In this document: piece after piece, positions 1 through 64,000 of the stretch | Numbering within the stretch: position 1 is the stretch's first letter | How the letters are laid out: each line of letters starts with the position of its first letter | DNA from: an uncultured Geobacter sp. | GTDB taxonomy: Bacteria > Desulfobacterota > Desulfuromonadia > Geobacterales > CAIOGM01 | Assembly: GCA_903857795.1 (NCBI GenBank) | Contig: CAIOGM010000061.1 | Location: forward strand, 1 to 64,000 | Direction: 5' to 3' | Length of the DNA: 64,000 nt | The notes under the pieces: generated by a model | Told to the model about the DNA's origin: nothing | The model's database searches: none | Seen by the model: only the letters and a program-made list of their open reading frames with translations | Program-made: the position numbers and the translations under genes

Positions 1-1
1 G

Positions 2-229
2 ACCATAGATTACCCACAGGCATTCGTTGACGCCATCGTGGCCGGAATAGCGGCGCAGCTCTCCGTTGACCATGGCTCCGGATCGTGGGTGTCACCGCTC
101 AGTGGCGATTACCCTGTCGGCATCACCTACAACGGGGCCGACATATCACAGGTGTCGTGGCATAGCGGGGTAACGTGGACCTACCACTATAACGCGGCAA
201 GCCAACTCGTCAGTATTACGGAGTCATAG
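2..229 (+). CDS. Phage structural protein, C-terminal part (frame open to the window start)
   Basis: Frame stays open upstream of the reported start to base 2; directly abuts further phage tail/head genes. Confidence 0.4.
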   Translation, partial: TIDYPQAFVDAIVAGIAAQLSVDHGSGSWVSPLSGDYPVGITYNGADISQVSWHSGVTWTYHYNAASQLVSITES

Positions 230-230
230 C

Positions 231-641
231 GTGTTCCTTGGTTCCGTGCCCCTCACCAGCATCATCTACGCAGCCCAAGACAACACCGCTCCCGACGTTG
301 CCATGCAGACCTCGGTGCTCAATATGCTCACCGAATCAGGGCGGCCGGCGGTAGTCACCCGCACCGGTGATCAGAGTTATGATCCTGCGACCGGTACCAT
401 GACTGCGGGTGTCGGCAGTGTGTGGGCCGTGCAGGCGCTTCAGATGGATTACAGTAACCGGGAGATAGACGGCTCAGTTGTTCAGCGGGGAGATGCGAAG
501 TTTCTGGTTCCGGGAGTGTCGAAGGCGCCGCAGGTTAACGACATCATGACATTCGCCGGTATCGCCTGGCGAGTTATCAACACCACCGCCGTGGCGCCGC
601 AGGGATACCCGATCCTCTACACCGTACAGGGGCGGCGCTGA
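231..641 (+). CDS. Phage head-tail connector / minor structural protein
   Basis: Position and size in head-tail module, GTG start, translationally coupled to the next ORF. Confidence 0.45.
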   Translation: MFLGSVPLTSIIYAAQDNTAPDVAMQTSVLNMLTESGRPAVVTRTGDQSYDPATGTMTAGVGSVWAVQALQMDYSNREIDGSVVQRGDAKFLVPGVSKAPQVNDIMTFAGIAWRVINTTAVAPQGYPILYTVQGRR

Positions 642-1039
642 TGGCCGGGAGCTTCGCCATAGACCTCACCCGGTTCTGCCAGAAGGCGGACCTGGACATG
701 AAGACTGTCATCCGGAAGATCACCCTGGAGGCGTTCAAGCGGATCATCCTCCGCACACCAGTTGATACCGGCATGGCCAGAGGGAATTGGCAGGTATCGG
801 CAGGGGCTCCGGTCACGGTGCAGATCTCTGACGGGGATAAATCCGGCACCGCCACGTTATCCAAGTCCGAAGCTGGGGTCCTCTCCTGGCAGTGCCAAGG
901 GTCGCTGTTCATGGTGAACAATCTGCCGTACATCGGGAAGCTTGAGTATGGGATCAGCAAACAGGCGCCCCAAGGGATGGTGCGCCTCACCATGACAGAG
1001 ATGCAGGCGTGGGCGCAGAGCGCAGGGAGCACGACGTAA
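641..1039 (+). CDS. Phage HK97 gp10-like / tail-completion protein
   Basis: Sequence 'ARGNWQVSAGAP' and order before the tail terminator; overlaps neighbours by 1 nt. Confidence 0.5.
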   Translation: MAGSFAIDLTRFCQKADLDMKTVIRKITLEAFKRIILRTPVDTGMARGNWQVSAGAPVTVQISDGDKSGTATLSKSEAGVLSWQCQGSLFMVNNLPYIGKLEYGISKQAPQGMVRLTMTEMQAWAQSAGSTT

Positions 1040-1365
1040 TGAGCGCCACCATCTACACCGACATCCGCGCCGCGCTGGAGCAGCGACTCAGCACTATGCC
1101 GGGGCTCCCCGCTGTTGCCTGGGAGAACGTGAAATATGTCCCCGTGGTCGGCACTCCCTATCTGGAGCCGGCGCTGATGTGGGCGGAAGGCGCGCAGGCT
1201 GAGATAGGCGCCACCGGCCGCAACTGGGAGCGGGGTATCTACCAGATCACCGCGGTTTTCCCACTGGACAGACCACTGGCGTCAACATCGCTGTTGATGC
1301 TACGGCCAAAACCATCACCAGGGCTTCTGCAGGGTTTAATACCATCGACGGGTTCCCTCTGGTAA
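1039..1365 (+). pseudogene. Phage tail terminator (DUF4128-like), C-terminus apparently lost at a deletion junction near 1262
   Basis: 'MSATIYTDIRAALEQRLSTMPGLPAVAWEN...WERGIYQITAVFPLD' then unrelated out-of-frame tail. Confidence 0.5.
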
Positions 1366-1976
1366 CTGCCGGGGTACCGGTACTGAAAGTCAGCATGAAG
1401 GGCAACACCGATGCGGGGAACAATGACGCCGTGTGGACCGTCACCACCCTGACTGACACGGTGATGACCTTCACGACCATGACGGGCTCAGTGACTAAAA
1501 CCACCACCGCAGGGATCACCGTCAACCAGGACACGGTGAACTCCTCACTGGTGGCAGCCACTACCATCGCACCGTTCGACAGCTTCACTGGGGCGATCAC
1601 CGAAGGCGGCAACGTCATCGCCCACGTAACCGGTTGGGACGTCAAAGTCGACCAGACCGTGACGCCCAACTTTGCCTGCGGCAGCGACTCTGCGCAGTCG
1701 GTGTCTGTCGGAACCATCAAGGTCACGGGCAACATCACCGTCTATTACATCGATCAGGCACTCCGGAAGAAGTTCATCAACGGCACCGGGTCCAGTCTGA
1801 TCCTCACCATGGGGTCCGTGGCTGCAACCAAGGCCTATCAGCTTGCTCTTGGCACTGTGAAATATACCAGTAACAGCCGGGATGATGCCGAAATGGCACG
1901 TACTGAATCGCTGGCCTTCAGCGCCACCTATGATGCCACCAACCTCTCCACCCTGATGATCACCCGCACCCCGTAA
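1263..1976 (+). CDS. Phage tail tube protein, N-terminus apparently truncated
   Basis: Frame reads TGQTTGVNIAVDATAKTITRASAGFNTIDGFPLV... continuous with ORF 1395..1976; tail-tube-like beta-rich protein. Confidence 0.55.
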   Translation, partial: TGQTTGVNIAVDATAKTITRASAGFNTIDGFPLVTAGVPVLKVSMKGNTDAGNNDAVWTVTTLTDTVMTFTTMTGSVTKTTTAGITVNQDTVNSSLVAATTIAPFDSFTGAITEGGNVIAHVTGWDVKVDQTVTPNFACGSDSAQSVSVGTIKVTGNITVYYIDQALRKKFINGTGSSLILTMGSVAATKAYQLALGTVKYTSNSRDDAEMARTESLAFSATYDATNLSTLMITRTP

Positions 1977-2077
1977 CCAGTTGGCGGCAGCCGCCACCCT
2001 TCGGCTGGGGGGCTCGGGATTGGCCCGGCCCCCTTACCGCCGATTTTTATCACTGACGAACTATAAGGAGCATCACC

Positions 2078-2470
2078 ATGAGCAAGAGTTTCGACCTCGC
2101 CGACCTCGACCAGGATCAGACCGCAACCATCCCTCTCGTCCATCCCGCAACCGGGGATGAGCTGGGCGCCACCGCCACCGTCTACGGACAGGACAGCGAC
2201 ATCTTCCGCGCAGAGTCCCGCAAAGCCGAAGCTCGTTACACCGAATACTCCAGACGCAACCGGGGAAAGTTCATGCCTCCCGAAGATCGTGAGCGGCTGG
2301 ACAAAACGAAACTGGTCGCCTGCACCAAGTCCATCGACGGGCTGGCCTACAAGGGTGAAGACCTCACCGATGTTGAAGAGATCTTCAACCGCTTCCCGTG
2401 GGTGCAGGAACAGGTCACCCAGGGGGTCATGGAGCGGGCAAATTTTATCAAGGGCTCTGCGACGAAGTAA
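2078..2470 (+). CDS. Phage tail assembly chaperone, G-type product
   Basis: Size and position directly before the tape measure gene; RBS AAGGAG upstream. Confidence 0.6.
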   Translation: MSKSFDLADLDQDQTATIPLVHPATGDELGATATVYGQDSDIFRAESRKAEARYTEYSRRNRGKFMPPEDRERLDKTKLVACTKSIDGLAYKGEDLTDVEEIFNRFPWVQEQVTQGVMERANFIKGSATK

Positions 2471-2826
2471 CCGCGTATGCAGAGAGTCAGTTTGAACTGA
2501 ACCGCATCCCCAAGGGAGCGTCAACATCCCTCCGGGATCAGTACGAACAGGTGGAACGGGTAGCCGGCATCACCCCGCCAGAATTGGTGGGGCTGCCGGA
2601 GCTCCCCGAATGTGCGGCGCACGTCTGGCGCTGGTATCACCAGGTGAGTGCAACCAGGCAATGCGGCATGACGGTAAACCCGATAACGCACCAGGAGATA
2701 GACGCCTGGGGCCGCCTACGGGGGATCAGGCCGCTGGTGTGGGAGCTGGAAGCGCTGTTCGGCATTGACGGCGCGTTCATGGCCCACATCGCCGAAGAGA
2801 GCAAACGCGACGCCCCGAAGAAGTAA
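2078..2826 (+). CDS. Predicted tail assembly chaperone GT fusion made by -1 ribosomal frameshift at 2440-2446 (A AAT TTT)
   Basis: In-phase X_XXY_YYZ heptamer in the G/T overlap; -1 frame continues KFYQGLCDEVTAY... to 2826. Confidence 0.6.
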
Positions 2827-2835
2827 GGAGAGGAC

Positions 2836-5634
2836 ATGGTTGACATCTTTCAGCTTGGCTTAGAAGTCCGCTCCGACGGGGTTGTCGTTGCTTCCGACAG
2901 ATTGAAGCAGCTATCGAAATCAGGAGAAGAGGCGGAGAAGGGCGCCGGGGGGCTCTCCGCCGTCTTCGACAAGCTGGGTTATTCCCTGCAGAACCTGCAA
3001 TCACTGATGATGAAAGCCGCCTCGGCACTGGCGCTGCTGAAACTGGCGGAACTAGCGAAGGATGCCATGCTGCTGTCGGCCCGGTACGAGACCCTGGGCG
3101 TGGTCATGACGGTAATCGGCAAGAACGCCGGCAAGACTCAGTCGGAGATGGCGGGGTTCCAGCAGGCACTACAGAAGACCGGGATCTCCGCCATTGAGGC
3201 TCGTCAGGGTCTGGCGCTCATGGGACAGGCTCAGATCGACTTTGCCAACTCGGGGAAGCTGGCCCGGATCGCTCAGGATGCTGCCGTGGTGGGTAACATC
3301 AACTCCTCTGAGGCGTTCAACCGGATGATCACCGGCTTGGCGACGGGTCAGAGCATCATGCTGCACCACCTGGGGCTGATGACGAACTTCGAGTCAGCCT
3401 ATGTGAAAGCGGCGGCGGCGGCCGGCAAGACCACCAAGGATCTGACCGAAACGGAGAAGTCCACCATCCGGATGAATGAGGTGATTCGTGCTGGGGTGGG
3501 GATCGCCGGTTCGTACGAGGCGGCGATGGGGACAGCCGGCAAACAGCTGAACTCCATGAAGCGCTATTGGTCGGACCTGATGGTGCAGGTGGGCTCCTCG
3601 ATGCAGGGGCCGCTGCTGGAAGGAGTGACCGGGATTACTGCGGCGCTGAAGTTTCTCTCCAGCCATTTCGAAGAGGTCAAGCTGGCAGCTATGGCGGCGC
3701 TGTCTGTTCTGTCTGGCATCGCCGTATTCATGGCTTCATCGTTCGCCCCTGTCGTGATCACAGGGGCGTCTATAGCGCTATCAGCGGGATCACTCCATAC
3801 CACCGCTATAGCGACTATCGGAACGGGGGCATATACGGCCATGGTACCCGTGGCGGCGTCCACCGTGTGCTCTGGGGAGGTGACGCTCCGAGGCTCCGGT
3901 CAGGTGGACGTTACCCTGAAATTCTACACGGCAGGGCTCGGCGTCACTGCTGTGAAATCCCAGACGGTCACGCTGTCCGGCTCGTTGCAGACCATCAAAA
4001 TTGAGAACGTCAACTCAGGCGCATCGGCGGCAACGTGCCGCATCATCGTACGGTCCACGGCGGCATCGGCAACGGAATGGTACGGCAGCCAGTTCAAAGT
4101 TTACGCGGGGAACCGGACGCTACGTTATTGCTCTGGTACCGGATTCATCACCTCCCCCGCCGACACGCCGCCGAACACTGCATACGTTCCCCGCATTGTG
4201 CAACCGGCACTGGTGAAGCGAGAGATACCCATCCCTGGCTCCGGCTCATCATCCACCAGGCTCTCATATGGAGAGCTCACCCTTGCCAACGCTGACGGAG
4301 TGCTTGACTATCTGACGGCCTACGATTTCAGCGGCAGGCCAATCACCATCCGGGCTGGGGAGCAAGGCGGCGCATTCCCGTCGGGGTATCCGGTTCAGCT
4401 CGTCGCGGTGGTCGATGGGGTGACGGTGAGCCTACGGGAAATGGCCGTCAAGCTCAAATCGCCCCGCGCCAATTGGGAGCAGCCGGTTGCCACCGCAACG
4501 TATGCGGGGACGGGAGGAGTTGAAGGGGATACTTCGCTGACCGATACCATCAAGCCGGTTGTCCTAGGGGCGTGTGGTCCCATGACTCCCATATTGGTAA
4601 ATTCCACTACTGGTAAAAACATCTACCAGTACAATGTGCCATCAGTGGTCTACTCTCCTGTTGTGTCAAACTCCGACACCAAAGCCGTATCAGTGGCAGA
4701 GGGCGGGAATGCACTCACTGCGTCAACGGAGTTTTACGCCAATTCGGCGGCCATGCTGGCAGAGGCTACCAACCCCGCTTGGTCGGGTGATTACAAAATC
4801 TGTCCCACTGAGGGGATGTTCCTGCTGAAGAGCGGTCACACGGGGAAAATAAGCTGCAAGCTGTCACCGGGACGAGACGTAGAGTTGTGCATTCGGGACG
4901 TTGTGCGAAACATCGCCGGTTCCGACGTTGACCACAGCATGAGTTATGAAACAGCAGGATTCCAGACGCGCAGAACGTCGCTGACCGGATACGCAGGTAC
5001 GGTAATCACTCAGGGGAAAACCATCGCGCAACTGATGGACGACATCGTAAACCCTATCGCGTGCTGGTGGGGATTCCGCGTGGATGGTTCGGTGGTGGTC
5101 GGCTCCTATTACGATGACGCTGATGCTGGGGCGTCGGCATCCATCAGTTATTCAGATATCGTGTCGTTCTCCCGCGAACAAGCTCCGCTGATATGGCGGG
5201 TGACGGTTCGGTGCAATCACAATTTCGCTGTTCACTCTGCAACTGATGTCTTTGGGACAGTGGCTCCCGCAGTCTCGCAATCATATCAGCGAGAGTGGGA
5301 GAGCAGCGTGTTCACTGGTCCATTGCCAATATACAAAACTCGCCACCCGTCAGCTACAGAGATGACTTTTGATTCCATCAACGCCCGATACAGCGATGGG
5401 TATGACGGGTGGATTTACTCTCTGCAAAATCCGTATGACATGACCGGACGGGGCCGCGAAATCCTCCGCATCACCGCACGCCTCGACTCCACCGAGATTG
5501 CCGCGCTCGACATCGGCGCAGTCTGCACCGTCACCATGCCACGGCTGGGACTCTCCGCTGGACGGAACTACCTCGTAACCGGAATCCAAACTGACGCAGT
5601 GCGCGGCACTGCCGATCTCACTCTCTGGGGATAA
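2836..5634 (+). CDS. Chimeric ORF: tape measure protein N-terminal part fused in frame to a tail-tip/baseplate-like protein
   Basis: N-terminal ~290 aa typical tape-measure (ARYETLGVVMTVIGKNAGKT...); remainder beta-rich tail protein (GELTLANADGVLDYLTAYDFSGRPITIR). Confidence 0.6.
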   Translation: MVDIFQLGLEVRSDGVVVASDRLKQLSKSGEEAEKGAGGLSAVFDKLGYSLQNLQSLMMKAASALALLKLAELAKDAMLLSARYETLGVVMTVIGKNAGKTQSEMAGFQQALQKTGISAIEARQGLALMGQAQIDFANSGKLARIAQDAAVVGNINSSEAFNRMITGLATGQSIMLHHLGLMTNFESAYVKAAAAAGKTTKDLTETEKSTIRMNEVIRAGVGIAGSYEAAMGTAGKQLNSMKRYWSDLMVQVGSSMQGPLLEGVTGITAALKFLSSHFEEVKLAAMAALSVLSGIAVFMASSFAPVVITGASIALSAGSLHTTAIATIGTGAYTAMVPVAASTVCSGEVTLRGSGQVDVTLKFYTAGLGVTAVKSQTVTLSGSLQTIKIENVNSGASAATCRIIVRSTAASATEWYGSQFKVYAGNRTLRYCSGTGFITSPADTPPNTAYVPRIVQPALVKREIPIPGSGSSSTRLSYGELTLANADGVLDYLTAYDFSGRPITIRAGEQGGAFPSGYPVQLVAVVDGVTVSLREMAVKLKSPRANWEQPVATATYAGTGGVEGDTSLTDTIKPVVLGACGPMTPILVNSTTGKNIYQYNVPSVVYSPVVSNSDTKAVSVAEGGNALTASTEFYANSAAMLAEATNPAWSGDYKICPTEGMFLLKSGHTGKISCKLSPGRDVELCIRDVVRNIAGSDVDHSMSYETAGFQTRRTSLTGYAGTVITQGKTIAQLMDDIVNPIACWWGFRVDGSVVVGSYYDDADAGASASISYSDIVSFSREQAPLIWRVTVRCNHNFAVHSATDVFGTVAPAVSQSYQREWESSVFTGPLPIYKTRHPSATEMTFDSINARYSDGYDGWIYSLQNPYDMTGRGREILRITARLDSTEIAALDIGAVCTVTMPRLGLSAGRNYLVTGIQTDAVRGTADLTLWG

Positions 5635-5635
5635 T

Positions 5636-6505
5636 ATGAGCAATTGCCTGTTTGCATGGCCTGACCGAGTATTGCCGACATCTACCATTACCCCGACATT
5701 CACCGGAGGCTCGTGGACGCTCCCGCTCACCAATCTGCAGGATCCGGCGCTTGGGACGGTGGCACGGAGTACCAACGCTCTTACGTCGTCAACGACATTT
5801 GACATTGACCTGGGCGCAACGCGGGAACTCAGGGTGTTCGCCATCCCCGACCACAATATGAGTTCGGCGGCGACTATCCGAGTCATCGCAGCCACTGACG
5901 CCTCGTTTGCTTCATGGGTGGCCGACTCTGGCCCACAATCAGTCTGGCCGCGCTACTACCCCGCTGGGTCTCTCCCTGCTACCCATGAGAGTTACGCAGA
6001 CGGCAAATTGACTGCAGAGGCACGGTCAGGACTCCGCTCTGGATGGTGGTATGCGCTCACCAGTACCGTCCAGGCGCGATATGTGCGGGTAATGATCTCC
6101 GATGCATCCAACCCATCCGGATACGTGCAGATCAACCGATTCATCTGCGCTCCCGCGTGGCAACCGGCGCTGAACATGAGCATGGGAGCACAATCGGTGT
6201 GGGTGGCCAACACCGACCAAATTCAGACCCTGGGCGGAGCGACATGGTTCGACAGGCGCACCCCGCGCCGCAGCCAGCAGGTCACCCTTGAAGCGCTGAC
6301 CACCAACCAGGTGATGACGTGGGCGTGGGAGATGCAGCGGATACTGGGGATCGACGGGGAATTATTCTTTGTTTTCGATCCGGATGACACCGATTTGCTG
6401 CTGAAACAACGCTCGTTCCTCGCCAATGTCCGGCAACTCAGCGCCATCGAATACCCGTATTACAACGCCTGCAAAACTGCGCTGGAATTAATAGAAAAAC
6501 TCTGA
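5636..6505 (+). CDS. Phage tail protein
   Basis: Position after the tail-tip-like gene; beta-rich composition, discoidin-like region. Confidence 0.5.
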   Translation: MSNCLFAWPDRVLPTSTITPTFTGGSWTLPLTNLQDPALGTVARSTNALTSSTTFDIDLGATRELRVFAIPDHNMSSAATIRVIAATDASFASWVADSGPQSVWPRYYPAGSLPATHESYADGKLTAEARSGLRSGWWYALTSTVQARYVRVMISDASNPSGYVQINRFICAPAWQPALNMSMGAQSVWVANTDQIQTLGGATWFDRRTPRRSQQVTLEALTTNQVMTWAWEMQRILGIDGELFFVFDPDDTDLLLKQRSFLANVRQLSAIEYPYYNACKTALELIEKL

Positions 6506-6515
6506 GGGGGATGAA

Positions 6516-6902
6516 ATGGCTGACGAGAAATGTGTGGAACATGGCGCAAAAGTGGATGCGCTGATGGATCAAATTGAGTCGATGCATGGGGCGGTTCGGG
6601 ATATTGCGCAGTATGTTCCGAAAATTGAGGTAGCGCTTGAACGGTTGGCGAATGTTCAAGATGTGCTGAAATCCTACGCTGATGTGAACAAAGAACAGTT
6701 CCAAATTCTCCGGTCTCAGTCGGAAGAAATCCACCTCCTGCAGATGAAAGTCACCGCCAACGAGGGGCGGCTGATCATCCTGGAGCAAAGCCGTAACGGT
6801 ATCATGGGCGTGGCAAATAATGTGCTCACCTGGGGCGTTGTGGCGGCGCTGGCGGGGGTGGCTGTCCTCATGGCTACCCATGGCGTGGGGTTAGGTAAAT
6901 GA
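6516..6902 (+). CDS. Phage small coiled-coil protein with C-terminal TM segment (holin/lysis-associated candidate)
   Basis: Helical N-terminus, TM 'NNVLTWGVVAALAGVAVLMATHG', precedes the endolysin. Confidence 0.45.
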   Translation: MADEKCVEHGAKVDALMDQIESMHGAVRDIAQYVPKIEVALERLANVQDVLKSYADVNKEQFQILRSQSEEIHLLQMKVTANEGRLIILEQSRNGIMGVANNVLTWGVVAALAGVAVLMATHGVGLGK

Positions 6903-7333
6903 GGCGTACCAATCCAGCAGGGATAGCGCTGATTCGGGTATCCGAGGGATGCGAGTTGACTGCGTACAAATGTCCCGCCGGTATCTGGACGATAGGATAT
7001 GGTAGCACTCACTGCGTGTTTCCTGGACTGGTGATCTCCAAAGCCGACGCCGGTCAACGGCTCATGTCTGATCTCATCGTAGCGGAGAGAGCGGTGGAGC
7101 ATTCCGTTACGGTGCCGCTGAGTGATAACCAGTTCTCCGCGCTGGTCAGCTTCACGTTCAACCTGGGGGCTGGATCGTTGGAGAAATCGACGTTGCTGAA
7201 ACGACTCAACGCGGGGGATCACGGCGCGGTACCGGCGGAGTTGATGAAATGGTGTCACGTCGGGGGGCGTACCAGCGAGGGGCTCCGGAAACGACGGGAA
7301 GCGGAGGGCAAATTATGGGTAACTCCCTGTTAG
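6899..7333 (+). CDS. Phage endolysin, GH24 lysozyme (E-8aa-C-5aa-T variant)
   Basis: 'SEGCELTAYKCPAGIWTIGYGSTH' catalytic motif; 'ALVSFTFNLG'. Confidence 0.9.
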   Translation: MRRTNPAGIALIRVSEGCELTAYKCPAGIWTIGYGSTHCVFPGLVISKADAGQRLMSDLIVAERAVEHSVTVPLSDNQFSALVSFTFNLGAGSLEKSTLLKRLNAGDHGAVPAELMKWCHVGGRTSEGLRKRREAEGKLWVTPC

Positions 7334-7409
7334 ATAAATTATTTGATGTCATCGGCTACATCCACTATTGGCTGAGAAAACGGCCACAACCACCAAAAGG
7401 AGAATCGAA

Positions 7410-7685
7410 ATGAAAACGTGCTTCAGTTACATCATCTGCATCCTCATGCTCCTCGTCTCTGCTGTATCGTTTGGGGCTGACTCCGCGCCCGCCACCGCTG
7501 TCCCTGTCGTCGCTGATGCGTCCCTACTCATCTGGGCCAAGGGCAACCTGACGGGCATTCTAGGCATCCTGTTGGCTATGTCTGAACTCATGGCGGCAAG
7601 TCCGTGGTTTAAAGGGAATGGGATTCTCGACTCCATCACCAAGAGCCTGAAGTTTTTGCTGACGAAAGAACAACCATCAGCATGA
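7410..7685 (+). CDS. Small phage membrane protein (holin-like)
   Basis: Signal/TM segments, RBS AAAGGAG before ATG 7410, in lysis cassette. Confidence 0.45.
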   Translation: MKTCFSYIICILMLLVSAVSFGADSAPATAVPVVADASLLIWAKGNLTGILGILLAMSELMAASPWFKGNGILDSITKSLKFLLTKEQPSA

Positions 7686-8005
7686 CAGCGTCCATCCTCG
7701 CACTGCTGGCATCATTGGCCGGGATCGTCAGTATCATCATGGAGGTGTGGGTATCCCGCACTCCGGAGCGGAAACAGGAGGTGGCAGATGAGGCAAGAAC
7801 CCGATTACGCTTGGCTGTCCGGAATGGTGATGCTGATACTGTTTCTCAGTGTCTGGATGACCTCCTGCGCGTCACTCCCCCAGCGGCCATACCTCGACCA
7901 GTATCGAACGGTGAAGCTGGCGCAGGGACAGCCAGCACCGAACAGCGGGTGGTTGATCTCGGAGAGCGTGCTGATAGGATTGGTGGAGCGAGCGGAGGCG
8001 TGTAA
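7682..8005 (+). CDS. Candidate i-spanin (Rz-like)
   Basis: N-terminal TM then charged helix; encloses the lipoprotein ORF in another frame. Confidence 0.45.
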   Translation: MTASILALLASLAGIVSIIMEVWVSRTPERKQEVADEARTRLRLAVRNGDADTVSQCLDDLLRVTPPAAIPRPVSNGEAGAGTASTEQRVVDLGERADRIGGASGGV

Positions 8006-8012
8006 GCCGTGA
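7788..8012 (+). CDS. Candidate o-spanin lipoprotein (Rz1-like) embedded out of frame in ORF 7682..8005
   Basis: Strong SD AGGAGGTG before ATG 7788; lipobox-like 'LSVWMTSCAS', short Pro/Gln-containing mature part. Confidence 0.6.
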   Translation: MRQEPDYAWLSGMVMLILFLSVWMTSCASLPQRPYLDQYRTVKLAQGQPAPNSGWLISESVLIGLVERAEACKP

Positions 8013-8070
8013 GTTGACAAGGATTCATTGACTACTGCATGGATGCTTCAAGATTGAGTGGATGGAACAA

Positions 8071-8117
8071 AAAAGGGGGCAATGCGCGCCAACGCAAGCC
8101 CCCCGTTACTTTTGTTC
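8071..8117 (+). terminator. Hairpin terminator after the lysis cassette
   Basis: GGGGGC-N17-GCCCCC with inner TGCG/CGCA stem, A-tract before, T-rich after. Confidence 0.55.
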
Positions 8118-8286
8118 TCCCCGACCAGGAGAGTATCTTAGGGATTCGGCCCTAAAACGTGTCTTTACTATAGTCCATACCCTTCCATAGCGCAACAGCC
8201 AATATTGTTACAACCTGCTGAACGATTGCCCTGCCTCTGCCCCGAGAGGTGGGGTTTTTTATTTTGAGGGGAGCGAAAATATATGG

Positions 8287-8315
8287 TTGACAAACCTAAG
8301 CGCTTGGGTTACTAT
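8287..8315 (+). promoter_or_regulatory. Sigma70-type promoter with an operator-like palindrome in the spacer
   Basis: TTGACA (8287-8292) - 17 nt - TACTAT (8310-8315); spacer holds AACCTAAGCGCTTGGGTT. Confidence 0.75.
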
Positions 8316-8353
8316 TCAAGCACAAGGAAGGCAAAACGAACGAGGAGACCGCC

Positions 8354-9055
8354 ATGAAAATCACATACTGCCCGACTGAGCCCATCAACAATTTCCACCA
8401 CTCTCGCCCCCTCGACCTCATCATCACCGGGGAAACTACAGAGGGTATCTGCTGCTCTGGCGATGTCTACAGGATCAGCACCAGCCAGGCAGCTAAGATC
8501 CGCAAGCACTTCTGCGGCATCACCGATTGCCGGTGCGCTGCTGGCGCTACCGATCAGCTCAACGAAGACGGAACTGAGTGGGGCATACCGGTGCGCTACT
8601 GCACTACCAAAACCCCCTCTCCATCTGTGGACGACCTGACCATCAAATTTGACAACACGCGTTGGAATTCCGAAACCTGCGAACACGATCTGCCCGTGGT
8701 ATCGGTGGGGGAATTCGTGGCGCTGGTATGCATGAGTAGCTACGGCCACGACACCTATGATTTCTCAGTCTCGCAGATGGTGCAGGACGACGGGGTGTGC
8801 ATCAACGGTATCACCCACTACTATCTGGGGATGCACGAGGTAGTAAAATGCAGCACGACCAGCATCACCTTGCGTCCTGCTGGTGCTGACGATCTATTTC
8901 GCGTGGACGCATCGGGGCAACGGGTTCGGAAAAACCCCGCAGCCGCCGCACTCGGGTCTATCGGAGGAGCGGCTAAAACCCCGGCAAAATCTGCGGCATC
9001 CCGCGCCAACGGTGCCAAGGGTGGTAGGCCGCGCAAAGTTCCTTCCGCTGAATAA
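8354..9055 (+). CDS. Cys-rich hypothetical protein with C-terminal 'ANGAKGGRPRK' tail
   Basis: Own promoter and RBS (GAGGAG); prophage margin. Confidence 0.6.
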   Translation: MKITYCPTEPINNFHHSRPLDLIITGETTEGICCSGDVYRISTSQAAKIRKHFCGITDCRCAAGATDQLNEDGTEWGIPVRYCTTKTPSPSVDDLTIKFDNTRWNSETCEHDLPVVSVGEFVALVCMSSYGHDTYDFSVSQMVQDDGVCINGITHYYLGMHEVVKCSTTSITLRPAGADDLFRVDASGQRVRKNPAAAALGSIGGAAKTPAKSAASRANGAKGGRPRKVPSAE

Positions 9056-9057
9056 AA

Positions 9058-9098
9058 AAGTCCCCGCTCCGGGTGACCAGGGCGGGGGATTTTTGTAT
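9058..9098. terminator. Bidirectional terminator between the prophage margin and metH
   Basis: AAAAAGTCCCCGC ... GCGGGGGATTTTT. Confidence 0.65.
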
Positions 9099-9182
9099 CA
9101 AAACTTACTATGGGCTGACTATTCCCATTCATTACGGCATAAGACTCAACATAACTACTCGTAATTGCTGAAGTCACAAAAC

Positions 9183-12100
9183 TCACACGGCGAAATACCT
9201 CCCCTCCGGGTGATGGAAGACCAGGGCCGAGACGCTGGCCTCGGGATCCATCATGAACCCTTCGGTGAGCTGCACGCCGATCTGCTCCGGTTTCAAGAGG
9301 GAGAAGAGTTTCTCTTGGTCGTTGATCTCGGGGCAGGCGGGGTAGCCGAAGGAGACCCGTATCCCGTGATAGTCGGCGTTGAAGAGCTGCTTCAGCGTGA
9401 GGGACGGGTCGTCGGTGATCCCCCATGCATCCCTGATCCGCTTGTGGACGAACTCGGCGGTGGCCTCGGCCAGCTCCAGGGCCAGCGCCTGGAGGAGATG
9501 GGACTTCAGGTACTCACCGGCCTCCTTGAGCCGTTCCGCCTCATCCCGGACCCCTTCGCCGCAGGTGACCACGAAGAGGGCGATGCTGTCCCGTTCCCCC
9601 GTGGAGAGCGGCCTGGCGAAATCGGCCAGGCAGAGTCGCTCACCCCCCCCTTGGCGCGGGAAGGTGAAGCGGGTGACCTCGCCGCCTGAACCGGCGGGAT
9701 CGAAGAGAACGAGAGCGTCGCCGTCCCCTGCCGCCGGGAAGAAGCGGAAGAGGGCGTGGGGCCGGATCAGCTGCCGTTGCTGTACCTCGGCGAGCATCGC
9801 CTCCACCGTCTCGTGGAGCTTCACCGCCTTTTCGTCACCGGCTGCCAGGAGCCGCTCCACCACCCCGGTGAGCCCCAGGTGCTTGGTGTAGAGCATCTGG
9901 CGGTTTAGGAGCGGGAGGATGTGGGCCAGGGGGAGCTCCCGCAGGAGATGGGGTGCAAAGTCGGGAGGAGCGGGGAGTTGGACATCGGTGCGAATCGCCG
10001 AGCGGCCGGTCCCGCCTGCTGCTACCACACTCTTGGGAGGTAACTGCATGGCTGCCTCCTGCTGCTCCGCCACTTGCCGGAGCAGTTCCGGACGAAGGAG
10101 CGGGTCGGAGAGCCGGTTGGCCAGCTCCAGTCCGGTCATGGCTTCCTTGGCGTAGAGCACCGGGCCGCCGTAGGCCGGGGCGATCCGGGTGTCGGCAAAC
10201 TTCTTCGAGAGAGCTGCCCCCCCCACCATGAGCGGCACATTTATCCCGGCGGCCTTCAGGTCGGCCGCGGTGATGGCCATCTGCTGGGCGCTCTTGACCA
10301 GGAGCCCCGAGAGGCCGATGAAGTCGGGGCGCTCCCGGAGCGCCGCGGCAATTAGCGCCTCCGGCGGCACCTTTATCCCCAGGTTGACCACTTCGAAGCC
10401 GTTGTTGGAGAGGATGATCTCAACCAGGTTCTTGCCGATGTCGTGGACATCCCCCTTGACCGTGGCCAGGAGCATCTTCCCTTTGGTGGATGTTTCCGCC
10501 TTTTCCAGGAATGGCTGCAGATAGACCACTGCCGCCTTCATCGCCTCGGCGGACTGGAGTACCTCGGCCACGATGAGCTGATTGTCGTTGAAGAGCCGCC
10601 CCACCTCGGCCATACCGGCCATGAGCGGACCGTTGATGATCTCCAGAGGGCGGTCACCCCGGGCCAGGGCCGCATCCAGGTCGGCGGTAAGGCCGTTCTT
10701 GATCCCTTCGATGATGTAGCGGGGGAGCCGCTCGTCCAGCGGAAGGTCGGCGGCCGGGACGTGGGAGACCGGCGCCCGATCGCGGAAGGCTGCGGCAAAG
10801 GCTGCAATGGGGTCGGCCCCCCGCCAGTAGATGAGGTCATCGGCCAGTTGGTGTTCATCCTGGGAGATGCCGGCGTACCGCTCAAGCTTTTCGGTGTTGA
10901 CGATGGCGTAGGTGAGGCCGGCCTTGACGCAGTGGTGGAGGAAGATGGAGTTGAGAACTTCGCGCCCTGCCTGGGGGAGGCCGAAGGAGACGTTGGAGAT
11001 CCCCAGGATGGTGCTGCAGCGGGGAAACTCCTCGCTGATGAGCCGCACCCCCTCGATGGTCTCCACGGCCGAGCCGATGTAATTTTCATCGCCGCTCCCC
11101 ACCGGGAAGACCAGCGGGTCGAAGATCAGCTCCTCGGGCTGCAGGCCGTATGTGTTAACCAGCAGGTCGTAGGAGCGCCGGGCCACCGCCAGCTTCCGCT
11201 CCCGGGTAACCGCCATGCCGTGCTGCGGATCCTCGTCGATGCACCCCACCACCACGGCGCCGCCGTAGCGCCGCAGGAGATCGGCGGCCTGAGCGAACCG
11301 CTCTTCGCCGTCCTCCAGGTTGATGGAGTTGAGCACAGACTTTCCCTGGAGACGTTGGAAGGCCAGCTCCATCACCGCGGCGTCGGTGCTGTCGATCATG
11401 ATCGGAGCGCGAACCTTACGGGGAAGGAAATCCAGGAGCCGCGTCATGTCGTCGGTTTCGTCACGGTCCGGGTTGGCCACGCAGACGTCGATGACCTGGG
11501 CTCCCCCCTTCACCTGATCGCGGGCGATCTCACTCCCCTCCTCGAACTTTTCGGCGATGATGAGGTTCTTGAACTTCCGGGAGCCGATGACGTTGGTTCG
11601 CTCCCCCACGAGCACCGGACGGTTGTCATCTTCGATGAAGAGCGGTTCGATTCCGGAGACCACCCGGCGGCGAACAGTGACGGGACGGCGGGGGGGCTTC
11701 CCCGCCACCATCCGGGCGATTGCCGAGATATGGGCCGGGGTGGTGCCGCAGCAGCCGCCGATGATGTTGATCCACCCCTCGTCCACGAAGCGGCTCAGTT
11801 TCTTGGCAAGGGAGTCGGGGGTCTCGGCATAGGTGCCGTTTTCGTCGGGAAGTCCGGCGTTGGGGTAGACGGAGACGTGGCAGCAGGCGAGTTGGGAGAG
11901 CGACCTCAGGTGATCGGTCATGAACTCCGGCCCGGTGGCGCAGTTGAGGCCGATGCTCATAAGCCCCAGTGATCCCTCCAGGTGAGATACGCTGGTGTAG
12001 AGCGCCTCGACCCCCTGGCCGGCCAGCATGGTTCCGGTGGCCTCGATGGTGCCGGAGATCATCACCGGGACGCTCTTGCCTGCCTCCCCGAAGGCGAGGC

Positions 12101-12629
12101 GGATCCCTTCGGCTGCGGCCTTGAGATTCAGGGTGTCCTGGGCCGTCTCCAGGAGGAGGAGATCCACCCCGCCGGCCAAAAGGCCCAGGGTCTGGCCGTG
12201 GAAGGCGGTCACCAGCTGCTTGAAGGTGACGCCGCCGGTGACGGAGATGGTCCGGGTGGTCGGCCCCATGGAGCCGGCCACCCAGCGTGGTCTCTCCGGA
12301 GTGGCGCAGGCGTCGCAGGCGGCCCGGGCGATCTCTGCGGCGCGGCGGTTGATCTCGAAGACCTTTCCCTCCAGTCCGTACTCCGCCAGGACGATGTCGG
12401 TGGCGCCGAAGGTGTCGGTCTCGATGATGTCGGCCCCCGCCTCCAGGTAAGCGCGGTGGACATCAGCGATGACATCCGGTCGGGTCAGTACCAGCTGCTC
12501 GTTGCACCCCTCGTACTCCGGGCCGCCGAAGTCGGCGGGGGTAAGGTGGCGCTCCTGGAGCTGGGTTCCCATGGCGCCGTCGATGACGAGGATCCGCTGG
12601 GTGAGTGCCTGCAGAATGGAGTGGGACAA
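9183..12629 (-). CDS. metH: Cobalamin-dependent methionine synthase
   Basis: 1148 aa: Hcy-binding, pterin-binding, B12-binding (DVHDIGKNLV) and activation domains. Confidence 0.97.
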   Translation of the reverse strand: MSHSILQALTQRILVIDGAMGTQLQERHLTPADFGGPEYEGCNEQLVLTRPDVIADVHRAYLEAGADIIETDTFGATDIVLAEYGLEGKVFEINRRAAEIARAACDACATPERPRWVAGSMGPTTRTISVTGGVTFKQLVTAFHGQTLGLLAGGVDLLLLETAQDTLNLKAAAEGIRLAFGEAGKSVPVMISGTIEATGTMLAGQGVEALYTSVSHLEGSLGLMSIGLNCATGPEFMTDHLRSLSQLACCHVSVYPNAGLPDENGTYAETPDSLAKKLSRFVDEGWINIIGGCCGTTPAHISAIARMVAGKPPRRPVTVRRRVVSGIEPLFIEDDNRPVLVGERTNVIGSRKFKNLIIAEKFEEGSEIARDQVKGGAQVIDVCVANPDRDETDDMTRLLDFLPRKVRAPIMIDSTDAAVMELAFQRLQGKSVLNSINLEDGEERFAQAADLLRRYGGAVVVGCIDEDPQHGMAVTRERKLAVARRSYDLLVNTYGLQPEELIFDPLVFPVGSGDENYIGSAVETIEGVRLISEEFPRCSTILGISNVSFGLPQAGREVLNSIFLHHCVKAGLTYAIVNTEKLERYAGISQDEHQLADDLIYWRGADPIAAFAAAFRDRAPVSHVPAADLPLDERLPRYIIEGIKNGLTADLDAALARGDRPLEIINGPLMAGMAEVGRLFNDNQLIVAEVLQSAEAMKAAVVYLQPFLEKAETSTKGKMLLATVKGDVHDIGKNLVEIILSNNGFEVVNLGIKVPPEALIAAALRERPDFIGLSGLLVKSAQQMAITAADLKAAGINVPLMVGGAALSKKFADTRIAPAYGGPVLYAKEAMTGLELANRLSDPLLRPELLRQVAEQQEAAMQLPPKSVVAAGGTGRSAIRTDVQLPAPPDFAPHLLRELPLAHILPLLNRQMLYTKHLGLTGVVERLLAAGDEKAVKLHETVEAMLAEVQQRQLIRPHALFRFFPAAGDGDALVLFDPAGSGGEVTRFTFPRQGGGERLCLADFARPLSTGERDSIALFVVTCGEGVRDEAERLKEAGEYLKSHLLQALALELAEATAEFVHKRIRDAWGITDDPSLTLKQLFNADYHGIRVSFGYPACPEINDQEKLFSLLKPEQIGVQLTEGFMMDPEASVSALVFHHPEGRYFAV

Positions 12630-12667
12630 AGGAAGCTCCTTATGAGTGCAAAAGGATTGGGGTTGAC

Positions 12668-12691
12668 GTAGGGGCGAGGCACGCCTCGCCC
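12668..12691. repeat. REP-like palindrome, family B (GTAGGGGCGAGGCACGCCTCGCCC)
   Basis: Near-perfect inverted repeat; relatives at 50225 and 58791. Confidence 0.6.
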
Positions 12692-12716
12692 GTCAAAGAG
12701 AGATGGCCGGGAGGGA

Positions 12717-13592
12717 TCAAGATCCCAGCAGCCCCTCCACGATCTCCAGCACCGCGTCGGCGCGGTTGAGGGTGTAGAGATGAACTCCGGGAGCGCCGGA
12801 CGCCAGGAGCTCATCCGCCTGCTGCCGGGCATGGGCGATCCCCACCCGTTGCACCGCCGCAGCGCCGCCGGAGCGATCGGCTTCCTCCAGCTTTGCCATG
12901 AAAGCGGGGGGGATGGAGGCGCCGCAGAGGGAGACGATCCGGTTGATTACCTTGAGACTCACCACGGGCAGGATGCCGGGAATGAACGGACTGTCTATCC
13001 CAAGGGAGCGGGCCCGGCGTACGAAGTTGAAGTAGTGGGCGTTGTCGAAGAAGAGTTGGGTCACTACAAAGTCGGCGCCCTGGTCCATCTTGAAACGAAG
13101 CGCCTCCAGATCTGCTGCCGGGCTGACCGCCTCCGGGTGGGACTCAGGATAGCCGGCCACGCCGATCCCAAGCTCCGGGTGAGAAGCGTGGATGAGGGAG
13201 ACCAAGTCCGAGGCGTGCTGCAGGTTCCTGCTGGGGTAGGTCTCCGGCGTCACCTCCTTGGGAAGGTCACCGCGGAGCGCCAGGACGTTGGTGACCCCCT
13301 GGTTTGCCAGCGCGTCGAGAAACCGTTCGACCTGGCCCGGCTCCGAGCCGATGCAGGTCAGATGGGCCATCGCCTCCAGTCCGTGCTCCTGTTTGAGACG
13401 GGAGACGATATCCAGGGTATCCCGGTGGCTGCTGCCTCCGGCGCCGTAGGTGACCGAGGCGAAGAGCGGCCGTGAGGGAGTCAACCGCTCCACCGTGCGA
13501 AAGAAGGCGGGCCACTCCGTCTGCTCCTTGGGAGGAAAGAATTCGAAGGAGACAAAGGGTTTTCCCGGGATGATGGCGTCGATTATCTTCAT
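12717..13592 (-). CDS. metF: 5,10-methylenetetrahydrofolate reductase
   Basis: 'FVSFEFFPPK', 'FASVTYGAGGSS', adjacent to metH. Confidence 0.95.
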   Translation of the reverse strand: MKIIDAIIPGKPFVSFEFFPPKEQTEWPAFFRTVERLTPSRPLFASVTYGAGGSSHRDTLDIVSRLKQEHGLEAMAHLTCIGSEPGQVERFLDALANQGVTNVLALRGDLPKEVTPETYPSRNLQHASDLVSLIHASHPELGIGVAGYPESHPEAVSPAADLEALRFKMDQGADFVVTQLFFDNAHYFNFVRRARSLGIDSPFIPGILPVVSLKVINRIVSLCGASIPPAFMAKLEEADRSGGAAAVQRVGIAHARQQADELLASGAPGVHLYTLNRADAVLEIVEGLLGS

Positions 13593-13621
13593 GAACTCTC
13601 CTGCTGACAGTTATGCAAAAA

Positions 13622-13637
13622 CGGGTAATCATACCCG
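13622..13637 (-). promoter_or_regulatory. Palindrome CGGGTAATCATACCCG overlapping the predicted -10 of metF
   Basis: Minus strand: TTGCTC-17 nt-TATGAT, with TATGAT inside CGGGTATGATTACCCG. Confidence 0.5.
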
Positions 13638-13741
13638 AAATACAGGTTGGGAGCAAGTGCAACATCCGGGAAAATCGGTGCCGGTATCTTCATTCTGCCG
13701 GTTGATGGGGGGCTGACGCAGTCGGCGGCGGCGCACCCCTG

Positions 13742-14113
13742 CTACCTGTCCAGAAACAGTATGGCCTCACCGGTACACTCGGTCAGGTTGAAGCAGTCGG
13801 TAAACCAGTCGATGATGACGAGGCGGCAATCGGCGATAATGACCGCGTCTGCCGACAGTCGCGCCGCCTGGAGTTGCAGATTCAGCAGCGCGTCGGATTC
13901 GGGGATATTGGTGTCGAAGTTGCTGCGCCGGCATCCGGCGCCGAATACTTTGCCGAGATTTTTATGCCGCCGGTTCGTCGTCTCACGGAGCAGTTCCACC
14001 TGCCCGGCGTCGGCCCGTTGTTGGGGGGTGGGGATCTCCACGTTTTTGCTGCCGACGCATCCGGCGATGAGGGGGAGGAGGATCAACAGACAGGTAGCTG
14101 TTTTCATTGGCAT
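13742..14113 (-). CDS. Small lipoprotein, uncharacterised
   Basis: 'MPMKTATCLLILLPLIAGCVGS' lipobox; Cys-containing mature domain. Confidence 0.6.
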   Translation of the reverse strand: MPMKTATCLLILLPLIAGCVGSKNVEIPTPQQRADAGQVELLRETTNRRHKNLGKVFGAGCRRSNFDTNIPESDALLNLQLQAARLSADAVIIADCRLVIIDWFTDCFNLTECTGEAILFLDR

Positions 14114-14184
14114 GGAGCTCCAGCGGTGGTTTAAGGTGAAGGTAAGGATTCTATAGTGACTGGACAACCTGATTCCCCCGTTAG

Positions 14185-14213
14185 TTGACAAGTCAGGTCG
14201 GGTATGCTATCCG
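14185..14213 (+). promoter_or_regulatory. Promoter of the cysE operon
   Basis: TTGACA (14185-14190), 17 nt, TATCCG (14208-14213). Confidence 0.5.
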
Positions 14214-14240
14214 TCAGTGGCGATTGATCGCCACTGACGG
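14211..14240 (+). promoter_or_regulatory. 30-nt palindrome/hairpin between promoter and cysE RBS
   Basis: CCGTCAGTGGCGAT-TG-ATCGCCACTGACGG, 14-bp perfect arms. Confidence 0.75.
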
Positions 14241-14252
14241 AAGGGGTTTACC

Positions 14253-14933
14253 ATGTTCTCAGCTCTCAGGGAAGATATCAAGGCCGTATTTGACCGGGAC
14301 CCGGCGGCGCGAAGCGCCCTGGAGGTCTTTTTTTGTTATCCGGGGCTGCACGCGCTCTGGTTCCACCGGCTCTCCCACCGCCTCTGGGTGAGGCAGTGGT
14401 TTTTCCTCGGACGGTTCATCTCCCACTTGGGGCGGTTCTTCACCGGGATAGAGATCCATCCCGGAGCTACCATCGGCAAGGGGTTCTTCATCGATCACGG
14501 CATGGGGGTGGTGATCGGCGAGACCGCCGAGATCGGCAATAATGTCACCCTCTACCACGGAGTCACCCTGGGAGGGGTGAGCTGGGAGAAGAGCAAGCGC
14601 CACCCCACCGTGGAGGACAATGTGGTTATCGGTTCGGGGGCCAAGGTCCTGGGGCCGTTCACCGTCGGCAAGGGAAGCAAGATTGGCTCCAACTCGGTGG
14701 TGGTGAAGGAGGTCCCTCCCAACGCCACGGTGGTCGGCATCCCCGGCCGGATGGTGGTGGCGACGGAGCAGCCGCCGGCGCGGATGGACCTGGAGCATGG
14801 CCGGCTCCCCGATCCGGAGGCCAAGGCCATTGCCTGTCTCTTCGACCAGATCCGTGATCTGGAGCGGAAATATACGGAGCTGCAGGCAGATCATGATCTG
14901 CTGAAAAAGCAGCTTCGAACGGAGCGTACCTGA
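14253..14933 (+). CDS. cysE: Serine O-acetyltransferase
   Basis: Hexapeptide-repeat '[28 protein letters not shown]' signature. Confidence 0.95.
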
Positions 14934-15424
14934 TGCTGCTGACCAAGAAGGCCCACTACGCGATTCAGGCCCTGGTGGATCTCTCCGCCCACTCTCTGGG
15001 GAAACCGGTCCCCCTCAAGGAGATCGCCCGGCGTGAGGGGATCCCTCTGCCGTACCTGGAGCAGCTCTTCTTCCGGTTGAAGAAGGGGCTTCTGGTCACC
15101 GCGGTCCGCGGACCCGGCGGCGGCTATCTTCTGGCCCGCCCTGGCTCGGAGATCCGGATCAGCGACATCGTCGCCACCGTTGAGGAACCGCTTCGGCCGG
15201 TAGCCTGCAGGGACGAGCGGAAGGAGTGCGACCGGGATATCCGCTGTGCCGCCCATGGGGTCTGGCAGGATCTGGGGGCGAGGATCGCCAGTTTTCTCGA
15301 CGGCATTACCCTGGAAGAGCTGGCGCGACAGCGGCCTGAAGGTGCAGAAGGGGCGGCGACCGGCCGGCCACCCCAGCCGATACAAGGAGTTTCCCACCGT
15401 GCGGTTCGTCTACCTGGATCATAA
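14933..15424 (+). CDS. Rrf2-family transcriptional regulator (IscR/CymR-like)
   Basis: 'LLTKKAHYAIQALVDLS', 'VRGPGGGYLLARP', Cys cluster CRDERKECDRDIRC. Confidence 0.9.
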   Translation: MLLTKKAHYAIQALVDLSAHSLGKPVPLKEIARREGIPLPYLEQLFFRLKKGLLVTAVRGPGGGYLLARPGSEIRISDIVATVEEPLRPVACRDERKECDRDIRCAAHGVWQDLGARIASFLDGITLEELARQRPEGAEGAATGRPPQPIQGVSHRAVRLPGS

Positions 15425-16559
15425 CGCTACCACCCCGCTGCACCCACAGGTGCTGGAGGCGTTCATCGCCTGCAGCCGCGATCGGTTCGGCAACCCGTCC
15501 AGCAGCCATTGGGCCGGACGGGAGGCCCGTTGCGCCCTGGAGACGGCCCGGGAGCAGGTGGCCCGCTTCTGTGGCTGTGATCCGTCAGAGTTGCTCTTCA
15601 CCTCCGGGGGGACCGAGGCGGACAACCTGGCCATCAAGGGGGTGGCCTCCGCCTCCCGTCGCCGAGGTCGGCACATCATCACCACCGCGGTGGAGCACCC
15701 GGCAGTGTCTGCCAGTTGCCTCTCCCTGGAGCAGGAGGGGTACCGGATCACCAGGCTGACCGTGGATCGCCTCGGCCGGTTGGAGCCGGCGGAGCTGGAG
15801 GCGGCCATCACCCCCGAGACCATCCTCATCTCCGCCATGTGGGCCAACAACGAGACCGGCGTCATCTTTCCGGTGGCCGCCATCGGCGCCATTGCCGACC
15901 GTAACCGGATCCCCTTTCACTGTGACGCGGTGCAGGCGGCACGGTGGCTGCCGCTGGAGTGCCGCGATCTGGGGGTGGGGCTCCTCTCGCTCTCCGGACA
16001 CAAGCTCCGGGCCCCCCGGGGGGTGGGAGCGCTCATGGTCCGCAAGGGGGTCCGGCTCCATCCGATCCTCCATGGCGGCTCCCAGGAGCGCAACCGCCGG
16101 GCCGGCACCGAGAATCTTCCCGCCATCGTCGCCTTCGGGGTCGCCTGCGAACTGGCCGACGCCTCCCGGGAGGAGGCGGCCGGCCGAGTCCGGCTCCTTC
16201 GGGACCGGCTGGAAGCGGGGATTCTGGCCCGCTCCTCCGGCGCCACGGTCAATGGCGATCCCGCGGCGCGGCTCCCCTCCACAACCAACATCTCCTTTCC
16301 CGGCGCCAGGGTCGACTCGCTCCTGGCCGCTCTCGATCTCCAGGGGATCGCCGCCTCATCCGGCGCCGCCTGCAGCTCCGGGACGCTGCGCCATTCGCCG
16401 GTTCTGGCCGCCATGGGGCTCTCCCCGGAAACGGCCGGGGGGGCGGTCCGCTTCTCTCTCGGTGATGAAACCACCGGTGTAGAGATCGATTATCTGCTGG
16501 AAATTCTCCCTGCCATCCTGGAGCGGCTCTGCCCGGGTGGCGGGCCGAGGAGGGGATGA
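15399..16559 (+). CDS. iscS: Cysteine desulfurase (IscS/NifS), GTG start
   Basis: '[13 protein letters not shown]', '[14 protein letters not shown]', 'SSGAACSSG'; RBS AAGGAG upstream of GTG 15399. Confidence 0.92.
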
Positions 16560-17659
16560 TGGGGGAAAACGCCGGTAAACGGGTGGTTATCGCCATGAGT
16601 GGCGGGGTCGACTCCTCGGTGGCGGCAGCGCTTCTCAAGGAGCAGGGGTATGAGGTCATCGGCATCTCCCTCCAGCTCTGGGACCACTCCCATGAAGAGG
16701 AGGGGGCGCCCGGCGGCTGCTGCTCTCTGGACGACCTGCATGACGCCCGGCGGGTGGCTGAGCAGCTGGAGATCCCGTTCTACGTGTTCAACGCCGAGGA
16801 GGAGTTTCGCCGCCACGTGGTGGATGACTTCGTGGCAGAGTACTTCGCCGGCCGGACCCCCAACCCCTGCACCCGCTGCAACGAGCGGGTCAAGTTCGGG
16901 CTCCTCCTGGAGCGGGCCCGGGAGCTGGGCGCAGAACTGTTGGCCACCGGCCACTATGCCCGGACCATCCGGGACGAGGGGGGACGCTACCGGCTCCTCA
17001 CGGGGCTGGACCCGAACAAGGACCAGTCCTACTTCCTCTTCACCCTGAGCCAGGAGCAGCTGGCGAAGACCCTCTTTCCGGTGGGGGGGGTGACCAAGCC
17101 GCAAGTCCGCCTCCTGGCGGAGCGGTTCGGGCTGAAGACGGCTGCCAAGGGGGAGAGTCAGGAGGTCTGTTTCATCCCCGACGATGATTATGCCCGGTTT
17201 CTGGAAGAGGAGCGGGAGCCAGGTCTCCTCTCGGGGGAGATCGTCGACCGCTCGGGGAGAGTCATGGGGCGCCACCTTGGGATCTACCGCTACACCGTGG
17301 GGCAGCGCCGGGGGCTGGGGATCGCCCACCCCCACCCCCTCTATGTCCTCGGCGTCGATCCTCTCCGGCGGGAGGTCATCGTCGGGTCACGGGAGGAGCT
17401 CCGCTGCCAGGGGCTCCTGGCCCGGGAGGTGAACTGGATCGTCCCCCCCGCAACCTCCCCCTTCGAGAGCTTCTGCCGGATCCGCTACCGGCACCGGCCG
17501 GTCCCCTGCCGGGTCACCCAGCTCCCTGGAGGAGCGGCCGAGGTCAGGTTCACTACTCCGGAACCGGGGGTGACCCCCGGTCAGGCGGTGGTCTTCTATG
17601 ACGGCGAGAGTGTCCTCGGCGGCGGCTGGATCGCCGGGGCGCTGACGGAAGAGTCATGA
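16556..17659 (+). CDS. mnmA: tRNA-specific 2-thiouridylase
   Basis: '[27 protein letters not shown]', '[14 protein letters not shown]'. Confidence 0.96.
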
Positions 17660-18963
17660 AACGGGTAGCCATCACCACGTTGGGGTGCAAGATCAACCAG
17701 TTCGAGTCGGCGGCCATGCACGAGCTGCTGGGGGGGGACGGTTATGAACTGGTCCCCTTCGATCAGGAAGCCGATCTCTACGTCGTTAATACCTGCACGG
17801 TGACTGCAAAGAGCGATGCGGAGTCACGGAAGCTGATCCGCCGGGCCCGCCGCCGCTCCCCGTCGGCCCGGATCGTGGTGACCGGCTGCTACGCCCAGAT
17901 CGATCCGGAGAGCATCGCGGCCATGCCCGAGGTGGACCTGGTCATCGGCAACGGTGAGAAGAAACTCCTCACCGCGCTGCTGGCCCAGGAGGGGGGGGGG
18001 AAGATCCGGGTCTCGGAGCTCTCCCGCTCCGGCCAGGGAGAGGCGCTCAGGCTGGAGTCCCACGCCGAGCATACCCGGGCCTTCCTGCAGATCCAGAACG
18101 GCTGCGACTCCTACTGCTCCTACTGCATCGTCCCCTACGCCCGGGGAGGAAGCCGGAGTGTCTCCTTCGACGACTCCCTGGAGGGGGTGCGGACCTTCAG
18201 CCAGAAAGGGTTCAGGGAGGTGGTGCTCACCGGCATCCACCTGGGCGCCTTCGGCCTCGATCTCTCCCCCCCGCGGAGCCTGCTGGAGCTGCTGAGGGCG
18301 ATCGAAGCCGAAGGAGTCGTCCCGCGCCTCCGGCTTGGCTCTCTGGAACCGGGCGAGGTGACCGACGAACTGATCGACTTTCTCGGCCGTTCCCGCACCG
18401 TCTGCCCCCATTTGCATATCCCGCTCCAGAGCGGTGATGACGGGGTGCTGGCCCGGATGAAGCGCCGCTACAGCAGCGGGTTCTTCCGGGAGCGGGTCGC
18501 CCGGCTCGTGGAGCGGATCCCGGATCTCTTCATCGGCATGGACCTCATCGCCGGGTTCCCGGGGGAGAGCGATACCGAGTTCAGCCGGACACTCTCATTT
18601 CTTCAGGGGTTGCCGGTTGCCGCGTTTCACGTCTTCCCCTTCTCCCCTCGTCCCGGGACTCCTGCGGCGGGGTTTCCGGACCGGGTGCCGGCGCCGGTGG
18701 TCAAGGAGCGGGTCCGGACCCTGCTCGCGCTTTCGGAGCAGAAGCGGGAGGTGTTTCACCGGAGGTTCATCGGGAGGGAGCTGGAGACACTCCTCCTGGC
18801 GCCACGTCCCGACGGTGTCGTTGAGGGGCTGACCCGCAACTATATTCCGGTTACCGTTTCAGGAGGGGAGGGGCTGATCGCGGGGAGCGAGGTCCTGGTC
18901 CGCCTGGAGCGCGCCGATGCGGAGCGTTGCCATGGCAGTTTTATATTTCAGGAGGGGGTGTAG
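17656..18963 (+). CDS. mtaB: tRNA N6-threonylcarbamoyladenosine methylthiotransferase (MtaB-type radical SAM)
   Basis: '[14 protein letters not shown]', '[19 protein letters not shown]'. Confidence 0.93.
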
Positions 18964-19608
18964 ATGCCGTTTCAAGATGCTGACCCACGGCCGCTGAGTA
19001 ACGGGGCACTTACCTACACCGAGCGACTCCTGCGGCACCTCCGGCGGGCCTTCACCAAGGGGCTCTTCGTGGTCATCCCCCTGGGGATTACCATCTTCAT
19101 CCTCAAATTCCTCTTCAACCTCGCCGACGGGGTTCTTGGCCCCCATCTGGCGACCCTCTACTCCTCCATCACCCACCACCCCGGCTACATCCCCGGGCTC
19201 GGCATGCTCTCCGGAGTCGTCGTGATCTACCTGGCGGGGGTCGCCGCCGGGAACATCCTGGGGAACAACTTCTTTCACTGGGCCGACGGGATTCTGGCGC
19301 GGATACCGGTGGTCAAATCGGTCTACACCTCCAGCAAACAGCTCACCCAGGTCTTCAAGGAGGGGCGGAGCGCCTACAGCCGGGCGGTCTTCGTGGAGTG
19401 GCCCCGCGTCGGGGTCCGGGCCATCAGGTTCGTCACCGCCGAGGTGCTGCACGAAGGGGAACAGTTCATCGTGGTCTACGTCCCCACCATGCCGAACCCC
19501 ACCTCAGGATTTGCCCTCTACTTCCGTCCCGAAGAGGTGTATGACTGCGGCATGACCGTGGAGGATGCGGTCAAATTCGTGGTCTCCGGCGGGGTGGTAG
19601 TTAATTGA
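18964..19608 (+). CDS. DUF502 family membrane protein
   Basis: 'KGLFVVIPLGITIFIL', 'GRIPVVKSVYTSSKQLTQVF'-like pattern. Confidence 0.85.
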   Translation: MPFQDADPRPLSNGALTYTERLLRHLRRAFTKGLFVVIPLGITIFILKFLFNLADGVLGPHLATLYSSITHHPGYIPGLGMLSGVVVIYLAGVAAGNILGNNFFHWADGILARIPVVKSVYTSSKQLTQVFKEGRSAYSRAVFVEWPRVGVRAIRFVTAEVLHEGEQFIVVYVPTMPNPTSGFALYFRPEEVYDCGMTVEDAVKFVVSGGVVVN

Positions 19609-19635
19609 CAGTGGACAATTGTCAATTGTAGGTTG

Positions 19636-20007
19636 TCAATTGATTCTCACCTCGGTTACGAAGTATTCGGTCTCTCCGAAGAGCCCCGATGGCAATCCCT
19701 TGTGCTGCTCGTACCTGATGACGACCCGTTTTCCCAGGGAACTGTTGATGCTCTGCGCCACCGTGTTGCTTCGGGTGCTGAAGGGGAATTTCTCGGGTAG
19801 CGCTCCGGGAAGCGGCACCATGGCAAGCTCCCCTTCCCAGGTCTTGATGACCCACCCCTTTTCGGAGAATTTTTGGATGTAGCCTGCCCGCTCACCCTTG
19901 GAGTAGCTCCAGTTCAGCGCCGCCCAGAGATAGAGCGCTCCCCCCCCCAGAATCAGCAGCAGGAACAGAAACAGCCCCAGATATACTTTCCCCTTGGTAA
20001 AAGCCAT
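19636..20007 (-). CDS. Small membrane-anchored protein, uncharacterised (true start MAFTKGK)
   Basis: RBS GGGGAGAGA before ATG at 20007; N-terminal TM. Confidence 0.65.
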   Translation of the reverse strand: MAFTKGKVYLGLFLFLLLILGGGALYLWAALNWSYSKGERAGYIQKFSEKGWVIKTWEGELAMVPLPGALPEKFPFSTRSNTVAQSINSSLGKRVVIRYEQHKGLPSGLFGETEYFVTEVRIN

Positions 20008-20224
20008 GTCATCTCTCCCCCGTCCGGTTTTAACCGGGATTCGTTTTTTGCGTACCTTAGCGCAACAGGGAGATCGAGGCAACCGTAAACGGGTTTGGCT
20101 GCAGTTCTGTTTTCCCTTGCCGCGCCATGACTCGTTACGTACAATGCGGCGTGCAAAATTTGATATCCAAGAGGGTATCGGGTCGACAGTCATCGAACTG
20201 ATCTGAGTTGCAGGAGGAGAGCAG

Positions 20225-21265
20225 ATGAACCGACAGGAGAAAATAAGACTCACCGCCATGGTTAAGGCGGCCGGCTGAGCGGCCAAGCTGGGCCCGGCGG
20301 GCCTGGAGGCAGCTCTATCCGGAATCCCGGAGAGTTCCGACCCCAATCTTATCGTGGGGCTGGGAACCTCCGATGATGCGGGGGTCTACCGCATCGGGGA
20401 GGGGTGCGCCCTGGTGGAGAGCGTGGATATCATCACCCCGTTGGTGGACGATCCGTTTACCTTCGGCCGGATCGCCGCGGCCAACGCCCTCTCCGACATC
20501 TACGCCATGGGGGGGCGGCCGGTGACCGCCATGAACCTGCTCTTCTTCCCTTCCAGCGCCCTGCCGGGTGAGATCCTGAGGGAGATTCTCAACGGCGGTT
20601 CGGCCGCCCTCCGGGAGGCGGGGTGCTGCCTCGTGGGGGGGCACACCGTGGAGGACGACGAACTGAAGTACGGTCTCTCCGTCACCGGTCTCATCGATCC
20701 GGACAAGGTTGTCCGGAACTCCACCCCTCGTCCCGGCGACCGGCTCATCATCACCAAGCCCATCGGCACCGGGATCGTCTCCACCGCCATCAAGGCGGAG
20801 CTCTGCCCCATCGAGACGGCGTCCGAGGCGATCCGGTGGATGACCCATCTCAACGACCGGGCCTCTTCCCTGATGCTCCGCTGCGGGGCCTCTGCCGCCA
20901 CCGACGTGACCGGATTCGGCCTGGCCGGACACTCCCTGGAGATGGCGCGGGGGGGAGGGGTGACGCTCCGGATCGACTCCGACTCCGTGCCGCTTCTCCC
21001 CCGGCTCCGGGAGCTCATTGACGACGGCCTGGTCCCGGCGGGGTGCTACCGTAACCGAGAGCATTGTGCCCCCTATCTGGCGGGTGCGGGGAGTGGCGAC
21101 CGGTTTCTCCCCCTCTTCGACCCGCAGACCTCCGGCGGGCTCCTCATCGCCCTGGCGCCGGAGCAGGCCGCCATCTTCCTGCGTCTCGCCATCGCAGACG
21201 GCCCCTATGCGGTCGAGATCGGGGAGGTGCTCTCCTTTTCGGGCCATCACCTGGAGTTCACCTGA
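20225..21265 (+). CDS. selD: Selenide, water dikinase; selenoprotein with Sec18 at in-frame TGA 20276-20278
   Basis: ATG 20225 after [39 protein letters not shown]... in frame with ORF 20354..21265 ([23 protein letters not shown]-like). Confidence 0.93.
20286..20314 (+). promoter_or_regulatory. Predicted bacterial SECIS hairpin
   Basis: AGCTG-GGCCC-(GGC)-GGGCC-TGGAGG-CAGCT; apical loop starts 17 nt after the TGA and begins with G. Confidence 0.7.
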
Positions 21266-21343
21266 TAGCCGATTCCCCTTGACCCCCGCTAATTTGGAAT
21301 GCTATCTTCCCGCATACTCAGCAAAGTTTTAGGAGCATCAATC

Positions 21344-21982
21344 ATGGAAATCCCTCTTAACGTCGAAGTTCTCTGCTCCGATGGCAGCTGCGGCCGCAGC
21401 AGCTCCATCATCCTGAACCCTATTACGGAGGAGGTGACCCACTTCGTGGTCAAGGAGGGGGGGCTTCTGGGAGACGAGTACCTTGTCCCCCTGGATGCGA
21501 TTTTCGAGAGCTCTTCCGTCTCCATCCGGTTGCGCTGGAGCCGCGAGGACCTGGCCCAGGCGGAGCCTTTTGTCAAATCGGTCTTCATCGGCAAGGATGA
21601 GTCGACTTTCCTGGCGGAGTCGCTGTCGGCTTCGACGTTTCTCTGGCCCTACGCCATGGCCGGGGGCGATCCCTATCAGCCGGCCATGCTCTCCGCGCTC
21701 TATGAGCAGGTGGAGCAGATACCGCCGGGAGAGTTGTCCGTGCGCCGCGGGACCGAGGTCGAGGCGGTGGACGGCCGGGTCGGTACGGTGGATGAGTTTC
21801 TCATTGACCCGGTGACCGGGCGTATCACCCATCTGGTGCTGCGCAAGGGGCATCTCTGGGGGGAGCGGGACATCACTATCCCTGTGTCGCAGATCGACCG
21901 GGTGGCGCCTGAAGCCGTCTATCTCAAGCTGCACCGGGAAGCGATCAACGAGTTGCCCGGCATTCCCATCCACCGGAAATAA
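21344..21982 (+). CDS. PRC-barrel-like repeat protein
   Basis: Two repeats: 'SSIILNPITEEVTHFVVKEGGLLGDEYLVPL' and 'VDEFLIDPVTGRITHLVLRKGHLWGERDITIPV'. Confidence 0.8.
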   Translation: MEIPLNVEVLCSDGSCGRSSSIILNPITEEVTHFVVKEGGLLGDEYLVPLDAIFESSSVSIRLRWSREDLAQAEPFVKSVFIGKDESTFLAESLSASTFLWPYAMAGGDPYQPAMLSALYEQVEQIPPGELSVRRGTEVEAVDGRVGTVDEFLIDPVTGRITHLVLRKGHLWGERDITIPVSQIDRVAPEAVYLKLHREAINELPGIPIHRK

Positions 21983-22230
21983 AGCCATTCCCGCAGAGGC
22001 AGCGAGAACCCTCCAACGCTCCGCAGCTCACCCGAGTCGCGGGGCGTTCGTTCATTTTGACGAGGGATCTCTTCGTCTGCCGTGGAGGATGTCGAAGCGC
22101 CGCCTCCGGGAGGTCCACAAGCGCTATTGCCGGGGGGCGGCTGCCGAAGCAGTGCAAAGCTGTTGACCCTCTCACCCTCACAGCGTATAGTGACTCTCTT
22201 TTGAGAAGCCCACGATGAAGAGGTTTAGAC

Positions 22231-23601
22231 ATGGCAATGGAGGCAGGGAAACGGCTCCCGCCGCAGAGCATCGAGGCGGAGATGTCGGTTCTGGGGGGGA
22301 TCCTCCTGGAGAACGAGGCGATCAATCAGGTTCTCGAACTCCTGGCGCCAGAAGACTTTTACCGGGAACCTCATCGGAAGATTTTTAAGGCGATGCTGGA
22401 ACTGAGTGAGCAGCGGGAACCGTGCGATTTTATCACCCTCACCATGATGCTGAAGAAGCGGGGGGATCTGGATGAGGCGGGGGGAGGGGCCTACCTGGCG
22501 ACGCTGGTCGACTATGTCCCCACTGCCGCCAACATCGCCTATTACTGCAAGATCGTGAAGGAGAAGTCCGTTGCCCGCAAACTCATCAACGCCTCCACCG
22601 ATATCATCACCCAGGGATATGACGAACAGACCGACCTGACGGAGCTCCTGGACAAGGCCCAGAGATCTATCCTGGAGATCTCGGAAAATCAGCTGAAACG
22701 CTCCTTCTACGAGCTCAAGTCGCTTCTCAAGGATACCTTCAAGTCCCTGGAAGAGCTGAGCGAACGGCAGGATCATATCACCGGAGTGGCCAGCGGCTTC
22801 GTGGACCTGGACAAGATGACCGCCGGATTCCAGCGGGGGGATCTGATCATCATCGCCGGTCGCCCCTCCATGGGGAAGACCGCCTACGCCCTCAACGTTG
22901 CCCAATACGCCGCCATTCATGCGGATAACCCGGTATCTGTAGCGGTCTTTTCTCTGGAAATGAGCAAGGAGCAGCTCGCCATGCGGCTCCTCTGCTCCGA
23001 GGCCCGGATCGACGCCTCCCGGATGCGGACCGGAAACCTTGGGGAGGGGGACTGGGAGAAGCTTACCAGGGGGGCATCGTCGCTCTCCAAGGGGAAGATC
23101 TTCATTGACGATACTCCCGCCATCTCGGCGACGGAGATGCGGGCCAAGACCCGGCGGCTCAAGGCCGAACATGATGTGGGGATGGTGGTGGTGGACTACC
23201 TGCAGCTCATGAGAGGGAGGGACCGGAGTGAATCCCGCCAGCAGGAGATCTCGGAGATCTCTCGCGCCCTCAAGGCCCTGGCCAAGGAGCTGAGCATCCC
23301 CGTCATCGCCCTCTCTCAGCTCAACCGGAGTCTGGAGAGCCGTACCGATAAACGCCCCATGATGAGTGACCTGCGTGAATCGGGCGCCATCGAACAGGAT
23401 GCGGATGTCATCGCCTTCGTCTACCGGGAGGCGGTCTACTGCGAGGATTGCCGTAAACGTGACAACTCCTGCACCCTCGGTCACGAGCGGGATGCGGAGA
23501 TTATCATCGGCAAACAGCGAAACGGTCCCATCGGCACGGTGCCGCTGATCTTCTGCGGGGAGTACACCAAGTTCGAGAACAAGGTCAGGGATGAGTACTG
23601 A
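22231..23601 (+). CDS. dnaB: Replicative DNA helicase
   Basis: 'LPPQSIEAEMSVLGGIL', 'IIAGRPSMGKTAYALN', 'SDLRESGAIEQDADVI'. Confidence 0.97.
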   Translation: MAMEAGKRLPPQSIEAEMSVLGGILLENEAINQVLELLAPEDFYREPHRKIFKAMLELSEQREPCDFITLTMMLKKRGDLDEAGGGAYLATLVDYVPTAANIAYYCKIVKEKSVARKLINASTDIITQGYDEQTDLTELLDKAQRSILEISENQLKRSFYELKSLLKDTFKSLEELSERQDHITGVASGFVDLDKMTAGFQRGDLIIIAGRPSMGKTAYALNVAQYAAIHADNPVSVAVFSLEMSKEQLAMRLLCSEARIDASRMRTGNLGEGDWEKLTRGASSLSKGKIFIDDTPAISATEMRAKTRRLKAEHDVGMVVVDYLQLMRGRDRSESRQQEISEISRALKALAKELSIPVIALSQLNRSLESRTDKRPMMSDLRESGAIEQDADVIAFVYREAVYCEDCRKRDNSCTLGHERDAEIIIGKQRNGPIGTVPLIFCGEYTKFENKVRDEY

Positions 23602-23678
23602 AAATTAATTATGGCTAATTTATAATGTGGGGGGCGCCGCTTGCTGCGCCCACTGAAACGACATTCAAGGAGAAGGAT

Positions 23679-24986
23679 ATGACCGCTTATTCGCCAATGA
23701 CAAATCTTCCGGAGGCGCCCGGATACAAGAAGGGGGACCTGCTGGTCCTGTTCGGGGAGCTGTTCGGCCGGGGGTATGCCAACGGCATCGTGGATGAGGC
23801 CCGCCGCGCCGGGATGACCGTCGTGGGGGCTACCGTCGGTCGTCGGGACAACGGCGGTGAGCTGCGCCCTCTGACCACCGGGGAGCTGGCCGAGGCGGAG
23901 GCGCTTCTGGGAGGGAAGATCATCAACATCCCCCTGGAGGCAGGTTTCGACCTGGAGCCGGCCGATGACGGCGTTTCACCGGTGGAACGGCTCAAGGGGA
24001 TCAAACCCGATGAGTGGGAGAGTGCGCGATTCGGGGAGGGACTCCTGGAACAGTCCCGGTGCAATGGCGTGGCGCGCTTTGAAGCCAATCTGGAGCGGTT
24101 CGTGGCGGAGCTGAAGCCGTTCATCCCTGCAGGAGGCTCGGTTCTCTTTGTCCATACCATGGCCGGCGGCATCCCCCGGGTCCGGCTCTTCATGCCGTTG
24201 CTCAACCGGATCTTCAAGGGGACCGGCGACAAGTTCCTTCCCTCGGAGCGGTTCTGGAATTCTGAGCTGGGGCGGTTTTCGCAACTCAACTTCAATGAGG
24301 TGACCGCCGACACCTTCGGCCGTCTCTTGGAAGGGACGGTTGCTCTCAGGGGGGAGATCGAGGCCCGCGGCGGCGCCGTCCGGTATGCGGCCTACGGCTA
24401 CCATGGCTGCGCGGTGCTGCTGGGGGGAGAGTATGTCTGGCAGAGCTACACCCCCTATGTCCAGGGAGAGGCCAAGATGCGGCTGGAGGGGATCGCCGAG
24501 GCTGCCTGGCAGCAAGGTGTCAAGGCCGCCGTCTATAACTGCCCGGAGATCCAGACCAACTCCAGTACCCTGTTCCTGGGAGTAGAGCTCTCCCTCTATC
24601 CGTTCCTCTCCGCCCTGGAGCGTGAAGGAGGGGGGGAGATGGCGGAGCAGGCAAAACGGGAGTGTGCGCAGCTGCTCAAGGAGGGGGTGACTCTCGACAG
24701 GATGCTGGCGCTGGCCGAAGAGTATCTCGTCTCTCCCCTCATGGCGGGTTTTCGCGACTTCGCCGCCTGGCCACAACACAATACCAAGGAGCAGATGGCC
24801 TTCATGCTGGAGCGGTCACAGGAACTCATGGCGCTGAGCGCTGATCAGAAACGGGTGGTCTGCGCCGAACTCTCCCGGCTCGTATTCCAGGGGGTCGGAC
24901 GGTTGATGTTCGATGACTCCTGGAGTCCCCGGGGCGCCGTCACCTGGCTCAATCATGACATCATCGCCCGGCGGCTGGTGAGCTGA
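23679..24986 (+). CDS. Conserved protein, possibly FabMG enoyl-ACP reductase-like family
   Basis: 'LLVLFGELFGRGYANGIVDEARRAGMTVVGATVGRRD'; family name from memory only. Confidence 0.45.
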   Translation: MTAYSPMTNLPEAPGYKKGDLLVLFGELFGRGYANGIVDEARRAGMTVVGATVGRRDNGGELRPLTTGELAEAEALLGGKIINIPLEAGFDLEPADDGVSPVERLKGIKPDEWESARFGEGLLEQSRCNGVARFEANLERFVAELKPFIPAGGSVLFVHTMAGGIPRVRLFMPLLNRIFKGTGDKFLPSERFWNSELGRFSQLNFNEVTADTFGRLLEGTVALRGEIEARGGAVRYAAYGYHGCAVLLGGEYVWQSYTPYVQGEAKMRLEGIAEAAWQQGVKAAVYNCPEIQTNSSTLFLGVELSLYPFLSALEREGGGEMAEQAKRECAQLLKEGVTLDRMLALAEEYLVSPLMAGFRDFAAWPQHNTKEQMAFMLERSQELMALSADQKRVVCAELSRLVFQGVGRLMFDDSWSPRGAVTWLNHDIIARRLVS

Positions 24987-25153
24987 GTCGGGTCGAATTT
25001 TCTTGAGATTTAGCGCTTTTTTTTGCATTATATCTGGCCGTGCGCTGGAATCGGCTCTGCGCTGACGGATCAACGCCGGTGTAACGGCGTACCGTAGAGA
25101 TTTTCAGGACAAACGACTCATGATGACAATTCTGGGAAATACAAGGAGGATGT

Positions 25154-25792
25154 GTGGCGATGCAAAAGTTTGACGTGAGCAAGGATATCTGGGCGCTGAT
25201 CGTTATGAATGCCCAAGTGGATTATTGTGATGAAGAAAAAGGGTCGCGGGTAGTTCAGGGGGTTGCGGGTGATCTCCCTATGGAGGTGGTGACCGACAAT
25301 ATTGCGGCGCTGATCGCCAAGCCGTTCAGGCGAATCGTCGTTTCCAACGATGTTCACCCCCGGCGACCGGACAACAGTGAGAACGTGGAGCAGAGTCTCT
25401 CCGGCGAGCAGAGTCACTGCATCGAACGGACTCCCGGGGCGCACCTGATACCGAAGATAGAGCAGGCGCTGGTCGGGAAGTCATCGCGGCCGGTCCGCAA
25501 GGGGGAGCACCCGAGCCTGATCTGCAACTCCATCGGTACGAGTCCGGAGTTCAGCACCCACGTCTCCACCTTGCGTGGTCTCAATGTCAAGCATGTGGTT
25601 GTCTGCGGTTTCCCGTTTTCCTCCGCAGTGGCCATGACGGCCATCGAGCATGTTAATCAGGAATTCGAGCATGTGTACATCGTCATGGACGCCACCCGGA
25701 GCGACGCTGCGCCTAACCGGAGCCCGGAAAAGATGAAGCAGGCGGCTGAACTGCTGGGGGTGGAATTGGTAACGACAAAGGATTTTGTGTAA
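25154..25792 (+). CDS. Isochorismatase/nicotinamidase-fold protein with substituted catalytic residues
   Basis: 'ALIVMNAQVDYC', 'VSNDVHP', 'HCIERTPGAHLIP', 'VVCGFPFSSAVAMTA'. Confidence 0.75.
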   Translation: MAMQKFDVSKDIWALIVMNAQVDYCDEEKGSRVVQGVAGDLPMEVVTDNIAALIAKPFRRIVVSNDVHPRRPDNSENVEQSLSGEQSHCIERTPGAHLIPKIEQALVGKSSRPVRKGEHPSLICNSIGTSPEFSTHVSTLRGLNVKHVVVCGFPFSSAVAMTAIEHVNQEFEHVYIVMDATRSDAAPNRSPEKMKQAAELLGVELVTTKDFV

Positions 25793-25816
25793 CTGCTACC
25801 GATAGTTAGAAACGAT

Positions 25817-25856
25817 AACGCCCCGCCTCCGGACTCCGGAAGCGGGGCGTTGTTCG
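25817..25856 (+). terminator. Rho-independent-like terminator
   Basis: AACGCCCCGC-N-GCGGGGCGTT hairpin. Confidence 0.65.
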
Positions 25857-25891
25857 TTTCGTCATCTGAATAAATTTCCTCCGGTTTTCCC

Positions 25892-27004
25892 TTACTTTGT
25901 TTGGGTCGCTGAAGTTACAATGACCGCGGTAACCGGTTTATTGTCCGTTGCGGAAACAGGGACAACTTCGATTGTCTTTACGACATCAAACCCCTGGATG
26001 ACACTCCCGAAGACAGCATATCCGCCGGAGGAGCTGTTGAGGTTGATATTGTTAGCCGTATTGAAAAAGAATTGAGCCGTTGCCGAACTGAAATCGGTTG
26101 TTCTGGCCATGGCAATTGTTCCTTGCGTGTTGCTGAGTCCCGTTGTGGAGGACTGCTCCAGTTCGATGGCAAGATGCGGAACTTTTTGAATCCCGTCGAT
26201 GCCGAAGCCGCCCCCCTGGACCACAAAGCCAGAAATCACGCGATGAAAAATCGTATTGCCGTAGAATCCCTCGTTCACATAGCGGAGGAAATTGTTGACG
26301 GTTATGGGTGCTTTCGCCGGATAAAGCTCCACAACAATCGTCCCCATGCTGGTGACGACTGTTACCTGGGGACACGGCACGGTAAACGGCGCCTGTTGCA
26401 GGACTGTTCCCCTCGATGATGCCGAAATAGTCACGACTCCTGATGTAGTCGGTGTACATGAAAAGATGCGTGTTGATGATGTCCCGCCTGCCAGCTCTGT
26501 CAGTCTGTTGCATGCTCCGGATGCCGTCATGGTGGCGCCTTCCAGATCAGTGCCGATGACGTTGAAATTGCTCGGTTTTGAATAGATAAGCAAGGACGAG
26601 GTGATTGACGTTACCGCTGGGGAGAGGCAGAAGGGAGGCATCTGTGCGCCACCGGCGCGTACTGTATCACATATTCCTGTCAGTGTGAGCAGGCTGCTTC
26701 CCGCCGCCCCCTGGGGACCCAGCGGCAGGGTCAGGTTCAGAACCTGATTGGGCGCCGCTCCCGTAATGCTTGCCCCTGCCGTTATCCCGGAAGTTACCGA
26801 ACCTATCGCCATGGTAGTGGCGGGTCCCGCCGGTCCTTGCAGCTGAGCCTTGCTTTGAACGCTGCCATCGGAGAAAACAAGGTCACCCCCATCCCTGATG
26901 CTCAGGTCTCCGCTCACAATGGTTACGGCTCTAACCTCTCCGGAAAAAAAGAGAACCGTGATCATGCCGACGTACAGAATGGAACGTATCCAGTTCATTG
27001 CCAC
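25892..27004 (-). CDS. Secreted cyclophilin-type peptidyl-prolyl isomerase with N-terminal collagen-like extension
   Basis: Signal peptide; 'GPAGPA', 'LGPQGAAGSS'; 'FHRVISGFVVQGGGF', 'GTIAMARTTDFSSATAQFFFN'. Confidence 0.85.
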   Translation of the reverse strand: MAMNWIRSILYVGMITVLFFSGEVRAVTIVSGDLSIRDGGDLVFSDGSVQSKAQLQGPAGPATTMAIGSVTSGITAGASITGAAPNQVLNLTLPLGPQGAAGSSLLTLTGICDTVRAGGAQMPPFCLSPAVTSITSSLLIYSKPSNFNVIGTDLEGATMTASGACNRLTELAGGTSSTRIFSCTPTTSGVVTISASSRGTVLQQAPFTVPCPQVTVVTSMGTIVVELYPAKAPITVNNFLRYVNEGFYGNTIFHRVISGFVVQGGGFGIDGIQKVPHLAIELEQSSTTGLSNTQGTIAMARTTDFSSATAQFFFNTANNINLNSSSGGYAVFGSVIQGFDVVKTIEVVPVSATDNKPVTAVIVTSATQTK

Positions 27005-27054
27005 CTCCCTCTCTTTGGTTGTTTGGAACAGGACTCCGCATGCGGCACTGCCGC

Positions 27055-27390
27055 CTACAAAGCTTGGTGGGCGGGAACTGTTTCCGGAAAGTCCATCGTG
27101 TTTGGTGCGTTGACCGATTCGGCGTCAAATTCTTCCTCGTCCAGGTAAGGCGCTCCCCTTCGCCCGAAGAGCGCGATGATTTTGCCGGATAGAAGCCCCG
27201 TGATCCCGGCAAGGAGGAGCGTCACCAGAATCCCGGTCAACTGAGCGCCGCCGTTAATTTCCTTTGCCACGAAAAGCGCCGTCACGCCGCCGAATATGCC
27301 GGGAAGACCGTGGAGGTAGAGGACGCCGCAGGTGTCGACTTTTCCGGATAGATCGGTGAGTTTCCCCTGGATGACGCAGATGGCGATGAT
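27055..27390 (-). pseudogene. C-terminal fragment of an Amt/Rh-type ammonium transporter
   Basis: 'KVDTCGVLYLHGLPGIFGGVTALFVAKEINGGAQLTGILVTLLLAGITGLLSGKIIALFGRRGAPYLDEEEFD'. Confidence 0.65.
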
Positions 27391-27399
27391 CCTCAGGGC

Positions 27400-27555
27400 C
27401 GCCCGACGGAGGTGATATTGGAGGTGGACGGCTTCATGATGACTTGAAACTGGTAATGGTGCTGGAGCCGGGGCGATTGCAGAGGGTTGCTGGATGACGC
27501 ATCCCTGCTGCGTCCAGTATCCCTGAAGGGAAAGAATAAGGTCCTGAAAGGTCAA
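27400..27555 (-). pseudogene. glyQ: glyQ (glycyl-tRNA synthetase alpha) remnant with internal deletion and frameshift
   Basis: '(M)TFQDLILSLQGYWTQQGCVIQQP' then, in another frame, 'LQHHYQFQVIMKPSTSNI'. Confidence 0.75.
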
Positions 27556-27710
27556 CGGGTGATCCTTCTGTCGCGAGAACAGCTATAATGAGGAGCGAAT
27601 ATACAAAAGAGACGGTGTAATTGCAAGGAGTTCGGCGCTTGGCGGGTAGAATTGGAGAAGGCGGCGTTGGCTATTCTGAAAGAGCGTTACGCCAGCACGA
27701 TGAGTCGTAG

Positions 27711-27742
27711 GCCGGTTCAGGCGCAGTGGAACCGGCTTTTTG
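27711..27742 (+). terminator. Rho-independent-like terminator
   Basis: GCCGGTTC-AGGCGCAGTG-GAACCGGC-TTTTT. Confidence 0.65.
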
Positions 27743-28073
27743 GTTCTATCGTTCTCATGCCCCAGAGTGGGATAGCTGGAGGCGCTAACATAGCGTCGGT
27801 TCGGAATTATTCCTGTTTTCCCTCCACAATTCTTCTTGCCGCTCCCCTTCCAATCTGATAGTCTCCCCATATTAATTTTTACAACCTTCCGTTTCATGAG
27901 ATGGCGTTGGTAATGGTCTTGCTGGGGCAGGCAAAATAAAAATAAATAATAACGTCCATCTTGCCCATGCTTATAGCCTAAACATCGCTTTGCTTAAATT
28001 GTAAAATTAGTAACAAATTGTTGGAATGCAAGTGCTTGTCCCACATATTTATCTCATAAGGTGATATTTACAA

Positions 28074-29261
28074 GTGAATAGCCTAATCCTCAAGGCCTGC
28101 AGAAAATTGATGCCAGCTGTTCTCATTTTTTATATGTTTGTATACTCCTCCGAGGCTCTAGCTTTAGAATGTGCCGAAGTATCCAACAGTTATAATGACA
28201 AAATCAGGCAGTATCTGTTCAGGGACGCACTTGATATTCTCTCTAAGTGCCAGGAAGAATGTCCGAAGTCACAGAAGGATTTTTGTGGTTTTCAGACAAT
28301 TGCAATCAAGGCAACCATACGAAATTACATCGGGATTCAGATTAAATCAGCACGCGACAACGCTGATATCAATGACGGAATAGCCTTGCGCGCATATCAA
28401 CGTGCCGTAGAGGCAGGCTCTTCCATCTCCTTCGAGGGTAATAGCCGTGACGAAATAAATGAAGCAAGGAAAGGGGTGGCTTCCCTGCAGGAAAAAATAA
28501 ACCTGCAGGTAGCCTCTCTTGCCACAGAGGCGGAGCAGGCAATCGATGAACTCAGATTCGATAAGGCGCGAGATTTGATCTTCGAGATCTATTCCCTTGA
28601 TAACGGCAGCGCCGACGCACAAAAGCTGTCGGCGCTTGCAGTGGATCGACTTGAAGATTACATGGAGAATAATAGTCGTGAAATAGACCAGCTATTGAAG
28701 AGTCTCGACACCACCGTTAACCGAGCAGTTTCCGAGAAGTCACCTCAGCGAAAAAAGAAATTGAAGCAGGAAATAGATCTCTATGCACAAAAAATTGATT
28801 CAAAGGTTAAAATATCACTTCTCCTGAAACCGGGAGATCAGAGGATTGTCAGCCTCTATTCCAATATGACAAGTGTTAGCAACCGATCCAGGAAAAACGG
28901 GGTCACCGTATCATTCGATGTTCCCGATTCCGATCAATTAGAGACCCCGACGGTCAAACTACAGGCAGCAATAGCTTCCGTTAACAAGGGGCGGTACCAA
29001 GAGACGATCAGCACCCTGAAATACTTTCGTTCTGGAGCACAATTCGACATAGAACTGCTGTCTCAGGCCTATATATATGAGGGCATTGCTTGGGCTGCAC
29101 AGATAAACGAAAGCACCGCCAACGCCCCAAAGGATCGGCTCTTGCGACTTAACGCCAAAAAGGCGTTTAAGAGTGCACTCTCCCTCAACGCACACATTCA
29201 ACTGCCGAGGGGATACAGTAAATACAATCCCATTCTCGAGGAAACTCGTCACTTGGGTTGA
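28074..29261 (+). CDS. Secreted helical repeat (TPR-like) protein, first gene of the signalling/glycan island
   Basis: GTG start, signal peptide (VLIFYMFVYSSEALA), helical repeats. Confidence 0.7.
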   Translation: MNSLILKACRKLMPAVLIFYMFVYSSEALALECAEVSNSYNDKIRQYLFRDALDILSKCQEECPKSQKDFCGFQTIAIKATIRNYIGIQIKSARDNADINDGIALRAYQRAVEAGSSISFEGNSRDEINEARKGVASLQEKINLQVASLATEAEQAIDELRFDKARDLIFEIYSLDNGSADAQKLSALAVDRLEDYMENNSREIDQLLKSLDTTVNRAVSEKSPQRKKKLKQEIDLYAQKIDSKVKISLLLKPGDQRIVSLYSNMTSVSNRSRKNGVTVSFDVPDSDQLETPTVKLQAAIASVNKGRYQETISTLKYFRSGAQFDIELLSQAYIYEGIAWAAQINESTANAPKDRLLRLNAKKAFKSALSLNAHIQLPRGYSKYNPILEETRHLG

Positions 29262-29287
29262 TCTTCAAATAAACTGGAGGGAATATC

Positions 29288-30442
29288 ATGAGAAAGACTC
29301 TGTTAGACAATGCTCTACGTTGTTTGCCATTATTCCTGCTGTTTCTTGTATCTCTGGGGTGTGCCCATCAACAAAAAAATGTCGACATTACTGTCGAGGC
29401 GGTACGGGCTGGCAGCTTGAATGCCGATTTGGAATCAGCATACAACCTGATCTCCACCATAAAAAGCGCTGACAATATCATTATCATCTATGATGCCTCA
29501 GGCAGCATGAACTGGCCTACAAATCCGGGAGGAGAACCGCGATACAAGAACGCTCACAAATCACTGTCCAAGTACTTGGAACGGATGCGAAAGGCCGATA
29601 ATGTGGGTCTTATAGTGTACGGCAGTCACTTCCCATCGGGGATATTCGGTGGAAAAATAAACAACATGGATGCCGCAATAAAATCATGCACGGAAGATAT
29701 TGCCGTTACCGTCCCCTTTGCGGCATTCAATCCGCAGGCTTTTCAGTCAGAACTGAAGAGGCTCGATCAAAGCAGGGCGTACCGGGGAGACACACCTATC
29801 GGTAATTCCATACGTAAAGCTACCGAAATTCTCAAGATGGTGAAGGGAGAAAGAAAGCGAATCGTCCTGATCACAGATGGGACAGAGGAGTGCTACAGCA
29901 AGGACCGTGCAAAGAGTGTTTCCGGTGCATTATCTCCTGAAGATGCGGTAAGGACGGCTATGGCTTCTGGCATCACTGTCAGTATCGTAGGCTATGGGGT
30001 CGGGCGTGGCAAGGATGGCAACGCGGTAGTCAATCCTGAACAGGCATTGCACAGCTTAAAAAATCTCGCCACCGGCGCCTTTGTGGGTGCCAATACAGGG
30101 GATGAATTAATCAGGGCACTGATGCAGATAGAGGTCGAAAATTTCCAATTTGACCTACTGGATATGAACAAAGAAATTATCGGAACACTCCGCATAGGCC
30201 AAACAGCGCACCTTGACTTCACTCGGTACAATACCGTGATGAATGGTCTCCTTACCAAAATGGATGTCAGCGGTATGAAACCCAAAAAATTAAAGTTCAC
30301 CTTGCGTGCTGCTGGTGAAAGAATTTTTGAGAAGGATATTGGGATACCCATAGAATCCGAAGATGTCAGGATTTACCTCGGCCTTAAATCACCTTCAGAT
30401 AACGATCCGGATATCGCACCAGACAGCCTGAAATGGGAATAG
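29288..30442 (+). CDS. VWA-domain lipoprotein
   Basis: Lipobox 'LFLVSLGCAH'; MIDAS 'IIIIYDASGSMNW', 'GDTPIGNSI', 'VLITDGTEEC'. Confidence 0.9.
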   Translation: MRKTLLDNALRCLPLFLLFLVSLGCAHQQKNVDITVEAVRAGSLNADLESAYNLISTIKSADNIIIIYDASGSMNWPTNPGGEPRYKNAHKSLSKYLERMRKADNVGLIVYGSHFPSGIFGGKINNMDAAIKSCTEDIAVTVPFAAFNPQAFQSELKRLDQSRAYRGDTPIGNSIRKATEILKMVKGERKRIVLITDGTEECYSKDRAKSVSGALSPEDAVRTAMASGITVSIVGYGVGRGKDGNAVVNPEQALHSLKNLATGAFVGANTGDELIRALMQIEVENFQFDLLDMNKEIIGTLRIGQTAHLDFTRYNTVMNGLLTKMDVSGMKPKKLKFTLRAAGERIFEKDIGIPIESEDVRIYLGLKSPSDNDPDIAPDSLKWE

Positions 30443-30451
30443 CAGAGTTCA

Positions 30452-31984
30452 ATGGCCATAGATCCTGAAGCAACACAATTTATCCCTGCCGAGCAGGGGG
30501 AAGTGGTTTCGACCCGTGGTTTTCAGATCATCAGGTTGCTCTCTGAACAGGGAGGTACTTCTGATGTTTTTGAAGCATACCAACCATCACTTGCCAGAAA
30601 AGTTGTGGCGAAAAAGATAAAAGCCAAACTTCTCGACGACCGTGTCATGAAAGAGCGGTTTCAGGAAGAGGCATATTATCTGGCGAGACTGAGTCACCCC
30701 AACATAGTACAGATTATCGACTACAGCAGAGATGACCTGATTCTGTTTCTGGAGTACGTTGATGGACGCACGCTCACTGAGGTGTTGCGCAGTGAGGGGA
30801 AACTCCCCTTGGAGAAGATCCTGAAAATCGTTTCCCAGACGCTCCAGGGGCTCCAATTCGTTCATGATAAAAATGTTATTCATGGAGACATCAAGCCTGG
30901 CAATGTTTTTCTGACTAAGGAGGGTGATGTCAAGATAGCCGATTTTGGAATCGCTCGGATCATAGGTCGCAATACTACTGTATCCCGCCAAGCAGAGAAC
31001 AATCTCTGGATCGGTACCCCCGCATATATGTCACCCGAGCATTTTACCTCAGGAGAAATTGATGCTCGTTCGGACATCTACGCTGTAGGGGTTATGCTCT
31101 ACCGTATGCTTGTGGGACGTCCACCTTTCAATGATGAAAATACAACCAAGATAGCCATGATGCATATGCATGACTTCCCCACCTTTCCTGATGATTTCGC
31201 GATGGATATGCCTGTGGAGTTACGCCGGATCACATTGAAAGCTTTGTCTAAATCACCTGATGAGAGGTATCAGAGCTCGCAGGAATTTAAAAATGAAATA
31301 GACTCCCTCCTCTATCCCCGTGGTGGGGCAAAATACCTGCTGGAAGCGACCGAAGAGCTGAAAAAGGCAAAGGGGCAGAGGTTTATACTAAAGAAGAAAG
31401 CTCTTCTTGCGAACGCACAAAAACTGAGTCAGCTGGCCATCAGGGAAGAGCCTGACTCGGCATCGGCGCGCCAGTTGATGACAGAGGTGGACGGTCACCT
31501 GCGAAAAGCGAATAAAAAACTGACTTTCGTAGCGATCATCGTAGCTCTGGCGCTGCTCCTCATGATTATGGCATCGGTTAGAATTTCACTGAAAGGTTTT
31601 GGAACACTTGATGTTATTACCAATGAACCTGCAGATGTTTACCTGAACGGCCAGAAGATCGGGACAGCCCCGTTCGTCTTTACCAATATTCCCACCGGAG
31701 AACAATCGTTCTTTGTAGAACAGCCTGGATTTTACCGCTCACCAGAGAGTAGGATACAAGTTGAAAAGGGGAAGGTGCGGAATGTTGAAATAGCTATACC
31801 TGCTGGTGGGACTGTCTCGATAACCTCTGATTCTTCCGCGACATCAGTCATAATTGATGGCACAAACAAGGGGCAGACCCCACTCACGATAAAACTGCCA
31901 GTCGGAGTTCACTCCATCCAGGTGGGTAAAGCACGTAGTGAGGTTGCCGTTGTAGAAAATGCCCGGATTGCAGTCTCGTTCTGA
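30452..31984 (+). CDS. Ser/Thr protein kinase, TM helix, periplasmic PEGA repeats
   Basis: 'HGDIKPGNVFL', 'KIADFGIAR', 'GTPAYMSPEHF'; TM at ~358-380; 'GTLDVITNEPADVYLNGQKIGTAPF' PEGA. Confidence 0.93.
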   Translation: MAIDPEATQFIPAEQGEVVSTRGFQIIRLLSEQGGTSDVFEAYQPSLARKVVAKKIKAKLLDDRVMKERFQEEAYYLARLSHPNIVQIIDYSRDDLILFLEYVDGRTLTEVLRSEGKLPLEKILKIVSQTLQGLQFVHDKNVIHGDIKPGNVFLTKEGDVKIADFGIARIIGRNTTVSRQAENNLWIGTPAYMSPEHFTSGEIDARSDIYAVGVMLYRMLVGRPPFNDENTTKIAMMHMHDFPTFPDDFAMDMPVELRRITLKALSKSPDERYQSSQEFKNEIDSLLYPRGGAKYLLEATEELKKAKGQRFILKKKALLANAQKLSQLAIREEPDSASARQLMTEVDGHLRKANKKLTFVAIIVALALLLMIMASVRISLKGFGTLDVITNEPADVYLNGQKIGTAPFVFTNIPTGEQSFFVEQPGFYRSPESRIQVEKGKVRNVEIAIPAGGTVSITSDSSATSVIIDGTNKGQTPLTIKLPVGVHSIQVGKARSEVAVVENARIAVSF

Positions 31985-32023
31985 TGTTCTGTAGGTGCAC
32001 AGGTGGTTACAGAACTACAATAA

Positions 32024-32434
32024 TTGTCGCCGGATTCATACAACTTCAGCAGCGAACTTGGCTTGAGCAATTACCGACTCGGTGTCATCTATGACGCGGC
32101 GACCACAAACGTGAGCACACCAGACACAATTCATTACGCTGCAAAAGCAATGAAAATAGCGCTGCCGAGCTGCGTGTCGGCGCGTTCCATCGAAGCTATC
32201 TTTGCTATCGCAACTGTTCGTATCAACGAAAATCGAGGATTCAGACTGCTCATCGATATGTCGGCGGTTAATCAAATAGAGCAAGACGGCTTAACTCGAT
32301 TGTACGATCTGACTCAGTTGGCCAAGAGTCGCGGCGCACAGAAAATAATCATACGGAGTCCCAACCGAGTGGTGCTAGACGCACTGATTTTATCAAACAC
32401 ACTAAACTTATTCGAGCTACGGGAAGATGCTTAA
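32024..32434 (+). CDS. STAS-domain protein (anti-sigma factor antagonist-like); start uncertain
   Basis: 'FRLLIDMSAVNQIEQDGLTRLYDLTQLAKSRGAQKIIIRSPNRVVLDALILSNTLNLFEL'. Confidence 0.65.
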   Translation: MSPDSYNFSSELGLSNYRLGVIYDAATTNVSTPDTIHYAAKAMKIALPSCVSARSIEAIFAIATVRINENRGFRLLIDMSAVNQIEQDGLTRLYDLTQLAKSRGAQKIIIRSPNRVVLDALILSNTLNLFELREDA

Positions 32435-34553
32435 AACAAACGTATTGCCATATGCCATCCTGATTATGCTTTTAACCCCACAACTATCATGGCAGGCCCA
32501 GCAGCAGTCGCAGAAGGAAAAGAGTACGTTGAAAGTGGTACGGTCAAATGACACTCTGTATAGTTTGTGTTTGAAACAATACGGAGCTTACAACGAAAGT
32601 ATCTCCCGGCAAGTATTGTCGGCAAACCATTGGATAACAAATCCCAACAAATTACTACGTGGCCACCGGATCAAGTTCCCACGTCTGCGCAAAGACTCCA
32701 CGCTAACCACGCATATTGTCAAGGATAACGAGTCCATCCGTAACGTAACGTCATTACACGAGGGCAAGCCTTCGACCGCAGGCAGAGTTGAGTTTCACGG
32801 AGAAGCCACTATAGTGTCTGCTGCCCCTGTTCAGACCATGACAGACAAACTACCGGCACACAGTAATGTGACCGGGAATGTCACTCCGAAGTATGAAAAG
32901 TATCCCCGTCGACTAACCGGTAAAATTACTGAGTTAACATGGTTATCTGACAATTGTGCAGAGGTCAAAGGTGATGTCACGAGGCAACCTGGTGACGACG
33001 GGTCGTATAAATTTATCGTCTCCGTTGATGGTGACTTGGATTATGAGCAGTCATTTAAAATGGAACCTGACGGTAAATTTACAGCCACTGCTACCATAGG
33101 CAGATTGAATCAGGATTATGATCGAAATTATGTCCTGAAGGTAGTCAAGGTTTACGATGAAACAAACCTGGATCAGATAGCTGTGCTGGTGACAAAAAAA
33201 ATAAATAACAAAAATAAAACCATAATATTCAATGATGCTAACGACATTAACTTGACAGATCACAGAGGAATCGATAAATGGGTAAACGACCAGAGTGTCA
33301 AGAGTAGCCTCGTTGACAACGGCAAGTTCAAGATCCAAAACGGTTTGGTTGTCAAAAATTATCGATTTATTAACTTCAGCCCTGATGAAAAATACCTTGG
33401 CAGGTATGGTCGAGTAACGCTGTACGGTAGTTCGTGCATTTCAAAGTATCTCATACTAAAAGGACAGACCGAGAAAGCCAAACAAATCATTGATGTCTGG
33501 TGCAATCTCGTCGATGAAAAGGGCGGAATTCCCCGTAGTGCTAACGTCGTTGGAGATACGTATATCTCTCCCGATGTGAGAACCGGTGATATGGCGTATT
33601 TTCTTGGCGCACTAGCGCTGTACAAGGCGGCTACGGCCTCTACTGAGTATGATGAACTCATAAAACAGCTCATCAATAAGTATTTCTTGCCGCTTCAAGA
33701 TCAGAAAACCGGTCTGGTAAAGGGGGGCTACAGCACGGGAAGTGATGGTTATACCGTATCAGGTACAACCAGTTATGTCTCATGGGCGTCATCAGAGCAT
33801 AATTTTGACCTTTTTCAGTCTCTCGTCCTTTTAAGCAAACTTTTCAGCGGTGAGGATCAGCGGAGCATTGCATCGTTTTATCAGAGAATCGGTGAGGGTC
33901 TCGATAACTACATGTGGGACAAGGAAGCCGGCACCTTCAACCGGGGATATCGATTTAGTGCTGGAGAAGATCGGGCCAGGGCGCTTGATTGCTCATCGTG
34001 GGGCGCATTGTACCTGTTGAAACAGGCAGCTCTCAAAGTCGATGCCAATGATTTTGGTGGAGAACATTTTTATATGAGACGTGCCGCCACGGCGCTCAAC
34101 TTCATAGAGGCAAACTACACGGCACAATGGTGCTATGAACTCCCTGATGGAACGCAGGGATGCGTACAAGGTTACAAGCCATATGCCGGCAAGATAGATG
34201 ATGTTCAGGATGAGGTGTCACATACTCCCATCGATTGGGACAAAATACCGAACATGGTTTGGTCCGAGGGAACGTTGGGGGTGGCTATCGCCCAGTATCA
34301 GATGTGGTGCCGTAAACCATCAGGAATGGATCGTGAAAACTGTGCTAAATTCTACGATCTAGTGGATCAGATGGTAGAGCTGCAATCGCTCGGCCAGTCC
34401 GGAGGTCTGCTATATTCCAGTAAAAGGATCGAAGGACATTTTACACAGGGTGAAGAACTCGCATCGCTGGCATGGCTTGGCTCCGCGTTGGTAATAAAGG
34501 GGCGTGAGTACCCCCCGAGTATCCTCAAATACCAAAAATGGATACCGTGGTAA
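32427..34553 (+). CDS. Secreted LysM protein with C-terminal alpha-toroid (glycosidase-like) domain
   Basis: Signal peptide; LysM 'LKVVRSNDTLYSLCLKQYGAYN...HRIKFP'; long helical domain 'SWGALYLLKQAALK' resembling six-hairpin glycosidases. Confidence 0.65.
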   Translation: MLKTNVLPYAILIMLLTPQLSWQAQQQSQKEKSTLKVVRSNDTLYSLCLKQYGAYNESISRQVLSANHWITNPNKLLRGHRIKFPRLRKDSTLTTHIVKDNESIRNVTSLHEGKPSTAGRVEFHGEATIVSAAPVQTMTDKLPAHSNVTGNVTPKYEKYPRRLTGKITELTWLSDNCAEVKGDVTRQPGDDGSYKFIVSVDGDLDYEQSFKMEPDGKFTATATIGRLNQDYDRNYVLKVVKVYDETNLDQIAVLVTKKINNKNKTIIFNDANDINLTDHRGIDKWVNDQSVKSSLVDNGKFKIQNGLVVKNYRFINFSPDEKYLGRYGRVTLYGSSCISKYLILKGQTEKAKQIIDVWCNLVDEKGGIPRSANVVGDTYISPDVRTGDMAYFLGALALYKAATASTEYDELIKQLINKYFLPLQDQKTGLVKGGYSTGSDGYTVSGTTSYVSWASSEHNFDLFQSLVLLSKLFSGEDQRSIASFYQRIGEGLDNYMWDKEAGTFNRGYRFSAGEDRARALDCSSWGALYLLKQAALKVDANDFGGEHFYMRRAATALNFIEANYTAQWCYELPDGTQGCVQGYKPYAGKIDDVQDEVSHTPIDWDKIPNMVWSEGTLGVAIAQYQMWCRKPSGMDRENCAKFYDLVDQMVELQSLGQSGGLLYSSKRIEGHFTQGEELASLAWLGSALVIKGREYPPSILKYQKWIPW

Positions 34554-34712
34554 TCGGGCGCGTGCTTTCGACAACGGAGGCATGTTGAGTTCCAAACTGC
34601 ATTTTCCGATAAAGGAGGTGAACTGGTATAGCAGCGTGGCTGTCAAGGATTTTTCACGCCACCGCAGAGGGATTACTACGATTATTACTGCTATTAGACG
34701 AGGAGAGTCGAG

Positions 34713-35459
34713 ATGATGCAAAAACAAATTCGCGCAGTATTGATGCTGGCATGTGCTATGGGCGCTCTGTCCGCATGCACGACGGTTGTCCATGACACCC
34801 CCATCCAGAACACCACCAACGTATACCAGAGTGGACCCAAGGTTATTTTCAGCGACAACTTTGATCCTGCAAACGCCGAATTGCGGAACCTTTGGCAAAA
34901 CAACGGGAAAGGTGCATGGAAAGTACAGGGGCAAATCTCATCACTTCCTGGATGCGAAGATGGTTGCCTCAAGCAAAACAGTGAGGATCCCCGGGCACTT
35001 AATGCCATTGAGTATGTAACATCTCCTCAGATATCAGATGGAGCAATTGAAGCTCAGATGAGGTACAGCTATGAGTTGTCGGTGGCGGAGACCGCTGAGC
35101 AGCGTAATGAAAAGAAATCATTCATCGGCGCGGGAATCATATTTCGCATGGTCGATGTAAATAACTACTATATGTTCAGGTTGGCAGGCGAAGACGGTGT
35201 AGTTCTTGGGAAAATGGTCAACGGCAACTGGATTGATCTGGGTAACCCACGAAGAATAGATTTTCTTGACGGCGCCGGTAAATTACGCCCGAACTCCTGG
35301 TACAAGTTAAAAATTATTGCTCGCGGCACCAGCATCCAATGTTTCCTCAACGATAGTCCGGTCGTCAGCGCCTTTGATCCGACGTACACTGTCGGAAAGT
35401 TTGGTCTTGTTACGTTCAAAACCGCCGCTGACTTCGAGTATATAAACGTCACAGAGTAG
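34713..35459 (+). CDS. LamG/concanavalin-like lipoprotein
   Basis: 'MGALSACTT' lipobox; 'GAGIIFRMVDVNNYYMFRLAGEDG', 'WYKLKIIARG'. Confidence 0.75.
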   Translation: MMQKQIRAVLMLACAMGALSACTTVVHDTPIQNTTNVYQSGPKVIFSDNFDPANAELRNLWQNNGKGAWKVQGQISSLPGCEDGCLKQNSEDPRALNAIEYVTSPQISDGAIEAQMRYSYELSVAETAEQRNEKKSFIGAGIIFRMVDVNNYYMFRLAGEDGVVLGKMVNGNWIDLGNPRRIDFLDGAGKLRPNSWYKLKIIARGTSIQCFLNDSPVVSAFDPTYTVGKFGLVTFKTAADFEYINVTE

Positions 35460-35512
35460 ATTTGTGAAGACGACAGACATGAATTGTCTAGTTTAGGAGG
35501 TTTTATTATTTG

Positions 35513-35545
35513 ACCGGATGGCAATAATCGCCATCCGGTGCTTTT
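35513..35545 (+). terminator. Strong intra-island terminator
   Basis: ACCGGATGGC-AATAATC-GCCATCCGGT-GCTTTT, 10-bp perfect stem. Confidence 0.8.
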
Positions 35546-35648
35546 GTTCAGGGATAAATTAGCCTTCAGAAACAATGAAACAGGCGCCACCGCACGAAAA
35601 AGCTAAGAAGACAGCTGATAAGTAAACTGCCAAATATAAAGGATTTTT

Positions 35649-36632
35649 ATGAGTAGATCAACCAAGACAAGGTCTATCCAGGTTTTATGCCTGCTTTTGT
35701 CTCTCTGCCTCGGAACCACCATCACGGGTTACTGTGGAGCGCAGTCATTAGGTGTAAAAGAGCTTCTTACTAATGCCGGGAAATATAGTGAGCGACAGGT
35801 GCAGTTGCAGGGAAAGGTAGAGAGGTGGGTCGAACTGGTCTCCGGAGAAAAACTGGGATCATACATGCTGAAGGACAATTTTGGCGATGAAATCCAGGTG
35901 AAGACGATGGAAGCCATGCCACAGGTGGGAGACACTGTTGCGGTCACGGGACTCGTCATCTTTGACGGCAAGCAGAACGAGTATTACCTGCAATCCCTGA
36001 AAAGCAGTAGTGTTGTTCCACATGAAGTTGCGCGCGACGACACTAAAGGCGAAAATAAACCATCGATCTTCATGCTGTTAACCAGTAAAGCGAGCACGGC
36101 TAATGCTCTCCTCGGAGGGGTGGCGATTGCCGGAACGGTCCTCATTCTAATCGTCGTTATCGCCGTAAGGATGAAAAAGCGGAAAAATAGGGTACACGAA
36201 GTCCCCGATTTTTCCTTCGATGAAACTGAAACCATCCGAATTGACGTCGATGGCAAGCTCATGCAGTCGGAGATCGCCGATGAACGGACCGTAGTTTTGA
36301 TGCCGGGAAATCTCAATGTCACCAAGGGACCCAAGGAACTGGAAGCGGTGCAGTACCGTATCACCTCGGCTCTCACTAAGATAGGGCGCCAAGAGTCTGG
36401 CATCGACAAATCCAGCGGCTGGATCGTCTTACCTGCAAATTGCGCGACGATCAGCAGGCATCAGGCCGACTTGGTATTCAAGGACGGTGTTTATTACATC
36501 GAAAACAGATCCCAATCCAATATCACCCGGGTTAACGGTGTAATGGTACCCAACGGTATGGCCAACAAGCTGAACGATAAAGACATAATCTCTTTCGGTG
36601 AAATAGAACTTACCTATAGCGGCCCAACGTGA
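35649..36632 (+). CDS. Membrane protein: periplasmic OB-like domain, TM, cytoplasmic FHA domain
   Basis: Signal peptide; OB-like 'RQVQLQGKVERWVEL'; TM 'LLGGVAIAGTVLILIVVIAV'; FHA 'KIGRQ...CATISRHQADL...SQSNITRVNG'. Confidence 0.85.
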   Translation: MSRSTKTRSIQVLCLLLSLCLGTTITGYCGAQSLGVKELLTNAGKYSERQVQLQGKVERWVELVSGEKLGSYMLKDNFGDEIQVKTMEAMPQVGDTVAVTGLVIFDGKQNEYYLQSLKSSSVVPHEVARDDTKGENKPSIFMLLTSKASTANALLGGVAIAGTVLILIVVIAVRMKKRKNRVHEVPDFSFDETETIRIDVDGKLMQSEIADERTVVLMPGNLNVTKGPKELEAVQYRITSALTKIGRQESGIDKSSGWIVLPANCATISRHQADLVFKDGVYYIENRSQSNITRVNGVMVPNGMANKLNDKDIISFGEIELTYSGPT

Positions 36633-36711
36633 CCGGAAATATCAGCCGCGGGTCGTGCGTAGTATTACAAGGCGCTCGTTGTGCGTTAACACCAGAAGAC
36701 AGGAATACGAC

Positions 36712-38082
36712 ATGGAAGCACTGACCATACTGCTAACAGTTTTTTTCTGTTTTTATTACATTATAAATATCTGGCTAATCTTCAGAGCAATTCTTTCAAT
36801 GGAAAAAGAACTGTCACAACCACAAGGTAAAAATAGCGACTCATATCCTCACATCACTATCATAATACCAGCATACAATGAAGAACATGATATTGTACAA
36901 ACTGTCAGGACTATTCTACTGCAAAATTATCCTAATTTTGCAGTTTTGGTAGTAAACGACGGTTCTAATGACTCTACATTAAAAAAATTAGTAGCCGCAT
37001 ATGATCTAAAACCTGAATCAATGAGATACAAGGACTATATAAAAACCAAACCCGTCAAGGCACTGTATTACAATAAGAGTTACGACAAACTCAGGGTTAT
37101 TGACAAAGATAACGGCGGAAAGTCCGACGCCATAAACACAGGTCTCAATATTGCCACTGAAAGTGAGTATATCTGTGTCATTGACGCCGACGTTTGCCTT
37201 GAGAAAAACGCTTTGTACTATGTCGTGCAACCGATAGTGAACTGTCGCGCGGATAACGTAGTCGCCGCAGGTGGTAACATTCGTATAGGGATTGGAAGTG
37301 ACATCACCAATGGCACGGTGCACAACCTGGCGACTCCGGGAAGTCTGCTGATCCTCTTTCAGATATTGGAATATATTCGATCGTTTTCACTATTCAGGAT
37401 CGGCTGGAATGCCGCTAATGCGGTACCGCTCTTATCCGGGGCGTTTGGTGTCTTCAAAAGAGCGGACGTCATACACTCCGGCGGTTATCAGAAATTTTCC
37501 AAAGGAGAAGACATGGAGATGACACTCAGACTCCATGAGCGATATCTTAATAGAAAAGAGCAGTACAAAGTCGTGCAACTGGTGAGACCGCTCTGCTTTA
37601 CCGGAGCCCCTTCCAGCCTCAAGGAGTTGGCCGGTCAGCGAACCAGATGGCAGGTGGGGCTACTTTCCGGGCTCATGGTTTACCGTCATATGGTCGGCAG
37701 ACCCCGGTATGGGGTGCTGGGTATGGTGACGCTCCCCTATCTTCTGCTCTTCGAAGCCGCAAGCCCGTTTTTGGAGATCATCGGGTACCTCCTCATCATA
37801 TTGAATTTTTTTGTACTACATCACTCTCCGGCAGTTTTCTCATGGCTTATCGTGTCGATTATCGGCGGCTCCCTGTTCGTGAATCTGGCGGCACTTCTCA
37901 CTGAAGCGCTGGTGGTGAAACTCTACACACGACCGCTGGATCTTCTGAAGCTCCTGGTCGTCGGCCTGCTGGAACCGTTCGGATACCATCAACTGAACCA
38001 ATACTGGAAAATAAAGGCAACCTTCCAATATTATAGAAATATTCATCTCAAAAGCACCTGGCAACCTCCTAAACGCGATTGA
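36712..38082 (+). CDS. Processive family-2 glycosyltransferase (poly-GlcNAc/cellulose synthase-like)
   Basis: 'ITIIIPAYNEEHDIVQTV', 'VVNDGSNDST', 'VIDADV', 'GEDMEMTLRL', 'QRTRW', C-terminal TM helices. Confidence 0.93.
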   Translation: MEALTILLTVFFCFYYIINIWLIFRAILSMEKELSQPQGKNSDSYPHITIIIPAYNEEHDIVQTVRTILLQNYPNFAVLVVNDGSNDSTLKKLVAAYDLKPESMRYKDYIKTKPVKALYYNKSYDKLRVIDKDNGGKSDAINTGLNIATESEYICVIDADVCLEKNALYYVVQPIVNCRADNVVAAGGNIRIGIGSDITNGTVHNLATPGSLLILFQILEYIRSFSLFRIGWNAANAVPLLSGAFGVFKRADVIHSGGYQKFSKGEDMEMTLRLHERYLNRKEQYKVVQLVRPLCFTGAPSSLKELAGQRTRWQVGLLSGLMVYRHMVGRPRYGVLGMVTLPYLLLFEAASPFLEIIGYLLIILNFFVLHHSPAVFSWLIVSIIGGSLFVNLAALLTEALVVKLYTRPLDLLKLLVVGLLEPFGYHQLNQYWKIKATFQYYRNIHLKSTWQPPKRD

Positions 38083-38157
38083 ACAACCACCTGTCACCAT
38101 TTCCGAAATAGGAGTCGTCATGCCCCTCCCCCACACTCTACGGCGGGATAGTGAACC

Positions 38158-38892
38158 ATGATAACGTTCATTTCATCATCGGCCACTGAAGTCGGACTCA
38201 AGAGAACGAACAACGAAGACGCCTTCCTCGATCTTCCTCAACAGGGTCTTTTTGCCGTATCAGACGGAATGGGAGGCGCCGCAGCCGGAGAGATAGCCAG
38301 CAAAATATTCATTGAAACCGTCTCCGAGTTTTTCCCGCCAAGCCGGGAAAAGATGGGGGGTGAGGATTATGAAACGGTACAAAATGTGTTCGGCGTCTCG
38401 AACCAAAAAATAATCAATTATGGTTCCGAAAACTCCGACTGTTCAGGCATGGGGTGTACGGCAGATCTCCTGGTCTTTTCCGGTGAGCGATTCATCGTCG
38501 GCCATATCGGTGACAGCAGAATTTATCTGTTCAGAAAGGGAGAACTGCTCCAACTGACAAGAGATCACTCCTTCGTGCAGCAACAGGTTGATCAGGGAAT
38601 AATTTCTCCCCTGGAGGCGAGGAGTCATGCCAAGAGGAATGTCCTGTTGAGAGCATTAGGGACCACTGCGCCGCTCTCCTTCGACATCATGCGAGGCAAG
38701 AGTTACCCACGCGATCTTTTTCTCCTCTGCTCCGACGGTCTGACCGGCATGGTCGAGGATCCCCGGATAAAGTCAGTTCTCGCATCAGGAAAAGAGCTGC
38801 CTCAGAAGATCTCTCACCTCATGAAACTCGCCCATGACGGAGGCGGGAAAGACAATATCACCGTGATCCTGTGCCAGGTGGTGGCGTCATGA
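38158..38892 (+). CDS. PP2C-family Ser/Thr protein phosphatase
   Basis: 'SDGMGGAAAGEIAS', 'GHIGDSRIYLFR', 'CSDGLTGMV', 'GKDNITVILC'. Confidence 0.95.
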   Translation: MITFISSSATEVGLKRTNNEDAFLDLPQQGLFAVSDGMGGAAAGEIASKIFIETVSEFFPPSREKMGGEDYETVQNVFGVSNQKIINYGSENSDCSGMGCTADLLVFSGERFIVGHIGDSRIYLFRKGELLQLTRDHSFVQQQVDQGIISPLEARSHAKRNVLLRALGTTAPLSFDIMRGKSYPRDLFLLCSDGLTGMVEDPRIKSVLASGKELPQKISHLMKLAHDGGGKDNITVILCQVVAS

Positions 38893-39030
38893 TCGCGTAG
38901 CCCCGGGCTTGGAAGTTGACAAGTTGCGGAGGAGTACTGTATCCGGAGTGTTGTCGCTCGGGGTTGGCTTGTGGACTATGTTCTCCTCAATGGTTTCACC
39001 TTCAGACATGCCGCCGGGTAGATCCAAAAT

Positions 39031-39075
39031 GAAAACAGGAGAAGCCCCCGACGGATCGGGAGCTTCTCCTGTTTC
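39031..39075 (-). terminator. Terminator of pyc
   Basis: AACAGGAGAAGC...GCTTCTCCTGTT hairpin with T-rich flank on minus strand. Confidence 0.7.
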
Positions 39076-39099
39076 AGCACCAGGTGACGGGAGCGCCGG

Positions 39100-42000
39100 C
39101 TACGCCAGTACGATGAGCAGCTCTTCCTTCTCCACCTTATCCCCTTCCTTGAACTTTACCTCGGCGATGACTCCGTCTTCTTTGGCCTTGATATTGGTCT
39201 CCATCTTCATCGCCTCGGTGACCATGAGGACGTCGCCCCCCTTGATGGCATCCCCGGCCTTGACGTTGACCTTGAGCACCTTGCCCGGCATGGGAGCACC
39301 CAGATGCTTGGGATTCCCCTTCTCGGCCTTCTCCCGCTCTTTTTCATCGGTGGTCGCCGACTGGTCGCGGACGGTTACGGAACGAGCATTGCCGTTGAGC
39401 TCGAAATAGACCAGCCGGGTTCCGTCGGACTGGACCCGTCCGATGGCGTTCAGCTTGATGATGAGGGTCTTGCCCGCCTCGATATCCAGGGAGGTCTCCT
39501 GCCCCGGCTCCAGGCCGTAGAAGAAGATCGGTGTCGGGATGACGGAGGTGTCGGAAAACTCCTGGCGGTGCCGGTCGAATTCGGGGAAGACATGGGGGTA
39601 GAGGATGGCCGAGATGAGGGCCTTGTCGTCCACCTTGTGCCCCACCTTCTCCTCCAGTTTTTCCCGTTCCAGTTCGAAATCCACCGGCTCCAGCAGCTCG
39701 CCGGGACGGCAGGTAATCGGCTGCTCCCCTTTCAGGATGATCTTCTGCAGTTCCTCGGGCCACCCCTGGTACGGTTGCCCCAGCATTCCCTTGAACATCC
39801 CCACCACCGACTCGGGGAAGGCCAGCTCTTCTCCCTTGCTGGTGAAGAGCTCTTCCGGTTGCAGATTGTTCTTGACCAGGAACATGGCCATGTCTCCCAC
39901 GACCTTGGATGATGGGGTGACCTTGACGATGTCGCCGAAGAGGAGGTTCACCTTGTGGTACATCTCCTTGCACTCTTCCCATCGGTCCAGGAGGCCAAGG
40001 CCGGCCACCTGTGGCTTGTAGTTGGAGTACTGGCCGCCGGGGATCTCATGGTGGTAGACCTCGGCGGTGCCGGACTTGAGCCCCGATTCGAAGGGGGAGT
40101 AGTAGTCACGCACCGTCTCCCAGTAGTTGGCAAGGGACTGGAGCCCGGCTGCGTTGACCTGCGGATCCCGCTCCGTCCTTTCAAGCGCCGCCACCAGGGC
40201 GTTCATGTTAGGTTGGGCCGTGAGCCCCGATAGGGAGGAGAGGGCCGCGTCCACGATATCCACCCCGGCTTCGGCAGCTTTCATGAGCATGGCGCTGCCG
40301 TTGGATGAGGTGTCGTGGGTGTGGAGGTGCACCGGGATGCCGATGTTCTCCTTGAGCGCCTTGACAAGCTTGAAGGCCGCCTGGGGTTTGAGCAGGCCAG
40401 CCATATCCTTGATGGCCAGGATATGCGCACCCATCTTCTCCAGCTCCTTGGCCATGTTCACGTAGTACTCCAGCGGGTACTTGTCCCGCCGGGGGTCGGT
40501 GATGTCACCGGTATAGCAGATGGCGGCCTCGCAGACCTTGCCGCTCTTTCTGACCGCATCCATGGCCACGGTCATCCCCTTGGTCCAGTTGAGGGAGTCG
40601 AAGATCCGGAAGATGTCGATCCCCGAGTTGGCCGCCTCCTCCACGAACTTCTCCACCACGTTGTCCGGGTAGTTGGTGTACCCCACGGCGTTACTTCCCC
40701 TGAGCAGCATCTGGAAGAGGATGTTGGGGATGGCCTCGGAGAGCTTGTGGAGCCGCTGCCAGGGGTCTTCCTTGAGGAAGCGCATGGAGACGTCGAAGGT
40801 GGCCCCCCCCCACATCTCCAGGGAGAAGAGCTCCGAGGCCAGATAAGAGGTCGGCTCGGCGATCTTGAGGAGGTCGTAGGTCCTGACCCGGGTGGCCAGG
40901 TTGGACTGGTGGGCGTCCCGCATGGTGGTGTCGGTCAGGAGGAGCTTCTTCTGCTCCAGGATCCACTTGGAGAGCCCCTCCGCACCGAGCATCATGAGGA
41001 GGTCGCGGCTGCCTGCCGGCCGTGGCCTGCTGCTGTCGATCTCAGGGACGCGGGCCTCGATCAGCTCCGCCGACTTGAGGGGGCGGGGCGCGCCGGCGGA
41101 GCCGTTGACGATGACATCACCGAGGAACTTCAACACCTTGGTGGCCCGGTCCTTCTTCTCGCGGAACTGGAGCAGCTCCTGATGTTTGTCGATGAACGAG
41201 GTGTCGCACTTACCGTTGAGGAAGACCGGGTGGGTGATGACGTTCTCCAGGAAGCCGATGTTGGTCTTGACGCCGCGGATCCGGAACTCCTGGAGGGCGC
41301 GGTGCATGATATGGGCCGCCCCCTGAAAGGTCAGTCCCCAGGCGCTGATCTTCACCAGGAGCGAGTCGTAGTGGGGGGTAATCTTGGCGCCGGTAAAGGC
41401 GTTCCCCGCATCGAGACGGACCCCGAAACCGGCGGCAGAGCGGTAGGTGGTGAGGGTGCCGAAGTCCGGCGCAAAGTTGTTGGCGGGGTCTTCGGTGGTG
41501 ACCCGGCACTGGATGGAGTAACCGCGGATGTCTATGGCGCTCTGGGAGGGAATGTTGATCTCCGGATCGGAGAGTTTATGCCCCTGGGCTACGAGGATCT
41601 GGTCCTGCACCAGGTTCCGTCCGGTGATCATCTCGGTGACGGTATGCTCCACCTGGATCCGGGGGTTCATCTCAATGAAGTACCACTCTCCCTCCTTGTC
41701 CAAGAGGAACTCCACGGTGCCGGCGTTGCGGTACTTTACCTGGCCCGCGATCTTGAGGGCCGCGCCGCAGAGCTCTTCCCGCTGGAGCTGGCTCAGGGAG
41801 AGGGAGGGGGCGAACTCCACCACCTTCTGGTGCCGGCGCTGGATGGAGCAGTCCCGCTCGTAAAAATGGACCAGGTTGCCGTGGTTGTCCCCCAGGATCT
41901 GGACCTCGATATGCTTGGGATTCTCCAGGTAGCGCTCCAGAAAGACCGCCGCGTTACCGAAGGCCGCCTTGGCTTCGCTCCCGGCGGCCACCAGCCCCTC

Positions 42001-42549
42001 CAGCAGCTCCTTCTTGTTCTGGGCCACCCGCATGCCGCGGCCGCCGCCGCCGGCCGCCGCCTTGACGATGATGGGGTAGCCGTGCTCCTTGGCGAAGATG
42101 AGGGCATCCTCTTCCTTTTCGATGGGCTCCTCGGTGCCGGGGACGGTGCGGACTCCGGCGATTGTGGCCACCTTGCGGGCCGCAACCTTGTCTCCCAGTG
42201 CCCGCTGCATCTCGGCGGTGGGGCCGATGAAGACGATGCCGGCCGCCTCGCACTTCTCGGCGAACTCGGCGTTCTCCGAGAGGAAGCCGTAGCCGGGGTG
42301 GATGGCGTCCACATCGGCCTTTAAGGCCAGGGCGATGATCTCTTCGATCCCCAGGTAGGCGTCAATGGGGGATTTCCCTTTGCCGATGAGGTATGCCTCG
42401 TCCGCCTTGTAGCGGTGGAGCGACAGTTTGTCTTCTTCCGAGTAGATGGCCACCGTGCTGATCCCCAACTCGGTGCAGGCGCGGAAGATCCTGATGGCGA
42501 TCTCTCCCCGGTTGGCGGCCATGACCTTCCTGAATTCCCGGTGTTTCAT
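39100..42549 (-). CDS. pyc: Pyruvate carboxylase
   Basis: Biotin carboxylase, carboxyltransferase and biotinyl ('VTEAMKMETN') domains; start MKHREFRKVMAANRGEIAIR. Confidence 0.97.
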   Translation of the reverse strand: MKHREFRKVMAANRGEIAIRIFRACTELGISTVAIYSEEDKLSLHRYKADEAYLIGKGKSPIDAYLGIEEIIALALKADVDAIHPGYGFLSENAEFAEKCEAAGIVFIGPTAEMQRALGDKVAARKVATIAGVRTVPGTEEPIEKEEDALIFAKEHGYPIIVKAAAGGGGRGMRVAQNKKELLEGLVAAGSEAKAAFGNAAVFLERYLENPKHIEVQILGDNHGNLVHFYERDCSIQRRHQKVVEFAPSLSLSQLQREELCGAALKIAGQVKYRNAGTVEFLLDKEGEWYFIEMNPRIQVEHTVTEMITGRNLVQDQILVAQGHKLSDPEINIPSQSAIDIRGYSIQCRVTTEDPANNFAPDFGTLTTYRSAAGFGVRLDAGNAFTGAKITPHYDSLLVKISAWGLTFQGAAHIMHRALQEFRIRGVKTNIGFLENVITHPVFLNGKCDTSFIDKHQELLQFREKKDRATKVLKFLGDVIVNGSAGAPRPLKSAELIEARVPEIDSSRPRPAGSRDLLMMLGAEGLSKWILEQKKLLLTDTTMRDAHQSNLATRVRTYDLLKIAEPTSYLASELFSLEMWGGATFDVSMRFLKEDPWQRLHKLSEAIPNILFQMLLRGSNAVGYTNYPDNVVEKFVEEAANSGIDIFRIFDSLNWTKGMTVAMDAVRKSGKVCEAAICYTGDITDPRRDKYPLEYYVNMAKELEKMGAHILAIKDMAGLLKPQAAFKLVKALKENIGIPVHLHTHDTSSNGSAMLMKAAEAGVDIVDAALSSLSGLTAQPNMNALVAALERTERDPQVNAAGLQSLANYWETVRDYYSPFESGLKSGTAEVYHHEIPGGQYSNYKPQVAGLGLLDRWEECKEMYHKVNLLFGDIVKVTPSSKVVGDMAMFLVKNNLQPEELFTSKGEELAFPESVVGMFKGMLGQPYQGWPEELQKIILKGEQPITCRPGELLEPVDFELEREKLEEKVGHKVDDKALISAILYPHVFPEFDRHRQEFSDTSVIPTPIFFYGLEPGQETSLDIEAGKTLIIKLNAIGRVQSDGTRLVYFELNGNARSVTVRDQSATTDEKEREKAEKGNPKHLGAPMPGKVLKVNVKAGDAIKGGDVLMVTEAMKMETNIKAKEDGVIAEVKFKEGDKVEKEELLIVLA

Positions 42550-42729
42550 CGTGTGCCTCCTCTTTTTATGGGCTGAATAAAACAATTACATTCTGCGTAA
42601 ATTTATGTATGATGCCAAAAAAATAGAGCAAATACTGATGATTAAGGCATCGCTTTACTGGCGGCCATAAGAACAGAATATGGGTATGCTGTCAATAGTA
42701 AATATTTGTTATACTGTATAGAACGGTGA

Positions 42730-43215
42730 CTATGAGAGCGGTATCGGGGGGAGGGGGGTGATCCGGGCAGTTGCCGCGCCGTCCTGAATGGTGATCAGGG
42801 CAAAGGTTGGGGACGGGCTCTCCTTCTCAAGGGTTCCTGGGTTAACCAGGAGGAGTCCGTGACTCACCTGGATCAATGGCGTGTGGGTATGGCCGAAGAG
42901 GACGACCTGGGCCCCGACCCGGCGGGCATGGTCAGTAAGTCGTCCCACTCCCCCTTTGACTCCGTAGGCGTCGCCGTGGCAGAGGAGGAACGGGATATCG
43001 CCGAAGCGGAGAAGAAGTTCACGGGGGAGGCGGACTCCGATGTCACAGTTGCCGGGGACCCTGATGAAGGGGCGGGAGAGCGTGGCTTCCAGGGGGAGGA
43101 GGTCGTCGCAGAAGTCTCCCAGGTGGATGATGGCATCGACCTCCTGGATCATCTCCATGGCCCGAATCATCGCCGGATAGTTGCCGTGGGTGTCTGAGAT
43201 GACAACGATGTTCAC
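42730..43215 (-). CDS. YfcE/MJ0936-type metallophosphoesterase
   Basis: 'VVISDTHGN', 'IIHLGDFCDD', 'PGNCD', 'FGHTH'. Confidence 0.92.
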   Translation of the reverse strand: MNIVVISDTHGNYPAMIRAMEMIQEVDAIIHLGDFCDDLLPLEATLSRPFIRVPGNCDIGVRLPRELLLRFGDIPFLLCHGDAYGVKGGVGRLTDHARRVGAQVVLFGHTHTPLIQVSHGLLLVNPGTLEKESPSPTFALITIQDGAATARITPLPPIPLS

Positions 43216-43340
43216 GAGTGACTCCGACTGTTCAGCTTACGTAGTGAGATTTATCGGCGGCTCTGAGGGACTGGGAGGGTCGCCGGGAATTTTGCGGGAT
43301 TATACGCCCAACGGGCGACGAGGGGAAGGGGGTTCGTATC

Positions 43341-44225
43341 ATGAAAAAAATGCTGCTTACTATTGCGGGGGTGGGGGGCGTGACCCTCTTATGTTGTCTC
43401 TCTTTTCTGGTGGTTCGGCTGCTGACCGATGACGGCTCCTTCGGTTCCGGCAAGATGGTGGGAGTGGTGGAGGTGAAGGGGATCATCCTCGACTCCCAGG
43501 AGAGTATCCGGCGGCTGAGGGAGTGCGGCAAGAATGACCGGGTCAAGGCGGTGGTGCTCAGGATCGATTCCCCGGGCGGGGTCGTCGCCCCTTCACAGGA
43601 GATTTACGAAGAGGTGCAGCGGTTGGCGGGGAAGAAGAAGGTGGTGGTCTCCATGGGGAGTGTCGCAGCCTCCGGTGGCTACTACATCGCGGCGCCGGCC
43701 AGCGTTATCTATGCCAATCCGGGAACCATCACCGGGAGCATCGGGGTCATCATCAAACTCTCCAACCTGCAGGAGCTGATGGAGAAGGTGGGGATGAAGG
43801 TCACGACCATCAAGACCGGAAAGTACAAGGATATCGGTTCCACGTCCCGGCCGATGACCGAGGAGGATCGGGCGCTCCTCCAGGGGGTCATCGAGAGCAG
43901 TTACGGACAGTTCGTCAAGGCGGTGGCCCAGGGGCGCCGACTCCCCGAGGCCCAGGTGCGGCTGCTGGCGGATGGCCGGATCTTCACCGGCGAACAGGCC
44001 CTGGCGCTCAAGCTGGTGGACCGTCTCGGCAATATGCAGGATGCCGTTGCCGAAGCTGGCCGGCTGGCCGGAATAGAGGGGGAGCCTCCCATGTTTCGTC
44101 CCAAGAAGGAGCGGAAGCTGCTGGATCTGCTGGTGGAGGAGACGGTGAGTCAACTGGGTGGGATGGCGCGGCAGCAGGGGTTCAGCCTCAATTACGAACT
44201 GGATGCGGCACTGCCGGGGAGGTAG
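43341..44225 (+). CDS. sppA: Signal peptide peptidase SppA
   Basis: 'VLRIDSPGGVVAPSQEIYEEV', 'SMGSVAASGGYYIAAPA'. Confidence 0.95.
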   Translation: MKKMLLTIAGVGGVTLLCCLSFLVVRLLTDDGSFGSGKMVGVVEVKGIILDSQESIRRLRECGKNDRVKAVVLRIDSPGGVVAPSQEIYEEVQRLAGKKKVVVSMGSVAASGGYYIAAPASVIYANPGTITGSIGVIIKLSNLQELMEKVGMKVTTIKTGKYKDIGSTSRPMTEEDRALLQGVIESSYGQFVKAVAQGRRLPEAQVRLLADGRIFTGEQALALKLVDRLGNMQDAVAEAGRLAGIEGEPPMFRPKKERKLLDLLVEETVSQLGGMARQQGFSLNYELDAALPGR

Positions 44226-44237
44226 CCGTATACCTAT

Positions 44238-44296
44238 GTAGGAGCGGCCTACGGCCGCGAATGATGCCAGAATTCGCGCCTAAAGGACGCTCCTAC
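44238..44296. repeat. REP-like inverted pair, family A
   Basis: GTAGGAGCGGCCTACGGCCGCGAA ... TTCGCGCCTAAAGGACGCTCCTAC. Confidence 0.8.
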
Positions 44297-44323
44297 GGGT
44301 TGTTGTAAATGAGTATTTCCATC

Positions 44324-44455
44324 GTTCCCATGCTCCAGCGTGGGAACGGATTCGATGGCGCTCTGCGTCGGCTGTGAAAACCGGAGGGTTTGTCGGGCAG
44401 GTTAAATCCGCCGCCGGAGCGGCGTGTTCTGGTTCCCACGCTGGAGCATGGGAAC
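44324..44455. repeat. Inverted pair of palindromic repeats, family C
   Basis: GTTCCCATGCTCCAGCGTGGGAAC (44324-44347) and GTTCCCACGCTGGAGCATGGGAAC (44432-44455). Confidence 0.8.
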
Positions 44456-44506
44456 AATGAGTGCAGGAAGAGGAGAGCGGGAGGAGTGCTGCTACGGAGA
44501 GTAGGC

Positions 44507-44535
44507 AAAAAAAACGGGGCCGTTGCCGGCCCCGC
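44507..44535 (-). terminator. Terminator of the PEP-CTERM gene
   Basis: Minus strand CGGGGCCGGCAACGGCCCCG followed by T8. Confidence 0.85.
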
Positions 44536-44557
44536 AGTTACAACGGAGATCATTCAG

Positions 44558-45313
44558 TTACACAGTTTTCTTCGACCGCCGCTTCATGAACACGGCTCCA
44601 ACCAATCCGGCGCCGAGCAGAACGAAAGTGCCGGGCTCGGGAACCGTACTGGTCGCTCCGACGGCATTGATCCTCGTGTCCATACCTGCGGCGCCGTCAA
44701 CGAGCATCTGGAAGCCATTGATGTGTTTGAAGTCGATGCCGGCCCAATCGGACATACTCAGGTTGAGAACAAAGTTTGTCGCAAAGACGGGGATCACTCC
44801 GGAGTTGACCTTGTAGACTATGGTGTTGTTACTCATATCCCTGAAGATCAGGGTGATTTTGGGCGAATAATCGGTGTGTTCGATGTCCAACTGGATGACA
44901 TTGTTACTTCCGCCGGCGGTGAGGTCGGCGAAATGCGTGTTGGCCTGCAGGGAGCCGGTAAGACCGCCGGTGCCGTCAATGAAGAGCGCGGATCTTGCCT
45001 GAACACCATCTTCCGTGCTGTGGCTATACACGCCGCTGTTGAGCCGGTTGATGTCCAGGCTTGCAGTGTAGCCGGGCGACGAACCAGCGTACACGTAATC
45101 GAAGGTGTGGCGTGCGCCAAAGAGGGTCTGGGTTGTCGCCAATCCGGAGTTTCCCCCATACACCAGCTGCGGGGACGGCAGCAGTGACTGTGACTGGATG
45201 AGTCCGCCATTGAACGAGTCGATGCTCACGTAGGTGGCGGAGGCGATGCACGGGGCGAGCAGTGCGGCTAGGCACAAGGCAATGAGACTCTTCTTCAGGA
45301 TTCCAGATTTCAT
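44558..45313 (-). CDS. PEP-CTERM sorting-domain exported protein
   Basis: Signal peptide and C-terminal 'VPEPGTFVLLGAGLVGAVFMKRRSKK'. Confidence 0.9.
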   Translation of the reverse strand: MKSGILKKSLIALCLAALLAPCIASATYVSIDSFNGGLIQSQSLLPSPQLVYGGNSGLATTQTLFGARHTFDYVYAGSSPGYTASLDINRLNSGVYSHSTEDGVQARSALFIDGTGGLTGSLQANTHFADLTAGGSNNVIQLDIEHTDYSPKITLIFRDMSNNTIVYKVNSGVIPVFATNFVLNLSMSDWAGIDFKHINGFQMLVDGAAGMDTRINAVGATSTVPEPGTFVLLGAGLVGAVFMKRRSKKTV

Positions 45314-45606
45314 GTGTACTCCTCCTTAATTATGTTCTGAGTGGTTGCGCTCTGAATTCTTCCCTCGTATGAGAGTTCTTATAAGCAAACAGTGTGCCTT
45401 ATTTCTCCGGTGGCTCGAAAAAAGTGATAAAGTTGTTATCCTGCTGAATTGCCAAAGGTTATACCTGGTCGGTCAGTGATGCCGTTCGCTTCTTCTCCGG
45501 CCATGGCTCTCCGCGATGCAGTTCATGTAAAGAAATCCGACACCTTGCTGTCGGGATGCTTTACAGTTGTCCCGGGAGCGGGCCGGCGCCTCTTTAGAAG
45601 CGGGCG

Positions 45607-48093
45607 TCAGGAGAATACAGAAGTTTCTTCCGCAGAGCAAGCGGTATTGTCGATCCCTCGCATCTCTCCCGATTCGGTCTGGCTGCGCAGCAGCTCCTGC
45701 ATCTCCTTGAGTCGCCGCTCCACCCGGAAGTTGACGGTATCGGCCGGATAGCTCCCGTCTTCCTGCCGCTGCCCCGCGCTTACCCCGGTGAGAAGCTCTA
45801 TTCCCTGGTCGATGCTCTCCACGCTCCAGATATGGAACCTCCCCGCCTCAACCGCCTCGATCACCTCATCGCGCAGCATAAGATGCCGTTCGTTGCTCCT
45901 GGGGATCATTACCCCCTGCTCACCGGTGAGCCCCTTCAGCTTGCAGACGGCGAAGAATCCTTCGATCTTGTGATTGACCCCGCCGATGGGCTGGACCCGC
46001 CCCAGCTGGTTGACGCTGCCGGTGACCGCGATCCCCTGTCTCAAGGGGAGGCCGGAGAGGGCCGAGAGGAGGGCGTAGAGTTCGGTTGATGAGGCGCTGT
46101 CCCCCTCGACTCCGTCGTAGGACTGCTCGAAGCAGATGGTTGCCGAGAAGGAGAGGGGGCGATCCCGAGCATAGGTCCCTCCCAGATAGCCGGTGAGGAT
46201 CAGGACCCCTTTGTCATGAATCGGGCCGGAGAGTTTCACCTCCCGTTCGATGTTCACCATGCCGGCCCGTCCCAGGTAGACCCGGCTGGTAACCCGCGTG
46301 GGGCGGCCGAAGGTGTGATCCCCCAGGGTCATGACGGAGAGACCGTTGATCTGGCCGACTTCGCTTCCCTGGGTATCGACCATGATGATCCCGTCGTCGA
46401 TCATCTCCCGGAGCCGCTCCTCCAGCCGGTTGCTCCGGTAGCTCTTCTCTTCCACCGCCTGGAGGATGAACTCCCTGGTGACTGTGGGAGCGTTCACCCG
46501 TCTTGCCCAGAAGCCGGCCTCGCGGATCAGGTCGGCGATCTCCATGAAACGGGAAGAGAACTTGTTCTGCTCTTCCACGAGCCGTGATGACTGCTCCAGG
46601 AGTGCGGCGACCCCGCTCCGGTCGAAGTGCGGCAGCCCTTCGTTGCGGCAGAGGGTGGCGACGAAGAGGGAGTAGTCCCGTACCGCCCGGGGGGTCCGGT
46701 CGATCCGGCTGTCGAAGTCGGCTTTTACCTTGAAGAATTTCCGGTAGTCGGGCTCCAGGTAGAAGAGGAGGTAGTAGATGTACGGCGTGCCGATCATGAT
46801 GATCTTGCTCTTCAGCGGGATCGGCTCCGGTTTGAGGGAGACGATGGTCATGAACCGGTACTGTTCCAGCACATCCTCGATCTTGATCTCGGCGTTGCGG
46901 ATGCAGCGCTTGAGGGCGTCCCAGACAAAGGGGTTGATGAGCAGCTCTCGGGCATCGATGATGAGGTAGCCGCCAGCTGCCCGGTGGAGCGCTCCCGGCT
47001 TGATCATGGTGAAGTTCGTGGCGGCGACTCCTCCCACCTGCATCTCGTGCTCGATCCGGCCGAAGAGGTTGTTGTAGGTGGGGTTCGGCTCCAGGATCAC
47101 CGGCGCGCCGCTCTGCTCCCGGTTCTCCACGAAGACGTTCACCGCGTATCGCTGAAAGTTTGGTTCCTCCCGGGGGAGTTTGAGCCCGGGGATCGGGGAC
47201 TGGGGTTGCTGCTGGGGTTTGAACTCCTCCAGATTCCGGATGACATCCTCTTGCACCGACTCCAGCCAGGCGCTCGCCTTGGGGAAGCCGGAGAACTTTT
47301 CCCTGACCGGATCCAGCTGTTTCCCCACGATGGCCATCCCCAGGTCACGGTCGAGGGTCGCCAGGGCCTCCTTGGCGCCTTTGTCATTCTCCCTGATCTG
47401 GCGGAGCACATCGTTCAGCTTTCCGGTCAGCTCCGTTCCGGTATCGTCAAGCTCCTTCCTGGCCTCGGTGGAGAGCTCCTCGTACTCCTCCTGAGTGTAG
47501 TTATGCCCCTCTTTCTGGGGGACCATGACGAGGCCGGAGACGGTCCGTTGGATGGAGAAGCCGCAGCCGTCGGCCTCCTTCTCCAGAACGGCGAAGAGGA
47601 GACCGTTCCGCTCCTGGTACTCCTCCAGGAGCTTCCCCTTCTGTAGTTCGTACTCCTTGCTCTCCAGGGCCAGCGGAACATCGTTGCGGAGTCCGTTGAC
47701 GAACTCCCTCATCTCCCGCTCCAGCTCCCGTCCCCTCCCGGCGGGGAGTTCCAGGGCCAGGGGATGGTCTGGCGAGGAGAAGTCGTGGAGATAGCACCAG
47801 TCCGGGGGGGTGAGCTCGTTGCGTGCTCTCTTCTGGAGGAGGCTGAGAATGGCGGAAGCCCTGCCGGTGCCGCTCTCCCCGGAGATGTAGATGTTGAAGC
47901 CGCTGGCGTTCATGTTCAGGCCGAAGTCGATGGCCCTGAGCGCCCGCTCCTGTCCCAGCAGCCCCTCCAGTTCCGGTAGCTCTTCGGTGCTCCGAAATTC
48001 GAACTGCTCGGGATCGCAGCGCCAGGTGAGCCGTTCCACGGGGATCCTGAGCCGGGTTCCGGGACTCTCGTTCTGGGCTTCCTGGGCGTTCAT
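45607..48093 (-). CDS. Lon-like ATP-dependent protease (COG1067 type)
   Basis: 'ISGESGTGRASAILSLL' Walker A; 'YDGVEGDSASSTELYALLSALS' protease Ser motif. Confidence 0.9.
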   Translation of the reverse strand: MNAQEAQNESPGTRLRIPVERLTWRCDPEQFEFRSTEELPELEGLLGQERALRAIDFGLNMNASGFNIYISGESGTGRASAILSLLQKRARNELTPPDWCYLHDFSSPDHPLALELPAGRGRELEREMREFVNGLRNDVPLALESKEYELQKGKLLEEYQERNGLLFAVLEKEADGCGFSIQRTVSGLVMVPQKEGHNYTQEEYEELSTEARKELDDTGTELTGKLNDVLRQIRENDKGAKEALATLDRDLGMAIVGKQLDPVREKFSGFPKASAWLESVQEDVIRNLEEFKPQQQPQSPIPGLKLPREEPNFQRYAVNVFVENREQSGAPVILEPNPTYNNLFGRIEHEMQVGGVAATNFTMIKPGALHRAAGGYLIIDARELLINPFVWDALKRCIRNAEIKIEDVLEQYRFMTIVSLKPEPIPLKSKIIMIGTPYIYYLLFYLEPDYRKFFKVKADFDSRIDRTPRAVRDYSLFVATLCRNEGLPHFDRSGVAALLEQSSRLVEEQNKFSSRFMEIADLIREAGFWARRVNAPTVTREFILQAVEEKSYRSNRLEERLREMIDDGIIMVDTQGSEVGQINGLSVMTLGDHTFGRPTRVTSRVYLGRAGMVNIEREVKLSGPIHDKGVLILTGYLGGTYARDRPLSFSATICFEQSYDGVEGDSASSTELYALLSALSGLPLRQGIAVTGSVNQLGRVQPIGGVNHKIEGFFAVCKLKGLTGEQGVMIPRSNERHLMLRDEVIEAVEAGRFHIWSVESIDQGIELLTGVSAGQRQEDGSYPADTVNFRVERRLKEMQELLRSQTESGEMRGIDNTACSAEETSVFS

Positions 48094-50024
48094 TCTCCCC
48101 CCTGTTTCACGAAATTGAGGGTCCCACCGGCCAGCAGTTCCCGCCGCTCCCGTTGGGTTAGCTCCAGCAGCACCGTCATTTGGCGCCCGTTGACGCTGCA
48201 GGGGAGCTCCCGTTCACCCCCGGCCACCAGCGTCCGGAGGCTGTCGATACGCAGCACTGCCCCCTGCTCCAGGAGGTCGTAGTCGGCGGGATTCTTGAAG
48301 GTCAGCGGCAGGATGCCGAAGTTGATGAGGTTCGCCTTGTGGATCCGGGCGAAGCTCTTGGCAAGCTTCGCCCGGATTCCCAGATAGCGGGGGGCCAGGG
48401 CCGCATGTTCCCGCGACGACCCCTGACCGTAGTTTTCACCCCCCACCACCATGCCGTTTTTCGTGACGACTGCCCGGTCGGGGAACCCGGGGTCGAGCTG
48501 TTCGAAGACGAAGCGGCTGATGGCGGGGATGTTGCTCCGTAGGGGGAGGATCTTGTTGCCGGCTGGCATGATGTGGTCGGTGGTGATGTTGTCTCCCACC
48601 CTGATCACGACCCGCAGCTCCAGGCTCTCGGGGAGCGGGTCGAACTCGGGGAGCGGTACGATGTTCGGGCCGGTGACGATCTCTACCTCGCCGCTCTCCT
48701 CCAGCGGCGAGATGATGCTGGAGTCGTCCACCAGATACCGGGCTGGGTTTTTCACCTCCGGCCAAGGGAGCAGCTCTCCCAGCTTCCGCGGATCGGTGAT
48801 GACCCCGAAGAGCCCGGCCGCGGCAGCCGTCTCCGGTGAGCAGAGGTAGACCTTGTCGTCCCTGGTGCCGCTACGGCCGGGAAAATTTCTCGGGAAGGTA
48901 CGGAGCGACACCTGATTGGTTCCCGGCGCCTGCCCCATGCCGATGCAGCCGAGGCAGCCGGGCTGATGAATCTGGGCGCCGGCCATGAGGAGCATCATGA
49001 CCCCCCCCTGGGCTGCAACATTTTCCAGCACCTGACGGCTGCCGGGGTTCACGTTGAAGGAGAGGTGGGGGGCGATCCGGCGCCCATCAAGAATCCGGCA
49101 GACGGTCATCAGGTCGCGGAAGGAGGAGTTCACCGAACTCCCCACTAGCACCTGATCCACCTGCAACCCGGCCACTTCCCGCACCGGGACCACGTTGTCG
49201 GGGGACGACGGGCAGGCGATGAGCGGCTCCAGGGCGGAGAGATCGATCTCGTCGTAGTCGTCATAAGTCGCGTCGGGGTCCGCGGATAACGGCAACCAGG
49301 AGTCCCCTCGCCCCTGGGACTCCAGGAACTCCCTGGTCCGGTGGTCCGAGGGGAAGAGGGAGGAAGTGGCTCCCAGCTCGGCCCCCATGTTGCCGATGGT
49401 GGCCCGGTCGGTGGCGGAGAGAGTCTCGACCCCCGGACCGTAGTATTCGATGACCTTCCCCACCCCCCCCTTGACGGTGTGGCGGCGGAGCAGCTCCAGG
49501 ATCACGTCCTTGGCCGAGACCCACGGCTGCAGGGCGCCGGTCAGCTTGACCCCCATGACCCGGGGAGCGCGAAGATGGAACGGATGCCCGGCCATGGCCA
49601 GGGCCACGTCGAGCCCTCCCGCGCCGATGGCCAGAAGCGACAGCCCCGCGGCCGTCGGTGTATGGGAGTCGGCCCCCAGGAGCACCTTTCCCGGGATGCC
49701 GAACCGCTCCAAATGGACCTGGTGGGAGACCCCGTTTCCCGCCTTGGAGACATGAAGGCCGAACTTTTCCCCGGCGGTCATGAGAAAGAGGTGGTCGTCG
49801 GAGTTTCGGAAGTCGGTCTGGAGGAGGTTGTGGTCGATGTACTGGGCTGCCAGTTCGACCTTTACCCGCTCCACCCCCATGGCCATGAACTCCAGCATGG
49901 CCATGGTTCCGGTGGCGTCCTGGAGGAGGGTCTGATCGACCCGGATGGCGATATCTTTCCCCGGGATCAGTTCTCCCTCCACCAGATGGGCCTCGAGAAT
50001 CTTCTGCGTGAGATTGTTACCCAT
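48090..50024 (-). CDS. acn: Aconitate hydratase
   Basis: 'LGADSHTPTAAGLSLLAIGAGGLDVA', 'GCLGCIGMG', 'GENYGQGSSREHAALAPRYLG'. Confidence 0.95.
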   Translation of the reverse strand: MGNNLTQKILEAHLVEGELIPGKDIAIRVDQTLLQDATGTMAMLEFMAMGVERVKVELAAQYIDHNLLQTDFRNSDDHLFLMTAGEKFGLHVSKAGNGVSHQVHLERFGIPGKVLLGADSHTPTAAGLSLLAIGAGGLDVALAMAGHPFHLRAPRVMGVKLTGALQPWVSAKDVILELLRRHTVKGGVGKVIEYYGPGVETLSATDRATIGNMGAELGATSSLFPSDHRTREFLESQGRGDSWLPLSADPDATYDDYDEIDLSALEPLIACPSSPDNVVPVREVAGLQVDQVLVGSSVNSSFRDLMTVCRILDGRRIAPHLSFNVNPGSRQVLENVAAQGGVMMLLMAGAQIHQPGCLGCIGMGQAPGTNQVSLRTFPRNFPGRSGTRDDKVYLCSPETAAAAGLFGVITDPRKLGELLPWPEVKNPARYLVDDSSIISPLEESGEVEIVTGPNIVPLPEFDPLPESLELRVVIRVGDNITTDHIMPAGNKILPLRSNIPAISRFVFEQLDPGFPDRAVVTKNGMVVGGENYGQGSSREHAALAPRYLGIRAKLAKSFARIHKANLINFGILPLTFKNPADYDLLEQGAVLRIDSLRTLVAGGERELPCSVNGRQMTVLLELTQRERRELLAGGTLNFVKQGGE

Positions 50025-50048
50025 GGTAAACCTCCTAATTCCTGGGAT

Positions 50049-50208
50049 TTAGAACCGGAAACCTTGGACCTCGGAGTCGATCAGCTCCGGAAGTTCCTTT
50101 TCGAACAGTTCCCAGAGCGGAATTCTCAACTCCGGGAAGGCGATTGAGGAGAGCATCTCGTTTCAGATAGGTACATGGCTCTTGTTGTTTCCGTTTTGCC
50201 AGCCCCAT
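50049..50208 (-). pseudogene. Possible Uma2-family nuclease remnant (start and end retained, middle missing)
   Basis: 'MGLAKRKQQEPCTY' then, in a shifted frame, 'NEMLSSIAFPELRIPLWELFEKELPELIDSEVQGFRF*'. Confidence 0.4.
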
Positions 50209-50224
50209 CTTGACCTCTCTGAAT

Positions 50225-50248
50225 GGGCGACGCATGCGTCGCCCCTAC
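50225..50248. repeat. REP-like palindrome, family B
   Basis: GGGCGACGCATGCGTCGCCCCTAC. Confidence 0.65.
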
Positions 50249-50295
50249 GGTGTTCATATCCTCCGACCCGGAACCCGGAACCTCGAACCCCGGGT

Positions 50296-51711
50296 TTACC
50301 CGTGAATAGCCCGCTTCATGACATCCAGCGCCGCCTCCTTCACCGCCTCGGAGAGGGTAGGGTGAGCGTGGCAGATGAGGGCTATATCCTCGACGCTCCC
50401 CTCGAAGGCCATGACTGTCACCGCCTCGGCGATGAGGTCCGAGGCCCGGGGGCCAACGATATGAACTCCCAGGAGCTTGCCCGAGCCGCGGGCCGCCAGC
50501 ACCTTCACGAACCCTTCGGTCTCGTCCATGGCCCGTGCCCGGCCGTTTCCCATGAAGTTGAACCGTCCCACCTCGTACTCCTCTCCCTCCTCCTTGAGTC
50601 GCTCCTCGCTCTTCCCCACTGAGGCTGCCTCGGGCCAGGTATAGACGACGCCGGGGATATAGTCATAGTCGACGAAGGCCCCCTGACCGTTCATCCGCTC
50701 CACGGCGACGACCCCTTCTTCCGAGGCCTTATGGGCCAGCATGGGGCCGGGGATCAGGTCGCCGATGGCATAGACACCGATAGCCGTGGTCTGGTAGTCG
50801 TCGTCCACCACGACTCGTCCTGCTGCATCCAGCCTGACCCCTGCCTCCTCCAGGCCGAGTCCGGCGGTCTGAGGTCTCCTTCCCGCCGCGACGAGGATCT
50901 TGTCGCAGATGAGTTCTTCCCGGCTCTCTCCGGTGGTCAGCGCCACCGTCATCCGCCCGTTGTCGGGAGAGACCTTCTCCACCTTCGTGCCGAGTCTGAA
51001 GGCGATCCCCTGCTTCTTCAGAGACCTGATCAGGGTATCGGCCACCTGGCCGTCGCTGCTGGGGAGAATCTTGGGGAGGATATCCACCACCGTCACCTGG
51101 GCGCCGAGACGCCGCCAGACGGAGCCGAGTTCCAGGCCGATATAGCCCCCCCCCACCACCAGGAGATGTTCAGGTACCGTGGTAAAGGAGAGCGCTTCCC
51201 GGGCGCTGACCACGCTCCGGCCGTCGAACCTGAGCCCCGGTACGGTGGCGGCGCTGCTCCCCGTGGCCAGTAGAACCCGTTTCCCCTCGATGGTGGTCAC
51301 CGATTCTCCGGCGGTCACCTCCACCTCGTAGCCGCCATAGCCGAGACGGCGCGCCAACTTCCCGGTTCCACGGACCCAGGCCACGCCGTTCTTCTTGAAG
51401 AGGAAGGCGACGCCGTCGGTGAGTTTTTTTACCACATCGCTCTTTCTCGCCATCATCCGGGTCAAGTCCAGCCGGGGGGGGGCCACCAGGATGCCGTGGC
51501 CGGCGAACTTGTCACGGGCCAGGGCAAAGAGCTCCGAGGAGTCCAGGAGCGCCTTGCTGGGGATGCACCCCTCGTTGAGGCAGACCCCGCCCAGCGTCTC
51601 CCGCTGCTCCACCACCGCCACCTTCATCCCCAACTGGGCCCCCCGGACGGCGGCCACATACCCCCCCGGTCCGGCGCCGATGACGATGAGGTCAAACTGC
51701 TGATCAGACAT
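50296..51711 (-). CDS. lpdA: Dihydrolipoyl dehydrogenase
   Basis: 'VIGAGPGGYVAAVRGAQLGMKVAVVE', 'GGVCLNEGCIPSKALL'. Confidence 0.96.
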   Translation of the reverse strand: MSDQQFDLIVIGAGPGGYVAAVRGAQLGMKVAVVEQRETLGGVCLNEGCIPSKALLDSSELFALARDKFAGHGILVAPPRLDLTRMMARKSDVVKKLTDGVAFLFKKNGVAWVRGTGKLARRLGYGGYEVEVTAGESVTTIEGKRVLLATGSSAATVPGLRFDGRSVVSAREALSFTTVPEHLLVVGGGYIGLELGSVWRRLGAQVTVVDILPKILPSSDGQVADTLIRSLKKQGIAFRLGTKVEKVSPDNGRMTVALTTGESREELICDKILVAAGRRPQTAGLGLEEAGVRLDAAGRVVVDDDYQTTAIGVYAIGDLIPGPMLAHKASEEGVVAVERMNGQGAFVDYDYIPGVVYTWPEAASVGKSEERLKEEGEEYEVGRFNFMGNGRARAMDETEGFVKVLAARGSGKLLGVHIVGPRASDLIAEAVTVMAFEGSVEDIALICHAHPTLSEAVKEAALDVMKRAIHG

Positions 51712-51734
51712 ATATGCTCCTTTTAAGTAGTTAG

Positions 51735-52919
51735 TCACCCTTCCAGCAGCATCTCTTCCGGGTCCTCGATGAACTCCTTCACCGTCTTGAGGAACCCCAC
51801 CGCCTCGCGGCCGTCGATGATCCGGTGATCATAGGAGAGGGCCAGGTACATCATGGGGCGGATGACGATCTGGCCGTCGCGGACCACGGGGCGCTCCTGG
51901 ATGGAGTGCATCCCCAGGACCCCGCTCTGGGGGGTGTTGAGGATGGGGGTGGAGAGGAGTGAGCCGTAGACCCCGCCGTTGCTGATGGTGAAGGTTCCCC
52001 CCTCCAGGTCGGAGAGCTCCAGACGGTTGTTTTTCACCTTGTCGCTGAAACCCTGAATGGCCCCCTCGATCTCGGCGAAGTGGAGCCGGTCGGCCTCCCG
52101 GAGCACCGGCACCACGAGCCCCTTCTCTCCCCCCACGGCGACCCCGATGTTGTAGTAGTGGTGATAGACCAGTTCATCTCCGTCGATCCGGGCGTTGACC
52201 GCCGGGAACTCCTTGAGCGCCTCGACGCACGCCTTGACGAAGAAGGACATATATCCCAGGGCAACGCCATGTTTCTTCTTGAACTGCTCCTTATGCCGGG
52301 CCCGGACCTCCATGACCCGCCCCAGGTCGGCTTCATTGAAGGTGGTCAGCATGGCGGTCTGCTGCCGCACCGCCACCAGTCTTTCGGCAATCCGCTTCCG
52401 GATGGGGGTCATCTTCTGCCGGGTCACCCGGTCGTCAACGGGCTTGGCGTTGTAAGGGGGGGGGTCTTCGGAGCGGACCCGGGAGACCGGCGCCGGCGCC
52501 GGCTCTGCAAAAACAGTCGGCGCAGGCGCCTCGAACGCTTTTGTCTGAAGTGCGGCCCGCCGGGACGACGGGGACCGAAGCCCTGCTGCGGCTTCAGGGA
52601 GGTGAGGTTCTGTCGGGGCGGCCATGGCGGCAGGAGGAGCTGCTGTTGCAACAGCGAGTGGGGTCTCCGCCGGCGCCGCCGCAGCTACTTCCCCTTCGGC
52701 GATGCCGCCGATGACTGTGCCGATCTTCACCGTGGTCCCGGCGGGAACCACGATGGAGAGGAGGCCGTCGGCCTCCGCATGGAGCTCCATGGTGATCTTG
52801 TCGGTCTCGATCTCGCAGATCGCCTCGTCCTTGCGGACCGCCTCTCCCTGGCTCTTGTGCCACTTGGCCACCAGCGCCTCGAATACCGACTCACCCACCG
52901 CAGGTATTTTGATCTCCAT
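51735..52919 (-). CDS. odhB: 2-oxoglutarate dehydrogenase E2, dihydrolipoyl succinyltransferase
   Basis: Lipoyl domain '[13 protein letters not shown]', catalytic '[18 protein letters not shown]'. Confidence 0.95.
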
Positions 52920-52945
52920 TATTTGTACCTCTCGTTGAAATATTT

Positions 52946-53079
52946 GTAGGAGCGGGCTCCGCCCGCGAACTGGGTGACAAATGCATTAGCAGGCTTTAGC
53001 TGCGAATTGTTGTGCAAAAGACGGTGATCGTGCCCCGAGGACGGAATAGTCATTGTTCGCGGACAAAGCCCGCTCCTAC
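52946..53079. repeat. REP family A inverted pair flanking the RAYT gene 3' side
   Basis: GTAGGAGCGGGCTCCGCCCGCGAAC (52946-52970) and GTTCGCGGACAAAGCCCGCTCCTAC (53055-53079). Confidence 0.85.
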
Positions 53080-53094
53080 AAGAATGGATTGATC

Positions 53095-53616
53095 TCATTC
53101 AACCCAAACCGCATCCCACAGGGAATAATCCCAGATTTTTTTGACAATCCCCGCCCGAACCGGATTCATGACCACATACCGGGCAATATCTCGTAGATCT
53201 TTGTCTCCGCGGATCGCCCGATCATGAAACCCTTTTTGCCATACTCTGCCCGAACGTATCACTGTAGGATCGGGCTCCGCCCGCGAACCATCAACCTCTT
53301 CGCGGGCGGAGCCCGCTCCTACGAGGTGCTGATTCATGAAATGCGCCGAGGCGCCCTTGATCTGACCGATGAGGGTTTGCAAGGTGCAGACGTCGGTGAG
53401 AGAAAGCAACCAATGAAAATGATTCGGCATGATGACGAAGGCCAGACTCTCTACCTTGCCGGCATCTGAGTACTGCCGCATGGTATTAACAAGGATTCGT
53501 CCCAACCGGAAATCAGAGAAAATCGGACGACGACCAAGGGTAATACTGGTAACGAGATAGATCTGTCCGTCAACCGAAAACCGTCCTTTACGAAGATCCT
53601 TGCCATGGTAGATCAT
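53095..53616 (-). mobile_element. REP-associated tyrosine transposase (RAYT, Y1/HUH family)
   Basis: 'MPNHFHWLL' HUH motif, 'VWQKGFHDRAIR', 'DIARYVVMNPVRAGIV' Tyr motif; REP palindromes on both sides. Confidence 0.93.
53264..53322. repeat. REP family A inverted pair inside the RAYT coding sequence
   Basis: GTAGGATCGGGCTCCGCCCGCGAAC (53264-53288) and TTCGCGGGCGGAGCCCGCTCCTAC (53299-53322). Confidence 0.9.
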
Positions 53617-53641
53617 GGTGCGGGCATCCTTACCTCAACGT

Positions 53642-53666
53642 GTAGGAGCGGTCTATGCCCGCGAAC
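53642..53666. repeat. REP family A copy upstream of RAYT
   Basis: GTAGGAGCGGTCTATGCCCGCGAAC. Confidence 0.8.
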
Positions 53667-53719
53667 CATGAATGGCGTTATTCGCGTCTTCTCGGTGCAA
53701 AGACTTGGTGTAAAGGCTG

Positions 53720-56410
53720 CTATGCAAACGCCTCCTCAATGATCCGCTCCTGCTCCTGCTTGTGCAGCCGGTGCGACCCCACCGCCGGGGCGGCCTCTTC
53801 GGCCCGGCCGATGTACCCAACCTCCCGACCGACGGTCCGGTTGAGACTGGGGCGGATGTGGTGCCAGGCCCCCATGTTCTTCGGCTCCTCCTGGACCCAG
53901 GTGAACTTGGTTCCCGGCATCCCGACGCTGAGGGCCGCCTTGAGCAGATCCATCCGGAGCGGATAGAGCTGCTCCACCCGGACGATGGCCACGTCGCTCC
54001 GGTTGTCCCGCTGCTGCCGCTCCAGCAGATCGTAGTAGATCTTCCCTGTACAGATGAGGAGGCTCTTCAGCGAGCTCTCGCTCACCGGGGCCGGGATCAC
54101 CTCCTGGAACCGGCCATGTACCAGACCGTCCAGGGATGAGGTGCAGGCCGGGTGGCGCAGCAGACTCTTGGGGGTAAAGACCACCAGCGGCTTCCTGAAC
54201 GGGAGCAACACCTGCCGTCTCAGGAGGTGGAACAGCTGGGCCGGGGTGGAGGGGTAGACGACGAAGAGGTTGTTGAGGGCGCAGAGCTGGAGGTAGCGCT
54301 CGATCCGGGCGCTGGAGTGCTCCGCCCCTTGTCCCTCGTAGCCGTGGGGGAGAAGCATGACCAGGCCGCTGGAGCGGTCCCACTTGGATTCTCCGGCGGC
54401 GATGAACTGATCCATGATGACCTGGGCGCCGTTGGCGAAGTCGCCGAACTGGGCCTCCCAGAGGGTCAGGCTCCTGGGGTTCTCCAGGGAGTAGCCGTAT
54501 TCGTAGCCGAGCACCGCGATCTCGGAGAGCATACTGTCGAAGACCTGGAACCCGACCCCTTCCGGGCAGAGGGTGGTCAGCGGGACGAACGCGGCGCCGT
54601 TCTTCAGGTCGTGGAGGGTGGCATGGCGATGGTTGAAGGTCCCCCGCCGGGAGTCCTGGCCGGAGAGCCGCACCGGCACCCCCTCGCTCAGCAGGGTGGC
54701 GTAGGCCAGGGTCTCGGCGTTCCCCCAGTCGAGCCCTACTCCAGCCCGGATCGCCTCCCGCCGCCGGTTGTAGAGTTGACCGATCTTGGGGTGGGGGGTG
54801 AAGCCGTCGGGGAGGGTCGCCAGCTTCTCGGAGAGCGCCATGAGCCGCTCCCGCTCCACCCCGGTCTGAACCGTAACCGCCGCATACTCCCGCTGCACGC
54901 CGCTCCAGAGCCCCAGGAACCCCATGCCCACCGGCTCCGCTTTTATCCCCAGCGCCGTGTTGAGCCGGTTGCTGTAGGCCGTCGCCATCCCGGTTATGGC
55001 CTCCTCGGCTGCTCCCAGCTCCCGGAGCCGGTCGGCGTAGAGGGTATGGACCGACGGCCGCGCCTTGATCTTCTCATACATCATCGGCTGGGTGAAGAAC
55101 GGCTCGTCCCCCTCGTTGTGGCCGTACCGGCGGTAACAGGTCATCTCGATGACCACGTCCCGGTGGAATTTCTGCCGGTAGGCCACGGCCAGCCGGGCCG
55201 CCTGGATAGCCGCCTCCGGCTCTTCGCCGTGACAGTGAAAGATTGGGGCCATGAGCATCCGGGCCACATCGGTGGAGTAGGGGGTGGAGCGGGAGTCCTT
55301 GGGGAGGGTGGTGAAGCCGATCTGGTTGTTGATGATGATATGGATGGTGCCGCCGGTGGTGTACCCCTCCAGTTGGGAGAGGTTGAGGGTCTCCGCCACC
55401 ACCCCCTGGCCGGCAAAGGCGGCGTCACCGTGGATGAGCACCGGCATGACCAGTCGCCGCTCCGTGTCGTTGATCCGCTCCTGACGGGCCCGGACCCTTC
55501 CCTCTACTACCGGGTTCACCACCTCCAGGTGGCTGGGGTTGAAGGCCAGGGAGAGGCGAACTTGAGCCCCCTCGATCTCCTGCACGATTGAATAACCCTT
55601 ATGATACTTCACGTCCCCTTCACCCACCACATGGTACTCAAGGTTGTCGGCGAATTCGGCGAAGATGTTCTCCACCGGTTTATGGAAGATGTTAGCCAAG
55701 ACATTGAGCCGTCCCCGGTGGGCCATGCCGATCATGACGTTGCGCACCCCCAGCCGGGCCACGCCCAGGATAACCTCATCCAGGAGCGGGATGACCGTCT
55801 CTCCCCCCTCCAGGGAGAAGCGCTTCTGACCGATGAACTTCCGGTGGAGGAACTCCTCGAAGAGGGCCGCCTCCTGGAGATGACGGAGGATATGGAGCCG
55901 GTACTCCATGGTCAGCTCCGGGAGATTCCTGGTCGGCTCCATCCGGTCGATGAGCCACTGTCGCTCCTCCGGGTCCTGGATATGCATGAACTCCACCCCC
56001 AGATAGCGGCAGTAGGTCTCCCGCATAGTGGCGAGAATCTCGCGCAGGGGGGCGGAGGTTTTGAGGAAGCGGCGATTGGAGAAGACGGTGTCCAGGTCGG
56101 CATCACAAAGGCCGAAGGAGGAGAGCTCCAGGTAGGGGTGCGATAGCGGGCAGGGGTTCAGCGGGTCGGTGCAGGCCAGGAGATGCCCCAGGTCCCGGTA
56201 GCGGTAGATGAGCGACTGGACCCCGGATTGGCGGAGCTGGGCCTGGCGGGTCGCTTCCTCATTCAGGGGGGGAGTGTTTTCTCCTTCACGTCCCAGGTCG
56301 AACCCGGCAAAGAAGGAGCGCCACTCAGGGGCGACGCTGTCCGGAGATTGCTTCCAGAGGAGATACTGGGCTTCGATCCAGTCGGGAGAGAGTGCTTCGA
56401 TGAATGACAT
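53720..56410 (-). CDS. odhA: 2-oxoglutarate dehydrogenase E1
   Basis: 'GMAHRGRLNVLANIFHKP', 'YRRYGHNEGDEPFFTQP', 'LLPHGYEGQGAEHSSARIERYLQLCA'. Confidence 0.97.
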   Translation of the reverse strand: MSFIEALSPDWIEAQYLLWKQSPDSVAPEWRSFFAGFDLGREGENTPPLNEEATRQAQLRQSGVQSLIYRYRDLGHLLACTDPLNPCPLSHPYLELSSFGLCDADLDTVFSNRRFLKTSAPLREILATMRETYCRYLGVEFMHIQDPEERQWLIDRMEPTRNLPELTMEYRLHILRHLQEAALFEEFLHRKFIGQKRFSLEGGETVIPLLDEVILGVARLGVRNVMIGMAHRGRLNVLANIFHKPVENIFAEFADNLEYHVVGEGDVKYHKGYSIVQEIEGAQVRLSLAFNPSHLEVVNPVVEGRVRARQERINDTERRLVMPVLIHGDAAFAGQGVVAETLNLSQLEGYTTGGTIHIIINNQIGFTTLPKDSRSTPYSTDVARMLMAPIFHCHGEEPEAAIQAARLAVAYRQKFHRDVVIEMTCYRRYGHNEGDEPFFTQPMMYEKIKARPSVHTLYADRLRELGAAEEAITGMATAYSNRLNTALGIKAEPVGMGFLGLWSGVQREYAAVTVQTGVERERLMALSEKLATLPDGFTPHPKIGQLYNRRREAIRAGVGLDWGNAETLAYATLLSEGVPVRLSGQDSRRGTFNHRHATLHDLKNGAAFVPLTTLCPEGVGFQVFDSMLSEIAVLGYEYGYSLENPRSLTLWEAQFGDFANGAQVIMDQFIAAGESKWDRSSGLVMLLPHGYEGQGAEHSSARIERYLQLCALNNLFVVYPSTPAQLFHLLRRQVLLPFRKPLVVFTPKSLLRHPACTSSLDGLVHGRFQEVIPAPVSESSLKSLLICTGKIYYDLLERQQRDNRSDVAIVRVEQLYPLRMDLLKAALSVGMPGTKFTWVQEEPKNMGAWHHIRPSLNRTVGREVGYIGRAEEAAPAVGSHRLHKQEQERIIEEAFA

Positions 56411-56710
56411 GAGGCCTCCTGTTTGAAAATAGTCGCAATCTCTTGAACCTGAAAAAATCAGTGGTTCAAATGCCGATTTTAGGTTGAACCGCGTCTCCTT
56501 TGCGTCCTTTGCGGCTTTGCGGTGAAAGGCTTCGATTTTGTGTGTGTTGAACTTTTATCACAGTTTTGCGGTTTTTTCATGGGGATTTATGATGATGCGT
56601 CCCACCGCAATGGCTTTGCAAATGCACCATTGAAGCAGGAGGGGCTAACCGTCTACCCCACCCCATAAATTACTTGTCTTCTCCGACCATTTCTGCCATA
56701 GTGGGCAGTC

Positions 56711-56742
56711 AAAAAAAGACGGGAGCTGCCCGTCTTTTTGTT
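56711..56742. terminator. Hairpin terminator between odhA and typA
   Basis: AAAAAAAGACGGG-AGCTG-CCCGTCTTTTTG. Confidence 0.65.
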
Positions 56743-56763
56743 TTCACTAACTATCCATTCCCT

Positions 56764-56814
56764 GTAGGAGGGGCCGCCGTGCACACTAACCTCGCGGGCC
56801 ACGACCGCTCTTAC
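56764..56814. repeat. Degenerate REP family A pair upstream of typA
   Basis: GTAGGAGGGGCCGCCGTGC ... CGCGGGCCACGACCGCTCTTAC. Confidence 0.5.
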
Positions 56815-56835
56815 GACTATTATTCAGGAGAACAG

Positions 56836-58641
<1,806 letters not shown>

Positions 58642-58790
58642 AAAAATCGGGCAACGTCGAAGCGGATAACGCTGCGGAAATCATTACATGGCCGGTACGG
58701 TATCCCCGTCCGGCCATTTTTACAGGGAGTATCAGGTATACCGCGGGCGTATGCCATAAGCCCCTACGGGTCGGGTGCGAGGGGTTGTGG

Positions 58791-58810
58791 GGGCGACTCG
58801 TGAATCGCCC
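58791..58810. repeat. REP-like palindrome, family B
   Basis: GGGCGACTCGTGAATCGCCC. Confidence 0.5.
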
Positions 58811-58997
58811 GTCTGTTGAATCCGGTTTCAATTGCACCCCGGCGCCAATCCAGGATTGACAAAAAGGCGCATTTCCTCTACGGTCTGAAACCGGCATAAA
58901 TCGGGATAACAGAGGTCACTTCACAGTCACGAAGCACAAAAACTACTTCCTTCTCGCGAAGCTGCGGAGGACGTAAAGAAAATCCCCGGGGGAACCC

Positions 58998-59744
58998 ATG
59001 CCGCTTTCAGCTCTGCTCAGGATCACCGCATTTCTCAGCATTATCACTCTTGCCGCCTGCGCCACCACGGACAAGGCGAAGCCGGTGTCGTCTGAGGCGG
59101 CGTTCAAGGAGGCCGATGATCTGGTCGCCAGGGGGCGTTACGACGAAGCCATCGCCCAGTGGAAGAAGGCGAAGGAGAGCTACCGGTCGCCGGAGCTGAG
59201 CGCCGTGGCCGAGTTGAAGATCGCTGACGCCTACTTCGCCAAGGAGGCGTACATCGAGGCCGCCGCCGCCTATGAGGAGTTCCGCAAGCTTCACCCCAAG
59301 AGCGACAAGGCCCCCTACGCCCTCTACCGGATGGCCCTCAGCAACTACAAACAGATCGAGAGGATAGACACCGACCAGACCCCGGTGAAGAACACCGTCG
59401 CGTCGCTGGAGATGTTTCTCAAGTACTACCCGAAATCCGAGTACGCCAAGGACGCCGCCGACAAACTCGCCGTCTGCCGGCTCAAGATGGCCCAGTATGA
59501 ACTCTATGTAGGGCGCTTCTACTACCGTACCGACAAGTACGTTTCCGCCGTGGGGAGGCTCGAGGGAATCCTCAAGAATTACCCCGATGCTCCCGTCATC
59601 GATGAAACGCTCTTCTATCTGGGGAGCTCCTATCTCCAGATCGGAGAGCTCGCCAAGGAGAAGGAGACCCTCAACCGGCTCATCAAGGAGTTCCCCGCCA
59701 GTCAGTACGCGGAAAAAGCCCGCAAGCTCCTGGCCTCGTCGTAA
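58998..59744 (+). CDS. bamD: Outer membrane assembly lipoprotein BamD-like
   Basis: Lipobox 'TLAACATT'; TPR 'SKDAPYALYRMALSNYKQI'-like, 'ALEMFLKYYPKSEYAKDA'-type repeats. Confidence 0.88.
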   Translation: MPLSALLRITAFLSIITLAACATTDKAKPVSSEAAFKEADDLVARGRYDEAIAQWKKAKESYRSPELSAVAELKIADAYFAKEAYIEAAAAYEEFRKLHPKSDKAPYALYRMALSNYKQIERIDTDQTPVKNTVASLEMFLKYYPKSEYAKDAADKLAVCRLKMAQYELYVGRFYYRTDKYVSAVGRLEGILKNYPDAPVIDETLFYLGSSYLQIGELAKEKETLNRLIKEFPASQYAEKARKLLASS

Positions 59745-59785
59745 GCCGGAGCCTGCTCGATCCCATCCCTGAGTGAGGCCGAACA

Positions 59786-59808
59786 AGCGGAGCCTGCTCC
59801 GCTTTTTT
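59786..59808 (+). terminator. Rho-independent terminator of bamD
   Basis: AGCGGAGC-CT-GCTCCGCTTTTTT. Confidence 0.85.
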
Positions 59809-59811
59809 AAC

Positions 59812-59840
59812 TTGACGAACGAAAGCCACTTCAGTAAAAT
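59812..59840 (+). promoter_or_regulatory. Promoter of the CoA-transferase gene
   Basis: TTGACG - 17 nt - TAAAAT. Confidence 0.65.
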
Positions 59841-59967
59841 CCCCTCCCGCAATTCACGTAAAACTTCGGTTTAAAATGCCCTTTCTTGCACGCCTGCCGA
59901 AGTTTTTTCCCGTTATCCGCGTGCTCGTTCGTCGTTGTAGACACCACAACAAAACAGGAGGTAGGAG

Positions 59968-61563
59968 ATGTCTGATTACGGTACCCTGCAGGATCGCGTA
60001 CGTCACAAATCCCTTTTGAGCAAGGTCATGACCGCTGAAGAGACGATCCAGTTCTTCAAACCCGGGATGAACCTTGGCTGGTCCGGTTTTACCCCCGCCG
60101 GTTACCCGAAAGAGGTTCCCATCGCCGTCGCCGACTATGTTGAGAAGAACAACCTGCAGGGGAAGTGGAAGTTCAACCTCTTCATCGGCGCCTCCGTTGG
60201 CGCCGAGACCGAAAACCGCTGGGCCGAGTTGGACATGATCGACCGCCGCTGCCCGTATCAGACCGGCAAGAACATCGCCGCCGGCATCAACGAAGGGCGG
60301 ATCCGGATGGGAGACAAGCACCTCTCCCTCTTCGCCCAGGATCTTGGATACGGTTTCTATACCAAGGACAGCGAGAGCGGCAAGCTCGACTTGGCCATCA
60401 TCGAAGTCTCCGCCATAACCGAAGACGGGAGCCTGGTTCCCACCACCTCCTGCGGCGTCATCCCTGAAATCCTCATGGTCTGCGACCGGATCATCATCGA
60501 GGTGAACACCGGACAGCCCTCCTTCGAAGGGATCCATGATATGGTTTCCTGCGGCACCCCTCCTAACCGTCAGGTGCTCAACATTACCACGGCCGGTTCC
60601 CGCATCGGGACTACCTCCATCCCTTGCGATCCCAAGAAGATCGTGGCCATCGTGGAGTCGAAACGACGGGATAAAGGGCGCGCCTTCACCGAAAGCGACG
60701 ATACCTCCGAGGCGATTGCCGGCCACATCATCGACTTCTTTACCCACGAAGTGAAGATGGGGCGTCTGCCCGACAACCTCCTCCCCATCCAGTCGGGTGT
60801 CGGCTCCATCGCCAACGCCGTCGTGGGCGGTCTGGCCAAGGGTCCCTTCTACAACCTGTCGGTCTTCACCGAAGTGCTTCAGGACACCATGCTGGATCTC
60901 TTCGATTCCGGCAAGCTGGACGCAGCCTCCTCCTGCTCTCTCTCCCTCTCCGAGACCCTGGGCTTCCCCCGCTTCTTCGAGAACTGGGACAAGTACTTCG
61001 ACAAGATCACCCTCCGCCCCCTCTCCATCTCCAACGCCCCGGAGCCGATTCGTCGTCTGGGTGTTATCGCCATGAACACCCCGGTGGAGATCGACATGTA
61101 TGCCCATGCCAACTCCACCCTCGTCGGCGGTACCCGGATGATCAATGGCCTCGGCGGTTCCGGCGACTTCCTGAGGAACGGTTTCCTCAAGATGATGCAT
61201 ACCCCGTCCAGTCGTCCCTCCAAGACCGACCCCGCCGGGATCTCCTGCGTCGTGCCGCACTGCTCGCACATCGACCACACCGAGCATGACCTGGACGTTG
61301 TCATCACCGAGCAGGGGTTGGCCGATGTCCGCGGTCTCTGCCCCCGGGACCGCGCCAAGGTCATCATCGAGAAGTGCGCCCATCCGGACTACAAGCCGAT
61401 CCTCACCGAATATTACGAGATGGCCCTGGCCGATTGCCTCCGCCGCAAGGTTGCCCATGAACCGCAGCTGTGGGATCGCGCTTTCAAGATGCATCTCAAT
61501 CTTGAGAGAAACGGCACCATGAAGATCAAGAACTGGGACATCAAGCTCGACCTCTGCGAATAG
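59968..61563 (+). CDS. Acetyl-CoA hydrolase/transferase family; probable succinyl-CoA:acetate CoA-transferase
   Basis: 'NLGWSGFTPAGYPKEVPIAVADYVE', 'GVGSIANAVVGGL', 'VVITEQGLADVRGLCPRDRA'. Confidence 0.9.
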   Translation: MSDYGTLQDRVRHKSLLSKVMTAEETIQFFKPGMNLGWSGFTPAGYPKEVPIAVADYVEKNNLQGKWKFNLFIGASVGAETENRWAELDMIDRRCPYQTGKNIAAGINEGRIRMGDKHLSLFAQDLGYGFYTKDSESGKLDLAIIEVSAITEDGSLVPTTSCGVIPEILMVCDRIIIEVNTGQPSFEGIHDMVSCGTPPNRQVLNITTAGSRIGTTSIPCDPKKIVAIVESKRRDKGRAFTESDDTSEAIAGHIIDFFTHEVKMGRLPDNLLPIQSGVGSIANAVVGGLAKGPFYNLSVFTEVLQDTMLDLFDSGKLDAASSCSLSLSETLGFPRFFENWDKYFDKITLRPLSISNAPEPIRRLGVIAMNTPVEIDMYAHANSTLVGGTRMINGLGGSGDFLRNGFLKMMHTPSSRPSKTDPAGISCVVPHCSHIDHTEHDLDVVITEQGLADVRGLCPRDRAKVIIEKCAHPDYKPILTEYYEMALADCLRRKVAHEPQLWDRAFKMHLNLERNGTMKIKNWDIKLDLCE

Positions 61564-61591
61564 GCGACCGTCGCAGGTAGCAACTGAAAAA

Positions 61592-61626
61592 CCCCCTTGA
61601 GCGTAGCCGCTCAAGGGGGTTTTTTA
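61592..61626 (+). terminator. Rho-independent terminator
   Basis: CCCCCTTGAGCG-TAGC-CGCTCAAGGGGG-TTTTTT. Confidence 0.93.
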
Positions 61627-61642
61627 TTCCGGATTTATCTCC

Positions 61643-63301
61643 TCATCTCTTCTTTGGCTTCTTCTTCTTTTTAGGGGCGCCCGCTCCGCCTCCTTGAGCT
61701 TTTGGCGTAGTTTCCTTCCGTGCCGGCTTGGGCTGGGAAGCCTTGGCTGCCGCGACAGGAGTGGGCACGGAGGACGCCGGTACAGTTTCCGGCGCCGACT
61801 CCGCCGGCTCCTCGGCCACGGGCTCTGCCTGCTCAGCTGTCGGAACCGAAGGGGTCAAGCTCTCCCCGACATTTTCCTCAGAGGCAGGTTCCGGAACGTG
61901 TGGCGCAGGCTCCGCGACGACTTCCTCTGCCGAAGCTGAGGTCGGAGCGGTGGCGCTGGGCGGAGCGCTCTCCGCTGCCGTTGTGTCCCGCACCAGACCC
62001 AGGACGTTGAAGTTGGTCATCTCGGTGCAGAGCTCTTCCAGCGCAAGCTTCAGTGAGCGCTCGTTCAAATCCTTGCAGGTGAGACTGATGTTCACGCCCA
62101 CCCCGTTGAGTCGGCTTACCCGGAGCTTGAAGTAGCTGCTCCGCATGCTTACTTGAATTCTGGTGCGCGCCTGAAAAATCTTCTTCTCTTTCTCTTCCTT
62201 GCCGTCGCAGAGCAGCCACCGGCTGCTGCGCTTGTAGATATAGTAGTTTTTCGCCCAGATAACATTTTTCCCCCAGAGGGAGGCGCCTGTACTGTTCAGG
62301 AGCTTCATCACCATGGGGGAGAGGGAATCGAACTGGTCATGGATCATCTTTTTGGATTGATCCACGGCCATGGACTTCATGTAGCGCATAGCCTTGAATA
62401 TCAGCCAGATGATGACCGCCGATAGCAGCAAGAAGGAACCTGTACGGATGAACCCGTTATAAAACCGGGCGTCTGCCGGCTTGTTGGGTTTTGCGTCGGC
62501 TCTTTTCTTATGGAGTTTTGAGAGATCTGCAACTTCCTTATACTCATCGGGGTGACGAATCCGATAGCCATCGGCTGCAACCTGAAGGGCCTCCTTTTGA
62601 AGGGTTGGGTTCATGAGCGCGGCGGCGCCGAACGTATCCATGCGCATCTTGTGGGTGAGCCCGATCAGCTGAAAGGAGTCATTGAGAACCGCGGTTTCCG
62701 GCGAGATAGAGCTGATCCTGATCCGATCCGGGTCAGTCACGATCTTTTCCGCCTCTTCCTTAATCTCCTTGATGGTCACATCAACAAAAGTCGACTTGGC
62801 TGGATTTCTCTGGTCAACCAGGATGGTGACGGAATTTTCCTTGTCCTTGATCTGAATCTTCCCCTGGGTTACCAGGTAGGCCATGGTGACCCTACCACTC
62901 TCCACAATGCTTGAGACTTTAAAGACTCTGTCGAAGTTGGCGGTAAAATCTTTCTGTATCGGAATAGTTCCCACTTCGCCATCAAAGGTAGCGCCGGGGA
63001 ACTGCTCTTTCAGCTTTTCCAGAAAAGTCGTCGGTTGCCCTTTGTTGCCGTTGGCTGCGCCTGTCTCTGTTTTAGCGTGCAGCTTTTGAAGCATCGCCTC
63101 GATTTCCGCGGCCTTATTTTTACAGGTCTGAAAATACGTAGTTGTCCTGGTAAATCCGTCGAATGTGGCGACAGGGGTGACAGTTGCTCCGGCTGCAGGT
63201 GGAGCGGGTGCGGATGAATCCGTTGGCGGTGGCGCGGCCAGGGAGAGAGCGGCTGTGGTAAGCAGTACAATAAACAGGGTGGCATAATAACTTAATTTCA
63301 T
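61643..63301 (-). CDS. Uncharacterised exported membrane protein with low-complexity acidic then poly-Lys C-terminus
   Basis: Signal peptide, TM ~300-320, Ala/Pro/Glu-rich tail ending APKKKKKPKKR; paralog of the next gene. Confidence 0.75.
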   Translation of the reverse strand: MKLSYYATLFIVLLTTAALSLAAPPPTDSSAPAPPAAGATVTPVATFDGFTRTTTYFQTCKNKAAEIEAMLQKLHAKTETGAANGNKGQPTTFLEKLKEQFPGATFDGEVGTIPIQKDFTANFDRVFKVSSIVESGRVTMAYLVTQGKIQIKDKENSVTILVDQRNPAKSTFVDVTIKEIKEEAEKIVTDPDRIRISSISPETAVLNDSFQLIGLTHKMRMDTFGAAALMNPTLQKEALQVAADGYRIRHPDEYKEVADLSKLHKKRADAKPNKPADARFYNGFIRTGSFLLLSAVIIWLIFKAMRYMKSMAVDQSKKMIHDQFDSLSPMVMKLLNSTGASLWGKNVIWAKNYYIYKRSSRWLLCDGKEEKEKKIFQARTRIQVSMRSSYFKLRVSRLNGVGVNISLTCKDLNERSLKLALEELCTEMTNFNVLGLVRDTTAAESAPPSATAPTSASAEEVVAEPAPHVPEPASEENVGESLTPSVPTAEQAEPVAEEPAESAPETVPASSVPTPVAAAKASQPKPARKETTPKAQGGGAGAPKKKKKPKKR

Positions 63302-63329
63302 GGAAGTGCCCTCTATTAAAATTTCATAT

Positions 63330-63989
63330 CTACGTTATCGGATTCGTCAACGCAAGGCATAACTCATCCAACTTGTTGTCCAGCTCAATTTTCGTCAAAC
63401 CTTTGGTTACCAAGGAGATGCGCGCGATGTTCCCGTTGAGCCGGGTAATCTGCAACTTGAAATAGGTTCCCCGCAGACAGACCTCGACCCTGTGATGTGC
63501 TTGGAAAAGGTTATTGGTTTTGTCTTCCCGGCCGTCGCAGAGGACCCACCGGTTCTTATGCTTGTACAGGTGATAAACTTTGGTCAGCAGGCTGTTTTTC
63601 CCCCATAACGTCGCTCCCTTTCTCTTGAGAGAAGCGGTGACCATGGGCGACAGCGAGTTATAGTGATCGAGGTTAGTACGTTCCACGGGGCTCAGCGACA
63701 TCGACTTCATGAAGCGAGTCACAATGTATATTAGCCAGAGGGCACACGCCGCCAGTACGGTGAAAAGAGCCGTTTTTATGAATCCATTGTAAAACCGGGA
63801 ATCAGCCTGCTTGTCCGGCTGGATATTGACAGCGCTCAGGCGGATTTTTTGCTGTGGCGCCCCCTTCTGATACTCCTCGGGGTGGCGATCCCGGTACCCG
63901 GTGGCGACAACACGGAGCATCTCCTTCTGTGCCGTGGCGTCATGGATAACGTTTGCGCCGTAGCTATCCATGCTGACCTTATTGGTCAT
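63330..63989 (-). CDS. Paralog of the 61643..63301 protein (5' end outside the window)
   Basis: Shared 'ARFYNGFIRT/SRFYNGFIKT', 'ATLWGKN/ASLWGKN', 'RWVLCDGRED/RWLLCDGKEE', 'YFKLQITRLNG/YFKLRVSRLNG'. Confidence 0.75.
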   Translation of the reverse strand: MTNKVSMDSYGANVIHDATAQKEMLRVVATGYRDRHPEEYQKGAPQQKIRLSAVNIQPDKQADSRFYNGFIKTALFTVLAACALWLIYIVTRFMKSMSLSPVERTNLDHYNSLSPMVTASLKRKGATLWGKNSLLTKVYHLYKHKNRWVLCDGREDKTNNLFQAHHRVEVCLRGTYFKLQITRLNGNIARISLVTKGLTKIELDNKLDELCLALTNPIT

Positions 63990-64000
63990 ACTCAGGAGTT

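Follow-up and report, generated by a model that had tools for sequence, protein, structure and literature searches.

The question raised by this locus is whether nine adjacent genes in an uncultured Geobacter sp. make up one system in which Ser/Thr phosphorylation controls a surface polysaccharide. They occupy positions 28,074 to 38,892 of the window, i.e., of the whole stretch of 64,000 nucleotides that was analysed. The original prediction described them as a trans-envelope phospho-signalling island built around a GT2 polysaccharide synthase. The data reviewed below suggest that the island is probably a real, undescribed way to control surface polysaccharide. We regard it as an even chance that the island encodes a trans-envelope Ser/Thr phospho-signalling system, complete in itself, that is coupled to a module for surface polysaccharide. 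In the literature library searched, no paper describes this gene combination, and there was no published match.

All nine predicted plus-strand ORFs (P1 to P9) were recovered, with intergenic gaps in gene order of 26, 9, 39, −8, 159, 189, 22, and 75 bp. Domain calls come from Pfam/NCBIfam profile searches, and topology from hydropathy and sequence motifs. P1 (28074..29261) is a secreted helical protein of no family, with a signal-like N-terminus read from the sequence. It has no Pfam, NCBIfam, or PHROG match, and no library supports the TPR-like label given to it before. P2 (29288..30442) is a VWA-domain lipoprotein (VWA_2, 2.2e-11) with the lipobox LGC. P3 (30452..31984) is a Ser/Thr protein kinase (Pkinase, 1.2e-50) followed by a transmembrane segment (358-376) and two PEGA repeats (4.4e-16). 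P4 (32024..32434) is a STAS-domain protein. P5 (32427..34553) is secreted and joins LysM to an (alpha/alpha)6 toroid, and P6 (34713..35459) is a LamG/3-keto-disaccharide-hydrolase-like lipoprotein (PF06439; lipobox LSAC); both are conserved markers of the module. P7 (35649..36632) has a signal peptide, a periplasmic domain, one transmembrane segment (155-173), and a cytoplasmic FHA domain (2.2e-9). P8 (36655..38082) is a PgaC-like membrane GT2 synthase (Pfam GT2, 3e-23), and P9 (38158..38892) is a Stp1-type PP2C phosphatase. The signal peptides, the lipoboxes, and the two transmembrane segments agree with the topologies proposed originally, and the island genes include neither a T6SS nor a Ter component, as had been stated. 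The OB domain once assigned to P7 rests on a look at the sequence and is supported by no library. A terminator-like hairpin on the plus strand between P6 and P7 (35513..35539) may divide the set into two transcripts, P1-P6 vs. P7-P9.

Conservation elsewhere was an expectation that was borne out for the core of the set. Of the 396 genomes sampled from the phylum, just two have full-length P5 and strong P6: the window genome (G000) and Deltaproteobacteria bacterium ZodW_Metabat.137 (G329, locus L014). No P5 was found in 140 other genomes of the order, and its weak matches in other genomes of the class are to LysM only. A GTDB profile scan with two peptide patterns found two loci, in G329 and in Pseudomonadota bacterium CSMAG_2014 (G528; locus L013). 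G533 is this same genome, as its contig number and coordinates coincide with those of L013. Since only two patterns were used, the true distribution of the module may be wider. The contig scan with P5 alone and the scan of viral contigs gave no match. On plasmids there was no DNA match and none for P7, and P5 and P6 had single matches only, at about 25% identity. G329 and G528 are both MAGs and share one genus in another class of the window's phylum. P5 is 39-45% identical to its L014/L013 counterparts, and P6, distributed as narrowly as P5, is 48-51% identical to those in L005/L013.

In both relatives the core is collinear: STPK-TM-PEGA, LysM-(alpha/alpha)6, LamG-like lipoprotein, FHA/STAS, and PP2C. 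L013 reads DUF4384, OmpA, caspase, STPK-TM-PEGA, LysM-toroid, lipoprotein, LamG lipoprotein, FHA, STAS-FHA, FHA, PP2C, GT2, the GT2 adjoining PP2C; the window reads STPK, STAS, LysM-toroid, LamG, FHA, GT2, PP2C. The TPR, VWA, and OB-type fusion genes are not kept in the relatives, whose loci have caspase/WD40, OmpA, and DUF4384 proteins in those positions. G329 repeats this core, accompanied by WD40-caspase proteins; no GT2 of the P8 family is detectable in it. Because the G329 core stands without a GT2, the constant centre of the system, as read from these gene orders, is the phospho-set together with the two envelope glycan proteins P5 and P6, not the GT2. The expression "built around a GT2" was thus too strong. 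Secreted caspase-domain (and WD40-caspase) proteins lie directly upstream of the core in both relatives (L013, 4583-6670; L005, 5831-10691). A large surface protein with Lcl_C/PKD/MopE motifs adjoins the module in both as well, on opposite sides (L013, 2-2722, minus strand; L009, 592-3462).

The GT2 itself belongs to a well-populated family. P8 carries the processive-GT2 set D, DxD, (T/G)ED, QxxRW as NDGS, DADV, GED, and QRTRW, and its hydropathy shows N-terminal and C-terminal groups of transmembrane segments; its true start is likely the ATG at 36712. Against TIGR03937 it scores 119.6 bits (1.6e-34), under the equivalog cut-off of 422.3. Relatives were found in 20 other genomes of the 396 from the phylum (34-39% identity, E 1e-65 to 1e-99). 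Several of the loci inspected combine the GT2 with a HEAT-TM protein, a PgaB-like deacetylase (TIGR03938, 7.8e-40), and a TPR/PgaA-like protein as its neighbours. Plasmid relatives from other phyla have HEAT and YaiO or TPR neighbours, with response regulators in some. The family is one of widespread PgaC-like GT2s whose usual partners are HEAT, a deacetylase, and a PgaA/YaiO-type exporter. Neither the window island nor the surroundings of the L013 GT2 contain any of these partners. The island has no exporter, as had been noted at the outset, and no precursor-synthesis gene. In a 30-sequence tree that includes E. coli PgaC, the window and G528 GT2s are sisters (97/97), so the synthase appears to have travelled with the module. 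Given the long branches of the tree, this is good evidence for joint inheritance of GT2 and module, though short of final. Six other loci (L061, L062, L065, L070, L074, L075), from several genomes of the phylum, share a recurring operon of HEAT-TM protein, GT2, a TPR protein of about 800 aa, PgaB-like deacetylase, and TPR/PgaA-like protein, apparently a PNAG-like locus.

The two envelope markers were named correctly in outline, and their domain labels hold in part through their homologues. P5 itself has no Pfam match: its LysM lies below threshold in the window protein, and both homologues reach or exceed the Pfam cut-off. For P6, 3keto-disac_hyd falls just below the cut-off and rises above it in the homologue. 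A first model of P5 had a pLDDT of 52; its C-terminal toroid, modelled with its two homologues, reached a mean pLDDT of 66 and a pTM of 0.78. The fold search with this toroid returned many (alpha/alpha)6 matches, mostly sugar-active (GlcNAc 2-epimerases, GH76, GH105, GH94, rhamnosidases), with PDB TM-scores near 0.5. The predicted (alpha/alpha)6 toroid fold of the C-terminal part is supported, without an assignable enzyme class. Its invariant acidic residues are E457, D461, D591, D592, E614, E676, and E677. A PDB sequence search with P5 gave essentially LysM relatives only. Phages, too, encode distant sequence relatives of the toroid, with PHROG matches of the tail-fibre type. Uncharacterised proteins of this kind (L031, L032, L033; ~25% identity) come from giant E. 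coli phage ph0011, Thermus phage TMA, and a Coprococcus phage.

With a G329 core that lacks the GT2, the polysaccharide-control reading has its chief rival in control of wall or glycan processing. The phospho-set would regulate remodelling of the wall or envelope through the LysM-toroid and LamG proteins, in a PknB/Stk1-like role, and the GT2 would be an optional downstream enzyme. Two points suit this explanation: LysM and PEGA are peptidoglycan-associated, and conservation is highest in P5 and P6. It is harder to reconcile with the joint inheritance of GT2 and core in two classes, or with structural matches of the toroid that are mostly glycan- or sugar-active enzymes. We consider it unlikely, at perhaps one chance in four.

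The kinase motifs HGDIKPGN and DFG are present in P3, which scores 292.8 bits against the PASTA-kinase model NF033483 (cut-off 450) and has PEGA in place of PASTA. P9 passes the Stp1 equivalog cut-off (NF033484, 235.5 bits vs. 230), with complete PP2C motifs. P3 is the sole Pkinase match in the window genome (4.05 Mb), and the FHA domain of P7 is the sole FHA domain there. In G329 the locus kinase is likewise the only Pkinase match above the cut-off, and all three FHA domains of G329, as well as those of G533, are inside their module loci. The STAS match of P4 is weak alone (0.019), and it is the STAS-FHA fusions in homologous loci, such as L013, that uphold this label. Since STAS is fused to FHA in relatives and separate in the window, a functional STAS-FHA link is supported. 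Two residues call for care. The conserved His of the P7 FHA domain is read as Gln, and the usual phosphoserine position of P4 reads EQDG, with the phosphoserine missing; both leave some details of the readout uncertain. A congener contains a different cluster of FHA, PP2C, VWA-FHA, FHA-zinc-ribbon, and two STPK genes, without a GT2 or LysM-toroid (G003:C343, L030, 7569-16636).

The nine genes are a true genomic island of horizontal origin, spanning 27.7-39.1 kb. As predicted, the block is AT-richer than its surroundings: GC is 0.44-0.51 at 28-39 kb and mostly 0.53-0.69 in the flanks. On the right it is bordered by the 3' end of a pyruvate carboxylase gene (39100..42585, minus strand), whose orthologues in three congeners are 92-93% identical. 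On the left, a 28-bp stretch (27677..27704, minus strand) that encodes ..LIVLA-stop is identical to L029:3005-3032, a pyruvate carboxylase fragment in the congener G003. Because of this match, the nine genes are seen to sit between a remnant of the carboxylase end and the intact carboxylase end. The island is missing at the equivalent site of all three congeners. In G001 and G002 the site is empty: the left flank (homologous up to window ~25,865) lies ~90 and 45 bp, respectively, from the carboxylase 3' end (window 39,102), so the 25.9-39.1 kb stretch is absent there. In G003 two pyruvate carboxylase 3' fragments enclose type I restriction-modification and other genes at this site. As judged from these differently filled sites, the 3' end of pyruvate carboxylase has repeatedly been a target of insertion and counts as a hot spot. 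A binning artefact is ruled out by the conserved flanks on this same contig. No integrase was seen among the island genes, and an Rfam search of the window gave no match.

Several further features were observed around this site. In G003 (C287, L029, 3000-19900) the hot spot holds type I RM, DNA methyltransferase, Vsr-like, and large ATPase genes, and the two bounding carboxylase 3' fragments are ~85% identical to the intact gene. Left of the island in the window, a chimeric ORF (27055-27555, minus strand) that joins the first 24 glyQ codons to a C-terminal part of an ammonium transporter is a gene-fragment scar. Next to it lies a gene for a secreted cyclophilin whose N-terminal stretch is collagen-like (Gly-x-x; 25892-27004, minus strand); it is missing at the congener sites too.

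The company kept at this hot spot raises another explanation, namely that the island is a cassette for response to phages or competitors, in which kinase, PP2C, and VWA are joined to an arm that alters the envelope or capsule, and that it is retained at a hot spot for defence genes. The G003 insertion site carries type I RM and other defence genes, caspase/WD40 proteins adjoin the kinase in relatives, and the kinase has matches in PADLOC. Moreover, kinase-PP2C-VWA linkage has been described in other, conflict systems (PMC7159879). However, the window island has no effector, nuclease, or toxin-like domain, and the other eight proteins have no PADLOC match. This explanation appears improbable to us. 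The kinase matches in PADLOC were rejected: they are to generic models only, with no multi-gene match to a described system. Least probable, and in our estimate a one-in-ten matter, is a chance collection of AT-rich hot-spot passengers with separate functions, which would suit the 159- and 189-bp gaps, one of them with the terminator-like hairpin, and the TPR, VWA, and OB-type fusion genes not conserved elsewhere, but not a core that is collinear in a second class of this phylum, the GT2 sister grouping, or the single-copy kinase and FHA both lying within the island.

The genomic island, the core collinear in another class, and the sister GT2s together indicate that the set was inherited as a single unit; the original claim of one unit holds in this respect, and the hairpin leaves room for two transcripts. 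The following scheme may be proposed for a phospho-signalling system that controls surface polysaccharide. The periplasmic PEGA part of the kinase would sense the state of the wall or glycan, perhaps together with the VWA lipoprotein, the LamG lipoprotein, and, bound to peptidoglycan, the LysM-toroid protein. The kinase would then phosphorylate a cytoplasmic target, which may be the GT2 tail, STAS, or the linker of the FHA protein. The FHA protein would bind phosphothreonine at the membrane beside the GT2 and turn it on or off, and PP2C would reset the switch. Outside, P5 might trim, modify, or anchor the polymer on peptidoglycan, and P6 would bind it. The signal, substrates, and glycan in this scheme are all things that we infer, and so is the idea that the synthase is controlled in this way and in place of c-di-GMP/PilZ.

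In favour of the coupled system are the collinear core, the P5/P6 identity, the sister GT2s, the private kinase and FHA, the borders, the intact motifs, and the toroid matches. Against it are G329 without a GT2, the hairpin, the lack of exporter and precursor genes in the island, the FHA/STAS residues, and the fact that the other carriers are MAGs. We find the two sides to weigh about the same. The full version, a new class of glycan synthase control in which a private, horizontally mobile STPK-PEGA/FHA/STAS/PP2C circuit reads the envelope and switches a PgaC-like synthase via phosphothreonine-FHA docking, a LysM-anchored (alpha/alpha)6 protein processes the polymer, and neither c-di-GMP/PilZ nor two-component control takes part, is more tentative, and we place it somewhat short of an even chance. 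If true, an accessory polysaccharide synthase of a Gram-negative lineage would be tied directly to Hanks-type Ser/Thr phosphorylation. The widespread HEAT/PgaC-like GT2 family would also have come under a different signalling chemistry and have been transferred as an island. With the only such kinase and the only such reader of the genome in one locus, an unusually clean test system would be at hand.

Comparison with known systems places the locus among several described arrangements. T6SS PpkA/PppA/Fha1 and the TerY-P triads share with it the composition of kinase, PP2C, and FHA/VWA, but the island has no T6SS or Ter gene, its FHA protein is not TagH (P7 scores 28 bits against TIGR03354, cut-off 120), and its VWA protein is a secreted lipoprotein. 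The PgaABCD/IcaADBC PNAG systems likewise have a PgaC-type GT2 with processive motifs and a periplasmic glycan-active protein in the locus. Unlike them, the island lacks the PgaA exporter, the PgaB/IcaB deacetylase, PgaD, and a HEAT partner; its control genes are STPK/FHA/PP2C, and its periplasmic protein is a LysM-(alpha/alpha)6 toroid. The HEAT-GT2-YaiO/TPR-barrel loci are widespread; this analysis encountered them elsewhere in the phylum as well as in records from alphaproteobacteria, Deinococcus, Legionella, Bacteroides, and haloarchaea. They have a GT2 of the same family (31-39% identity for most, 28.7% for Legionella), and in some of them regulators adjoin (response regulators, Hpt). In the island the HEAT protein and barrel are missing, and Ser/Thr phospho-signalling replaces the two-component regulators. 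PASTA-kinase/FHA wall control (mycobacterial PknB-PstP-FhaA-MviN; StkP/PrkC) differs in having PASTA instead of PEGA; in the island, FHA is part of a single-pass membrane protein, the genes form a mobile accessory island, and the target would be an exopolysaccharide-type GT2. Both have a membrane kinase with a wall-associated extracytoplasmic part, a Stp-type PP2C, and an FHA reader near a glycan-building membrane protein, and the mycobacterial PknB-FhaA-MviN arrangement is the nearest functional precedent. In general, the locus reads as a PgaC-like synthase locus re-wired to Ser/Thr phospho-signalling.

Follow-up and report, generated by a model that had tools for sequence, protein, structure and literature searches.

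In-frame REP palindromes of its own type within a loop of a RAYT transposase gene from an uncultured Geobacter

The window analysed here is a 64,000-nucleotide stretch of DNA from an uncultured Geobacter sp. (GenBank assembly GCA_903857795.1, contig CAIOGM010000061.1). Between sucA and sucB, the genes of 2-oxoglutarate dehydrogenase E1 and E2, it contains a locus (52920-53719) made up of a gene for a REP-associated tyrosine transposase (RAYT, TnpA-REP) and its REPs (Table 1). In the sister species G002, sucA and sucB are adjacent, about 180 bp apart and without a RAYT, and therefore the locus was most likely gained in the lineage of the window. The RAYT frame is open from an ATG start and encodes 173 aa. 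The product is recognized by the profile NF047646 (REP_Tyr_transpos) with 136 bits against a cut-off of 80 and by Pfam Y1_Tnp with 35 bits, and among solved structures its predicted fold best matches 4er8, in which the E. coli RAYT is in complex with a REP hairpin. The Y1 core with the HUH and Y---NP motifs that define RAYT/TnpA-REP proteins as class 2 Y1 enzymes is present: the HUH motif is H66-F-H68 (NHFH) and the catalytic Tyr147 lies in YVVMNP. The GTAG contact segment reads W126 Q127 ... D132 R133 ... R136, and a conserved tail continues after the Tyr motif through DYSLWDAVWVE. By these features the gene is an intact RAYT and appears to be mostly of the short, group-3 (subclass 2.5-like) kind. 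A preliminary description of this DNA had placed a RAYT with intact HUH and Tyr motifs at 53095-53666; both motifs are indeed in place and the span covers the ORF, but its end at 53666 takes in the upstream REP, which lies outside the ORF.

Table 1. Positions of the RAYT gene and of the REPs within and around it
Feature	Position	Strand	Sequence and remarks	Evidence
RAYT (TnpA-REP) gene	53095..53616	-		ORF; NF047646 136 bits; Y1_Tnp; fold match 4er8
Internal REP pair, inverted, in frame	53263..53322	-	codons 99-118 of RAYT	repeat search; alignment against insert-free RAYTs; AlphaFold pLDDT <50 at 101-110
Internal REP 1	53299..53322	-	GTAGGAGCGGGCTCCGCCCGCGAA; GTAG head toward 5' end of gene	
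Internal REP 2	53264..53288	+	GTAGGATCGGGCTCCGCCCGCGAAC; inverted relative to REP 1	
Flanking REP upstream of RAYT start	53641..53666	+	GTAGGAGCGGTCTATGCCCGCGAAC	
Flanking REP downstream of RAYT stop	53055..53080	-	GTAGGAGCGGGCTTTGTCCGCGAAC	
Second downstream flanking REP	52946..52970	+	GTAGGAGCGGGCTCCGCCCGCGAAC; CTCC variant, as in both internal REPs	

The REPs of the locus are short and follow the layout GTAG-GA-GCGGGC...GCCCGC, in which GTAG lies 1-2 nt from the stem. Three REPs with GT[AG]G heads flank the gene, in both orientations. The pair inside the gene has the stem and loop GCGGGC-TCC-GCCCGC; its arms (53264-53287 and 53299-53322) are 96% complementary, separated by a spacer of 11 nt and arranged with the GTAG heads outermost, and it is translated in frame as 20 residues. 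Flanking REPs, as well as an inverted pair at 53264-53322 that leaves the frame unbroken, had been reported before; the former were recovered at the three positions of Table 1 and the latter is borne out by the repeat search and the translation. A CTCC centre occurs in only three REP-pattern matches genome-wide, namely both internal copies and the flank at 52946. The other REPs inspected in the same genome look extragenic, as judged by reading the surrounding ORFs rather than from annotation. A chance palindrome was ruled out, because the 25-nt flanking REP finds two matches with at most two mismatches in the RAYT coding sequence, whereas the best match in 2000 dinucleotide shuffles has six. 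The RNA of the insert is predicted to fold with -54.3 kcal/mol (z = -7.2). Elsewhere in the window, at 44238-44297, two REPs of a different type (GCGGCCTACGGCCGC / GCGTCCTTTAGGCGC) form an inverted pair that is extragenic; the family of this pair is dispersed, with about eight copies in the genome, and its two types resemble the REP pair upstream of the RAYT on C32 of the genome G064.

Comparison with other RAYTs indicates that the segment was added to the protein. All 28 aligned RAYTs of Pseudomonas and other proteobacteria are without it, and a similarity search with the window protein yielded two further insert-free relatives. The distance from HUH to Tyr is 81 in the window RAYT versus 54-68 (median 59) in 33 insert-free RAYTs, which are short by about 20 codons at the insert site. 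A survey covered 369 genomes from the class to which a Sulfurimicrobium relative belongs; among the matches listed (down to about E = 1e-47) are about 150 RAYTs, none of which spans more than about 453 nt over the 146-position profile, leaving no room for such an insert, and gammaproteobacterial RAYTs with scores weaker than this limit may include insert carriers. The segment is therefore not regarded as part of the RAYT core, because insert-free RAYTs do without it, and an assembly artefact is rejected because independent assemblies show the REP-bearing RAYT. It is a real in-frame insertion of the gene's own REP type. One Sulfurimicrobium genome (G658, L028) has 11 RAYT matches.

In-frame REPs are found at the same site in further RAYTs: two copies in G064 (G064a and G064b), a Geobacteraceae MAG, and one each in G220 and G243, both from further families of the class. 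Together with the window RAYT, these five complete carriers come from four families of the class and hold 2-5 REPs each, with differing REP sequences. G064a has one REP pair at the loop, G064b a decayed forward REP and a good reverse one, the G220 RAYT three internal REPs and the G243 RAYT about five in an open frame of 225 aa. A REP-derived segment is present at this site in all relatives found at more than 60% identity to the window RAYT. When the insert columns are left out of the alignment, the tree groups the five carriers as a single clade (support 94/96), for which one change suffices with no loss inside. Of the outside groups compared, that of the Pseudomonas RAYTs with 2.5 motifs is nearest. 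Outside the clade, the RAYTs of G022, G102, G080, G147, G235 and G244 have no REP at the loop. As all close relatives carry a REP-derived segment at the site and fall in one clade, the insertion appears to be ancestral to the carrier clade and to have been renewed later.

A unique local event is ruled out by the one clade of five carriers. The self-insertion proposed in the preliminary description thus stands as an in-frame insert of the gene's own REP type but not as a one-off recent event, since carriers above 60% identity share the site and form one clade. As to the check proposed there, whether the closest RAYTs lack the insert, distant RAYTs lack it and every relative found above 60% identity has a REP-derived segment. 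The close homologs do not all encode the same segment as protein core, because the REP sequences at this site differ among them and the site is empty in more distant RAYTs. Among the RAYTs compared, no insert-free sister very close to the carrier clade was found, and the exact empty site of the RAYT insertion was not seen; no other close RAYT was found in the genus of the window. A search of viral contigs for a related RAYT gave no match, and a search of plasmids gave five matches, none above 47% identity. The loop of the G022 RAYT is somewhat longer (HUH-Tyr distance 68) and could be the remnant of an insert.

The same distribution would also arise if the loop were an insertion hot spot, struck independently in several lineages by the REPs of each one. 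REP types and copy numbers do differ among carriers, the first REP of G243 is read in a frame different from that of the other four, and REP pairs do enter coding frames near a RAYT, as described below. However, all carriers fall in a single clade (94/96) from which no loss is needed, they have the forward-then-reverse order at the 5' side in common, and several right-hand junctions (..PT-xRLGRVW) look homologous, which makes repeated independent strikes unlikely.

Selection acts differently on the two parts of the protein. In each of two pairwise comparisons, G064a with G064b and G220 with G243, core dN is 0.15 and core dS about 1.3-1.4, giving a ratio of about 0.11. The insert has dN/dS values of 0.35/0.44 (G064a-G064b) and 0.71/0.80 (G220-G243), with a ratio of 0.8-0.9; these are crude counts over few codons, with silent sites near saturation, and the contrast between core and insert is large. 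The core is under purifying selection, and the protein sequence of the insert evolves almost freely. In the AlphaFold model, most of the core has a pLDDT above 90 and residues 101-110 fall below 50. The insert lies after the helix at 79-99 and before the strand at 131-134, and it is modelled as a disordered loop, alpha-C/beta-4 in the nomenclature of PMC6006769 as mapped by the order of elements. The loop is closely followed by the W-Q...D-R...R segment; in the E. coli RAYT, the corresponding segment makes contact with the GTAG guide. On the question of loop tolerance, raised earlier, the model shows a disordered loop beside a core of mostly high pLDDT. The translated loop is presumably harmless to the enzyme.

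These data also bear on the idea that the carriers are dead or dying RAYT genes gathering REP debris, with open frames that are accidental. Degraded genes do exist: the RAYT of G018 keeps only its C-terminal third, which starts at a REP, and the left REP is collapsed (L091 reverse complement 1470-1690), a broken RAYT is present on C40 of G220, and G064 is without matching REPs outside its two RAYT loci. Nevertheless, HUH, WQ and Tyr motifs are intact in the five full-length carrier frames, and with a core dN/dS of about 0.11 decay is a very improbable account of them.

The reading that we consider probable is an ancestral in-frame insertion of the RAYT's own REPs in a permissive loop, tolerated by the enzyme, with the REPs renewed later. 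In an ancestor of the clade, two inverted REPs of the family associated with this RAYT would have entered the loop between helix C and strand 4, in frame, and the insertion may have been made by the RAYT itself acting on single-stranded DNA. The translated loop would be disordered and tolerated, and it is proposed that the enzyme core therefore stays under selection. The loop REPs would not be frozen: some would have been replaced, others have decayed or risen in number to as many as about five, and in the window they are of exactly the stem-loop variant seen in a neighbouring flank REP. Functionally, this would most simply be a tolerated selfish insertion in a permissive loop; it is possible that the mRNA hairpin mildly dampens RAYT expression.

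Renewal is suggested by the state of the palindromes. Silent sites of the core are near saturation, yet the palindromes are recognizable in all carriers, and therefore either renewal or selection must be invoked. In the window, the similarity of the internal REPs is 0.92 with the flanks of the same locus and no higher than 0.66 with those of other loci, and renewal at this locus is well supported. The internal REPs of G220 and G243 match their own flanks at about 0.8 but share REP types with each other, and those of G064a and G064b are closer to G220-type REPs than to the flanks of their own loci. Across the five loci, the matching of internal REPs with own flanks has a permutation rank of 3/120, which is only suggestive of a general rule and is therefore not counted as proof of flank matching. 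Renewal at the other carrier loci may nonetheless have occurred, and its route would be recombination with flanking REPs or renewed REP transposition.

Selection is the other possible cause of persistence. The internal REPs might be kept because they act in cis, either as an mRNA hairpin or through binding and cleavage of its own gene by the RAYT, thus limiting the enzyme and tying it to the current REP type. In this regard, the palindromes have outlasted the near saturation of core silent sites in every carrier, the predicted mRNA hairpin is strong, and the internal REPs of the window match the current flank variant. On the other hand, carriers have anywhere from 2 to about 5 of them in varying orientation patterns, a REP of G064b has decayed, and exchange with flanking REPs accounts for persistence without selection, so that a cis-acting role is held to be rather unlikely. 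If it were true, an enzyme would be tied to its own substrate.

The gene neighbourhood of other carriers provides a second example of in-frame entry. The carriers of G064 (C32), G220 and G243 are found in type III restriction-modification loci, with mod on one side and res on the other (L086/L143, L142 and L144). Near its end, the mod gene of G220 contains a 60-nt in-frame REP pair (VQSIAPEGAPTTTVGADFS; L141:1555-1660), and its orthologue in G243, with about 82% DNA identity, has a clean empty site at the same place; in G220 the gene runs from the end of contig C5 to the start of contig C35, if the two pieces are taken as one gene. It appears that REP pairs enter coding frames near a RAYT in this system.

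In-frame REPs inside tnpA-REP genes have been described by Quentin et al. 2018 (PMC6006769), whose main text calls them a 'unique feature' of subclass 2.4 and places the variable domain of that subclass between strand 3 and helix C. As in subclass 2.4 described there, REPs both flank the window RAYT gene and occur in frame within it, in the stretch from the HUH to the Tyr motif, and the internal ones occupy a variable loop where they are probably tolerated. Unlike in subclass 2.4, the insert lies between helix C and strand 4, next to the GTAG-contacting segment, and the protein has YVVMNP and a tail instead of YIxNNP without a C-terminal tail. The subclass motif NH[IFV]H corresponds to NHFH in the window RAYT; the other four carriers have DH[FL]H.

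With subclass 2.5 (group 3) of Pseudomonas and Xanthomonas, as presented in the same main text, the window RAYT shares WQ and, in the segment that contacts GTAG, a D in place of E100, followed by R, as well as short REPs with GTAG two bases from the stem and a tail after the Tyr motif. It is about 45-57% identical to the Pseudomonas RAYTs compared. It differs from this subclass in having 173 aa with a REP-encoded loop instead of about 150 aa with a fixed core, and NHFH and YVVMNP instead of DH[LF]H and YI[VI]ANP; insert-free relatives of the class with DHFH and YLIMNP also deviate from YI[VI]ANP. The 2.5-like placement rests on the motifs and table criteria of PMC6006769. Judged from its sequence, the window RAYT works like the 2.4 case but uses a different loop, and it is a doubtful member of 2.4. 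It is regarded as a new variant of a known phenomenon because it is mostly 2.5-like and uses a loop other than that of the published case. Set against the main text of 2018, in-frame REPs in tnpA-REP genes are already on record, and the different loop and the 2.5-like RAYT would be new. If the placement holds, in-gene REPs are not confined to subclass 2.4.

In-frame intragenic GTAG REPs are also known from other genes (PMC3733652), and Rickettsia palindromic elements insert in frame in coding genes as well (reviewed in PMC10969869). The palindromes of the window resemble both in being in frame, REP dimers typically adding 20-30 aa, but differ from the cases named in the main texts of these papers (uvrA, recB and others) in that the host is the transposase of the REP family itself. 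A further-reaching proposal can be made, namely that cognate REPs came to be retained inside the gene of their transposase on a second occasion, in a 2.5-like clade and in the loop by the REP-contacting segment, and that the internal REPs are functional and kept by renewal, coupling RAYT expression or activity to the current REP type. It is considered rather unlikely as a whole.

A clade whose transposase gene records REP insertions, together with a clean empty site in a neighbouring gene, offers natural before-and-after pairs. To our knowledge, mobilisation of REPs by RAYTs has yet to be proven, as has the way in which REPs spread.

Repeats were also observed beside other RAYTs. Downstream of the G244 RAYT lies a tandem array of a 20-bp half-REP unit (AAAGGAAAGCCGCTCCCAC; L112 reverse complement 1575-1695). 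Upstream of the RAYTs at L020 and L044 are long open frames of repeated peptide units, with RRQAGLPRLRQKH as the unit in L020 and a longer one in L044; these frames continue into that of the RAYT and are probably translated repeat arrays.
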